From positions 1-41,933 of IMG/VR virus record IMGVR_UViG_3300024252_000032: a stretch of 41,933 nt of DNA; one strand, 5' to 3'. Made by a program: the position numbers and the translations under genes. Source of the DNA: a virus. This document shows, one piece after another, positions 1 through 41,933 of the stretch. Numbering within the stretch: position 1 is the stretch's first letter; the number at the start of each line of letters is the position of its first letter. The notes beneath the pieces were generated by a model. It was not told where the DNA came from, searched no databases, and worked only from the letters and a program-made list of their open reading frames with translations.

Positions 1-1
1 G

Positions 2-1060
2 ACTGATATAGATACATTGTTTGAAGACCATAAAGAAATGAAAGGACTTATATTTGAATCAATCAGATATAAAGAACAAGAGTATGTATTTAAGAATACT
101 GGTTCTGTACTTTCATTGCGCTCATCTGAACAGGGTGATACACTACGTGGACGTAAGGCTCACAAAATCTATATAGATGAGGCAGCCTTTATTAATGAGT
201 CCACTATTGTAGAAATATTACTTCCTATGATTACTCGTACTAATGGTAGTATGGTTATCACATCAACACCTAACGGACGTAACTGGTTCTATGAGTGGTT
301 CTTAAAAGGACAAGAGAGTCATAACGACTTCGACTCCAATAATTTAGTATCTATTCAAAGAGACTACAGAGACTTAGGAGATGAAGAAGTAAATAAAATT
401 ATAGATGTCTTTAAAGATATTATGACATCTGATCAATTCAATAGAGAGGTTCTAGCCCAATTCATAACAGATGATACATTGTTCTCTAACGTAGACAACT
501 GTATAACTAACGAGGTTATCGAAATAGAAGACGGTGATGAACTTTTCATTGGAGTTGATATCGGAGTTAGTAATGACTTTACAGTTATAACTGTTATGAA
601 TCAGAGATATGAAGTTATTGAAATAGATAACTTTAATATGCGTGAAGACAAATTAACTCATCAAGAGTTTAAAGATAGAATGATGGCTATGTATTATAAG
701 TACTTTAAGTACCTAGTAGCTATGTATATAGAAAAGAATAATCAAGAATTACTTATTGAAGAGCTGGAAGATTCTTATAAAGACTCCTACAAGATATACC
801 CTTTAGGTATGCAAACTGAAACGAAGGGAGTAGTGATAAGCAATCTAAGGTTCTTATTCGATAAGATGCGGATTAGTATACCTGATAATAGTGTATTAAT
901 TAATGAGCTGTATGGTTACAAGGCGAAGCGCTCTGCTCTAAGTGGACGGTTGCAGTATTCCAATAAAGGTGTCGACCACGATGACCACGTAATGTCTTTA
1001 GCCATAGCAGCTTACGCAGTTCTTGAAGAAACTGGAGCTGGTGTAATAACAACATATTAA
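2..1060 (+). CDS. terL: Terminase large subunit (5'-truncated by window edge)
   Basis: This is the ATPase-nuclease motor that packages DNA into proheads. The reading frame is open from base 2, so the true start and the Walker A motif lie upstream of the window. Walker B is seen as IYIDEAA (around base 167), followed by the coupling motif ITSTPNG (around base 257). The C-terminal RNase H-like nuclease keeps its three acidic positions: FIGVDIG (around base 551), YIEKNNQE (around base 725) and DHDDHVMS (around base 974). It heads the late block, and a small M15 peptidase gene follows after 11 bases. Motif order and spacing make the assignment secure; only the N-terminal part is missing. Confidence 0.95.
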   Translation, partial: TDIDTLFEDHKEMKGLIFESIRYKEQEYVFKNTGSVLSLRSSEQGDTLRGRKAHKIYIDEAAFINESTIVEILLPMITRTNGSMVITSTPNGRNWFYEWFLKGQESHNDFDSNNLVSIQRDYRDLGDEEVNKIIDVFKDIMTSDQFNREVLAQFITDDTLFSNVDNCITNEVIEIEDGDELFIGVDIGVSNDFTVITVMNQRYEVIEIDNFNMREDKLTHQEFKDRMMAMYYKYFKYLVAMYIEKNNQELLIEELEDSYKDSYKIYPLGMQTETKGVVISNLRFLFDKMRISIPDNSVLINELYGYKAKRSALSGRLQYSNKGVDHDDHVMSLAIAAYAVLEETGAGVITTY

Positions 1061-1071
1061 AAAATAAGATT

Positions 1072-1377
1072 ATGAAACTAAAAGAAGATGTAATATTACA
1101 AGGGTTAAGACCTGAGATGTTAATAGCTGTTATCGTTTCTAACGATGTATATGCTAAGTACGGAGAAGAGTTAGTTATAACCAGTGTAGTAGATAGTAAA
1201 CATTCTGCTACATCATTACATTATAGTGGTTGTGCTATAGATTTAAGAACAAGGTTCTTTGAATTTGATGAGGTAAGTCTTGTTGCTGCTGATATAAGAG
1301 GTAGGTTAACAGAAGACTTTGATGTAGTTGTTGAGTCAGATCATATTCATATAGAGTATCAACCTATATATAAATAG
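1072..1377 (+). CDS. M15-type peptidoglycan endopeptidase (probable endolysin)
   Basis: A single-domain protein of 101 residues with the zinc-site pattern of peptidase family M15 (VanY/T5 endolysin-like): SLHYSGCAIDLRT supplies His50 and Asp57, and ESDHIHIEY supplies Glu88 and the His91/His93 pair. Members of this family cleave peptide cross-bridges in the cell wall. There is no signal peptide, so export would need a holin. A two-helix membrane protein starts at the base after its stop codon, which supports a lysis role. The length is short but matches minimal phage M15 domains. Confidence 0.85.
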   Translation: MKLKEDVILQGLRPEMLIAVIVSNDVYAKYGEELVITSVVDSKHSATSLHYSGCAIDLRTRFFEFDEVSLVAADIRGRLTEDFDVVVESDHIHIEYQPIYK

Positions 1378-1575
1378 GTGAACAGTAAACAAAAATACAA
1401 GCTATCTGTAATCATTATAATAGCAATATCCTTATTTATATTACTTACGTTTTTAAGGGTTGTTATTAGTGGTGAAGAATTAGAGGCTCACACAAGAGAT
1501 GTGGTCGCTGGTATTATGACAGCTATGATAGCTATAGTTAGTATGATTATTGGTAGTAATGAAAACAAAGAATAG
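1378..1575 (+). CDS. Two-helix small membrane protein, candidate holin
   Basis: 65 residues with a short basic N-terminus, a hydrophobic helix at about residues 8-30, a charged turn (EELEAHTRD) and a second helix at about residues 41-58, ending in a charged tail. It begins with GTG directly after the endopeptidase stop codon, so the two are probably translationally coupled. Size, two helices and position next to a signal-less lysin fit a class II holin. No family motif is recognised, so the role is inferred from context. Confidence 0.6.
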   Translation: MNSKQKYKLSVIIIIAISLFILLTFLRVVISGEELEAHTRDVVAGIMTAMIAIVSMIIGSNENKE

Positions 1576-1578
1576 AAT

Positions 1579-2256
1579 ATGAAGTGGATAGACTATATTA
1601 ATTCAAAGGGAAACCTTGAGGGATACTTAATTAAAAAGTACGGAGAGATAAGCGCTAAATCGCTTATAAGACTCTTTGAGACGAATGTACCCATACCATT
1701 AACTGATTCATTTAATACCGTTAAATCAATCGACAATATGGTTTTCGGGCAATTTATAATGGCTGAGAGAGCGTTGACTACACACGACGACCAGTACTCA
1801 TCATTAATGGAATTAGCATTCTCTATACTAAGACCTTTAAGTGACAAGACATTTGATAACACAGATGACGATAAAGAAACTCAGTTAAGGACTGATGTAC
1901 TTGACAGTGAGGCTAAAGATATTATAGAGGAATGCATAAAGTATTCTGATATGAGAAACAAATTTGTAAAGGAAGATTTTGCTGGTGTGTTTTATAAGAC
2001 ACCTGATGAAGCAGATGAGGATGATGAAGAGGAAGAGGATTCAGAAGAAGAGTCATTTGAATCAAAGTTTAGTAGAGATTGGTATTGGTACACTATAGTC
2101 AACTCTCTTGCATCCGATGACATATTGAAGCACGAGGCTATATATATGATGAAGATGCGTGACGTAGCTCCTCACCTAGCTTATTTAAGAATGAAAGGTA
2201 TAATAGATTATAAACGACACAAAGCCCAAGAGATGGCGAATAAACTTAAACGATAA
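1579..2256 (+). CDS. Hypothetical protein of the neck/tail block with an acidic stretch
   Basis: 225 residues, not recognised. It is mostly helical in character, with a run of Asp/Glu at about residues 146-160 that separates an N-terminal part from a C-terminal part rich in Lys, Arg and aromatic residues. Its stop overlaps the next ATG as TAATG, and together with the next two genes it lies between the lysis pair and the tape measure. That is where head-completion or tail-assembly proteins usually sit. A chaperone-type role is possible but not shown by the sequence. Confidence 0.6.
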   Translation: MKWIDYINSKGNLEGYLIKKYGEISAKSLIRLFETNVPIPLTDSFNTVKSIDNMVFGQFIMAERALTTHDDQYSSLMELAFSILRPLSDKTFDNTDDDKETQLRTDVLDSEAKDIIEECIKYSDMRNKFVKEDFAGVFYKTPDEADEDDEEEEDSEEESFESKFSRDWYWYTIVNSLASDDILKHEAIYMMKMRDVAPHLAYLRMKGIIDYKRHKAQEMANKLKR

Positions 2257-2702
2257 TGGCAGATACAAACATATTAGAAAAGTATAACACAATCAAACAA
2301 GCAGCGTTGGATACCGAATTGGTATCTAACGTTACCTTATGTGTTGACGAAGGAGAAGTATTAGAGCAAATGGCTAATGCTGATTCCAGAGAATTAATTA
2401 TAATACCAGTTGACTTCGCTTTATTTAGAAGTAACAGCTTTATTAGATTTGATATAATGATTGTTGATAAGGTTAACAATAGAGATAATGAAGAGTATGT
2501 ATTGCAATCTTGGGCTAATGGTATGGCTTTCCTTACTGACTTAACAAGCAGGTTGAATTACAAGGAAGACGAAAATACTATAGTAGAGTCATCCAGCTTT
2601 GGAACAACAAGGATAGGCGATGAGGCTCAGTATAAAACTCTTACAGTAATAGATTCATCATTAGATATATCAATAGATAGAGCAACAAGGATTAAGTATT
2701 AA
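2256..2702 (+). CDS. Probable tail-completion/terminator-type protein
   Basis: 148 residues, soluble, no membrane segment or catalytic motif visible. It is coupled to both neighbours by TAATG overlaps and precedes a basic 220-residue protein and the tape measure. In many siphoviruses a protein of about 130-150 residues in this place is the tail terminator. The C-terminal half (repeated TLTVID/SLDISID strand patterns) looks beta-rich, which would suit that fold. The assignment rests on gene order and size only. Confidence 0.45.
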   Translation: MADTNILEKYNTIKQAALDTELVSNVTLCVDEGEVLEQMANADSRELIIIPVDFALFRSNSFIRFDIMIVDKVNNRDNEEYVLQSWANGMAFLTDLTSRLNYKEDENTIVESSSFGTTRIGDEAQYKTLTVIDSSLDISIDRATRIKY

Positions 2703-3364
2703 TGATAACACAAGCACTCATATTTAAAAAGGATAACGGCAAACGTTCAAGGACTGCTGTTGGTTTCACAGAGCTACTTGAAAAGGTAGATAAGACGTGG
2801 AAGAAGACTCAGAAAGATGTCGCTTCGGCAATGTCTGCGGGTACTACTGTACTTACAAAGCTAATAAGAAGTAGGCTAAAAGGAAACAACGAGATGAGTG
2901 GTAGATTGAAATACGCAAAGAAGTCTCTATTCAATGTTAGGACTGAAGAGAAAGATGGATTCTTTAGATTTCATTACGAGTATGACTTTCCTATATCAAC
3001 AAGTAGTAAGAGATGGAAGTATGGATTCTTCTTTGCAGATCCAACAGTAAAACTAGGTAATGTGGATGCTATAAGGAGATGGTTAAAGAGGAAGGCTGCT
3101 CAGGGAATGAAGGTATATTACCTAAAGAAAACAAAGGATGGCTATGTACAAGAAACACCAACTAAAGACTGGCAATGGAACGCAGCAACATTTGCTGTAT
3201 TAAACAGTAAAGGTGGTGAGAGTAATTACAAACCTGATAAAGATTGGTGGAAGCTAGACATTAGAGGTAAAGATGCTCAGGTATTAGAAGAAACATTATT
3301 ATCAAAACACAGACAATTAATTCAGTATCAATTTAAAAAAGGTTGGAACAACCTACCTAGATAA
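2702..3364 (+). CDS. Basic structural protein upstream of the tape measure, possible neck/head-closure protein
   Basis: 220 residues, rich in Lys and aromatic residues. A helical N-terminal region around residues 20-60 is followed by a tryptophan-rich part (KRWKYGFFF, KDWQWNAATF, KDWWKLDI). It starts inside the stop of the preceding gene (TAATG). A virion neck or minor tail role is likely from its position between the putative terminator and the tape measure. No family is recognised from the sequence. Confidence 0.45.
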   Translation: MITQALIFKKDNGKRSRTAVGFTELLEKVDKTWKKTQKDVASAMSAGTTVLTKLIRSRLKGNNEMSGRLKYAKKSLFNVRTEEKDGFFRFHYEYDFPISTSSKRWKYGFFFADPTVKLGNVDAIRRWLKRKAAQGMKVYYLKKTKDGYVQETPTKDWQWNAATFAVLNSKGGESNYKPDKDWWKLDIRGKDAQVLEETLLSKHRQLIQYQFKKGWNNLPR

Positions 3365-3377
3365 AATATAATACATA

Positions 3378-6300
3378 ATGGGAAATAGAAAAAATCAAAT
3401 AGCAATAGAATTGTTGTTGGAGACCAGTGCAGAGCTTAGAGGTTATAAAGCTGAACTGGATAGAATGAGTAAGATACTCAAAGACCACAATAGGAAGAAT
3501 GCAGCGGAGAGTAAGAAGCTAAATGTAACTCAGCACAATAACCTCATCAAGGATAAGGAAAAACTTGATAAGTTATATCGTAGCAAACTTATAAAGGCAG
3601 AGAAGAATTATCAGAGGGATATTGGTAAGGCTGCCGTAAAAGAAAATGACAAGCGTAGAAAAACTTATGTTGGCAAATGGAAACAAGCGTTTGGTACTTT
3701 AACAAGATATGCTTCAGCGGGTGCTTTAATCTTTAAAAGTATAGAGATAGGTAAAGAGATTGTATCTGAGGTTTTAGCCTTAGAGGTTGCTATAGATAGA
3801 GTTGGAGTAATTACAGCTTCTACATCAGCAGAGGCTGGTGTTCTTACAGATACTATATATAGAATGGGTACTGGCTTTGGTATAGCTACAGCAGATGCTA
3901 CTCAGTTCGTTATAGAGATGTCTAAACTTGGTAAGTCCATTGGTGAGATAGAAGCGTTGTCAGAACAAGCTGCTGGTCTATCTGTTATACTTGGTGAGGA
4001 TTTATCAACTTCTGGTAAGCTTATGGTTACCACTATGAACCAGTTTGGTTTATCTACATATGAAGCTGGTAGGGTGGCAACAACATTCTTTGAAACTATT
4101 AGAACATCTCCAATTGGTGTTAAAGACTTGCAGACTGCAATGCAGTATGTAGGTAGTGCAGCCGCTGCTGTGGGTTTAGAGATTGAGCAAGTAGGTGTTA
4201 TGATTGCTGAACTATCAAAACTTGGTCTTAGAGCATCTAAGATTGGTACTGGTATGAGAAACGTAATCCTTAAACTATCAGCCGATAGTAGAGGTTTTGC
4301 TGGTGCTATGGAAGAAATGGCTAAGAGGGGTATTACATTATCTGAAGCTGTGGATTTGTTTGGTAAGAGAGGTGCATTAGCTGGTTACAACCTAATTAAT
4401 AGTTGGGATGATTTAAGAGCTGAAGTAGAGGATAAGCCTATTGTTCCTGACTCAAACTTTCTATGGGAAAGTCTTAGAACAACAACCAACCTTACAACAG
4501 AATTAGCGAGGAGATATGCTCAGTTTAGGGCATTGATTATTGGTAAAGATTATAAAGACCCATTTGGAGACCTAAGGGAATTATCTTCAGACCTTAGACT
4601 AGTAGGTCTTGAAGTTGAAAACTTACCACAAAAGGTTTCAAGCTTAACAACAGAGCTTGAAAATGCTGGTGAGGAAGTTACATCACTGAAAATATTAAAG
4701 AAGATACTTACTCCTCAGGAATGGAAAAAGTTTGAACACGAGCAAATTGAGAATGCAGATGGGTTCTATACTAGATTTATAGACTCATTTAGCGATATAA
4801 AATCAAGCGCTCGTAACGAAAGAAAAGATACCATACTAGATTCTGTACTTGGAGGTATTGATAAGATTGGTGCTGATATAAATGCTAAAGGAAATATACT
4901 TAGAGAGATAGAAACACTAAGGAAAAATTTTAGAGAAAAAACAGAAGACCTTGTTAAAGAGATTAGACGTGGTAATATATCAGGTGCTGACGCTAAAAAA
5001 GAAATAGAAAAGTGGAGTGAGGAGTTTGGTGAGGCTTTAACTGATGCTTCTTCATTTAAGTGGGAGGACACTGGTCTAGAGGCTGGATACAGACAAGAGT
5101 TACTTACTATAGCGAGAATTGATGACATTGTAAAGAAAACAACTAAGGCTAATGAAACTCTATTACTTGGTGTATCTAAAAGTCTCGACTTAGAAGCAGC
5201 CATAAAGGTGTACGATGAAATACAAGAAGAGAGAAAGGAATTACAAAGGAAGATTAAGCAAGGTCTTATTTATGACGGTCAAGCTGGAATAGAGGCTGAG
5301 TTATTAGATGATAGAGAATCTCCATTATGTGCTTTCTTTAAGATAGCTGGTGTAGATATATGTAACCCTGAGAAACAGAAGAAAGAATTTGAGGACTTCA
5401 AGAAAGACCTTAAACATTTCTTTGATATTAGAAGTTCAGAGGTTGATAGGCTCATATCTGAAATGGAAGCTGATGACCAATCATTGAGTGCTATTAAATC
5501 TAATGGATTACAAGACCTTATAACATTTGCTAAGTTTCACGAGGGTAACGCTGAACTAAGTAAAAAGGAGGCTTACGATGCATATAGGAAGTATACTAAA
5601 GATTATTTGAATGGTGTTAGAACAGCTATTGATGGTGAGTACTACGCTCAATTAGGTGATATACAGAATAGTAGGGAGTTGATACAAGAAAATCTAATGG
5701 AGCAGATGACAAACACTGGTTTAGCTATTAACTTGGCAGAAGCTGCTGGGGATACAGACCAGGCTGAAGAGTTGAAGAGAATGTATGTTAAATACTACCA
5801 ATCATTCCTTGATGCTGAACAAGATGCTAAGAATGAAGTTATAGCTTTAGGTATTAAACAAGAGAATGCTCAGGCAGATGTTAATACTAAAGAGAATAAG
5901 TTAGCTTCCTTTGTTCCTGAAAAAGGTGAGTTAGAGGATAATATAGCTAAGTATGCTAACTATCTTAATGAAGCACTTGATACTTATAGACAGTTTGCTG
6001 ATGAGATGGATGCTCAGAAACAAGCAGCTTGGGATAGGGATAAAGAGAACATAGAGAATAGAGCTGCGTTTGAGAAAGACCAATTAAGGTTAGCTGCTGA
6101 GAAAGGATTGCTAACAACAGAGCAGTACAATCATAGGGCGCTGATATTAGAGAAGAAGAAGATTAGGGATACTAACGCAATAGCTAAGAAACAATTTGAG
6201 GCTAAGAAGAAAGCTGACCAAAGGAATGCAATATTAGAGGGTCTTGCTAAGGCAGCACAAGCGTTTGCAACAACAGTAGGTCAGTTAGGTCTTCCAGCTG

Positions 6301-6722
6301 GTTTACCCGCTGGTATTGCCGCAGCAGCAGCCGTTGCAGCGCAAACAGCTATAGCGGTATCAGCTATCTCACAGAGAGAGTATTCACCGTTGAAGTTTGC
6401 AGCTGGTGGTAAAGTAGATGGTAAGTCACACGCACAAGGCGGTGTACCATTCACAGTTGCTGGACAAGGTGGATATGAAATGGAGGGTGGAGAGTATGTT
6501 ATTAAGAAGTCATCAGTAAATGCAAATACACTTCCTTTATTAGATGCTATTAATAATGACACAAGATATAATCCTACTCACTTTGCAAACGGTGGTCAAG
6601 TTGAAACTCCTAATGTAGAAGCAAATAAACCAACGGTTGTTAGAGCTTACATTACAGAGAAAGACCTTGATTCATATGAAAGAAATAGAACAGTTAGAAA
6701 TAATAATAAATCCTTATTTTAA
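3378..6722 (+). CDS. Tail tape measure protein
   Basis: 1,114 residues, the largest protein in the window. A coiled-coil N-terminal region rich in Lys and Glu is followed at about residues 130-340 by the TP901-type tape-measure core, recognisable from segments such as AMQYVGSAAAAVGLEIEQVG and LGLRASKIGTGMRN. Long helical, charged stretches follow, with an Ala/Gly-rich hydrophobic segment near residues 960-1000 and a Gly-rich tail. It sets tail length and may take part in DNA delivery. It overlaps the following tail gene by one base (TAATG). Its length suggests a tail of roughly 165 nm by the usual 1.5 Angstrom-per-residue rule; this is an estimate. Confidence 0.93.
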   Translation: MGNRKNQIAIELLLETSAELRGYKAELDRMSKILKDHNRKNAAESKKLNVTQHNNLIKDKEKLDKLYRSKLIKAEKNYQRDIGKAAVKENDKRRKTYVGKWKQAFGTLTRYASAGALIFKSIEIGKEIVSEVLALEVAIDRVGVITASTSAEAGVLTDTIYRMGTGFGIATADATQFVIEMSKLGKSIGEIEALSEQAAGLSVILGEDLSTSGKLMVTTMNQFGLSTYEAGRVATTFFETIRTSPIGVKDLQTAMQYVGSAAAAVGLEIEQVGVMIAELSKLGLRASKIGTGMRNVILKLSADSRGFAGAMEEMAKRGITLSEAVDLFGKRGALAGYNLINSWDDLRAEVEDKPIVPDSNFLWESLRTTTNLTTELARRYAQFRALIIGKDYKDPFGDLRELSSDLRLVGLEVENLPQKVSSLTTELENAGEEVTSLKILKKILTPQEWKKFEHEQIENADGFYTRFIDSFSDIKSSARNERKDTILDSVLGGIDKIGADINAKGNILREIETLRKNFREKTEDLVKEIRRGNISGADAKKEIEKWSEEFGEALTDASSFKWEDTGLEAGYRQELLTIARIDDIVKKTTKANETLLLGVSKSLDLEAAIKVYDEIQEERKELQRKIKQGLIYDGQAGIEAELLDDRESPLCAFFKIAGVDICNPEKQKKEFEDFKKDLKHFFDIRSSEVDRLISEMEADDQSLSAIKSNGLQDLITFAKFHEGNAELSKKEAYDAYRKYTKDYLNGVRTAIDGEYYAQLGDIQNSRELIQENLMEQMTNTGLAINLAEAAGDTDQAEELKRMYVKYYQSFLDAEQDAKNEVIALGIKQENAQADVNTKENKLASFVPEKGELEDNIAKYANYLNEALDTYRQFADEMDAQKQAAWDRDKENIENRAAFEKDQLRLAAEKGLLTTEQYNHRALILEKKKIRDTNAIAKKQFEAKKKADQRNAILEGLAKAAQAFATTVGQLGLPAGLPAGIAAAAAVAAQTAIAVSAISQREYSPLKFAAGGKVDGKSHAQGGVPFTVAGQGGYEMEGGEYVIKKSSVNANTLPLLDAINNDTRYNPTHFANGGQVETPNVEANKPTVVRAYITEKDLDSYERNRTVRNNNKSLF

Positions 6723-9148
6723 TGGAACTGAAAGTAAACAATAATACAATGGACTTGTCAGCAGATGCAAAAGCGTCTGTTGACTATCAGATATTCTCAG
6801 ACGATGCGTCTAATATAGTTAGTACAGTATCAAGTCTGAATCTTCCAGCTACAGAGAAGAATATATTAGGTATAGATACAAAGAACAGACAGTCAGCTGA
6901 ATTGGTATCACAGTATGGTACTCCTTTCTTTGGTGAGATTGGTGTAAACAAACAGCGTTACAACTCACTAGAGTCAGGGCTTAACATAACTTTATATGAT
7001 AAACTAAAAACTTCCTTTGATAAAATGAAGGATGATACTTTGGATTTAGTTGGTATGACTGCTGGTAACTCATTTGATTGGGACTTCAGTGGTAATATAC
7101 CAAGAGTACCTAACCAATACCAATGGTTCTTTACCACAGCCGATTTTAATGGCTCAAGTAATAAAGGACAAGATTATGGTATGATGTCTATATATCCAGC
7201 TAAAGTAACATCACCTATAAACCAACTATTATTAACCTGTAGGTTGGATACATTTATAGATAGGGTATTTAGTTATTACGAGATAGATTCAGATATAAAT
7301 TCAATTGATGAAGTGTTTAATGGTACAAGCTTTAGTGAATTATATATATACATACCAGTAAAACAATACGCTGTAGAACTTAACTCACTATACCTTAGAT
7401 GGCTTAACAGAGGATTCGGTAATGCTAAATGGGGAGTTTATGACTCAGACGATGCTGTTATAGAGTCTAATCAATATGTAGACTTTGTGTGTAACAATAA
7501 ATCAGCGTACGGTATAGAGCAAGACAAGATTATGGTTGATTCTGTATATCCTTTATTACCTACGTATGCAAGGGAAATAACAGGAACAGCGGATACAATA
7601 TACAAATTAACATTTCAAGGAGACTTAGAGATAACTACTGACTGGAAAGCATTTAGACCTTACAACGATTTTGATGGAACACAAGGTTCAGTAGACTTGG
7701 TATTAGAGGTTATACAAAACGGTGGTGTTATAGGAACATTAATATTAGAGGAAGATTTACAGTTCAGTGAATCAATTCAGTATTATGATAGTCAAGGTAA
7801 TCCACAATTCACCAGAGAGAATCTAACTAATAGGGTATATGATTTAACTACATATGACTTTGAGATAGAGTTTGAATTTAAAGCGTCAGGTTCTTTACAG
7901 TTGAGACCTAACTATAAGTTTAATTTCTATTACTTTAATGATATAAGGAATACTCACTATGGCTCAGGAGTTAATGACACTATACAAACAGCTATGGGGA
8001 CTTTAGATGGACTTGAAGCATTTGAGGTGTTTCAATATACAAGACCTGACTTAGAGGTTGGTATAGCTACTAATGATATACCTAAATTAAATATGTTTCC
8101 TTTAGAGGCTATTACTCCATTAAGAAGAGAGTACTTATATGAAGTAAGTAAATATCAGTACACACACACAGATAAGATTGATTTTAATGAAACTCTAAAA
8201 CTCACAGAAGTGAAGATTAGTACGGTAATGGAGAGTATTGTTAAAAGATTTAACTTAGGTTTTTGGTATAACTCTAATGGAGACTTAAAACTATCCAATT
8301 GGAATAATAGGTATAACCCTAAAGTTATAGTTAATATGTATGAATCTAGTGGAGAGCCTTATGAAATAGATTACGTTACTGGTAGAGTTGATGAGTTTTC
8401 ATATAGTAATGAGAATGGTGAGATATCTTCCTTAGATATAACTGGCGTAGAAGACTATAGTTTAGGTGACGTTTACCAACAAGAGATTAATGATGATGGC
8501 AAGGCAGTAAATATAGATACATTAGGTGCTGCTGCTACTCCTTTTATATTTGGAGATTCTTTAGATGCAGAGGATACTACAAGTTTATTAGAGACTATAA
8601 ATGATTTTGCATTATGGGGTTTAAGTAATAACGAGCAATTATCCCCTGACGATATACCTATTATGATTGGATATATAAGTTCATCATCAGTAACTATACT
8701 TCCTAGATTAAATCAGATACAAGCATTTGATACTGGAGAAGATGGTAACTCATCATTTACACCAAAGAATATATATATGCCTAATGGTGCTAAGTTTCAT
8801 TCAGACGTAGAAAGATTTACATCTTGTAATATGTATCTTCCACAAACTACTAAAGCTAATGGAAGTGGCACACTACTGCTGGGTAATAAAGATGGTGAAA
8901 TTGACATATCAACAGAGTTATATAATAACTTCAAATATATGTTAGATGATGATACAGATACAATCACCGTAGAGGGTCTTTTAAGCCATTCTGAGAAGAG
9001 TTCTATATTAGATGGAGCAATGGTAAGGATATTTGGATTGGATGACTCTAATGCGATATTTAAGGTGTTAAGTATAGATGGTTTTATGTTTGACCAAGAG
9101 AAGTCAGTTGTTAAATTGAGCATTAAAAAATATGTAAGCAATGTATAG
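6722..9148 (+). CDS. Large distal tail/baseplate protein
   Basis: 808 residues, beta-rich with abundant Asn, Tyr and Asp and no signal peptide. It starts in the tape-measure stop (TAATG) and overlaps the next tail gene by eight bases. In siphoviruses the gene after the tape measure usually encodes the distal tail or tail-hub protein. The region around residues 480-560 (an aromatic helix-rich segment ending in LGFWYNSNGDLKLSNWN) resembles hub-type proteins that describe receptor or phase domains, but no diagnostic motif is visible. The tail-tip assignment is confident; the exact part is not. Confidence 0.7.
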   Translation: MELKVNNNTMDLSADAKASVDYQIFSDDASNIVSTVSSLNLPATEKNILGIDTKNRQSAELVSQYGTPFFGEIGVNKQRYNSLESGLNITLYDKLKTSFDKMKDDTLDLVGMTAGNSFDWDFSGNIPRVPNQYQWFFTTADFNGSSNKGQDYGMMSIYPAKVTSPINQLLLTCRLDTFIDRVFSYYEIDSDINSIDEVFNGTSFSELYIYIPVKQYAVELNSLYLRWLNRGFGNAKWGVYDSDDAVIESNQYVDFVCNNKSAYGIEQDKIMVDSVYPLLPTYAREITGTADTIYKLTFQGDLEITTDWKAFRPYNDFDGTQGSVDLVLEVIQNGGVIGTLILEEDLQFSESIQYYDSQGNPQFTRENLTNRVYDLTTYDFEIEFEFKASGSLQLRPNYKFNFYYFNDIRNTHYGSGVNDTIQTAMGTLDGLEAFEVFQYTRPDLEVGIATNDIPKLNMFPLEAITPLRREYLYEVSKYQYTHTDKIDFNETLKLTEVKISTVMESIVKRFNLGFWYNSNGDLKLSNWNNRYNPKVIVNMYESSGEPYEIDYVTGRVDEFSYSNENGEISSLDITGVEDYSLGDVYQQEINDDGKAVNIDTLGAAATPFIFGDSLDAEDTTSLLETINDFALWGLSNNEQLSPDDIPIMIGYISSSSVTILPRLNQIQAFDTGEDGNSSFTPKNIYMPNGAKFHSDVERFTSCNMYLPQTTKANGSGTLLLGNKDGEIDISTELYNNFKYMLDDDTDTITVEGLLSHSEKSSILDGAMVRIFGLDDSNAIFKVLSIDGFMFDQEKSVVKLSIKKYVSNV

Positions 9149-9881
9149 TTATAGGAATGAAAGATTTAAAAGGGGTAACAGAGTACAAATAAGGTACAAC
9201 CCCAGTCAAGCAAGAGATGATGGGCATTGGAACTCATCATTAATAAGTGGTAATAATATAGACACAGCACGTTATATGACTTCAATAACCAATCCAGTAG
9301 AATCAAGGGGTATTGGTATTGATGTATTAACTTGTTCTGCATTTGGTGGTGAGATATCAGCATTAAGATCTGACTCTGATTTCGGTAATGGATACGAGAC
9401 TGATGGTGGTACTTATTCCAGTGGTTTTGTTGGTGTAGATATTCCTAAGGATTGTTTCAATGGGAACTACAACAACTACATTAAGGATTACAATGATAAG
9501 GTGTATTTATTTGAGGGAGGTTCTAGCCCATCCATATCAGACGCTTATATATCAGAATATTCATCATCATCTCAGTCTTCTAAATATGGTAAGTACGGTA
9601 TTAACTACATCGTTAATCCTGTAGATACAATTAAAGTTGTTATCAGAGAGTCTAACTTCGATGTAATTGCACAGTTACTTATGTCAGATGCTGTGGCTGT
9701 TGTATCTTGCGATATAGATTATACTGCAACAAAGAGTATACCTGATGGTGCTAATGAGTTAGTAGCTTTCGGTGGTGGTAGTTATAATCCTATGGTAAGA
9801 CAAGGTCATTTAATCTCCAATACAATTGAGAAGAAACGAGGAACAAGTACATACGAACTAACTATAAAACTATTAGGATAA
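9141..9881 (+). CDS. Tail protein, paralogue A
   Basis: 246 residues, paralogous to the next gene. Both open with a basic RF-x-x-G-x-x-V motif followed by YNP (here ERFKRGNRVQIRYNP), have a middle segment containing (A/T)xxFGG, and end with a short strand pattern finishing in LLG. The protein is rich in Ser, Tyr, Gly and Asn, like tail-tip beta-structures. It overlaps the preceding gene by eight bases and the next by TAATG. Function is inferred from position between the tail-hub protein and the capsid genes. Confidence 0.6.
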   Translation: MYSYRNERFKRGNRVQIRYNPSQARDDGHWNSSLISGNNIDTARYMTSITNPVESRGIGIDVLTCSAFGGEISALRSDSDFGNGYETDGGTYSSGFVGVDIPKDCFNGNYNNYIKDYNDKVYLFEGGSSPSISDAYISEYSSSSQSSKYGKYGINYIVNPVDTIKVVIRESNFDVIAQLLMSDAVAVVSCDIDYTATKSIPDGANELVAFGGGSYNPMVRQGHLISNTIEKKRGTSTYELTIKLLG

Positions 9882-10714
9882 TGGAAGTAAGAAGAAATAG
9901 AAGATTTGACGTGGGTCAAAAGGTTGAGTTATTATATAACCCAATACAGAAACTAACAAACGGAGACTTAGGTGTATCAACATCTAATTACTCAGATGAA
10001 TCGTTCCTTAGTTATGGTCAGTATGCAGAAGACTATAATAATGTTAACATATCAGTTAATGATGTTATAGCAACTCCTTATTTTGGTGGTAGAGTATCAA
10101 ACCTGTATTACAATAACGTTACAATAGGATTAACTTATGATGCTTTTGGTGAACACTCAGCAAACTACTTAGAGGGATACTCCCAGATAGATGCTTATAT
10201 ATTTGAACAGAAGACCAGTGGTTATTGGTACTGCTTAAATAATAGTGGTCATATAGAAGAGAATCTTGGGACTGCTGCTGGAGATAATAACAGGATATTA
10301 GATGCTTACATATCTAACGTAAAACTAAAAGCTAATAATAAAACATTTGGTTATGGGGAACAGGTATTCCAAAGTAATTGGCAAGATGTAGTTACTGTAC
10401 AAGTTCCAGCTAATACTCCTGAATGGAAATTACAACAATTAGTTAATTCTACTGCTACTGCAATAAAAGGTAATAGTGATTTATATAATGTTATTCCTGA
10501 TGGTAGTGAGTATGACGAAGAGTATGGAGATTCATATGGTGATACCGATGGTGGTGTTAGCGAATGGACAGATGTAGCTAACTATAATTATTATAAGCAA
10601 TTCTCTGGTGGAAGTTGTAGCCCAGTAGTTAGAATGACAAATATAGATAAACCAAGTATAAACTACAATAGACGTAAGAATACAATATCAATAGACTTAG
10701 TGCTTTTAGGTTAA
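9881..10714 (+). CDS. Tail protein, paralogue B
   Basis: 277 residues; N-terminus RRFDVGQKVELLYNP and C-terminus SIDLVLLG match the same parts of the preceding 246-residue protein, and both carry a central FGG. The middle is diverged and longer here. Tandem duplication followed by divergence is the simple reading. The stop codon overlaps the first bases of the bipartite element that precedes the protease gene. No catalytic motif is visible; a structural role at the tail tip is inferred. Confidence 0.6.
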   Translation: MEVRRNRRFDVGQKVELLYNPIQKLTNGDLGVSTSNYSDESFLSYGQYAEDYNNVNISVNDVIATPYFGGRVSNLYYNNVTIGLTYDAFGEHSANYLEGYSQIDAYIFEQKTSGYWYCLNNSGHIEENLGTAAGDNNRILDAYISNVKLKANNKTFGYGEQVFQSNWQDVVTVQVPANTPEWKLQQLVNSTATAIKGNSDLYNVIPDGSEYDEEYGDSYGDTDGGVSEWTDVANYNYYKQFSGGSCSPVVRMTNIDKPSINYNRRKNTISIDLVLLG

Positions 10715-10777
10715 TCGGAGTTTTATAAACCTATATATCAATTCTTTATGGGAATTTTTTTGGCTGACGGTCTATAT
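10712..10777 (+). promoter_or_regulatory. Bipartite late element, copy 1
   Basis: The sequence AATCGGAGTTTTAT (from 10713) is followed, exactly 49 bases from its first base, by GGCTnAnGGTCTA (from 10762), with a run of seven T directly before GGCT. The same two blocks with the same spacing occur before the portal gene. The 27 or so bases between the blocks are not conserved. It lies just before the protease-capsid genes, so a late promoter or a 5'-leader RNA element is likely. It also shows that the ATG at 10748 lies inside the element and is not the gene start. Confidence 0.6.
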
Positions 10778-10813
10778 AATTATAACATAAACATTTTTAA
10801 TACACTTACTAAG

Positions 10814-11971
10814 ATGAATTTACCTATTTACGATATTACATTAGATGATTTTAGTCAGGGTATTATGGCAACTAGTCTTGTAGACTATCCTGCGATTGAA
10901 AGTGATTTCATTCACTTCAACAAAGATGAAGCTACATTTAAATTCTCTAACGAAGAGAAAAGAGAAGTACTAGGTGCAGTATTAGTTCCTGACAAATTAA
11001 TCTACAGAAGAGATGGTTATGGTAATGAATACTATGTTAAATTCACAGCAGAAGTAATTCAACAATTGAATGCTAAGATGCACGAAGATGGGTTTAATAA
11101 AGTGTTTACTATTGGACACGAACTTGAAGCTGGTAACACCGTTAAGTTCTTAGAATCTTGGATTAAAGAAACAGAAGAAGACAAGTCAAACGCTTTCGGA
11201 ATAAACGAACCAATAGGCTCATTATTTATGAAAGTTAAAATAGAAAGTGAAATGCTGTGGGAGAACATCAAGGAAAACAAATTAAATGGTTTTTCAATTG
11301 AATTAGATGCTTCAATCATAGAAACAAAATTAAACAAAAATATGGACTTATCACGAATCTTAAAAAATGAGATAGTAGTTGGTGAAGAAACATTATTGTT
11401 CAATACTCTAGCAGAGGGTGAAGTAGTTGCATCTGACAATAAAGAATGGTCAGGTACTTTTACACACGAAGGTAGTGAAGTTGTTGTTGAAGACGGAAAC
11501 GTTATCAGCGTAACTGAAGTACCACCTGTTGAGGCTGAAGCTGTAATCGAAGAAGTAGTAGCTGTTGAAGTTGCTGCTGAAGAGGTTGTAGAAGAAGTGG
11601 TAGTAGAAGAAGTAGTAGCTGAAGAATTAGCTGAGGAAGAAGTAACTGAAGAGGTTGCTGAACCCATAGTTGAAGAAGTAGCTGCTCCAATCGAAGTACC
11701 AGTTGACACTACTGTTTTTGATTCCATCGAATCTCTAAACGCAAAGGTTGATGCACTTACATCAATGATTACAAATCATTTTGCAAGTATGCAACCAGCA
11801 GAGACTACTACTGAAGTAGAAGAGTTATCTGCAAATATTGAGGAAATTAAACTTGAATTAAAACAACAAACTGCTGAAGCCGAAATAATGAGCGAAGCCG
11901 TTACCGATGAAGTTGTAGCTAGTGAGTTTTCAGTTGAGAACTACAGAGCTGTATCTGATTGGGGAAAATAA
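10814..11971 (+). CDS. XkdF-like prohead protease fused to an acidic scaffold-like region
   Basis: 385 residues from the ATG at 10814. The upstream in-frame ATG at 10748 is discarded because it lies within a duplicated noncoding element. Residues 1-170 match the XkdF-type phage serine protease: an early GAVLVPDK strand, His102 in TIGHELEAG, ESWI at 114-117, and the terminal NGFSIELDA with Ser161 as candidate nucleophile. Residues 205-300 are a low-complexity Val/Glu/Ala repeat, and the rest is predicted coiled coil (ESLNAKVDALTSMI). This gives protease and scaffold-like parts in one chain, directly before the capsid gene. Confidence 0.82.
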   Translation: MNLPIYDITLDDFSQGIMATSLVDYPAIESDFIHFNKDEATFKFSNEEKREVLGAVLVPDKLIYRRDGYGNEYYVKFTAEVIQQLNAKMHEDGFNKVFTIGHELEAGNTVKFLESWIKETEEDKSNAFGINEPIGSLFMKVKIESEMLWENIKENKLNGFSIELDASIIETKLNKNMDLSRILKNEIVVGEETLLFNTLAEGEVVASDNKEWSGTFTHEGSEVVVEDGNVISVTEVPPVEAEAVIEEVVAVEVAAEEVVEEVVVEEVVAEELAEEEVTEEVAEPIVEEVAAPIEVPVDTTVFDSIESLNAKVDALTSMITNHFASMQPAETTTEVEELSANIEEIKLELKQQTAEAEIMSEAVTDEVVASEFSVENYRAVSDWGK

Positions 11972-11993
11972 ACTTTTTTAAAACTTTAAAATT

Positions 11994-12896
11994 ATGGCAA
12001 CTGGAATAACAATTGCATCTTTAGACTGGGGTAACAGAACTCCTGACAGATTTATTGACGCTGCAGTAAAAAACGCTGACGTATTAAATCTATTTACTTT
12101 GATTGACAACGTAAAAAGTAAAGTACAAGTACCTATTTTTACAGGTGACTTGCAATGGGGAAACGACCTATGTGTGTTTGACCCACAAAGTACAACTGGT
12201 ATAGACGAAAAAGAAATGTCTGTTACTAATTGGAAATGGTCTTTTCAAAACTGTAAGACTGCACTTCAAACTTCTTACCGTTCAAAAATGCTTAAACAAG
12301 GAGCTAACAACGCTGAAACTATGGACGCTGAGTTTGGTGAGTGGACTTATGACTACTTCGCAAAATTGAGTTCAGAGAAAGTTGTAACTTTAGCTGCTAC
12401 TGAAATCCGTGCTGAATTAGTAGGTGATGCTGCCGTTATCGATTACGATATGGGCGTTACTGCTATTGACGACACAAACATCCTTGACAAAATGAAAGGT
12501 GCTTACCAACTTCTTTCTAACGACCTACTTAACCAATTGTTTGGTGGTTCTGACAGAGAGTTCAAACCTGCTTTCCTTATGAATGCAAATATGGTTCAAT
12601 CTTACCAACTAGCAATAGCTGCAACTTATACTACTGTATATGACGGTTATGCTGAGGGTAAAATTATGCCTTTCTTAGGAATGGACATTATACTTTTCAA
12701 TACTATGGCTGACGGTGAAATCATCTTGACTAACCCAAGTAACTTAGTAATGGTTGTTGATGACTATGCTGATACTAACGCTATTAATGCTGAGTACGAA
12801 GCAAAAGTTTCTTCTGACTATATCTGGGGTCAATTCACAATAGGATTCTCTTACCTTAAAGGTGAAGATATCGTATTTGCTGCTGACTTATCATAG
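11994..12896 (+). CDS. Major capsid protein
   Basis: 300 residues, starting 22 bases after the protease-scaffold gene and followed by an intrinsic terminator, as expected for a highly expressed gene. Codon use is noticeably more C-ending (AAC, GAC, TAC) than in the neighbours, another sign of high expression. The N-terminal segment and the C-terminal strand-rich part (DYIWGQFTIGFSYLKGED) resemble capsid proteins of Bacteroidota phages with an HK97-type fold. No catalytic motifs. Assignment rests on order (protease, capsid, tube), composition and general resemblance. Confidence 0.85.
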   Translation: MATGITIASLDWGNRTPDRFIDAAVKNADVLNLFTLIDNVKSKVQVPIFTGDLQWGNDLCVFDPQSTTGIDEKEMSVTNWKWSFQNCKTALQTSYRSKMLKQGANNAETMDAEFGEWTYDYFAKLSSEKVVTLAATEIRAELVGDAAVIDYDMGVTAIDDTNILDKMKGAYQLLSNDLLNQLFGGSDREFKPAFLMNANMVQSYQLAIAATYTTVYDGYAEGKIMPFLGMDIILFNTMADGEIILTNPSNLVMVVDDYADTNAINAEYEAKVSSDYIWGQFTIGFSYLKGEDIVFAADLS

Positions 12897-12918
12897 TAAA
12901 TTAAATTAGACAATATCT

Positions 12919-12945
12919 GGAGGGGATTAAGTTCCTCTCCTTTTT
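12919..12945 (+). terminator. Intrinsic terminator after the capsid gene
   Basis: GGAGGGGA and TCCTCTCC form an 8-bp stem with one G-U pair around a 6-base loop, followed by TTTTT. It lies 22 bases past the capsid stop and would shape transcript levels between the capsid and tail-tube genes. Confidence 0.9.
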
Positions 12946-12970
12946 AATAACTTATTAAATATATAAAATT

Positions 12971-13507
12971 ATGGGATGTACACCATCATTAACTTTAGGT
13001 GGAATCAGTTACTCTTGTGACGATATCGCTGTAGGAGGACTTAAAAGAGTTCTTTATACACTCTCTGCTGACGCAACTCTTACTGAGGCTGCTGGAGAAA
13101 TTACTGCTGCGACTATCACAAGTGGTGATACTGTTGAACTAGAGTTTAATAACAAAGACGGTTTCTCTGCTTTTAGTGAAGAGAAAACTGTTGAGGCTAA
13201 CGGAGTTGTAAACGTAGTACCTACTGTAGTAGTTGAATTTCCAAAAATGACTGCTGCTAAACGTGCTGAGTTAGACCAAATCTCTGTTGCTGGAATAGAA
13301 TTAATTGTATGGGTTGAAACTGCTGCTGGTACTTACCACGCAATAGGTGTAGACTTTGGAGCATATTGCTCATTGGTTTCAGGTCAAAGTGGAACTGGTC
13401 GTTCTGAAAAGAATATGTACCAAGTTACTTTTACTGGTGAAGAAGACCACTTATCATACTCAGTTGACTCATCCGCTTGGACAAGCGTTGTTGGTTCAAT
13501 TGCATAA
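12971..13507 (+). CDS. Major tail tube protein (probable)
   Basis: 178 residues, beta-rich, with the same C-ending codon preference as the capsid gene, flanked by terminators on both sides. Strand patterns (LELEF, VVPTVVVEFPKM, IELIVWVETAAGTYHAIG) and the C-terminal MYQVTFTGEEDHLSYSVD are typical of tail tube proteins in Bacteroidota siphoviruses. Its separate, strongly terminated transcription unit agrees with a protein needed in many copies. A head decoration protein is the main alternative. Confidence 0.7.
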   Translation: MGCTPSLTLGGISYSCDDIAVGGLKRVLYTLSADATLTEAAGEITAATITSGDTVELEFNNKDGFSAFSEEKTVEANGVVNVVPTVVVEFPKMTAAKRAELDQISVAGIELIVWVETAAGTYHAIGVDFGAYCSLVSGQSGTGRSEKNMYQVTFTGEEDHLSYSVDSSAWTSVVGSIA

Positions 13508-13535
13508 GAAACTTTCTTTCTTTTTGTTTTACACG

Positions 13536-13573
13536 ATGGCGATGACATTAGGTTGTTGTCGCCATTATTTTTA
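13536..13573 (+). terminator. Intrinsic terminator after the tail tube gene
   Basis: ATGGCGATGACA and TGTTGTCGCCAT pair over 12 bp (two G-U pairs) around a 6-base loop TTAGGT, followed by TATTTTTAA. This is the longest terminator stem in the plus-strand block. Confidence 0.92.
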
Positions 13574-13586
13574 ACACTAATTAAAT

Positions 13587-13880
13587 ATGAATGGCAAGAT
13601 TAGTTTATCAAACTTATTACTATCAGTAATATCAGGTTTGCTAGGCATCTTATTATTCTTTACATATAACACAGTTGATAGATTTAATGCACTTGTTAAC
13701 GCTTTTAATGAAGCAGAGAAAAATAGGATTGTCTGGCACGTTAAATCTGAAGAACGTATTAACGAAGTAGAAAAGTTCTCTAAATTTATTTATGAGAACA
13801 CAATTACTCCTACTGAAAAAAGGAGCGTAGAAAATAGCGACAGAATTTTACAATTAGAAACTAAATTAGGGAGAAGGTAA
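13587..13880 (+). CDS. Single-pass membrane protein with coiled coil
   Basis: 97 residues: a hydrophobic helix at about residues 6-27 followed by a charged helical tail (residues 30-97) with heptad-like spacing. It is the first of three consecutive membrane-protein genes after the tail-tube terminator, and its stop overlaps the next ATG (TAATG). It could be part of a lysis cassette (antiholin or spanin-like). No family is recognised. Confidence 0.55.
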   Translation: MNGKISLSNLLLSVISGLLGILLFFTYNTVDRFNALVNAFNEAEKNRIVWHVKSEERINEVEKFSKFIYENTITPTEKRSVENSDRILQLETKLGRR

Positions 13881-14083
13881 TGGAGTTTACAGTAAAGATA
13901 AATCTGACGTATAGTAAAATAATAGCACTTGTAGTTCTATCCGTAAGCGTATGGCTAACAATAGAACTTAACAGTGTAACACCGTTCTCAATAGCAGTAC
14001 CCGCAGTATCGGCAATGATAGTAGGTAAACAAGTTGAGGGAATGGTTAGAAAAAGGAAATGGACTGGAAATGACAATAGCTAA
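13880..14083 (+). CDS. Two-helix membrane protein, candidate holin
   Basis: 67 residues with helices at about residues 11-28 and 35-49 and a basic C-terminus (GMVRKRKW). The arrangement of two helices around a short polar turn (NSVTP) is holin-like. It is coupled to both neighbours by overlaps. With another two-helix protein next to the endopeptidase at 1.4 kb, the phage has two holin candidates; which one triggers lysis cannot be told from sequence. Confidence 0.55.
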   Translation: MEFTVKINLTYSKIIALVVLSVSVWLTIELNSVTPFSIAVPAVSAMIVGKQVEGMVRKRKWTGNDNS

Positions 14084-14705
14084 ACTTAAACAAATTATAA
14101 CGAATGGTGTATGCTTAATATTAGTATTACTAATGGTAGGGATATCTATCTATAGTTATAACTTGGGTAAGAAGAGCGTTGAATGTTTAAAGGCTATAAC
14201 CGATACTACTACAATCTATAAGGATATAACCTATAGAGATACTATATATACACCAAAACAATATGTATCAGAAAACGATACAATATTTGACACACTACAT
14301 CATTACAGAATCGATACGATAGTATTACCAACTGTAATTGATACACTTGAGGTTATCAAAGGATACTACGAATCTGTTATAGCAATAGATACAATACTAA
14401 ATGATACCAATGGTTTTATAGTTATTGCTGATTCAATCAGTAAGAACAGAATACAGGGTAGAACAATTAACTCTATGAAATTATATCCAAGAGTAACTAA
14501 GGTTACCAAATATAGAGATAGAGAATTTAAAAAATCTTATTTCGGTGGAGTAGGGATTGTTGGAAACGAAAGGAGCTTAGGCTTAAAAGTTGAACTCGGA
14601 GTTCTTTACAACCCAAACACGCTTTTTACTGCCTCATATGACATCATAAGAGGTGACTTCTCCACTGGAATATATTGGAAACTTAATTTTAAACTTTTTA
14701 AATAA
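14070..14705 (+). CDS. Membrane-anchored periplasmic protein, possible spanin-like
   Basis: 211 residues from the ATG at 14070, which overlaps the preceding stop by 14 bases; an ATG further up at 14034 lies deep inside the preceding gene and is less likely. One transmembrane helix at about residues 9-29 is followed by a long polar part rich in Asp, Thr and Ile, and a C-terminal strand-rich segment (YFGGVGIVG, GVLYNPN) ending WKLNFKLFK. Topology would place most of it in the periplasm with the C-terminus possibly meeting the outer membrane, as a unimolecular spanin would. The role is inferred. Confidence 0.5.
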   Translation: MTIAKLKQIITNGVCLILVLLMVGISIYSYNLGKKSVECLKAITDTTTIYKDITYRDTIYTPKQYVSENDTIFDTLHHYRIDTIVLPTVIDTLEVIKGYYESVIAIDTILNDTNGFIVIADSISKNRIQGRTINSMKLYPRVTKVTKYRDREFKKSYFGGVGIVGNERSLGLKVELGVLYNPNTLFTASYDIIRGDFSTGIYWKLNFKLFK

Positions 14706-14718
14706 AAAAAGACTAATT

Positions 14719-17061
14719 ATGGCTTTTGAAACATTAAAAACATTAATTAACGATAACATTAAATCAGGATTACCTAACGGTATTAGACCTGAGGAAGAGC
14801 ATAACCCTGTTCTTCAATCTATAGTTAGTACATTTGGTCAAGACTATATTTATATGGGTCTTGCTACGACTAGCACATCACCATCAACGGATGATAATGC
14901 AAGGATGTACATAACTAACGGAGGTGGTACTTATACTAACTTTATGGATGATGAATCCAACCCTATCGTAGTTGAAGAGGGTAGCATATGTTTTCTTAAA
15001 GGAGTGAGTGGCACATATTCTAAGGACGTTATAATTGACGGTGGATCTATAACAGATAGCACAAAACTTAGGATTAGTGATAGTGGTACAGCTTTAGATT
15101 TAGAGGCATACCATAATTCAGCTTGGGTATCCATAGGTAAGTTTTCTTACGATGGAACTGAGGCTACCTATGAGGATTTAACTGCTAACAGTATTGTTTC
15201 CAGTTCTCTAGATGCGTCATCTATTGCTTCTGATAGTATAACTTCAGATACAATGACAATAAACGGTGCTACTCCAGTAAGCCTTAAAGGATTAGCTGGT
15301 GGTATGTCTATTACTAAACAACGACAAGAGCAAGTTGGTGGTGATAAGATTGTAAATACTGCTGCTAACAGTTTAGCTGAATTAAGTGACGCTGGTATAT
15401 TAGGTAAAGCTGCATTGGTTTACGCTCCTTTTACAAGTAGAGCTGACTATACTGATTCACTTGTACCATCACACGACTATGGTAGATTTGACTTTGCAAG
15501 AAGTTCAAGTAAAAACGTTGTTAATAAAGACGGTTTACTAAACTATCTTCCTGAGGATGTTCCTGCTTATGAGTATGACAATGGTGTAGAACCATATCTA
15601 CTTACAGAACCAGCATCTACTAACTTAATAACATATCCTATTTCTTTTGGTAACTCATATTGGACAAAGAGTGGTGCGAGTATTGAAGGTGATTCAAGTA
15701 CGGCTGGTAGTGAGTTGGTAACTGATGGTGTATTTGCAGACCCATTAAATACTAATTGGACAACTAACGGAGATTGGACTATTGCAGGTGGTAGTGGTGC
15801 TGTGTTTACTTATACTACTGGTCTTAAATATATAACTCAACCTTTTATAATTGCAGATAATGCTTTTATTCAATTGACATTTACAATATCAGGAGCAAGT
15901 GGTGGTGGTGCAAGTATAAAGTTTACAAATGAGGCTACTAATCTATTATTCGGGGGGGCGTACACCCCATTATATCCAGATGGTACTTATACATTATATT
16001 ATAATACGTTAGAAGCGGCAACAGGAATAAGAATTTATGCTAATACAAACTCATTTACAATAGACAACGTATCAGTCAAAGAATTACAAGGATTTGAATC
16101 ACCTAAAGTTGATGGAAGTGGAGATTTAGAAACAGAAGCTTACAAACTTGTTGAGGATGGGGCTACGTCATCACATAGGATAGCAAGTTCATCATTAGCC
16201 TTTAACGCATCTGATTACTCGCAGTTTATCTATGCAAAAGCAGGAGAAAGAGACGTTATACAAATCTTTTTGGGTGGGCAACATTCGGGTAGTGCTTATG
16301 CTAATTTTGATTTAACAAATGGTACAATACCAAACTCAACGGGATTAACACCTACTATAATACCTATGGCAGATGGTTGGTATAAGTGTAGTGTTGTGTT
16401 TACTGCATCTGCATCAGGTGGTGAGGTCATTTATTATTCATTAGCAGATAGCGATGCAATGGCAAGGGCAGGTAGTTACGCTGGTGATGGCACAAGTGGT
16501 ATTTATGTTGCCTACGCACAACTTGAAGAACAAGCGTCAGCGACATCGTTAATGCTACCAGCAGTAGAGGGTTCAACATCTTCAAGAGTAGCTGATGTAG
16601 TTAATAACGGTGGTAGTCAAGCTTTATTTGGTGGTGTAAATGCATCGGGAGTATTGTATACAGAGATTGCTGCTTTGAGTGATGATTTGACAGATAGATA
16701 TATTACTATTGGAGATGGTACAACTGATAACTATGTTGATATATACTATTCCTCTGCATCTAATCTCATAAGTACTAGGGTATATAGCGGAGGTGTTATA
16801 CAATTTATTACATCTACTTCTGTTAATGATATAAGTGATTTTCATAAAATTGCTGTAAGGTGGGCGCAAGATGATTTCAGTCTTTGGGTTGATAGTATAG
16901 AAATAGCAACCGATACAAGTGGAATTACACCATTAGGATTGAATACATTGAAACTCTCATATCCCGTTGGTAGCAGCAGTGCTTTCTACGGCAAAACAAA
17001 AGGTGTTGCAGTATTCAATTACCTATCAGATACAGAGATGACTAAATTAACAACAGTATAA
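14719..17061 (+). CDS. Receptor-binding tail protein 1 (lectin-type modules)
   Basis: 780 residues from MAFETLK at 14719; upstream in-frame starts lie inside the preceding gene. Residues 1-115 are an anchor domain shared with two later genes (FGQDYIYMG, DDNARMYI). A jelly-roll module resembling CBM4/9 follows (opens ELVTDGVF, closes IDNVSVKEL), then a second strand-rich module (YAQLEEQASATSLMLP) and a C-terminal LamG-like domain (KIAVRWAQDDFSLWVD, GKTKGVAVF). This is a typical cell-surface glycan-binding tail protein. It contains a seven-G run at 15952-15958. Confidence 0.85.
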   Translation: MAFETLKTLINDNIKSGLPNGIRPEEEHNPVLQSIVSTFGQDYIYMGLATTSTSPSTDDNARMYITNGGGTYTNFMDDESNPIVVEEGSICFLKGVSGTYSKDVIIDGGSITDSTKLRISDSGTALDLEAYHNSAWVSIGKFSYDGTEATYEDLTANSIVSSSLDASSIASDSITSDTMTINGATPVSLKGLAGGMSITKQRQEQVGGDKIVNTAANSLAELSDAGILGKAALVYAPFTSRADYTDSLVPSHDYGRFDFARSSSKNVVNKDGLLNYLPEDVPAYEYDNGVEPYLLTEPASTNLITYPISFGNSYWTKSGASIEGDSSTAGSELVTDGVFADPLNTNWTTNGDWTIAGGSGAVFTYTTGLKYITQPFIIADNAFIQLTFTISGASGGGASIKFTNEATNLLFGGAYTPLYPDGTYTLYYNTLEAATGIRIYANTNSFTIDNVSVKELQGFESPKVDGSGDLETEAYKLVEDGATSSHRIASSSLAFNASDYSQFIYAKAGERDVIQIFLGGQHSGSAYANFDLTNGTIPNSTGLTPTIIPMADGWYKCSVVFTASASGGEVIYYSLADSDAMARAGSYAGDGTSGIYVAYAQLEEQASATSLMLPAVEGSTSSRVADVVNNGGSQALFGGVNASGVLYTEIAALSDDLTDRYITIGDGTTDNYVDIYYSSASNLISTRVYSGGVIQFITSTSVNDISDFHKIAVRWAQDDFSLWVDSIEIATDTSGITPLGLNTLKLSYPVGSSSAFYGKTKGVAVFNYLSDTEMTKLTTV

Positions 17062-17073
17062 AAAACGAAACAT

Positions 17074-19860
17074 ATGTCTTTTGAAACATTAAAAGCTACA
17101 ATAAATAGCAATATAGTATCGGGATTACCCGATGGTATTAGAGCGGATTATGAGAATAATCCAACGTTACAAGACATTGTATCTGCATTCGGACAAGATC
17201 ACATATATATGGGGAGTGCCACAGTCGGTACTTCCCCTATGACAGATGATAATGCAAGAATGTATATATCAAGTGGTAGTGGAGAATTTACTGCCTTTCG
17301 TGATAGTGGAAACAATGCTATAAATATTAGCGAGGGAGAGATTGCAATATTAAAAGGAATCAGCGGTGTATACGAGAAGAATGTTTTCTTCTCAGGTGAT
17401 ACAATAGATGATGCTGGTTCAGTTAGAATTAACGATACTGGAAGTCTAATTCAATTACAAGCTAAATACAATGGAAGTTGGGTTACAGCTTCTGAGTTTG
17501 GTTATATTGGAGGTGATATTACATTACAAGATGTTGTGTCAAGTAGTGTTAACGCAAACAGTGTAGTTGTAAACGGTTCTGTTGAGTCAACCTCAAATAC
17601 AGACGTTAAGGACTATCTATGTATTGATGGTGAGGTTTTAGTATCCCAAAATGAATACTTATACGCAGATGAATTTATAGAAGACAGATTAGAGTCTACT
17701 ACTGGTGAGTATATTCCTAACACAGCGAGTAATTCACTTGCAGAGATAGGTATGGATACTATAAATGATAAGTGCGTATTATATAATGAAGCTGTTACAT
17801 CTGAAGTGGGTGTTATAGAATCTATTGTTCCTGACAGTACTGACGGTAACTTCGACGTTACAAGAAGTTCTATTACTAATAGGGTTAATAGAGATGGTTT
17901 TATAGAGGAAGTACCAGCAAACACAGCGTCATATAATTATACAAGTGGAGATACACGTCCTTATCTATTGACAGAGGCTGCTTCTACAAATCTAATAACA
18001 TATCCAAAATCATTTGGTAATAGTTATTGGACTAAGAGTGGAGCTACTATTGAGGGTGATGCTAGTAGTGCGGGGAGTGAATTACATACATCCGCAAATG
18101 CAGCAAGTGACCCTAATGGGAATGAGGCTAATGCAACAACAGGCTGGGTAGTTGTAAATGGAATGGCATTGACAAGTGATGCTTCAGCCCCGCAAACAGG
18201 AGGTTATGCTTTGAAAGGAGTTAGTATTGGTATAGCATTCGGTCGAATGACATATTCTTTTAGTGGATTTACAATAGGTTCGATGTATAAAGTATCTATA
18301 TGGGCTAAGAGAGGAATCCAAGGGACAGACCAGAAAATAGCAGCTTGGGCTGGATTTTCTTCAATACCTATTACTTCTATAAGTTCTACATCGTGGCAAG
18401 AATATGTCTTTTATGTCGTTGCAATAAGTACGACGCCAGAAATAAGAATTTACTCAAATTACACTACAACTGTTTCTGGAGATGAAGTTTATGCTGATAA
18501 TATAAGCATCAAAGAAGTACAACCATTTGAAGCACCGAAAGAAATACCATCTACTAACGGAGTAGAGTTGGTAACTAATGGTGATTTTTCAAGTAGTACA
18601 GGATGGTCTTTGCGTAATAATTGGACTGTCTCAGGAGGTACACTAAACACAGTGTCTGAAAGTGATTATTCAGCCTACACAATAGGAGATATGTCAAATA
18701 AAATTGTAAAGGTTACTTATGACATAACATCACATACAACCGGTGGTGTTTCTGTTAGATTTTTTGGTTCTGAATCACAAATTGGCATTTACAGGGGTGC
18801 TGTTGGAACATACACAGAGTACATACAGGTTCAATCTTCACATAACGGGGACTTTGGATTTCAAGCGCTTTCATCCTTTACAGGTTCAGTAGACAACGTT
18901 TCTGTAAAAGAAGTAACATCTTACTCAGGCGGAGGCTTTGAGAGAGATGCTTATAAACTTGTTGAGGATACGAATAACTCTGCTCATTATATAAATAATG
19001 CAACTTCATCCGTAACCAGTGGGGCAACTGTGACTCATTCAACTTTTGTAAAGGCAGCCGAAAGGCGTTGGATTGCTTTATATGAAAGTTATAGCATTGG
19101 AAGTGGATATTATTTTGATTTAACTAACGGAGTATTGGGCGCAACGATTGGAATAACACCTGATAGTTATTCAATAAGAGAAATAGCAAATGGGTGGTAT
19201 AGAATAAGTATAACGACAACAGTGCCAAGCACAAGTGCACGAATTCGTATTGCACTGGCTGATTCTGATGGGGGTACTACTTATACAGGCGATGGCACAT
19301 CAGGCTTATACATTGCCTACGCACAACTTGAAGAAAGCGGTTATGCAAGTAGTCTAATGCTACCAACAACTGAGGGAAGCATAACAAGTAGAGTTGCCGA
19401 TGCAGTTACTAATGCTGGTAATCAAAGTTTGTTTAGTAGTGTTAATAGTAGTGGGGTGTTGTTTGCGGAGATTGGGGCGCATTCGGATGATGGAACGAAT
19501 AGATGGATAAGTATTAGTAAAGATGCTAATAATTACGTAGGGTTGGTATATACTGCAGCCACAAATCAGGTTGCTCTTTTTATAAATGTAGCTAGTAGCT
19601 TAGTAATAAAGACATATACCTTAACAGATGAAACAAATTTTAGTAAAATTGCAATTAGATGGGCTACAAATGATTATTCATTGTGGGTTGATGGGGTTGA
19701 AGAAGCTACTGATGCTACACAAGGTGCATTTTCTACAAATGATTTAACAACATTAAATTTTGGAGATAGTGGTGGAGGTAGTAATTTCTACGCCAAAACA
19801 AAAGCAATTGCAGTATTTGATTATTTGAGTGATGAAGAAATGATAAGATTAACTAAATAA
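17074..19860 (+). CDS. Receptor-binding tail protein 2 (lectin-type modules)
   Basis: 928 residues. The same N-terminal anchor as the preceding gene (MSFETLK, FGQDHIYMG, DDNARMYI) and the same C-terminal LamG-like domain (KIAIRWATNDYSLWVDGVEEA). The middle holds an additional jelly-roll module (around residues 345-480) before the one that opens ELVTNGDFSSSTGW and closes VDNVSVKEV. The protein is conserved with its neighbour while the DNA is strongly diverged, so the duplication is old. Probably binds a host surface glycan with a different specificity. Confidence 0.85.
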   Translation: MSFETLKATINSNIVSGLPDGIRADYENNPTLQDIVSAFGQDHIYMGSATVGTSPMTDDNARMYISSGSGEFTAFRDSGNNAINISEGEIAILKGISGVYEKNVFFSGDTIDDAGSVRINDTGSLIQLQAKYNGSWVTASEFGYIGGDITLQDVVSSSVNANSVVVNGSVESTSNTDVKDYLCIDGEVLVSQNEYLYADEFIEDRLESTTGEYIPNTASNSLAEIGMDTINDKCVLYNEAVTSEVGVIESIVPDSTDGNFDVTRSSITNRVNRDGFIEEVPANTASYNYTSGDTRPYLLTEAASTNLITYPKSFGNSYWTKSGATIEGDASSAGSELHTSANAASDPNGNEANATTGWVVVNGMALTSDASAPQTGGYALKGVSIGIAFGRMTYSFSGFTIGSMYKVSIWAKRGIQGTDQKIAAWAGFSSIPITSISSTSWQEYVFYVVAISTTPEIRIYSNYTTTVSGDEVYADNISIKEVQPFEAPKEIPSTNGVELVTNGDFSSSTGWSLRNNWTVSGGTLNTVSESDYSAYTIGDMSNKIVKVTYDITSHTTGGVSVRFFGSESQIGIYRGAVGTYTEYIQVQSSHNGDFGFQALSSFTGSVDNVSVKEVTSYSGGGFERDAYKLVEDTNNSAHYINNATSSVTSGATVTHSTFVKAAERRWIALYESYSIGSGYYFDLTNGVLGATIGITPDSYSIREIANGWYRISITTTVPSTSARIRIALADSDGGTTYTGDGTSGLYIAYAQLEESGYASSLMLPTTEGSITSRVADAVTNAGNQSLFSSVNSSGVLFAEIGAHSDDGTNRWISISKDANNYVGLVYTAATNQVALFINVASSLVIKTYTLTDETNFSKIAIRWATNDYSLWVDGVEEATDATQGAFSTNDLTTLNFGDSGGGSNFYAKTKAIAVFDYLSDEEMIRLTK

Positions 19861-19870
19861 AAAAAGTAAG

Positions 19871-20200
19871 ATGAAATTATTAAAGCTAAGTTTTTCAAAC
19901 AAAGAAGAGTGGAATACAGTAAAGGAAAGTTTATTGATTCCAAATGAAGATGGTATATATCCGTCAAACAGTACTTACACAGCTAATACAAGTTACGGTT
20001 CAGCTACAGTTGTTGAGATAGGTCACGTACCTATTGCAGCCGTATTAAACGAAGATGGTGAAGTAGTTACTGAAGCGACATTTCATAGTGATTATGCAGT
20101 AGACATTCTATTTGCAGATGATATTATGAAACAAGTATCCATTGCTGAGGCTAGTCCTTATATAATAGAAATTGATAATCCTTACCACAACTTCATATAA
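19871..20200 (+). CDS. Small protein associated with tail fibre genes
   Basis: 109 residues, acidic, no membrane segment. It follows the second receptor-binding gene by ten bases and overlaps the next gene by TAATG. Small genes at the end of fibre genes often encode fibre chaperones or fibre-tip parts; nothing in the sequence decides between these. Confidence 0.5.
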   Translation: MKLLKLSFSNKEEWNTVKESLLIPNEDGIYPSNSTYTANTSYGSATVVEIGHVPIAAVLNEDGEVVTEATFHSDYAVDILFADDIMKQVSIAEASPYIIEIDNPYHNFI

Positions 20201-20577
20201 TGATTGTATTTAAAAACAACGATGTATCAAATTTTAGAATGGCATACAAGTCTTGGTTCTCCCCTACGGAGAATCTTGACGATGTCGTTGTTAGATTTGA
20301 GAAAATAAATGCTGAAGATGTTACATATACATTTGATGCACAGATAACAGACTACGACTGCTACAATAGACTTGTTAGTATTCAAACATCTGTTGAACTT
20401 GATACAGGTGAATATATTATGTCCTTATGGACTATAGGTGCTTATTCATCACAATACAACAAAGACGACTATTCAGTAGTTGATGACTACTTGAATTACA
20501 TTGCTGTAGATAACGCAAATATAAAAAGAGAAAACGATAGAGTAGAAGACTCAAGTGGAGTTGTTGTTTTCGATTAA
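20200..20577 (+). CDS. Small beta-rich protein in the tail fibre cluster
   Basis: 125 residues, acidic, with alternating strand patterns (VVVRFEKI, YTFDAQITDYD, GEYIMSLWTIGAY). Such patterns resemble the upstream lectin-like tail domains, and it may be a baseplate upper-protein-type N-terminal domain. Starts in the preceding stop (TAATG). Not recognised with certainty. Confidence 0.5.
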   Translation: MIVFKNNDVSNFRMAYKSWFSPTENLDDVVVRFEKINAEDVTYTFDAQITDYDCYNRLVSIQTSVELDTGEYIMSLWTIGAYSSQYNKDDYSVVDDYLNYIAVDNANIKRENDRVEDSSGVVVFD

Positions 20578-20604
20578 TAAACATTATAGTAAAAATAAAA
20601 AGAT

Positions 20605-20760
20605 ATGAAATTTATAAACGGATATAAGGCTGCTGCAAAGCAATCTGACAAATGTGAGATATTATGTAGGATTGGGAAAATAACCCTAATTGAACTTAAA
20701 CTGGATATATCTAAAGGAGATTATAGAATCACATTGTTAAATCTTACAATAAAAAACTAA
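20605..20760 (+). CDS. 51-residue hypothetical protein
   Basis: A short ORF (begins MKFINGYKAAAKQ, ends NLTIKN) filling the gap between the 125-residue gene and the third receptor-binding gene, with an A-rich leader (AAAAATAAAAAGAT) like real genes here. It is basic and contains two Cys. Its 5-base spacing to the next ATG fits the local gene density. No function recognised. Confidence 0.5.
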   Translation: MKFINGYKAAAKQSDKCEILCRIGKITLIELKLDISKGDYRITLLNLTIKN

Positions 20761-20764
20761 TAAT

Positions 20765-21946
20765 ATGGCTTGGGAAACATTAAGAGCATTCATAGATGAT
20801 AAGATTAGGGATAAGCTACCTATAAAAATAAGCGCTGATCTTGACCACAATCCTACTCTTAACGAAATAGTAGATGTATTTGGTCAGGATTATATATATA
20901 GTGGAATAACTGGTAAAACACTACAACCATTTAACGATGATAATAGAAGAATGTATTTTACTGATGGTTCTGTTGGTAACTACCTATTCTTTAAGGATGA
21001 GTTAGGAGCTGTTCTTTCAGTTGAAGAGGGTGAGTTTGTTATATTTACGGGAGTAAATAACGTATGGGTAAAGAGAACAATATATAATAATGGAACATTC
21101 CTTACTCTACCTGATACACCAGCATCATTCATTGGTGCTGCTGGTAATGAGGTTAGAGTGAACGACACTGGAACTGCGTTAGAATTTGTTAATACATCAA
21201 AGTTTACACCTACACTAGAGAGCGAAATTAATGCATCTACAGCCGTAACTCAGGTTATGGCAGTACAAGGTGATGGTATAGCTACTGACTCTGTAACAAC
21301 TCCTTTATTGGTAGTTGGTGATAGTGAATATGAGGACTCTACTACTATAGATGATGGAGGCTTTCCTACATTTTGGGGAACGGCAGTGAACTATCAGTCA
21401 GTTAGTGTGTCTATGTTAGAAGCTAAGACTCTTGGTATTAAAGACCCTGACTTAGTACAGTACAAGGATAATGGTGCTGGTAGTACTGGTGTTTATGCTT
21501 ATACATTCGATGCTTCATCAGAAGAAGAGTTGCTGTTCTCAATTGATGTACCGAGACAATATCAAGAGAACACAGATGTAGGAGTAAACTTTAATTGGGT
21601 GTCCGCTGAAGACGGAGCTGCTGGTTTAAATGTTGCTTGGGGTATTGAGTATGCTTGGTCTAATAGAGGTGAATTATTTGGTAATACTTCGACAGCAATT
21701 GCTGATGATAGAGTACCATTAGACGCTCAGGTAACTCAGGATACTCTTTACAGGACAGAGGTAAGTTCTATAGATGGTACTGGTAAAGATATAAACTCAA
21801 CGCTTTTATGTAGAGTATACAGGAATGCGACTAATGTATTAGATACATTTACTTCTGATGCGTCCTTATTAAGCGTGGACTTTCATTTCGTTTGTAATAG
21901 CATAGGTAGTAGGCACGAGCAGAGCAAGGGTGTTGCAACACCTTAG
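20765..21946 (+). CDS. Receptor-binding tail protein 3
   Basis: 393 residues. The N-terminal anchor is the same family as in the two larger proteins (MAWETLRAFIDDKI, HNPTLNEIVDVFGQDYIY, DDNRRMYFTDG), but the C-terminal module is different: a jelly-roll-like segment (FPTFWGTAVNYQ, LLFSIDVP, FNWVSAEDG) resembling phage tail-spike or knob modules rather than LamG. The shared anchor suggests all three attach at the same site on the tail tip. Followed by the second bipartite element. Confidence 0.75.
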   Translation: MAWETLRAFIDDKIRDKLPIKISADLDHNPTLNEIVDVFGQDYIYSGITGKTLQPFNDDNRRMYFTDGSVGNYLFFKDELGAVLSVEEGEFVIFTGVNNVWVKRTIYNNGTFLTLPDTPASFIGAAGNEVRVNDTGTALEFVNTSKFTPTLESEINASTAVTQVMAVQGDGIATDSVTTPLLVVGDSEYEDSTTIDDGGFPTFWGTAVNYQSVSVSMLEAKTLGIKDPDLVQYKDNGAGSTGVYAYTFDASSEEELLFSIDVPRQYQENTDVGVNFNWVSAEDGAAGLNVAWGIEYAWSNRGELFGNTSTAIADDRVPLDAQVTQDTLYRTEVSSIDGTGKDINSTLLCRVYRNATNVLDTFTSDASLLSVDFHFVCNSIGSRHEQSKGVATP

Positions 21947-21970
21947 ACATAATATATAACGGAATAATCT

Positions 21971-22034
21971 AATCGGAGTTTTATTGTGTTGTACCATAGT
22001 CATTTACAAGATTTTTTTTGGCTAAAGGTCTAAT
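21971..22034 (+). promoter_or_regulatory. Bipartite late element, copy 2
   Basis: AATCGGAGTTTTAT at 21971 and GGCTnAnGGTCTA at 22020, again 49 bases apart and with eight T before GGCT. The two blocks are identical to those at 10713 and 10762 except for two bases. It sits 25 bases after the third receptor-binding gene and about 60 bases before the portal start. Probably a late promoter or regulatory leader. Confidence 0.6.
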
Positions 22035-22092
22035 ATAGTAGAACTAACCATTAGGTTATTCTGTTATTAACGATAATAAAAAAACATAAACT

Positions 22093-23397
22093 ATGAGTAG
22101 AGTACAAAAGTTAATTGATGGTGTCTTTGCAGCCATACCAACGACTGCAAGTAGTAACACTATGGATAGGAATCCTATAGACCAAAGTCTTGAGGGCTTA
22201 TTAAAGAATCCTCAATACGGCAAAGTTGGTGCATTCGAATATATTAAGTTCGGTCAGAACGATGATATTGATACAATCCTTGAGATACTAAAAGACAAGT
22301 CTGCTACACACAGTGGTATACTTAATCGTAAAGCTAAGATGGTTAGCGGTGATAGGCTTATTGCTGAAGGACTAACTGGTGGTAACGATAAGGCTTGGAA
22401 TGCTTTTGAGAAAGCTGCTGGTGGTAAAGTAGGTTCAAGCCTTGAAGTACAATGGAAGCGTATGGGTAGCATATATGAGACTCAAGGTGCTGTTGGTATA
22501 CTTGTGCGTAAGTCAGGTAATGACATAATAGCCATACAAGCTGTATCACCAAGACAAATGAGAATAGGTACGCTAAACAGTAAAAACGAAATTGACCATT
22601 ACATATTAAGACCTACATTTGTTAGGGGTAGTGGTAGGATATTCGAGAAAACAGAGCGTAAAGTTCCAATCTTTGAGTTAGATAAAAATCAAAAGGAATC
22701 TTTGTTATATATAAAGAATCCAGCTACTGAGAATGACTTCTATGGTACACCTAACTATATAGGTGCTTATAACTTCATTGAAGCAGATTATAAATTTGGT
22801 GTAACTATACACAATGCTGCTGAGAATGGTTTCCAACCTAAAGTAATGGCTACATTCGTAGGACGTAATATGTCAGACGAACAAAAGGAAGCACACGCTG
22901 ATGCATTTAAGGATAACTTTAGTGGTTCTGATAGAGAGTTAGCTATTGTTAATTATGTGCGTAGAGAAGAGGAGATGCCTAAGATTGAGAAACTTCAAAT
23001 AGAGAATCTTGACAAGACTATAAGTACAATGGCTGACCTTAATGATGCTAAGATACTAACAGCTCACTCCGTAACTAATCCAGCTTTGTTTGGTGTTATG
23101 GTAAGTGGTAAGCTAGGTAATAGTGGTACTGAGTTAGAGTCTGCTTATAATGTATTCAGAGCTACTGAGATGATTCCTGATAGAAACCTATTACTTGATG
23201 GTTTAACATTGGTATTCTCAGGTAGTAAGTATGATGACATAGAGTTCGTTGTTGAAGACCTTAATATAACTCCACAAGAGAATCGTGGTGGTGATGTAAC
23301 ACAGGATGAAGCTATCGAGGATACTCCTAAAGATGAGGCTCAGTCTAAATCAGATGATAAAGCAGATAAGGACACTAAATCAACTAAAAAGAAATAA
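22093..23397 (+). CDS. Portal protein
   Basis: 434 residues, the dodecameric channel through which DNA is packaged. The middle shows the PBSX/HK97-like portal pattern: GAVGILVRK, IQAVSPRQMRIG, then the conserved NDFYGTPNYIGAYNFIEADY with a following helix, and DLNDAKILTAHSVTNPALFG near residue 320. The last about 35 residues are a charged Lys/Asp-rich tail. It is separated by about 10 kb from the capsid and protease genes and by about 21 kb from the terminase, an unusual order. Followed at two bases by the connector gene. Confidence 0.88.
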   Translation: MSRVQKLIDGVFAAIPTTASSNTMDRNPIDQSLEGLLKNPQYGKVGAFEYIKFGQNDDIDTILEILKDKSATHSGILNRKAKMVSGDRLIAEGLTGGNDKAWNAFEKAAGGKVGSSLEVQWKRMGSIYETQGAVGILVRKSGNDIIAIQAVSPRQMRIGTLNSKNEIDHYILRPTFVRGSGRIFEKTERKVPIFELDKNQKESLLYIKNPATENDFYGTPNYIGAYNFIEADYKFGVTIHNAAENGFQPKVMATFVGRNMSDEQKEAHADAFKDNFSGSDRELAIVNYVRREEEMPKIEKLQIENLDKTISTMADLNDAKILTAHSVTNPALFGVMVSGKLGNSGTELESAYNVFRATEMIPDRNLLLDGLTLVFSGSKYDDIEFVVEDLNITPQENRGGDVTQDEAIEDTPKDEAQSKSDDKADKDTKSTKKK

Positions 23398-23399
23398 CT

Positions 23400-23846
23400 A
23401 TGGCTAAGAAATATTATACTATCAGCGACGGATACTACAGAGAAGAGTATCCAATGGACGTTAACTTAAATGTTGAGAAATTTTATTCAGTACAGAGACT
23501 AGAGCAGAAGACTACTTTAGTTGATATCTTAGGTGATAACGTAGCTGAATATTTTATGGAAACAATACTACCTACACCAGTAAGTAGTAGAGAATCTTGG
23601 CAAACAGAGTTTCTTGAAGAAGTTCAAGACCTTATGGTGTTCTGTATTGCTAAAGGATTAGAAGACTTCAATAGTGGTAATACCAATGACAAACTTGTTA
23701 ATGGTTTAAATTCCAAGATTGAGTTCTACAAGAAAAGAGTAAGGGAATATATAACTGAATCAACTGAATTAACAGCGATTCAAGGTGATGATAGCGCATC
23801 TGGTAGAGAGCCTTATCAGGGACTTCCCACATACTTCTACCGTTAA
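23400..23846 (+). CDS. Head-tail connector (adaptor) protein
   Basis: 148 residues, mainly helical, starting two bases after the portal stop. Size, acidic N-terminal half and position directly after the portal fit the gp6-type adaptor that docks on the portal. It is the last gene of the plus-strand block, followed by a terminator. The family is assigned from context rather than from a clear motif. Confidence 0.6.
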   Translation: MAKKYYTISDGYYREEYPMDVNLNVEKFYSVQRLEQKTTLVDILGDNVAEYFMETILPTPVSSRESWQTEFLEEVQDLMVFCIAKGLEDFNSGNTNDKLVNGLNSKIEFYKKRVREYITESTELTAIQGDDSASGREPYQGLPTYFYR

Positions 23847-23870
23847 GATACTTTTTTATCGTTATTATTT

Positions 23871-23902
23871 AAGCCGCCTCCTTAGTTGGAAGCGGCTTTT
23901 TT
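23871..23902 (+). terminator. Intrinsic terminator between convergent blocks
   Basis: AAGCCGC and GCGGCTT form a 7-bp stem, extended by TCC/GGA inside, followed by six T on the plus strand. It ends the late transcript. On the minus strand the stem is followed by TTAAATAATAAC only, so it would stop early transcripts weakly. Confidence 0.9.
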
Positions 23903-23904
23903 GT

Positions 23905-24111
23905 TTACTTACCTCCCGATTCAATCTTTTCAATTATCATTTGTAAGTAATGCTCAAGTTTGTATAAATCTTGCACTCCGTTCTTATCCTTGTAACGAAG
24001 CAGATATTTTAGTATGTTACCCTCATAAAAATCGAGGTTATGGTCGTCTACAATATCTACAACTTGTATCTTATACTTGCTGTAGTGGTCTCCTCCCACC
24101 TGACTATCCAC
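23905..24111 (-). CDS. DUF3310-family protein
   Basis: 68 residues with the hallmark opening VGGDHYSKYKIQ, then NLDFYEGNILKYLLRYKDK and a helix with DLYKLEHYL. This matches DUF3310, a small phage family that includes part of T7 gp1.7, which has been linked to nucleotide metabolism. It overlaps the upstream lipoprotein gene by eight bases and is the last gene of the early block. Confidence 0.85.
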   Translation of the reverse strand: MDSQVGGDHYSKYKIQVVDIVDDHNLDFYEGNILKYLLRYKDKNGVQDLYKLEHYLQMIIEKIESGGK

Positions 24112-24367
24112 AGACTTCTGACCTTTCTATTTCTAACTCACCTAGTTTAGCTCTAGCTTCCATCATCCTAACATTAAGTTGCCCCCAAATATCAGGGTCT
24201 GTATTAGGATTAAGGTATAGCTCCATCATTCTATCTATCGAGGATTCTTGCCTTTCTATCTCTTGCTCTATAACATAACAAGGGTCAAGTTCATTTGTCT
24301 TACTACAACTAGAAAACAAAACCGTCATTACCATAGTCATCATTATTATATTACTTAATTTTTTCAT
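24104..24367 (-). CDS. Phage-encoded lipoprotein
   Basis: 87 residues with a classic lipoprotein signal: positively charged MKKLSN, hydrophobic stretch to about residue 18, and lipobox LFSSC with Cys at about residue 21. The mature part (about 66 residues) is acidic and helical with Glu/Arg heptads. Phage lipoproteins of this size are outer spanins or superinfection-exclusion proteins. Its place in the early block favours exclusion or host takeover over lysis; this is inference. Bacteroidota surface-export signals right after the Cys (SKTNELD) are not a clear match. Confidence 0.8.
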   Translation of the reverse strand: MKKLSNIIMMTMVMTVLFSSCSKTNELDPCYVIEQEIERQESSIDRMMELYLNPNTDPDIWGQLNVRMMEARAKLGELEIERSEVCG

Positions 24368-24371
24368 ATTA

Positions 24372-24743
24372 TTATATTTTTGTTGAATCGTTTATATTTA
24401 AGTAAGCAATCTTTTTACTTACCTTATTAGTGTTACTAAAGTCAGTTTGCTTAGGCATTTTTGCATCAATCCAATCGTATTTCAGTTTTATAAGATTGAA
24501 AGAGAATACACCTAAAGGTGTTGAGTTGACATATCTAACATTACATCCTAGACTAGCGAGTTTACTGTATTTCATCTCTTCCAATATTAATGTAGGATAA
24601 TGCGTCCTTCTGCATTTCAATTCAAATACTGTATTAAACTTAGGTGAATACGCATCAAATGACGAGTACTTATCTGTAGGCTTTACTAAATCAGGAATAT
24701 AATTATCCTTTATATACGTGAACAATTCTCTTTCGTATCTCAT
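24372..24743 (-). CDS. PD-(D/E)XK-type nuclease-like protein
   Basis: 123 residues. SSFDAYSPKFNTVFELKCR has the spacing of a PD-(D/E)XK active site: Asp in the first strand and ELK in the second, followed by a helix with EMKYSKL. A conserved SP/F pattern follows in the C-terminal part. Small phage members act as endonucleases in recombination or host DNA breakdown. The gene has its own promoter, one of three copies of a repeated element, directly upstream. Confidence 0.65.
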   Translation of the reverse strand: MRYERELFTYIKDNYIPDLVKPTDKYSSFDAYSPKFNTVFELKCRRTHYPTLILEEMKYSKLASLGCNVRYVNSTPLGVFSFNLIKLKYDWIDAKMPKQTDFSNTNKVSKKIAYLNINDSTKI

Positions 24744-24762
24744 AGTTTTATTTATTTATTGT

Positions 24763-24848
24763 TTAAAGTAATACCGTAGAGTACCCTTAAAACGCATTTT
24801 AAAGCGTTCTAAGAATACTTAACGATAAAGTTATATAATGTATCCATT
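24763..24848 (-). promoter_or_regulatory. Early promoter module, copy 3 (before the PD-(D/E)XK gene)
   Basis: Read on the minus strand: TGGATACATTA (24836-24846), 23 bases, TTAGAACG, a small dyad (ACGC/GCGT around ATTTTAA), 21 bases, then TACTTTAA (24763-24770) where the other copies have TACTTwTG. The spacings equal those of the copy at 39.2 kb base for base. TACTTTTG fits the Bacteroidota -7 box TAnnTTTG, so this is probably a regulated early promoter for the gene starting at 24743. Confidence 0.65.
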
Positions 24849-24870
24849 AAGGGTATAACTGCAACACCAC

Positions 24871-24993
24871 TTACAAGGCGTTAGTAATAACGTAAATTAC
24901 AGCTAGTATAAGGCTAAGAGGTATTAATATCATAAAAAATAACTCTACTGCATTGAAAAACATTTCAATAGTATTATTAAGGAATTTCTTCAT
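24871..24993 (-). CDS. 40-residue membrane protein, paralogue of the one at 39.4 kb
   Basis: MKKFLNNTIEMFFNAVELFF is followed by a hydrophobic helix and the end ITNAL. It aligns along its full length with the 41-residue product at 39422-39547 (shared K-F-x-N, NA-x-E, IPL, IL). Both genes end directly before a copy of the same promoter module, so gene and promoter seem to have been duplicated together. One transmembrane helix; function unknown. Confidence 0.7.
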   Translation of the reverse strand: MKKFLNNTIEMFFNAVELFFMILIPLSLILAVIYVITNAL

Positions 24994-25001
24994 AACTTTA
25001 T

Positions 25002-25112
25002 TTACCTCCCTTGCCCCTTATATTTCTTCTTATACAACTTACTACTTGTCAATACACTGTTCTTATTCTTTGAATGAACACCTTTTCTATTTATTTTCTT
25101 TTTTGCTAACAT
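25002..25112 (-). CDS. 36-residue basic protein
   Basis: Begins MLAKKKINRKGVHSKNKNS and ends KKKYKGQGR; about half of the residues are Lys, Arg or His. Very small basic proteins of this form, ending in a KY-x-GQGR motif, recur in flavobacterial phages. It could bind DNA or RNA, but nothing more can be read from the sequence. Starts 9 bases upstream of the 40-residue membrane gene on the same strand. Confidence 0.55.
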   Translation of the reverse strand: MLAKKKINRKGVHSKNKNSVLTSSKLYKKKYKGQGR

Positions 25113-25116
25113 ATTA

Positions 25117-25296
25117 TTATATTGTTTTTAAGTGAACGTTATTACTACCACAACCATCACACTTGTAAGGGTCTTCTGTCTTAGAGTAAAACAGAGTCTC
25201 AGTATCCTTGTTATAGGATAGCTGAGGTCTGCTACTCGCATTGTAACGAAAGTCTTTATAACAATCCCTACAATTTAGTATTATTTCAACTTTCAT
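25117..25296 (-). CDS. 59-residue zinc-ribbon-like protein
   Basis: Two CxxC pairs, CRDC at residues 9-12 and CDGC at residues 46-49, frame a short beta-type segment, giving the four ligands of a small zinc ribbon. It lies between the 36-residue basic gene and the 167-residue gene with gaps of four bases and one base. Role unknown; such ribbons often contact nucleic acid or polymerase. Confidence 0.65.
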   Translation of the reverse strand: MKVEIILNCRDCYKDFRYNASSRPQLSYNKDTETLFYSKTEDPYKCDGCGSNNVHLKTI

Positions 25297-25297
25297 A

Positions 25298-25801
25298 TTA
25301 ATAAGTTACTTTAGCTGAAACATTTCTAGGTGCTGTACTCTTGCCGCCAAAATAAGGATAACACTTTCTAGTTATTCCTTTAGGCTCAGTACCCTGCATC
25401 ATCCACCCAAAACTATCAGGTGAGTCAGTTGGTTTAATCCAAAACTCCCACACTCCAAGTGAGTCATTCCAAAATAACTCAGCTTGATACTCTCTATCAG
25501 CATCTATAAGGATGGGAATCTGTTGTTCTGTTCTCTCACCATTACTGTAAACATATCCAGCCATAATGAATTTGTTATGCTCAACGTCAGGCTGAAAAAC
25601 TAATCGTGATGAGTTCCTGTGTATTGAGAAGAACTCTGATACACCACCCAACTTATTCCAACCTGAGTATTCTATAGAGTCTCTTTCATACCACCAGTTA
25701 CTGTTTATCTCAAATGTACCTCGCCATTTAAAAACGAAAGGCTGTAACTTACCTATATTTAACTTGGAGAAATGATCTCCTTTATCTACCTTGTACTTCA
25801 T
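25298..25801 (-). CDS. Hypothetical protein, beta-rich, lectin/lyase-like fold possible
   Basis: 167 residues with many Trp and Tyr and a strand-rich pattern (FKWRGTFEIN, SSRLVFQPDV, LGVWEFWIKPT) ending in CYPYFGGKSTAPRNVS. A central WNDSLGVWEFWI and terminal YFGG-x-x-x-AP motif recall concanavalin-like domains of polysaccharide-binding proteins. No signal peptide. Its place in the early block is odd for a structural protein. The fold is a suggestion only. Confidence 0.5.
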   Translation of the reverse strand: MKYKVDKGDHFSKLNIGKLQPFVFKWRGTFEINSNWWYERDSIEYSGWNKLGGVSEFFSIHRNSSRLVFQPDVEHNKFIMAGYVYSNGERTEQQIPILIDADREYQAELFWNDSLGVWEFWIKPTDSPDSFGWMMQGTEPKGITRKCYPYFGGKSTAPRNVSAKVTY

Positions 25802-25856
25802 TACTTTTGTTTTAACGTTATTATTACTGTTTATAACTACTATTACCTTTCTTGAA

Positions 25857-25887
25857 AGAAAGTCTCTTAGAACGCTTTAAAATAGCC
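25857..25887 (+). repeat. Inverted, promoter-less copy of the early dyad
   Basis: AGAAAGTCTCTTAGAACGC and TTTAAAATAGCC match the dyad part of the early promoter module, but on the opposite strand to the other three copies. Twenty-one bases further, where a -7 box should be, stands ATCCTCAA, which does not fit. It overlaps nothing coding except a doubtful 24-codon ORF. Confidence 0.6.
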
Positions 25888-26178
25888 TTAGCGTCCATTT
25901 AAATGTCTATCCTCAATGTCAGCTAACACATCATATAACTGTTGTATTTCGCTTTCTAACATTAAGTCTTGTTTGTAGGGTACAACTTGTATATACCCTT
26001 TTCTCACTGATGCTAGTTTAATTGAATTGTTATGAGTTCCGTATGTAACGTATGCAACACTTTTTGCACTTCGTGTTAACCTTACATACTTGTTAACTTT
26101 AACCCAATTACTATGACCAGTCTTCATCATACGTATTATAGCGTAGACTAGTACGCTTATCTCTCTTAACTCCATCAT
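25888..26178 (-). CDS. Hypothetical protein
   Basis: 96 residues, basic in the middle (KVNKYVRLTRSAKSVAYV) with a helical C-terminus (ESEIQQLYDVLADIEDRHL). No family recognised. It overlaps the upstream gene by four bases (ATGA), so the two are probably coupled. Confidence 0.6.
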   Translation of the reverse strand: MMELREISVLVYAIIRMMKTGHSNWVKVNKYVRLTRSAKSVAYVTYGTHNNSIKLASVRKGYIQVVPYKQDLMLESEIQQLYDVLADIEDRHLNGR

Positions 26179-26453
26179 CTGTTTGTATGTCCTATTTGCT
26201 TGTGACTCTTGATAGTTATTTGCACATCTTCTTTAGTTGCTTTAGACTTGAGTATAGCCTCTCTCCTTTTTTTAAATGCAATATAGAGTAATTGCTCATA
26301 CTCATCCTGAGAACTCCGTATTAAACTTTGGAGTTCATCAGGTGAATCTATCTCAGAAGATATAAACCAAGTAGATGCCGAATAATAAGCACTACCTTTA
26401 TCAATAAGGAAGTCAAGCTCCATATAATGAATGGCTCTTCTCTTGTCAGACAT
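26175..26453 (-). CDS. Hypothetical protein
   Basis: 92 residues, charged and mostly helical (SSQDEYEQLLYIAFKKRREAI, read in parts). It starts one base after the exonuclease stop codon and overlaps the next gene by four bases. Not recognised; it belongs to the exonuclease operon by spacing. Confidence 0.6.
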   Translation of the reverse strand: MSDKRRAIHYMELDFLIDKGSAYYSASTWFISSEIDSPDELQSLIRSSQDEYEQLLYIAFKKRREAILKSKATKEDVQITIKSHKQIGHTNR

Positions 26454-26454
26454 A

Positions 26455-27363
26455 CTAGTAAGGTCTTAACTCAGTTGTATGACTACGACTCCTAGCCCTT
26501 GAATAACCTCCACAAGAATTACATTCAAATAAGTCGAAAGTACTAGCAGCTGTACGGTGCTTTTCTTTAGACAATACAATGTCGTGACTTCCACACTTGT
26601 GACAAACGTTATTACTTGTTTCTTGGAACAATGCCATATTTGGATGATTCTTTATCCATCCTCTAATAGCAAAGTATAACTGCTCAGTGATAAGAACGTC
26701 AACATCATTATACTCAGCCATTACATCCAATGCTTTTTTAACTCCGTTGTGACAGTCCATCCACAGTTGCATACCAGTATGCTCTAGCTTTCTATCTAAA
26801 CCAAGAATCTTATTAGTCCAATCCATTTTGTTATATGTATTAGCAAAGTTTTGCTTAACAGTTCTGTATAAGTCAATTGATTGGTAAGGTGTAGGCTTAG
26901 GTAATCCAAACTCTAAGAACTTACTATTCATTTTCTTCTCATCAAATTTAATTGAGTTGTAACCGATAATAATATCAGCCTCGTTAAACAGTTTATGAAT
27001 ATCAATAACCATTTGTTTGTCGTCTCTAGCCTTAGCTTGAGCAGGAGTTAGCACGAAGTTGTGAACATCCTTTTCTCCTAACCACTTGTAACTGAAACTT
27101 AGCATTGTCCAATCATTTATTATATTGACTGGTGCAATGTTGGTATTCCAAACATTCCAAGTTGTAGCTACAATAGGTAGACACTCAATATCCATAACCA
27201 ATACCTTTGGCTCACCATTCACATACACTTTCTCTCTAGCAAATCTGATGTACCTTTCAATTGTAGAGTACGTTAAATCATACTCTCTAATAGTACCATC
27301 CATTCCTATGTCGTTAACCGACTTAGAAATTTCTATTGCTCTCTCTTTGTTAAACCCCTTCAT
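26455..27363 (-). CDS. PolB-type 3'-5' exonuclease (DEDDy) with zinc ribbon
   Basis: 302 residues. Three exonuclease motifs are in order: LVMDIECLP (Asp58, Glu60), IIGYNSIKFDEKK (Asn136, Asp141) and EYNDVDV (Tyr218, Asp222). A helical N-terminal segment (residues 5-45) looks like a helix-turn-helix. Four cysteines at 254, 257, 281 and 284 form a C-terminal zinc ribbon, a DNA-contact add-on. There is no polymerase domain, so it is a stand-alone exonuclease for repair, recombination or proofreading in trans. Confidence 0.88.
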   Translation of the reverse strand: MKGFNKERAIEISKSVNDIGMDGTIREYDLTYSTIERYIRFAREKVYVNGEPKVLVMDIECLPIVATTWNVWNTNIAPVNIINDWTMLSFSYKWLGEKDVHNFVLTPAQAKARDDKQMVIDIHKLFNEADIIIGYNSIKFDEKKMNSKFLEFGLPKPTPYQSIDLYRTVKQNFANTYNKMDWTNKILGLDRKLEHTGMQLWMDCHNGVKKALDVMAEYNDVDVLITEQLYFAIRGWIKNHPNMALFQETSNNVCHKCGSHDIVLSKEKHRTAASTFDLFECNSCGGYSRARSRSHTTELRPY

Positions 27364-27364
27364 A

Positions 27365-27553
27365 TTATTTATTGTTTGTTACGCTTATTATTAACTCTGT
27401 TAACTCTTGTGCTAATTCTTTTTCTGAATCAGCTTCTAATTTCACATCATAAGATGATACACATCCCTCTACATCAGGTAATTCATATGTTAATGTAGTA
27501 GTCCATCTACCATTACTTTTCTCCCTCTGAGGAGAGTAACTGTAATTTGCCAT
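27365..27553 (-). CDS. Hypothetical protein
   Basis: 62 residues, a probable small alpha/beta fold: two strand-like segments (TTTLTYELPDV, YDVKLEADS) and a C-terminal helix. It overlaps the upstream nuclease gene by 41 bases in another frame and ends one base before the exonuclease gene starts. Not recognised. Confidence 0.55.
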   Translation of the reverse strand: MANYSYSPQREKSNGRWTTTLTYELPDVEGCVSSYDVKLEADSEKELAQELTELIISVTNNK

Positions 27554-27926
27554 AATCTATAGTTTTTATTATATTTAAAAAATCATCTAATTGTAAAGAT
27601 ACAACTGTACCCTTGTTGTTACGTTTATGAAATACCACGCTTATACCTTTTTCAAAGTCTAGCTTAGCTGCTTCCATATCTGTAAGAGTTTGGTGAGCAG
27701 AACCTAAAGCCTCAACAGCCTTGCATTGAACTCTCCACATTCCAGTATAACATATATCAACTTTCCTATCATCAAGACTCTTGCTCTCGCTCCTACTACT
27801 AACAGCACTAGGATACAAGGGCTTTAGTTTCTTGATTACGTCAAGTTCGTAAGCTATACCTTTCTTCCTTGCGTTAATGATGTTACCACCTTTACGCTTA
27901 GGCTTTCGTGCTTTTGCTTTTGACAT
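27513..27926 (-). CDS. Holliday-junction-resolvase-like PD-(D/E)XK nuclease
   Basis: 137 residues from MSKAKARK at 27926; a further in-frame ATG at 27971 would lengthen an already large overlap with the upstream gene. After a basic start, RKKGIAYELDVIKKL carries the first acidic residue, KVDICYTG the Asp, and WRVQCKAVE the last motif, with Gln in place of Glu as in some Hjc-like and VRR-type nucleases. Likely resolves branched DNA made during recombination and packaging. Sits in the replication operon. Confidence 0.65.
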   Translation of the reverse strand: MSKAKARKPKRKGGNIINARKKGIAYELDVIKKLKPLYPSAVSSRSESKSLDDRKVDICYTGMWRVQCKAVEALGSAHQTLTDMEAAKLDFEKGISVVFHKRNNKGTVVSLQLDDFLNIIKTIDYGKLQLLSSEGEK

Positions 27927-28206
27927 ATCTTCTCTTTTTAACTGGAGGATTATACTTAACTTCGAGTTCAACTAAAAACTCATACTTGTACTCATAGCCT
28001 TTCCAAGTAGTAGGATTAAAATCATCTAGGATAATCTTACCGTCCTCGATTAAACCAACACGTCTGCTATTATATGTAATGTTTGTTGGCTGTCCGTTTT
28101 TTGGGCATATCAAATAGAAGCTACATATACTCACGCTCTTTGTGAACTTGTTGTTTATAGCTTTGTCAATATATCCCATAAACGCAATTTGCTTTTGACT
28201 ATTCAT
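27898..28206 (-). CDS. Hypothetical protein
   Basis: 102 residues, beta-rich in the middle (SICSFYLICPKNG, SRRVGLIEDGKIILDDF) with a very basic C-terminus (VKKRRYVKSKSTKA). It overlaps genes on both sides (eight bases upstream, 29 downstream). Not recognised. Confidence 0.6.
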   Translation of the reverse strand: MNSQKQIAFMGYIDKAINNKFTKSVSICSFYLICPKNGQPTNITYNSRRVGLIEDGKIILDDFNPTTWKGYEYKYEFLVELEVKYNPPVKKRRYVKSKSTKA

Positions 28207-28348
28207 CTGCTTGACCTTTCTTTTTAAATAATCTAATTATTAATTCAATTCCATCTACTACTAAAAGCATTGGAATCATTACTGCTACTGCTAATATAAG
28301 GAATGTTAATAAAATAACAATACCAAACAATCTACCTATCCTCTTCAT
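28199..28348 (-). CDS. 49-residue membrane protein
   Basis: Starts MKRIGRLFG at 28348; a longer frame to 28423 exists but would run through the neighbouring 48-residue gene. One long hydrophobic stretch at about residues 9-35 is framed by basic residues, and the C-terminus is LFKKKGQADE. It overlaps the 48-residue membrane gene by 17 bases and the next gene by eight. Unknown function. Confidence 0.6.
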   Translation of the reverse strand: MKRIGRLFGIVILLTFLILAVAVMIPMLLVVDGIELIIRLFKKKGQADE

Positions 28349-28478
28349 ATATTCTAACTTTAATAAGTTTGTAATAATATCTAGATGCTTTATTACCCAT
28401 AAAGATTGCTGATATGTTTGCACCTATAAAAACTATACTAACACCAATCCATTTTATACTTCTAATCAATGTATCCAT
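28332..28478 (-). CDS. 48-residue membrane protein
   Basis: Begins MDTLIRSIKWIGVS with one hydrophobic segment at about residues 9-27 and a basic, Tyr-rich C-terminus (ASRYYYKLIKVRIYEEDR). It overlaps the genes on both sides by 17 bases, forming a chain of three overlapping frames. The neat chain supports it as a real gene. Function unknown. Confidence 0.6.
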   Translation of the reverse strand: MDTLIRSIKWIGVSIVFIGANISAIFMGNKASRYYYKLIKVRIYEEDR

Positions 28479-28857
28479 CATTATCATTTATTTGTTTGGC
28501 AACCAAGTTTTTACCAGTCCTTGTGCCGTTGTTTTTATTTATAACTAAACTGCAACGAAATGCATCTTGTGTACCTAACTCATACACAGCAGCAATATAC
28601 TTTAGTGACAAGTTATCAATTGCCGTATGGAAGAAGTTAATTGGATTCTTTACTTTATAATTTATATCATAAAATAACTCCATACATCCAAGTAGACAAT
28701 CTGACGCTAACATATCAACTTTCCATTTAGCTACACCTCTAAGTCTGGCTTTGCAGGTGTTATTTGCAAGTGAGAGAAGATCTGCTCCGAACTCCTCAGT
28801 TATTGAGCCAAGCCGTCTGCTTACCTCATAGTTTGTATTAAAATCATTTTCATTCAT
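28462..28857 (-). CDS. Possible sigma-factor-like protein
   Basis: 131 residues. Residues 38-92 (WKVDMLASDCLLGCMELF, NPINFFHTAIDN, LSLKYI read along the chain) follow the pattern of sigma region 2: an acidic D-x-x-x-x-C-x-x-G-x-x-E helix, then an NFF turn and an amphipathic helix. There is no region 4, so it would resemble compact phage late sigma factors such as T4 gp55 rather than a full ECF factor. The likeness is by pattern only. It could read the two bipartite late elements; that is inference. Confidence 0.4.
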   Translation of the reverse strand: MNENDFNTNYEVSRRLGSITEEFGADLLSLANNTCKARLRGVAKWKVDMLASDCLLGCMELFYDINYKVKNPINFFHTAIDNLSLKYIAAVYELGTQDAFRCSLVINKNNGTRTGKNLVAKQINDNDGYID

Positions 28858-29236
28858 CTTCTGTTTTGTTAAATTTAAGCTCCGTAAATAAGTGTTTTAC
28901 TATACTGATAGGTATTACTGCATCACTACCATTTGTTTCTCTATATGATATAATCTCAGTCGCTACTCTCTGCACATTAAATATATAGATTCCGTCTGTA
29001 GTCCATAACAAACCTCCATCCCTACCTCTAAGTTCAGCACCACTCACTTCGAATATATCTCCAAGCGGACTGTCCTTATCTATGATAGTTAGATGTTTAA
29101 CTTTACCATCCATTTCAAAGGTTACAAAATCGATTGTCTTGAGTAACGACTTATCAACATAAGAATGGAAGAATATGTCTGTTGCTCCATACTGGAACAT
29201 AAGGATAAACCTTACCATTTCTTGATTATACTTCAT
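28850..29236 (-). CDS. Hypothetical protein
   Basis: 128 residues; a beta-rich middle (VTFEMDGKVKHLTIID, LLWTTDGIYIFNV) is followed by a helical end. It overlaps the downstream sigma-like gene by eight bases and starts one base after the helicase stop, so it belongs to the helicase operon. Not recognised. Confidence 0.6.
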   Translation of the reverse strand: MKYNQEMVRFILMFQYGATDIFFHSYVDKSLLKTIDFVTFEMDGKVKHLTIIDKDSPLGDIFEVSGAELRGRDGGLLWTTDGIYIFNVQRVATEIISYRETNGSDAVIPISIVKHLFTELKFNKTEDE

Positions 29237-29237
29237 A

Positions 29238-30197
29238 TTATTTAGATGTTTCTAGATTATATGGAACTGCTTTAGACCATATAGGTTTATTATTTTCTCC
29301 TAACTGATAGTATCTCGATGAGTAAATATCGTAATACAAACTAATCTTCCCAACCTTTCCTAACGCTTTAGGTTTAGCTTTAAGTACTTCTATCCTTGTT
29401 TCGTTAGGTGCAAACACATCATCTGTGTCAGGGTCTATCACATTGTGTGGCGGTCTCCAAAGTCCTAAGATGAATAATCCTTTACGACTAGCCATCTCTC
29501 CTCCAGCTACATCACTCATTTGTGGTGGTGGGTAATACCTAACTTTGTTTCCATTAACATCAACTCCCTCAGTTAAGGCAATAGCTTTAGTGTGGAATGC
29601 TACAAATGTATGTATCTTATACGCACTACTAAACTTTCTAACTCTTGTTAAGAAGTTACCTAACGCAAGATCTCTTGCTCCCTCTCCATATATATCCATA
29701 TCTGTTATTGGGTCGATAACTGCAATATCTATCTTGATATCATTCTCTGTCTCAAGGTCTTCAATTGCTTTAAAATAACTGTTTGCCGTAAGGTCTTGAT
29801 GCATAGGGTCTATAACGAAGAAGTGTTCAGCCATCCAATCAATAGCTTCGTTTACTTCCTTGTCAGTCTTCTTACCTCCATTATGCTTTAGGAATGGCTC
29901 ACGTAGTTTAGCCCACAACAACTCGTTGTAAACATCTACTGCACTCCCAGTTTCAGGTGTGAATATTGCTACTTTGCAATTTTCGAACTCAGCAAGATTC
30001 ATTGTTAACTCATATGTTATAGCAGTTTTGCCAACGGCAGGGGGAGCTACAAAGTATGTAGTCCCTCCCTCCTTGACAGAGTAATGCTCGTACAAGTCAG
30101 CAAATCCTGCCCAACGTCCTTTCTTTAATCCGTTCTTCCTTAAACTTAATAAGTTAGTACGAATCTCATCGTTCAGTGGGTGAATTACTTTCCTCAT
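29238..30197 (-). CDS. DnaB-like replicative helicase (ATPase domain)
   Basis: 319 residues forming a RecA-type ATPase: Walker A APPAVGKTA at residues 51-59, FTPETG at 79-84, Walker B IDIAVIDP at 156-163 and a sensor-type FVAFHTKA around 198-205. The N-terminal DnaB domain is missing, as in many phage helicases. It would unwind DNA ahead of the fork, working with the primase encoded at 32.8-33.7 kb. It follows the ERF gene with a 3-base gap. Confidence 0.88.
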   Translation of the reverse strand: MRKVIHPLNDEIRTNLLSLRKNGLKKGRWAGFADLYEHYSVKEGGTTYFVAPPAVGKTAITYELTMNLAEFENCKVAIFTPETGSAVDVYNELLWAKLREPFLKHNGGKKTDKEVNEAIDWMAEHFFVIDPMHQDLTANSYFKAIEDLETENDIKIDIAVIDPITDMDIYGEGARDLALGNFLTRVRKFSSAYKIHTFVAFHTKAIALTEGVDVNGNKVRYYPPPQMSDVAGGEMASRKGLFILGLWRPPHNVIDPDTDDVFAPNETRIEVLKAKPKALGKVGKISLYYDIYSSRYYQLGENNKPIWSKAVPYNLETSK

Positions 30198-30200
30198 ATC

Positions 30201-30773
30201 TTACAGTCCCAGCTTAGATTGAATATCAGAAGAAACGACATACTTTGTAGTGATATCATTTAATGTACCACCAGCTTTAACAAACTTTACTATATCATCC
30301 CACTTTGGGTGTGCTTCAGTTAGCACTGGTTTGCTATCTACTCTCTTCTTAGGTGCTTGTGATTGTGCCTTAGTGTTTGCTGTTGAATCAAAATCAAGCC
30401 CATCCTCAGTTATATCGAATGCAAACATCATTAAGTATCTGCTACTGTATGTATTAAGACCACCAAGTTGCTGTGCTAGGTTTGTAGCTTTAATCTCAGG
30501 GATAGCTGTTACTTGATTAAATGTAATTGACTCACCACTATCTATATCTGACACTGTGAGCGAAGCGTAGATATCTCTATTAGCATCTCTCTGTGTGTTA
30601 AACATAGTCACCAAACCATTCTTTGAACAAGCGTCCTGAACCAGTTCAGTTATTTGTGATGGTAGGAAGTACTCGTAGTTAGAAAATGTATTCTTACCTT
30701 TCTTCTTAACTGTTGTGTTCCTGATTATTTGTTTAGCTTCTGCTAACTTCTGTAAAACTTTTGTATTTGTCAT
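30201..30773 (-). CDS. erf: ERF-family single-strand annealing protein
   Basis: 190 residues. An N-terminal YEYF at 33-36 and the family signature AQQLGGLNTYSSRYLMMFAF near residues 100-119 identify the ERF superfamily of annealing proteins. The C-terminal third is a low-complexity linker followed by a short helical end. Promotes homologous annealing in replication and repair, with the adjacent SSB-like protein and nucleases. A terminator lies between it and the SSB-like gene upstream. Confidence 0.9.
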   Translation of the reverse strand: MTNTKVLQKLAEAKQIIRNTTVKKKGKNTFSNYEYFLPSQITELVQDACSKNGLVTMFNTQRDANRDIYASLTVSDIDSGESITFNQVTAIPEIKATNLAQQLGGLNTYSSRYLMMFAFDITEDGLDFDSTANTKAQSQAPKKRVDSKPVLTEAHPKWDDIVKFVKAGGTLNDITTKYVVSSDIQSKLGL

Positions 30774-30802
30774 CTTTTTTTGTTTTTATCGTTATTGATT
30801 TT

Positions 30803-30832
30803 AAAAAAGCAAGGGGAATCACACCCCCTTGC
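30803..30832 (-). terminator. Intrinsic terminator between SSB-like and ERF genes
   Basis: On the minus strand GCAAGGGG and CCCCTTGC form an 8-bp stem with an 8-base loop, followed by six T. It lies 26 bases past the SSB-like stop and inside the leader of the ERF gene. No promoter is seen between it and ERF, so partial read-through is likely. Confidence 0.88.
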
Positions 30833-30857
30833 ATACTCACTTGATTAATGTTTCACA

Positions 30858-31133
30858 CTAAAATGGTAAAGCGTTATCGTCCTGTTGAGAGGGCTGAGCT
30901 ATTGGTGCTGTGCTTGATGCAGCTCCAGCTCCGTTAACATTCCACATATTAACTTGCATATATGGGTCGCCACTTGCGGCTGTTAATAGGCTTACGTTAA
31001 TATAACCACTGTCTGTGAAATACTTTCCTAACTCTTCGTACTGCTCTCTACTCCAAGATAGCTCTGTTACTTTTCCAAACTTTAACTCTTTTGTTTTTGC
31101 GAAACCAGTGTAAACTTTTTGTGAATTGCTCAT
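30858..31133 (-). CDS. Small SSB-like single-strand DNA-binding protein
   Basis: 91 residues; an N-terminal domain of about 65 residues (strands FGKVTELSW, GYINVSLLTA, PYMQVNMW) is followed by an Ala/Ser/Gln linker and an acidic tip DDNALPF that closely resembles the protein-binding tail of bacterial SSB. The domain is shorter than a full OB fold, so it is a reduced version. Followed by a strong terminator and preceded by a 12-bp palindrome, so it is probably strongly and separately expressed. Confidence 0.75.
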   Translation of the reverse strand: MSNSQKVYTGFAKTKELKFGKVTELSWSREQYEELGKYFTDSGYINVSLLTAASGDPYMQVNMWNVNGAGAASSTAPIAQPSQQDDNALPF

Positions 31134-31164
31134 AATAATTTTCTTTCTTTTTTAATCGTTAGTC

Positions 31165-31176
31165 GGCAATATTGCC
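31165..31176 (-). promoter_or_regulatory. Perfect 12-bp palindrome in the SSB-like gene leader
   Basis: GGCAATATTGCC, 32 bases upstream of the SSB-like start. Perfect dyad, extended imperfectly as TTA-GGCAATATTGCC-GACTAA. No T-run follows on the minus strand, so it is not a terminator. Possible operator. Confidence 0.35.
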
Positions 31177-31207
31177 TAATATTTATAATCGTAATCTTAA
31201 TGGTAAT

Positions 31208-31474
31208 CTACTTGTCATCATTAGTTGGTGCAACATAGTCAGGATGGTTAGGCTCTCCCTCTAATCGAAAGTTTCTCCAATCATCTACTACATCATTCAT
31301 CTCAACTACCCAATCTCTAAAGTTCTTGCCATTCATATACTGGGGCAAGTGATACTGTCTTAATTTAGCATCCTCTCCACGAATACAAGTTACAACATAT
31401 CCTTTAGAATTAATAAACTCTTTTGACTCTGTTGGCTCAGTCAATGGATTAAATTTTTTCTTTCTTTTTGCCAT
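31208..31474 (-). CDS. Hypothetical protein
   Basis: 88 residues with a very basic start (MAKRKKKF), a strand-rich middle and an acidic end. It begins two bases after the upstream gene and precedes the SSB-like gene. No family recognised. Confidence 0.6.
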   Translation of the reverse strand: MAKRKKKFNPLTEPTESKEFINSKGYVVTCIRGEDAKLRQYHLPQYMNGKNFRDWVVEMNDVVDDWRNFRLEGEPNHPDYVAPTNDDK

Positions 31475-31476
31475 AA

Positions 31477-31872
31477 TTAAATGTTTTTACTTTTAGTTAA
31501 ACTTAATTTTTTTTCTTCAATGTAATCAATAAATAAATTTCTCATACCTGCGTCTATCCTCACATCCCATATCGAAACTTCTTCATTATGGTTATGTCCA
31601 ATAGGCATTAACATAGCTTCAGTATTAGTATCTTTGTTCTTAAACATTGTACTATCCTGTTCAGAGAAGGACTCCCAATTATTCGAATCGGTAAATGTCT
31701 CGGCTATAAATACTCCAAAGAAGTCAAAGACCTCATCAAGTGATATACCGTTATCTCTACCGACTGCGATAAGACTGAAATTCCTACCATTGTGATTGGG
31801 TTCTAAAATCTTACCCAATTTCTTTTTGTTTAATTTGGTGCGTCTAACACCTTGTTTTAAAAAACTGCTCAT
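31477..31872 (-). CDS. Hypothetical protein
   Basis: 131 residues from MSSFLKQG at 31872. The longer frame (to 31983) would run through the HNH gene, and its extra residues are a frame shadow. Basic N-terminus (RRTKLNKKKLGKIL), then DNGISLDEVFDFFGVFI. It is directly downstream of the inserted endonuclease gene, whose stop codon lies four bases away. Not recognised. Confidence 0.65.
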   Translation of the reverse strand: MSSFLKQGVRRTKLNKKKLGKILEPNHNGRNFSLIAVGRDNGISLDEVFDFFGVFIAETFTDSNNWESFSEQDSTMFKNKDTNTEAMLMPIGHNHNEEVSIWDVRIDAGMRNLFIDYIEEKKLSLTKSKNI

Positions 31873-31876
31873 TACT

Positions 31877-32386
31877 TTATATATTTTTGTATCTCCAAAT
31901 GAAACCACCAGCTTGACTTCTTTCTCCTCTTGCACACGAGCTAATATTACCATTCTCAACACCTGTCTGTCTTTTAGCTTCATTTAGTGATTCAAACTCA
32001 TCAATAACAATACCCTCTTTTGTGAGTTGGATGATAGGCTTCTTAGGATTGTTATGTATACCACTAACAAGAGCGTGATTCATATTTTCTTCAAATGTAT
32101 TCCAATCCAGATTATCGACTCTATTATCATCTTTTATTCCATTTATATGATTTACAGTAATTTTGTTTAATGGATTATCAATAAACGCATTAGCCACCAA
32201 TCGATGAACTGGCATTGATTTCTTTCCATCGTCGTTAATTAAAGACACTACTTTGTAACCATAACTATTACTTACGTTTTTTAGTATTCTTCCATTAATC
32301 TTATTGAAAATGAAACTCTTAACTCTTCCAAGATTAGATGCTTGATAGCCATCAAAACCATCAATATCTTTCCAGATTTCTGACAT
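31877..32386 (-). CDS. Free-standing HNH homing endonuclease (NUMOD4-HNH-NUMOD1)
   Basis: 169 residues with three parts in the usual order: NUMOD4 at the start (EIWKDIDGFDGYQASNLGRV), HNH with HRLVANAFI at 61-69 and VNHINGIKDDNRVDNLDW around 78-95, and NUMOD1 at the end (IIQLTKEG, FIWRY). No intron is visible around it, so it is a free-standing element inserted between two early genes. It cuts at a homing site in related phages lacking it. Confidence 0.93.
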   Translation of the reverse strand: MSEIWKDIDGFDGYQASNLGRVKSFIFNKINGRILKNVSNSYGYKVVSLINDDGKKSMPVHRLVANAFIDNPLNKITVNHINGIKDDNRVDNLDWNTFEENMNHALVSGIHNNPKKPIIQLTKEGIVIDEFESLNEAKRQTGVENGNISSCARGERSQAGGFIWRYKNI

Positions 32387-32443
32387 ATATTACCTTTCTT
32401 TTTATTTGTTATTATTACTATACCAAGAATCGTGCCACTCTGT

Positions 32444-32764
32444 TCAATTTAGAATATTTTTACTAACATTTCTTATGTAATCTATAATACTAAATTGATT
32501 TCCAGTTGGTTGGAAATCCATATGACCCTCATCATCAATTGACATTACGGAAACTCCTTGCCATTGTGACAAATGTAATGTAAATAATTCATTAGCCACT
32601 GATATCATATAGCTAACGGTGTAGCCATAGACATCATACTCTACGGATGTGGAATCATTGTCAACTCGCTCTATTAGTTGAACATCATCATCGGGAAAAT
32701 CTAAAGCTAACTCTCCAATCACTTCTAACTGCTCATCAGTTAGTAATCTAACATCTGTATTCAT
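32444..32764 (-). CDS. Hypothetical protein
   Basis: 106 residues, acidic, with an early helix (EQLEVIGELALDF), a strand-rich middle and an end with a basic helix. It lies just upstream of the HNH gene and may have been contiguous with the 131-residue gene before the insertion. Not recognised. Confidence 0.6.
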   Translation of the reverse strand: MNTDVRLLTDEQLEVIGELALDFPDDDVQLIERVDNDSTSVEYDVYGYTVSYMISVANELFTLHLSQWQGVSVMSIDDEGHMDFQPTGNQFSIIDYIRNVSKNILN

Positions 32765-32791
32765 TATTTCTTTTTTTTAATTCGTTATTTA

Positions 32792-33652
32792 TTATTTAAA
32801 CTGTAATGTGTTAAACTCACTTATATTACTGTACGCACTATCTACTAATCCACAGATCTCAGTTGAACCAAAGTCTGTGCTTTCATATCCCATTATAGCA
32901 TTAAGACACACTGCCTTATCAACGCCATATCTATTTAATTGCCTAGCTAATACATAACTTGAATGGTTACGCTTACCAGTTATCATTGGGAACTTACCTC
33001 TCCACCATTTCAGAATCCCATTCAATGTAGCATCTCCATCAACAGCTCTGCTACTTGTGAATATCTTCCGTTCTTGTGGTTTCTCATCAGGAATACTTAA
33101 TGAAAATACATTATGATTAACAAATATATCACTATCATTAGATACATATCTCAATCTTGACAGGTTCGATGTTGCATTATCAAATACAAATCCTGTATGA
33201 AGTTCATATAGCATCCTTGTGAAGTTGTAGGTGTTTGACTTCCATTCCTCAACTAAAACATATACTGCTAATCCTTTGCCACTACAAGACTTATGAACTG
33301 CCAAAGTATATGGAATTTCTCTTAGCGTAATTACTGCTTCTGATAAATCTAAATCTTCGTTACCATTATAATCTAAATCAAGCACTATAACATTTGTGAA
33401 CTCCGACTTTAAATCGTTATCTTTTCTCGTTCTGAATACGCCACTAGTAGTTACTGCAGGTATTTTCATCTTCAGCTCCTTTGCTTCGTCACTACTCTTG
33501 CCATACATTTTAATTGCGTATCTGTATTTAGATACCTGACTACAACTTGAGTTCTGAATATCGTAGAAGTAGTCATCCAAGGTTAACACTCTATCTACAT
33601 TAGTATCATAGGTATTCTTATATCTGCCAATTGATTTGTCTAGTATATACAT
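32792..33652 (-). CDS. BT4734/VirE-N-type primase domain protein
   Basis: 286 residues. The metal-binding pattern of archaeo-eukaryotic-type primases is present: VLDLDYNG (Asp92, Asp94), SCSGKGLAVYV at 122-132, and DNATSNLSRLRYVS around 158-171. This matches the BT4734-like/VirE N-terminal primase family common in Bacteroidota and their elements. The remaining 100 residues are helical and probably a PriCT-like region. It overlaps the next gene upstream by ATAATG. It likely makes primers for the helicase-led fork. Confidence 0.82.
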   Translation of the reverse strand: MYILDKSIGRYKNTYDTNVDRVLTLDDYFYDIQNSSCSQVSKYRYAIKMYGKSSDEAKELKMKIPAVTTSGVFRTRKDNDLKSEFTNVIVLDLDYNGNEDLDLSEAVITLREIPYTLAVHKSCSGKGLAVYVLVEEWKSNTYNFTRMLYELHTGFVFDNATSNLSRLRYVSNDSDIFVNHNVFSLSIPDEKPQERKIFTSSRAVDGDATLNGILKWWRGKFPMITGKRNHSSYVLARQLNRYGVDKAVCLNAIMGYESTDFGSTEICGLVDSAYSNISEFNTLQFK

Positions 33653-33840
33653 TATAATATTTCTTTATAGGTTTCTCTTAATATCATAGCAGTCGCTTTA
33701 TCTAAACCCACACTCATTAAGTGGTTATAGAAGCACATATAATCTCCTTCGAAGAAAATGGCTATCTTGCCATCAGCCTCTTCTACTTTGACAAATTCTG
33801 CATTGTCATCATTCATTGTTTCTTTAGTTATCTGTATCAT
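33652..33840 (-). CDS. Hypothetical protein
   Basis: 62 residues, acidic, with strand DGKIAIFFEGDYMCF and a C-terminal helix. Coupled to the primase gene by an overlap of one base. Not recognised. Confidence 0.55.
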   Translation of the reverse strand: MIQITKETMNDDNAEFVKVEEADGKIAIFFEGDYMCFYNHLMSVGLDKATAMILRETYKEIL

Positions 33841-33864
33841 TTTACTATTTATTATTGGTTAATA

Positions 33865-34605
33865 CTATATGTTATATACATTATAAAAGTCTTTAGGAAT
33901 ATCTATTACATTGTAGTCATCTACAAGGTGTAATAATCTATAAGTAGTTGTCATCTCCAGTAACCACTTACTGCCATATTGACTCTTATAAAGTCTAGAG
34001 ACTGCCAAAATCATCTGCCATCTTGTCTTACCTGTAAGTAATTTAGTTGACTTTGCAACTCCCATTCCTCGTATACCCTTGATGTTGTCAGCCTTATCCC
34101 CCATTAACATCTGTATAGCAAAGTTAAGGTTAGCTTCATCTTGGTTAGTTGTTATAATCTCACTCTCGGTGACCTTTTTACCGAAGCTCCTTGACCACTT
34201 ATAAACTAATCCCTCTTTTGTTAGGAAGTCTTTATCAATTGAACATACGATAGGCTCTTTACCCTCTTCTTTAAGCCATTTAGCAGTTGCCACTATACTG
34301 TCATCAGTCTCACAGCCATTAGATACAAAAGCACCCCAGTACTCTCTTATATGCGTTTTGATATCATTAAATAGTATAGGCTTCTCTGTACCCACTCTAT
34401 TAGCTTTATAGTTTTTATCAATGTGGTATCTAAAATTATTCTTGCCACCTATGAACAACATATATTCGAATGCTTCAGACTCTTCAAGTATTATATTGAC
34501 TTTGTCTTGTAAAACTTTCTTGGCTATATGTAAATCATATTCGCCCATTCCGTATGATGCTAACCACACAAGTACATCAGCATCTATTAACGCTACTCTT
34601 TTCAT
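33865..34605 (-). CDS. 5'-3' exonuclease / flap endonuclease
   Basis: 246 residues of the T5 D15/FEN family. ALIDADVLVW gives Asp8 and Asp10, ETDDSIV gives Asp101 and Asp102, CSIDKDFL gives Asp124 and Asp126, and the helix-three-turn-helix GDKADNIKGIRGMGVAKSTK stands at 169-187. Removes flaps and RNA primers behind the fork and takes part in recombination. Coupled to the following 93-residue gene by overlap. Confidence 0.9.
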   Translation of the reverse strand: MKRVALIDADVLVWLASYGMGEYDLHIAKKVLQDKVNIILEESEAFEYMLFIGGKNNFRYHIDKNYKANRVGTEKPILFNDIKTHIREYWGAFVSNGCETDDSIVATAKWLKEEGKEPIVCSIDKDFLTKEGLVYKWSRSFGKKVTESEIITTNQDEANLNFAIQMLMGDKADNIKGIRGMGVAKSTKLLTGKTRWQMILAVSRLYKSQYGSKWLLEMTTTYRLLHLVDDYNVIDIPKDFYNVYNI

Positions 34606-34886
34606 TATAAGTGCCCTCCATATATTAGTGTTCCATCATCATTAGATACCTCATATCTATACTCAGTATCCTCTTCAATATCTGTCCAACCATCATCACT
34701 ATTAATACCATTACCATCTGAATATGGTATCTTGTGTAGCTCGTCCTCAATGTTATCAGACCATAATTCCTCATTATCATTAACATACTGCTGAACATTA
34801 TCTGTATCAACATTATCAGGTACATCAATCGTGTACTCTACATTTTTGTAATAAACCTTTCTATATTTAATCGTTACTGTTTTCAT
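34605..34886 (-). CDS. Hypothetical acidic protein
   Basis: 93 residues, very rich in Asp, Glu and Asn, with a first strand TVTIKYRKVYYKNVEYTID. A small protein of this composition could mimic DNA or bind a host protein; nothing more is visible. Coupled to the exonuclease gene. Confidence 0.6.
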   Translation of the reverse strand: MKTVTIKYRKVYYKNVEYTIDVPDNVDTDNVQQYVNDNEELWSDNIEDELHKIPYSDGNGINSDDGWTDIEEDTEYRYEVSNDDGTLIYGGHL

Positions 34887-34897
34887 TGTTATGTTAT

Positions 34898-35254
34898 TTA
34901 ATTATCAATGTACTTTTCTGCACCACCATTATACTTCATATCTTCAATATGGTAATAGTGTTCTTCATATAGTAACTCATTGTGAACAAGTTCCTCTATT
35001 GCGTCTCCTATGATATCTTTAAATATGGATTGTTGTTCTATACCAACGATATCATTCAAGTCTGAATCGTTTGTAGACCACTGTCTATCAAGTTCATCAG
35101 TTAGTTCAGGTAGAAAATCAAGACTTTCATTAGCTATAAGATCATTGAATGAACAATCTTTTTTTCTCATTACAAATTTAGTTAGCCTATCTTGAGCATC
35201 CTCATAGATATCTAATCTCCATTTCATTTCTCTGTTCATAACTGTTCGTATCAT
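34898..35254 (-). CDS. Hypothetical protein
   Basis: 118 residues, acidic and helical apart from a short basic N-terminus. Its start lies directly after the stop of the 138-residue gene. Not recognised. Confidence 0.55.
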   Translation of the reverse strand: MIRTVMNREMKWRLDIYEDAQDRLTKFVMRKKDCSFNDLIANESLDFLPELTDELDRQWSTNDSDLNDIVGIEQQSIFKDIIGDAIEELVHNELLYEEHYYHIEDMKYNGGAEKYIDN

Positions 35255-35671
35255 TTATATTGACTTTAATTTGTCTGTCTTATCTAACCACAATCTCTTA
35301 TCTCTTAATGATTGCAGTGTACTGATGCCGTTGTCTTTAAATGTCGGCATTGGATGTAAGGAGTTAATTGACAAGTCCCATATCATATCCTCACCTATCA
35401 TTGTTGCCGTATCATTTACATTACGAAGGTAATCTGATGTATAACATACACCACAAGTGTATCCATTATCGCCACTGTAAATAATTGGAGTCCATCCACT
35501 CTTAGATATTCTATCTCTATTAATATATAGATAGGATTTAAACTGCTCAATAGTCATTAACTCTGTGTGAATGTCTACCATCCATTTTTTACTGTTAATA
35601 ACTGCCACTGTATTAGCATCTGCTATACTTTGTAGGTGGTCTACATTTGAATTAATCTTCTCTTTTGTCAT
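35255..35671 (-). CDS. Hypothetical protein
   Basis: 138 residues, with a strand-rich middle (GWTPIIYSGDNGYTCGVCYT) containing a CGVC pair. The single CxxC does not make a full zinc site. Not recognised. Confidence 0.55.
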   Translation of the reverse strand: MTKEKINSNVDHLQSIADANTVAVINSKKWMVDIHTELMTIEQFKSYLYINRDRISKSGWTPIIYSGDNGYTCGVCYTSDYLRNVNDTATMIGEDMIWDLSINSLHPMPTFKDNGISTLQSLRDKRLWLDKTDKLKSI

Positions 35672-35672
35672 A

Positions 35673-35846
35673 TTACTTTCTATTAGTGTGTATATAATGT
35701 AAAACTTTCAATCTATCCTCTAAATCTTCAATATGTTGCAGTAGTACTATCGTGTAGTACTCAGTATCAACATCAAAGTCTTCCTTTTTATTATTAAGGA
35801 ATGTTTTAGCATCCTCAATAATCGTGCCATAATCTTCTTCTGTCAT
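35673..35846 (-). CDS. 57-residue acidic helical protein
   Basis: Begins MTEEDYGTIIEDAKTFLN and consists mostly of amphipathic helix, with ILLQ-HIEDLEDRLK-type heptads. It fills the gap between the peptidase and the 138-residue gene at two-base spacing, so it is probably translated. Unknown role. Confidence 0.55.
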   Translation of the reverse strand: MTEEDYGTIIEDAKTFLNNKKEDFDVDTEYYTIVLLQHIEDLEDRLKVLHYIHTNRK

Positions 35847-35848
35847 AT

Positions 35849-36913
35849 TTATATTATTAAAGTTAGTTCTCTATTAGTTATAAGCCTATACTCAGATATT
35901 ATGTCATCACTCATCTGAGAGTCTAGTGGTACTGCCATTAGGTCTGTCAAATTACCAGTCCCCATTATCTGTAACAACGAATCATATTCAAGTGCATCCC
36001 AATCTATTATGTCATACAACATAGTGTCTTTATCCGAATGCTCATATCCAGTTCCGTAATCGTAGGTATCTATAAAACTCGTATCGCTAACTAACTTACT
36101 ATTTGAATTGCTTATATACTCGTTCTCTCCTAAAGCCCTTATGCAATGGTAGGTAAACATTATGGAATTCCATAGTTCATTAGTATCAATAACTTCATCA
36201 TCTGTATGGTGCAAATAATATCCACAACTAACATTAACACAACTAACACCTATACCATCTGACCATAACCCAATTGAATCGGTTATTAATCCCTCAGTAT
36301 GATTAAAACTATATTCATCCATAATGTTCTCCACTTTGTTTGCAAACTCATCTGATATTGTTGGTTCACCACCATAGATAGATATGAAGTCACTTGCTCC
36401 CCACCTGTCTAACTGTATAATATATCCAACATCATTAAACCAATCTGCATCAGCATTACCACTTCCAATAAGACCAACCTCTTCTTGTGTAAAGAATACT
36501 GCTTTGATATTATCGAATTTCTCAAGCATAAATAGGTTAGTAAATATTCCACACTTGTCATCTCCACCAACTCCAACTTGTTTAGCACCACTAAACGCTG
36601 ACAACATTAAGTTCCCATCCTTACCTTTTGATGACATCACCTTAAACTCTTTGTGGATGTCGTGTACTGTATCCAAGTGTGATGCTATCATTGGGTACAT
36701 ATCTGATTTACCTTTAGTTGCTAATACATTACCAATTGCATCGGTTTCATATGGAATATTCCTATCATCCAACCAACTGCATACATAATGATACATCATT
36801 TTCTCATTGTTTGATGATGATTGTATGTTAGCTAACTTTATTAAATCATTTAATCTGCTTGTCGGCATACCATTTTTTGGATTTAGTGCCACTTTTTTGT
36901 TGCTATAACTCAT
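35849..36913 (-). CDS. M20/M42-like zinc aminopeptidase
   Basis: 354 residues with the di-zinc pattern of the M20/M42 (peptidase T/aminopeptidase) clan: SHLDTVHD (His79, Asp81), GGDDKCG (Asp118/119), TQEEVG (catalytic Glu144, Glu145), QLDRWG (Asp169) and GYYLHHTDDE (His235/236). All ligands seem present, so it should be active. No signal peptide, so it acts in the cytoplasm. An active peptidase of this clan in a phage early block is unusual; it may supply amino acids or process a phage or host peptide. Confidence 0.85.
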   Translation of the reverse strand: MSYSNKKVALNPKNGMPTSRLNDLIKLANIQSSSNNEKMMYHYVCSWLDDRNIPYETDAIGNVLATKGKSDMYPMIASHLDTVHDIHKEFKVMSSKGKDGNLMLSAFSGAKQVGVGGDDKCGIFTNLFMLEKFDNIKAVFFTQEEVGLIGSGNADADWFNDVGYIIQLDRWGASDFISIYGGEPTISDEFANKVENIMDEYSFNHTEGLITDSIGLWSDGIGVSCVNVSCGYYLHHTDDEVIDTNELWNSIMFTYHCIRALGENEYISNSNSKLVSDTSFIDTYDYGTGYEHSDKDTMLYDIIDWDALEYDSLLQIMGTGNLTDLMAVPLDSQMSDDIISEYRLITNRELTLII

Positions 36914-36927
36914 TATTATTTTTATTT

Positions 36928-38796
36928 TTAGTTTAAAGTATACTCGTCTTTTTCTTCATCATAATCGCAATCTGACTTTAATGCATTCGTGCCATCAGCA
37001 AGTTCAATAACATCATCGTCCCATTTAGAAGCAAAGCTTCCATCGTGTAGCTCAATTGAATTTTCTGGTCTAACAAATGTATCGCTATGCTCACAGTATA
37101 TAATGTCATCAAGGTGTACATACTCGCTTTCATCTTCAACCCAAGCTACATAGTCAAGGTAAAAGAATTCATTTCTATCAGGAACATAAGCTAAATTGTG
37201 ATCACTTTCCATAAAGTCCTCTGATATAAATTCATAACTACCATTAATCAAGACTTCATTAGCATTATCTCTAAATTCCATATCCTCTTCGAGACCCAAC
37301 CAAACTGTACATTCATTACATCCCTCTTCATCAGATCTGCCTACCCATACAACATCATCTTCATCAACAGGTTCACCACAATTGTGACATTCTCCACCAC
37401 TTTCAAGCCTTGTCAACTCATCAATTACATCATAACCTTTATATCTATCCTGAGACACTAAGAATCCCTCTTTAGTATAGAATTTTAATGTATCTACATA
37501 AGGTGCTTCACTTGAATCTCCGTCAACCACATTTGCAGTCCTGAATAAACTTCTCTCTTCGCCATCTTTATCCACTATACTTTCACTTGAATGACTTTGG
37601 TCTTTTTTGTGCCACCAATTTTTATTCTGCGCATACTTTTTATAAGCATCTTGTGTAGCTTCAGTTCCGTATACCCTATCCATCATTGTGCATTCCTTAA
37701 TTTCTCCATCTTCTTCTATTACGATGTCCCAAATTAATGCTCTAGACTGCAAATGACCATCGCCATTCAGTGTGTATGCAATTTTTGCATTACCATCATA
37801 GAAATCTAAATGTTCTGATGTTGAATTGTAACTCTCTTTGTTCATACAACTGCTTCTCAATGTACCACTCCCTAATTCAGCAGTCTTTATATTATATGTT
37901 TTACTGACTTCATCTGAAATAAGTATCTCAACTTGCTTCGGCTTTAACGATGTAGCTAATATTTCTAAATACCTATCCTTAACCTTAGTAATTGTATCAG
38001 CATCTAATATATTATCATCAACAACATTAATGCATTCACTAAAGTTCCTAAGAAATTTACTTATTTTCATTGACTGTCGTCCCTCTCTTCGCCACCTCCT
38101 ATTTTCTGTCATATCTTGAAGCCCATTATTGTAAGTTATACTATCATCTCTAAGTGTATATGAATTACCATTTCCTTTAGTCTTAATCTTAACGCCTATT
38201 GTTGTTGCAGTTGAACGACCTAGTGTAAGCATAGGTAGTTTAAAGTCTACATCATATGATGTTCCTGATACCTTAATAGACTTTATTCTTAATGACTCGG
38301 TGGATATTCTGCTTATAAGCCTAACACTCATCTCTTCACCATCATCATAGTCCCATACACCCTCATCAGTACGAAAGTTCTTAGGTGACTCAAATTGATA
38401 GTTCCAAACCTTTAGGAATGAATCCCTCGTGCTAACAACCTCTCCTTTAAATCCACATAGTATTGACATCAGGTAATCTTGTCTAGCCATTTCTCCGTCA
38501 ACGAATCCAATCCATTTATTTGGCTCATAAGGTATAGTCTGAACCAATATACTCGCTTCACTTCGCAGTATATTATATAATGATGAATACACTTCGTGCG
38601 TTGCAAATCTAGTTGTATAACCATCTTCCCAATTTCTTGATGTAACTTCGTTTAGTAGTTCTTTTACAACCCTATTATCTATCGCTTCAAATATATCTCT
38701 ATATCCAATAGCCTTATAATAGTTTGTTGTTAGACTTCTCACTAATGTAATAGCATTTAGTGATTTCATCCCATTGTAATAATGTGTTTGTATCAT
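36928..38796 (-). CDS. Large conserved-type phage protein with zinc-binding cysteines
   Basis: 622 residues. A central block (SSCM at 315-318, ALIWD at 353-357, MDRVY at 372-376 and YAQNKNWWHKK near 388) follows an order seen in uncharacterised proteins of many lytic phages. Four cysteines (470, 473, 493, 496) could form a zinc ribbon, and the acidic C-terminal part repeats a YxxxDxxxxxE-type strand. No catalytic role can be stated. First gene after the repeat-rich putative origin and preceded by one promoter copy. Confidence 0.7.
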   Translation of the reverse strand: MIQTHYYNGMKSLNAITLVRSLTTNYYKAIGYRDIFEAIDNRVVKELLNEVTSRNWEDGYTTRFATHEVYSSLYNILRSEASILVQTIPYEPNKWIGFVDGEMARQDYLMSILCGFKGEVVSTRDSFLKVWNYQFESPKNFRTDEGVWDYDDGEEMSVRLISRISTESLRIKSIKVSGTSYDVDFKLPMLTLGRSTATTIGVKIKTKGNGNSYTLRDDSITYNNGLQDMTENRRWRREGRQSMKISKFLRNFSECINVVDDNILDADTITKVKDRYLEILATSLKPKQVEILISDEVSKTYNIKTAELGSGTLRSSCMNKESYNSTSEHLDFYDGNAKIAYTLNGDGHLQSRALIWDIVIEEDGEIKECTMMDRVYGTEATQDAYKKYAQNKNWWHKKDQSHSSESIVDKDGEERSLFRTANVVDGDSSEAPYVDTLKFYTKEGFLVSQDRYKGYDVIDELTRLESGGECHNCGEPVDEDDVVWVGRSDEEGCNECTVWLGLEEDMEFRDNANEVLINGSYEFISEDFMESDHNLAYVPDRNEFFYLDYVAWVEDESEYVHLDDIIYCEHSDTFVRPENSIELHDGSFASKWDDDVIELADGTNALKSDCDYDEEKDEYTLN

Positions 38797-38824
38797 TGTA
38801 ATATATTTTAAATTATTTATAAGT

Positions 38825-38884
38825 CATAAGTATGTCATCAGAATCTATCACAAGGCTATTTTAAGCCGTTCTAACGAACTTTCT
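38825..38884 (-). promoter_or_regulatory. Early promoter module, copy 1
   Basis: On the minus strand: AGAAAGTTCG-TTAGAAC, small dyad GGCT-TAAAAT-AGCC, then TTG (plus 38851-38853), 18 bases, TACTTATG (38825-38832). The last two fit the Bacteroidota -33/-7 pattern with one mismatch. It drives the 622-residue gene whose ATG is 29 bases downstream. Confidence 0.7.
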
Positions 38885-38940
38885 ATTGTAAATGGTACAT
38901 TGTGTTCACTTACATTAATTTTAATCTTAAATCGAATCTA

Positions 38941-38997
38941 TTGTATGCAATATAGTTTATTGTATGCAATATAGTTTATTGTATTAAATATAGTTTA
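38941..38997. repeat. Three 19-bp direct repeats
   Basis: TTGTATGCAATATAGTTTA occurs twice without change, followed by a third copy with three substitutions (TTGTATTAAATATAGTTTA). They abut the 17-bp array and share the TATAGTT core with it. Confidence 0.95.
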
Positions 38998-39003
38998 TAG
39001 TTA

Positions 39004-39118
39004 TACTATAGTTATAGTTATACTATAGTTATAGTTATACTATAGTTATAGTTATACTATAGTTATAGTTATACTATAGTTATAGTTATACTATAGTTAT
39101 AGTTATACTATAGTTATA
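39004..39118. repeat. 17-bp iteron array, six full copies plus a partial seventh
   Basis: TACTATAGTTATAGTTA begins at 39004, 39021, 39038, 39055, 39072 and 39089 without change; a 13-base seventh copy begins at 39106. Each unit contains the palindrome ACTATAGT. All A/T except two G and one C per unit. Lies between two copies of the early promoter module. This is typical of iterons at a phage origin. Confidence 0.95.
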
Positions 39119-39189
39119 TATAAATAGGAGTAGTAGTAATCTATTATAATTCCTATACCCCAAAATATAAGTTACCTGTAATGTCATAC

Positions 39190-39285
39190 CAAAAGTATGT
39201 CACTACAATCAATTTTAAGGCTATTTAGAGCCGTTCTAATGGACTTTCTCCTAGAAGTAGGGTAATGTATCCATATAAGGTGTAA
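39190..39285 (-). promoter_or_regulatory. Early promoter module, copy 2
   Basis: On the minus strand: TGGATACATTA, 23 bases, TTAGAACG, dyad GGCT-CTAAAT-AGCC, 21 bases, TACTTTTG (39190-39197), which is a perfect TAnnTTTG. It points towards the iteron array, with no gene before it for about 390 bases. Confidence 0.7.
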
Positions 39286-39421
39286 AGTAGCTTAAATGCA
39301 ATATTACATCATAGCAATATAGGAGGATGCTATCCAATATATATCGTATAGTCTAAACCAATCTCCCTCCTCACTTTCTATAAGCCTAATTATAATTGTT
39401 TTCATTTCATATATTCCCTTT

Positions 39422-39547
39422 CTATTTTAATGCATCCATTACAGCGTGAATAAATAATAGTATAATTCCTAATGGAATAAATATTGCAAATACAATTTCA
39501 CTTGCATTATATACTGCCTCTAAAAAATTCTTAAACATTTTATTCAT
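39422..39547 (-). CDS. 41-residue membrane protein, paralogue of the one at 24.9 kb
   Basis: MNKMFKNFLEAVYNASEIV followed by one hydrophobic helix (FAIFIPLGIILLFI) and AVMDALK. It aligns along its length with the 40-residue product at 24871-24993, and both genes are followed by the same promoter module. Function unknown. Confidence 0.7.
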   Translation of the reverse strand: MNKMFKNFLEAVYNASEIVFAIFIPLGIILLFIHAVMDALK

Positions 39548-39572
39548 AATTCTAGTAGTTTTTTTGTTAAAA

Positions 39573-39746
39573 TTATCCTAGTATGTCATAAACATCTAGT
39601 ACATAGGTATCTCCATTGCGATTAGCTATCTTCTTTTCATCTAATTCGGATAGAAGTTTGCGTAGGTCTGATATTTTATCATTACATCCATCAAAACTCT
39701 TTAAAAGTTCTGCTTCAGCCTCTTGCATTGATTTGAATATATACAT
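39573..39746 (-). CDS. 57-residue helical protein
   Basis: MYIFKSMQEAEAELL with strong heptad character (ISDLRKLLSELDEKK) and an acidic end. Likely a coiled coil. Starts after a two-base gap from the next gene upstream. Not recognised. Confidence 0.6.
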   Translation of the reverse strand: MYIFKSMQEAEAELLKSFDGCNDKISDLRKLLSELDEKKIANRNGDTYVLDVYDILG

Positions 39747-39748
39747 AA

Positions 39749-39889
39749 TTATATACCCCCATTATTAAAAAGTTCGTTATTAATTTCATCATAGAATGTA
39801 TCTTCTATGGCGTTTTCAATTATCAAATTGTTCAGGTGTGTATGACTAAAGCCATCCTGAACGAACGAGTCCCGTATTGAATTGTTCAT
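39749..39889 (-). CDS. 46-residue acidic protein
   Basis: Begins MNNSIRDSFVQDGFSHTHL, acidic and helical. It is the first ORF after the structured RNA region on the minus strand, with an A/T-rich leader. Unknown role. Confidence 0.5.
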   Translation of the reverse strand: MNNSIRDSFVQDGFSHTHLNNLIIENAIEDTFYDEINNELFNNGGI

Positions 39890-39929
39890 AATAGTATTTG
39901 TTTATTAGTGTAAATTATTTATTGATATA

Positions 39930-40628
39930 TTTGTGAGCGTGATGGATTTGCACCATCTAATTTGTATGAATATCATACCTACTCGCCCTAAGTTTTCGCC
40001 ATAAGCGATATACTGAAAATCTTTTTTCTGTACTCGGTTAACCTTTAATATTACAAACCATAAATTGACTGTGTTAATACCCTCCGTTACCTTGCTTAGC
40101 TAGGTTACATTTTATCTGATGTAATATCTCAGGGGTTTATAGACTCCTTATATTCGCATATATTCCGTGCTTATTACCATTCAGCAATGGTAAAATAAGT
40201 AGAGTCCGAAAATACTATTTTCTATTATCAATGCGCCCACATATAAAAGTATGAAGGGGTATCGCATAACCTTTTGGTGTCCTAATGTTGCACTGTTGTA
40301 ACAGTCCGAACACTTTGCCAATTGCAATTATAGGTATCATTAACCTGTAATCGTTTACCTTTTTTCTAAGCCTTATGCTTATTTGGTAGGTAAAAAGTAT
40401 TTCCAATATGTCTGTAAATCAATCCCTTAAAAGTTTTTTGTTATCGTTGATAATCTTACTTAAAAACAATCTTAATAATTTACAATGAACGGCAATTTTT
40501 TAATCTTCAGTTACCTCAGTTTTCCTTAGGGTTTAAATAACCTACTGTTTTCTACCACCTCAAGCCCATTACAAATTAATGTAACAGGCTGTGGAGGTTT
40601 TGTGTGGGTGCTAGTCGCACCGATTTAA
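39930..40628 (-). ncRNA. Candidate large structured noncoding RNA (about 700 nt)
   Basis: No ORF here looks coding, but nested hairpins fill the stretch: 40607-40621 (GGTGC/GCACC), 40557-40598 (three-part stem), 40277-40313 (GTGTTC/GGACAC enclosing ACTGT/ACAGT), 40231-40267 (ATGCG/CGCAT, CCC/GGG, CATA/TATG), 40208-40222 (GAAAAT/ATTTTC), 40142-40206 (GACTC/GAGTC enclosing a 12-bp interrupted hairpin), 40079-40136 (multibranch), 39964-39978 and 39941-39957. The last, read on the minus strand, is a 5-bp stem with loop TGCAAAT, which fits a T-loop. Size and phage setting recall GOLLD and ROOL RNAs; identity is inferred. Strand follows the flanking genes and the T-loop. Confidence 0.6.
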
Positions 40629-41279
40629 CTAGGTCAATTTAATGCCTTTTGCTTCGAAGCTGTCAACCTGAGCATTTAAAAGCTCTAATTTCTCACTAGC
40701 TTTTTTTAGCTTGTCGTTATTAGTACTAATCAATTCCTTTACTAAGGGAAATGATGTTTTTTTGTAGCTTTCCTTTAAATCACCTATAATAGTCTGTATT
40801 TTATCAATACTTTTTATTTGGGCTGTTACCTTGCGATTGAGCTTTTTGGAGAAGTAAGCATATAAATTTGCTTCAAGTCCCTGAACAGTAATCATATTTT
40901 GTTGATATTGAGAAACCGAAATATAAATTTTTGACAGTGTGGTAAGCATCTCAGCAATATTTGAGTAGCCATTGAAGTCAAAATACATTGTTTGGGCTAG
41001 GGAATTATAAGATATTTTGCCAAATTCTGTTTTTACTTTTGTACCTTTTAAGTAAGCTGTGAAGTCAGCATCTAGCCCATTTACTGTTAATGCCATATTC
41101 CTAATTTTGCCTAGGGAAGTATAAGCCTCTTTTAATTGTTCATTTGAAATTTTTAACTTTTCGTTTAAACTTTGTTGAGTTAGTGTTGTTAGTGTTTTCA
41201 TTGTGTTTACTGTATTATTAATATTTGTGTTATTAGTGTTATTTGTGTTTTCTGTTGTAATCGTTTTTTGTGTTTTCAT
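40629..41279 (-). CDS. Hypothetical helical protein with Asn/Thr-rich N-terminus
   Basis: 216 residues from the ATG at 41279. The first 26 residues are Asn/Thr repeats; a second ATG at 41201 begins MKTLTTLTQQS, matching the start of the 90-residue gene upstream, and may be the true start. The body is a long helical protein (heptads in LKKASEKLELLNAQVDSF) with two similar segments (TVNGLDADFTAYLKG and TVQGLEANLYAYFSK), suggesting an internal duplication. Function unknown. Confidence 0.6.
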   Translation of the reverse strand: MKTQKTITTENTNNTNNTNINNTVNTMKTLTTLTQQSLNEKLKISNEQLKEAYTSLGKIRNMALTVNGLDADFTAYLKGTKVKTEFGKISYNSLAQTMYFDFNGYSNIAEMLTTLSKIYISVSQYQQNMITVQGLEANLYAYFSKKLNRKVTAQIKSIDKIQTIIGDLKESYKKTSFPLVKELISTNNDKLKKASEKLELLNAQVDSFEAKGIKLT

Positions 41280-41284
41280 CGTTA

Positions 41285-41383
41285 TTATAATTTTGTGGTG
41301 TATACTAAAATAATTATCAGCGTTGGTACTACTAGCAAAGATACTAGTTCTACGATTTGGACTGTCTTTTTCAATGTTTTCAT
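41285..41383 (-). CDS. 32-residue membrane protein (MKTL start)
   Basis: MKTLKKTVQIVELV followed by a hydrophobic helix (SLLVVPTLIIILVY). Its leader and first codons match those of the 90-residue gene upstream (AAAATGAAAACA preceded by ACTAAAAAAA). Single-pass; role unknown. Confidence 0.55.
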   Translation of the reverse strand: MKTLKKTVQIVELVSLLVVPTLIIILVYTTKL

Positions 41384-41424
41384 TTTTATTTTTTTTAGTT
41401 GGTTAAAATTATTTATTTATTTAT

Positions 41425-41697
41425 TTATTTATCATTTCGGTGGTGTATTGATGTTCTAGCAAATTCCAAAACATCCTGCCACTCATATTCACGAAAACTT
41501 TTGTCACCTCTAACTACAAATAAACCATTGTCGTTTATTGTGGTATAGCATCCATCGTGATAATCTATGTTTAATAGTACGCATCCTAGTGGTGAACCTT
41601 TTAATACCTGACTGTCACATAGTTCTAACCAAAATTCATTGGTTAGCAGTTCTCTTTGTGAGGCTGTAAGTTGGTTTAGTGTGGTCAGTGTTTTCAT
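41425..41697 (-). CDS. Hypothetical protein (MKTL start)
   Basis: 90 residues: MKTLTTLNQLTASQREL, then a strand-rich part (SPLGCVLLNIDYHDGCYTTI, DNGLFVVRGDK) and a final helix. The compact alpha/beta form suggests a small host-takeover protein, but no family is recognised. A host-type promoter lies 47 bases upstream. Confidence 0.6.
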   Translation of the reverse strand: MKTLTTLNQLTASQRELLTNEFWLELCDSQVLKGSPLGCVLLNIDYHDGCYTTINDNGLFVVRGDKSFREYEWQDVLEFARTSIHHRNDK

Positions 41698-41743
41698 TGT
41701 TACTTTTTTTAGTTAGTTAAAATTATTGTTGTTAATTATGATG

Positions 41744-41774
41744 CAAACATACGACAAAACTTAACACGAGTCAA
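41744..41774 (-). promoter_or_regulatory. Bacteroidota-type promoter for the 90-residue gene
   Basis: On the minus strand TTG (plus 41772-41774), 20 bases, TATGTTTG (41744-41751), a full match to the TAnnTTTG -7 box. It is the first promoter on the minus strand at the right end and probably fires early with the host polymerase. Confidence 0.75.
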
Positions 41775-41933
41775 GGGATTAGGTAAACTATTTTATAACT
41801 AACTGATAATCAATAGGCTATTTTACTAACCAATAGACAACAAAAGAGATTGCTCATATGATTTAAGTACTAGCCAACGATAAAACACAGTAAAGACGGG
41901 AGCTAAATCGGAAAAACGAGGCTTGGGTTATGC
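41775..41933. other. Noncoding right end
   Basis: No ORF of note in either strand. It is AT-rich in the inner part and somewhat richer in G+C in the last 50 bases. It contains AATAGCCTATTG, a loose partial likeness to the early dyad. Probably a regulatory region between divergent early transcripts; the other side is outside the window. Confidence 0.35.

Follow-up and report, generated by a model that had tools for sequence, protein, structure and literature searches.

In a 41,933-base virus record (the window, meaning the whole of the DNA analyzed), a stretch of about 740 nt near the right end carries no recognizable gene, and the question that it raises is what kind of RNA, if any, is made from it. 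The original prediction, based on the letters of the sequence, had placed a large, densely structured phage noncoding RNA at 39930-40628, with a T-loop at its presumed 3' end and possible membership of the GOLLD or ROOL families. A large phage noncoding RNA is a possible reading of the stretch. The T-loop belongs to a tRNA-like leader element, a kind that is also present in related and in cultured phages.

Gene order and limits of the gene-free stretch

Head and tail genes (portal, terminase, and tape measure) occupy the plus strand of the window and replication genes the minus strand; the host probably belongs to the Bacteroidota. The genes around the stretch all run leftward from an early promoter (Table 1), so an RNA made here would be minus-strand. 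The distance between TTG and TAnnTTTG in this promoter agrees with the spacing of known Bacteroidota promoters. Relatives were picked by their helicase and exonuclease matches, giving L175, L176, G001 (contig L095), and G025 (contigs L097/L177). L175 has a helicase 97% identical to that of the window, and its contig starts at window position 35593; the L176 contig starts at 38594. The early promoter is covered by the contigs of G001 and G025, and its surroundings are 79-90% identical in these two relatives (90% in G025). No close relative's contig spans the gene-free stretch; the nearest known relatives, contigs of IMG dataset 3300025133, end before they reach the RNA.

The right end of the window is probably a physical genome end or the edge of a repeat. 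At this end (41933), the window, read as its reverse complement, and the G001 contig (L095:1) open at an identical point with GCATAA; G025 extends just 23 bases beyond the shared start (L097 about 24).

The stretch is real and noncoding. No frame in 40628-39890 exceeds 63 aa, and the small ORFs have no match in PHROGs, in agreement with the absence of a plausible coding frame originally noted. The gene-free character of the locus thus holds, with its limits corrected to 40628-39890 and its RNA assigned to the minus strand. The product of the 46-aa gene that follows resembles, by eye, proteins of 41-43 aa in G001 and G025. Homologues of the upstream part, hereafter the body (about 640 nt), were not detected in the relatives. 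The candidate RNA compared by blastn with phages gave two trivial 37-nt matches only. Searches for related loci with the 622-aa, 216-aa, and terminase proteins found none, and a helicase alignment searched in genomes had no match.

Table 1. Features of the early region of the window
Feature	Position	Strand	Details
Early leftward promoter, Bacteroidota type	41744..41774	-	TTG 41774-41772 and TATGTTTG 41751-41744
216-aa gene, 5' of the candidate RNA	40629..41279	-	weak PHROG match only
Gene-free stretch (candidate RNA), ~740 nt	39890..40628	-	from the stop codon of the 216-aa gene to the ATG of the 46-aa gene
Two stable 5' hairpins	40557..40621	-	GGTGC/GCACC 40621-40607; ACCTC-AGCCTGTTACA/TGTAATGGGCT-GAGGT 40598-40557
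Row of local hairpins	40141..40393	-	40393-40355, 40353-40325, 40314-40284, 40267-40231, 40207-40141
Tentative closing helices	39910..40545	-	40545-40534/39921-39910 (p 0.82); 40531-40525/39992-39986, CCCTAAG/CTTAGGG (p 0.69)
D-armless tRNA-like structure	39935..39988	-	acceptor GGGCG 39988-39984 / CGCTC 39939-39935
Anticodon-like hairpin GTATGA/TCATAC	39978-39964	-	RNA GUAUGA-UAU-UCAUAC, 3-nt loop
T-arm GATGG-TGCAAAT-CCATC	39941..39957	-	5-bp stem, p 0.99; T-loop UGCAAAU
Shared leader TACACTAATAAACAAATACTATTATG, ends in start codon	39887..39912	-	alignment with G025 and G001
46-aa gene, directly after the leader	39749..39889	-	open reading frame; start codon ATG at 39889

Several other features of the window were recorded. 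In the gene-free region beside the 622-aa gene, two kinds of repeat together occupy 38930-39130, 38825-38884, and 39190-39249: a palindrome of 17 bp, TTATAGTTATACTATAG, present about eight times, and a 60-nt element with paired hairpins, present twice at 80% identity. Parts of the 60-nt element recur at L175:8829-8864 and L176:13994-14051; these repeats are origin- or operator-like. The 622-aa protein itself (36928-38796, minus strand) matches nothing in Pfam or PHROGs. Its weak relatives come from Cellulophaga phages (phi38:1, phi40:1, and Calle) and from uncultured phages of >600 kb, the latter with several places per record. The strongest minus-strand fold of the window (24751-24900, z -9.4) occupies the gap at the junction of the rightward and the leftward genes and is perhaps a bidirectional terminator. 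A NUMOD4/HNH homing endonuclease gene, I-HmuI-like, is present at 31877-32386 (minus strand), and 31889-32363 is unalignable in G001.

Folding of the stretch

The original prediction described dense RNA structure. The minimum free energy (MFE) z score of 39930-40628 is -3.2 on the plus and -3.7 on the minus strand, and that of 40628-39890 (minus strand) is -3.8, with none of 120 shuffles as stable. Among 699-nt minus-strand segments taken elsewhere in the window (mean z -1.2, sd 1.6), however, 4 of 46 have z scores as low as -3.86. The density claim is upheld against shuffled sequence and qualified by these ordinary segments: folding is modest, and in a genome whose minus strand generally folds well its stability is unexceptional.

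Locally, the 5' hairpins (40621-40557) and the 3' end are the conspicuous parts. The sub-part 40630-40550 has a z score of -3.9, with 0 of 60 shuffles equally stable. Between the two, the row of local hairpins has pair probabilities of 0.53-0.99 (z -2.3 for 40400-40130). Hairpins named in the original prediction are found there on the minus strand, including the ACTGT/ACAGT stem (40305-40301/40296-40292, p 0.92) and a GGACTCT/GGAGTCT stem (40207-40201/40147-40141, p 0.95) that encloses CTTA/TAAG and TACCATT/AATGGTA. The outer stem GTGTTC/GGACAC competes with AGTGTT/AACATT, and the ensemble favors the latter. A long-range closing helix was considered and dropped because shuffles do equally well, 39 of 120 holding as many long-range pairs.

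A tRNA-like structure and a leader at the 3' end

The reading of a T-loop at the 3' end is supported, and the loop proves to be one part of a complete tRNA-like structure, D-armless, for which relatives have counterparts. On the coding strand, the T-arm adjoins the acceptor, with a 5-bp acceptor (one G-U), a 5-bp T stem, and a 1-nt gap. Of the T-loop consensus, U54, C56, and A58 are retained, and U55 is replaced by G. GG is present at the D-loop position, and there is no D stem. The element (63 nt) folds locally, with a z score of -3.2 and 1 of 200 shuffles as stable. It falls short of a full tRNA cloverleaf, lacking the D stem and having an anticodon-like loop of 3 nt, and ARAGORN finds no tRNA anywhere in the window. 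An alternative pairing of the acceptor strand with 40240-40234 was dropped because the local GGGCG strand gives the better fold.

The distance from the element to the ATG at 39889 is 45 nt, and the interval contains an A+U-rich leader, TACACTAATAAA..ATTATG, that is common to the window and its relatives. The window form, TACACTAATAAACAAATACTATTATG, matches TACACTAATAAATAAATAATATTATG (L097:504) and TACACTAAAAAAATAACATTATG (L097:760) in G025, both of which follow tRNA-like structures of that phage, and more loosely a sequence at L095:494. The tight form occurs nowhere else in 435 kb; 0.05 occurrences were expected in the six nearest records, and the blastn E value is 7.8e-5.

We searched for such structures with a descriptor that called for a T-arm of 4-6 bp with a T-loop, a gap of 0-1 nt, an acceptor no shorter than 5 bp, a combined minimum of 10 bp, and GG after the 5' strand. 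Its single match in the 41.9-kb window is 39988-39935, with 0.1 expected from shuffles. Its limits had been relaxed to admit the window element, already known by then, with its 5-bp acceptor and G in the loop, and the case for the window element is therefore weaker. A stricter descriptor misses the window element and picks up structures of the relatives (G001, two; G025, one; L176, one). The loose descriptor also recovers the elements of these three relatives. Its only match in other phage records, about 326 kb, is an ordinary tRNA; in a further 310 kb it had 22, of which 19 are ARAGORN tRNAs, two lie in Cellulophaga phage phi38:1, and one lies in L046. L046, a 176-kb phage record, has at 2495-2585 a tRNA-like structure with a second internal T-arm, GACGGTTCGATTCCGT, that is ARAGORN negative. 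The elements of the window, the relatives, and phi38:1 are all in coding orientation, 19-49 nt before start codons, and neither ARAGORN nor Rfam calls any of them.

Elements in uncultured relatives

Directly after the early promoter, G001 and G025 carry a different RNA of about 290 nt (L095 about 179-480; L097 about 203-515). Compensatory changes show that this early RNA is structured. Across 53 hand-placed pairs, 10 double changes are still paired, with two one-sided and two broken, a count biased in favor of pairing since the helices were chosen with both sequences in view. On a fixed alignment, the tRNA-like part has 23 pairs with five double changes and none broken, and the 5' part has 19 pairs with three double changes; slid controls gave no doubles for either part. 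The 5' part likely contains a pseudoknot, AGGTC/GACCT with TTCATC/GATGAA (TTCCTC/GAGGAA in G025).

The tRNA-like part, element 1 (L095:370-464; L097:409-502), has a D-loop GG, a long P2-like arm, a T-arm GCGG-UUCGANU-CCGC, and an 8-bp acceptor (ACCATAGC/GCTATGGT in G001; ACTATGGG/CCCATAGT in G025) with three compensatory changes between the two phages. Each contig has a second, small version downstream (L095:1212-1254; L097 about 696-741). The genes after the element differ between G001 and G025, and its link to a particular gene is therefore loose. In L176, a tRNA-like structure (2999-3073) lies 19 nt before a DnaA-C-like gene.

Covariance models of the G001/G025 RNA (R1 and R2) gave only AT-repeat or chance matches in the window, and R1 at E<=10 misses 39988-39935, so that sequence-level homology between the window element and the G001/G025 elements was not found. 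Across 40 related records the two models matched only G001 and G025, plus the second G025 element (R1, E 2.5e-6). The kinship of the window element with these elements rests on geometry, position, and leader, not on sequence models. A pseudoknot core that appeared by eye to be common to the window and G001/G025 (AAAAGGTT..AACCTAG versus AAAAGGTC..GACCTAG) was dropped because the model search gave it no support. The pattern AGACCTAGAATTAAAA matched 70 stretches in viral contigs, real in G001 and G025 only; the pseudoknot pattern had 21 matches in bacterial genomes, all chance, and blastn of the G025 RNA against phages returned A+T-rich chance matches.

Elements in Cellulophaga phage phi38:1

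The two elements of phi38:1 (L239, NC_021796.1) are unannotated and lie on the minus strand. The first (20818-20678, fold z -4.4) precedes the start codon of an RtcB ligase gene by 27 nt, and the second (15750-15682) precedes that of a phosphatase gene by 23 nt. Both are kept in Calle_1, where the 13-bp arm of the first differs by one double and two single changes, all still paired. The same phage has two identical tRNA-Glu genes (28605-28676 and 30575-30646, minus strand), each solitary, in the same operon, and 20 nt before a start codon; their retention may have to do with processing and not with decoding.

Interpretation and alternative explanations

That similar tRNA imitations recur at like sites in related viruses suggests a signal to cut or to protect early messages. 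The reading that we favor, tentatively and with slightly less than even confidence, is that the stretch ends, on its 3' side, in a tRNA-like leader element that belongs to the early operon and is processed by the host tRNA machinery, freeing the upstream RNA from the mRNA. The window presents, in order, an acceptor/T-arm stack, an anticodon-like hairpin, the A+U-rich leader, and the start codon. Most likely, host tRNA-processing enzymes would recognize the element while it is part of a polycistronic early transcript. The predicted RNase P cut lies 5' of GGGCG, at the first acceptor base, which makes the +1 base of the window element a G; tRNase Z or CCA addition would perhaps act next on the 3' side. 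Cleavage would part the structured noncoding body from the downstream mRNA and set or protect their ends. Against such processing, the window acceptor is short (5 bp, one of them G-U), U55 is replaced by G, and CCA is not encoded. That the region is transcribed as a single RNA, that RNase P recognizes the element, and that the body has a role are inferences, and the body may be a cis leader, a released RNA, or plain spacer.

The same element could instead work uncut, as a cis-acting structured 5' leader whose tRNA-like fold, with the upstream hairpins, raises the stability, translation, or antitermination of the early-operon mRNA. The coding orientation and constant nearness to start codons of every element would fit, as would the conserved leader sequence after the element and the fact that the G001/G025 RNA starts immediately behind the early promoter, a place typical of antitermination or leader RNAs. 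We nevertheless think this somewhat unlikely: acceptor, T-loop, and GG loop are features for tRNA enzymes that a plain stem would not need, and in phi38:1 ordinary tRNA-Glu genes occupy equivalent places. A little less probable still is a functional tRNA-like element beside a body that amounts to spacer, degenerate sequence, or a replication or packaging element acting as DNA, and that folds no better than the rest of the genome. The four segments matching the stretch in z score, the chance level of long-range pairing, the lack of a body homologue in relatives, and the neighboring 38797-39421, gene-free with iteron-like repeats, are what such a body would predict; yet none of the 120 shuffles is as stable, the 5' hairpin pair is strong, phages seldom keep 740 idle bases, and G001 and G025 retain structured RNA upstream of their element.

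An early RNA acting in trans, for instance by mimicking tRNA and so engaging or diverting a host tRNA nuclease or another defense, would suit the first region of an early operon near a probable genome end, the tRNA mimicry, and the fast change of sequence between relatives that an arms race predicts. We judge it improbable, as small versions (L095:1212-1254) have no anticodon arm and the fixed place before start codons favors a role in cis. Most improbable of all is kinship with GOLLD or ROOL, the large ornate nanocage-building RNAs that the original prediction had named. Size, phage location, and many hairpins had recommended these families, but an Rfam cmscan of the window at E<=10 matched no GOLLD, ROOL, tmRNA, RNase P RNA, or group I/II intron; the conserved 3' region of GOLLD (RF02032) had no match at E<=10, nor did ROOL (RF03087), a weaker negative than that for GOLLD because the control genomes lacked ROOL too. 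The window also has none of the tRNA genes that are common, though not universal, next to GOLLD, and its long-range helices are at chance level.

A broader proposal, which we regard as doubtful, is an undescribed class of early RNA in Bacteroidota phages, made up of a fast-evolving structured domain (0 to about 640 nt), a D-armless tRNA-like end, and a fixed leader that precedes a gene. Its largest member would be the one in the window, and the pseudoknotted RNA of about 290 nt in G001 and G025 would be a second family. If the favored processing reading is true, imitations of tRNA that escape annotation software tag the early messages of some Bacteroidota phages, which process transcripts by tRNA punctuation as mitochondria do. 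The elements can be tested in the cultured phage phi38:1, and tRNA-like elements would offer a route to large noncoding RNAs upstream of them.

Comparison with known RNAs

This kind of leader element appears to be undescribed so far: our literature search, in which most subscription journals were outside coverage, found no account of tRNA-like leaders of this sort in phages. GOLLD and ROOL are large phage RNAs that are often close to tRNA islands (PMC12286853). The window stretch is likewise large, hairpin-rich, and phage-borne, but differs in having no covariance-model match, tRNA island, or evidence of a long-range core.

The tRNA-like domain of tmRNA (RF00023) resembles element 1 of G001 and G025, which has an acceptor, a stemless D loop, a long P2-like arm, and a T-arm; this element differs in lacking an internal tag reading frame and a pseudoknot array. 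No tmRNA model match exceeded the gathering threshold (the small G001 element scored 11.4 bits against 47), and ARAGORN found no tmRNA. The window itself has neither a tmRNA model match nor a tag frame.

YrlA is a bacterial Y RNA with a tRNA-like module (PMC7790460). The likeness lies in a noncoding RNA with such a module and in the phi38:1 element directly before an RtcB ligase gene, and the difference in the absence of an Rfam match and of a Ro60/Rsr-like protein among the scanned window proteins.

RNase P cuts a range of substrates other than pre-tRNA, including pre-tmRNA, phage M3 RNA, the precursor of the P1/P7 C4 antisense RNA, polycistronic mRNAs, and tRNA-like structures of plant viruses (PMC11143913). 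With these the elements described here share tRNA-like acceptor/T-arm geometry within a longer phage or polycistronic transcript; they are set apart by their recurrence as predicted leaders before start codons and by a D-loop GG without a D stem.
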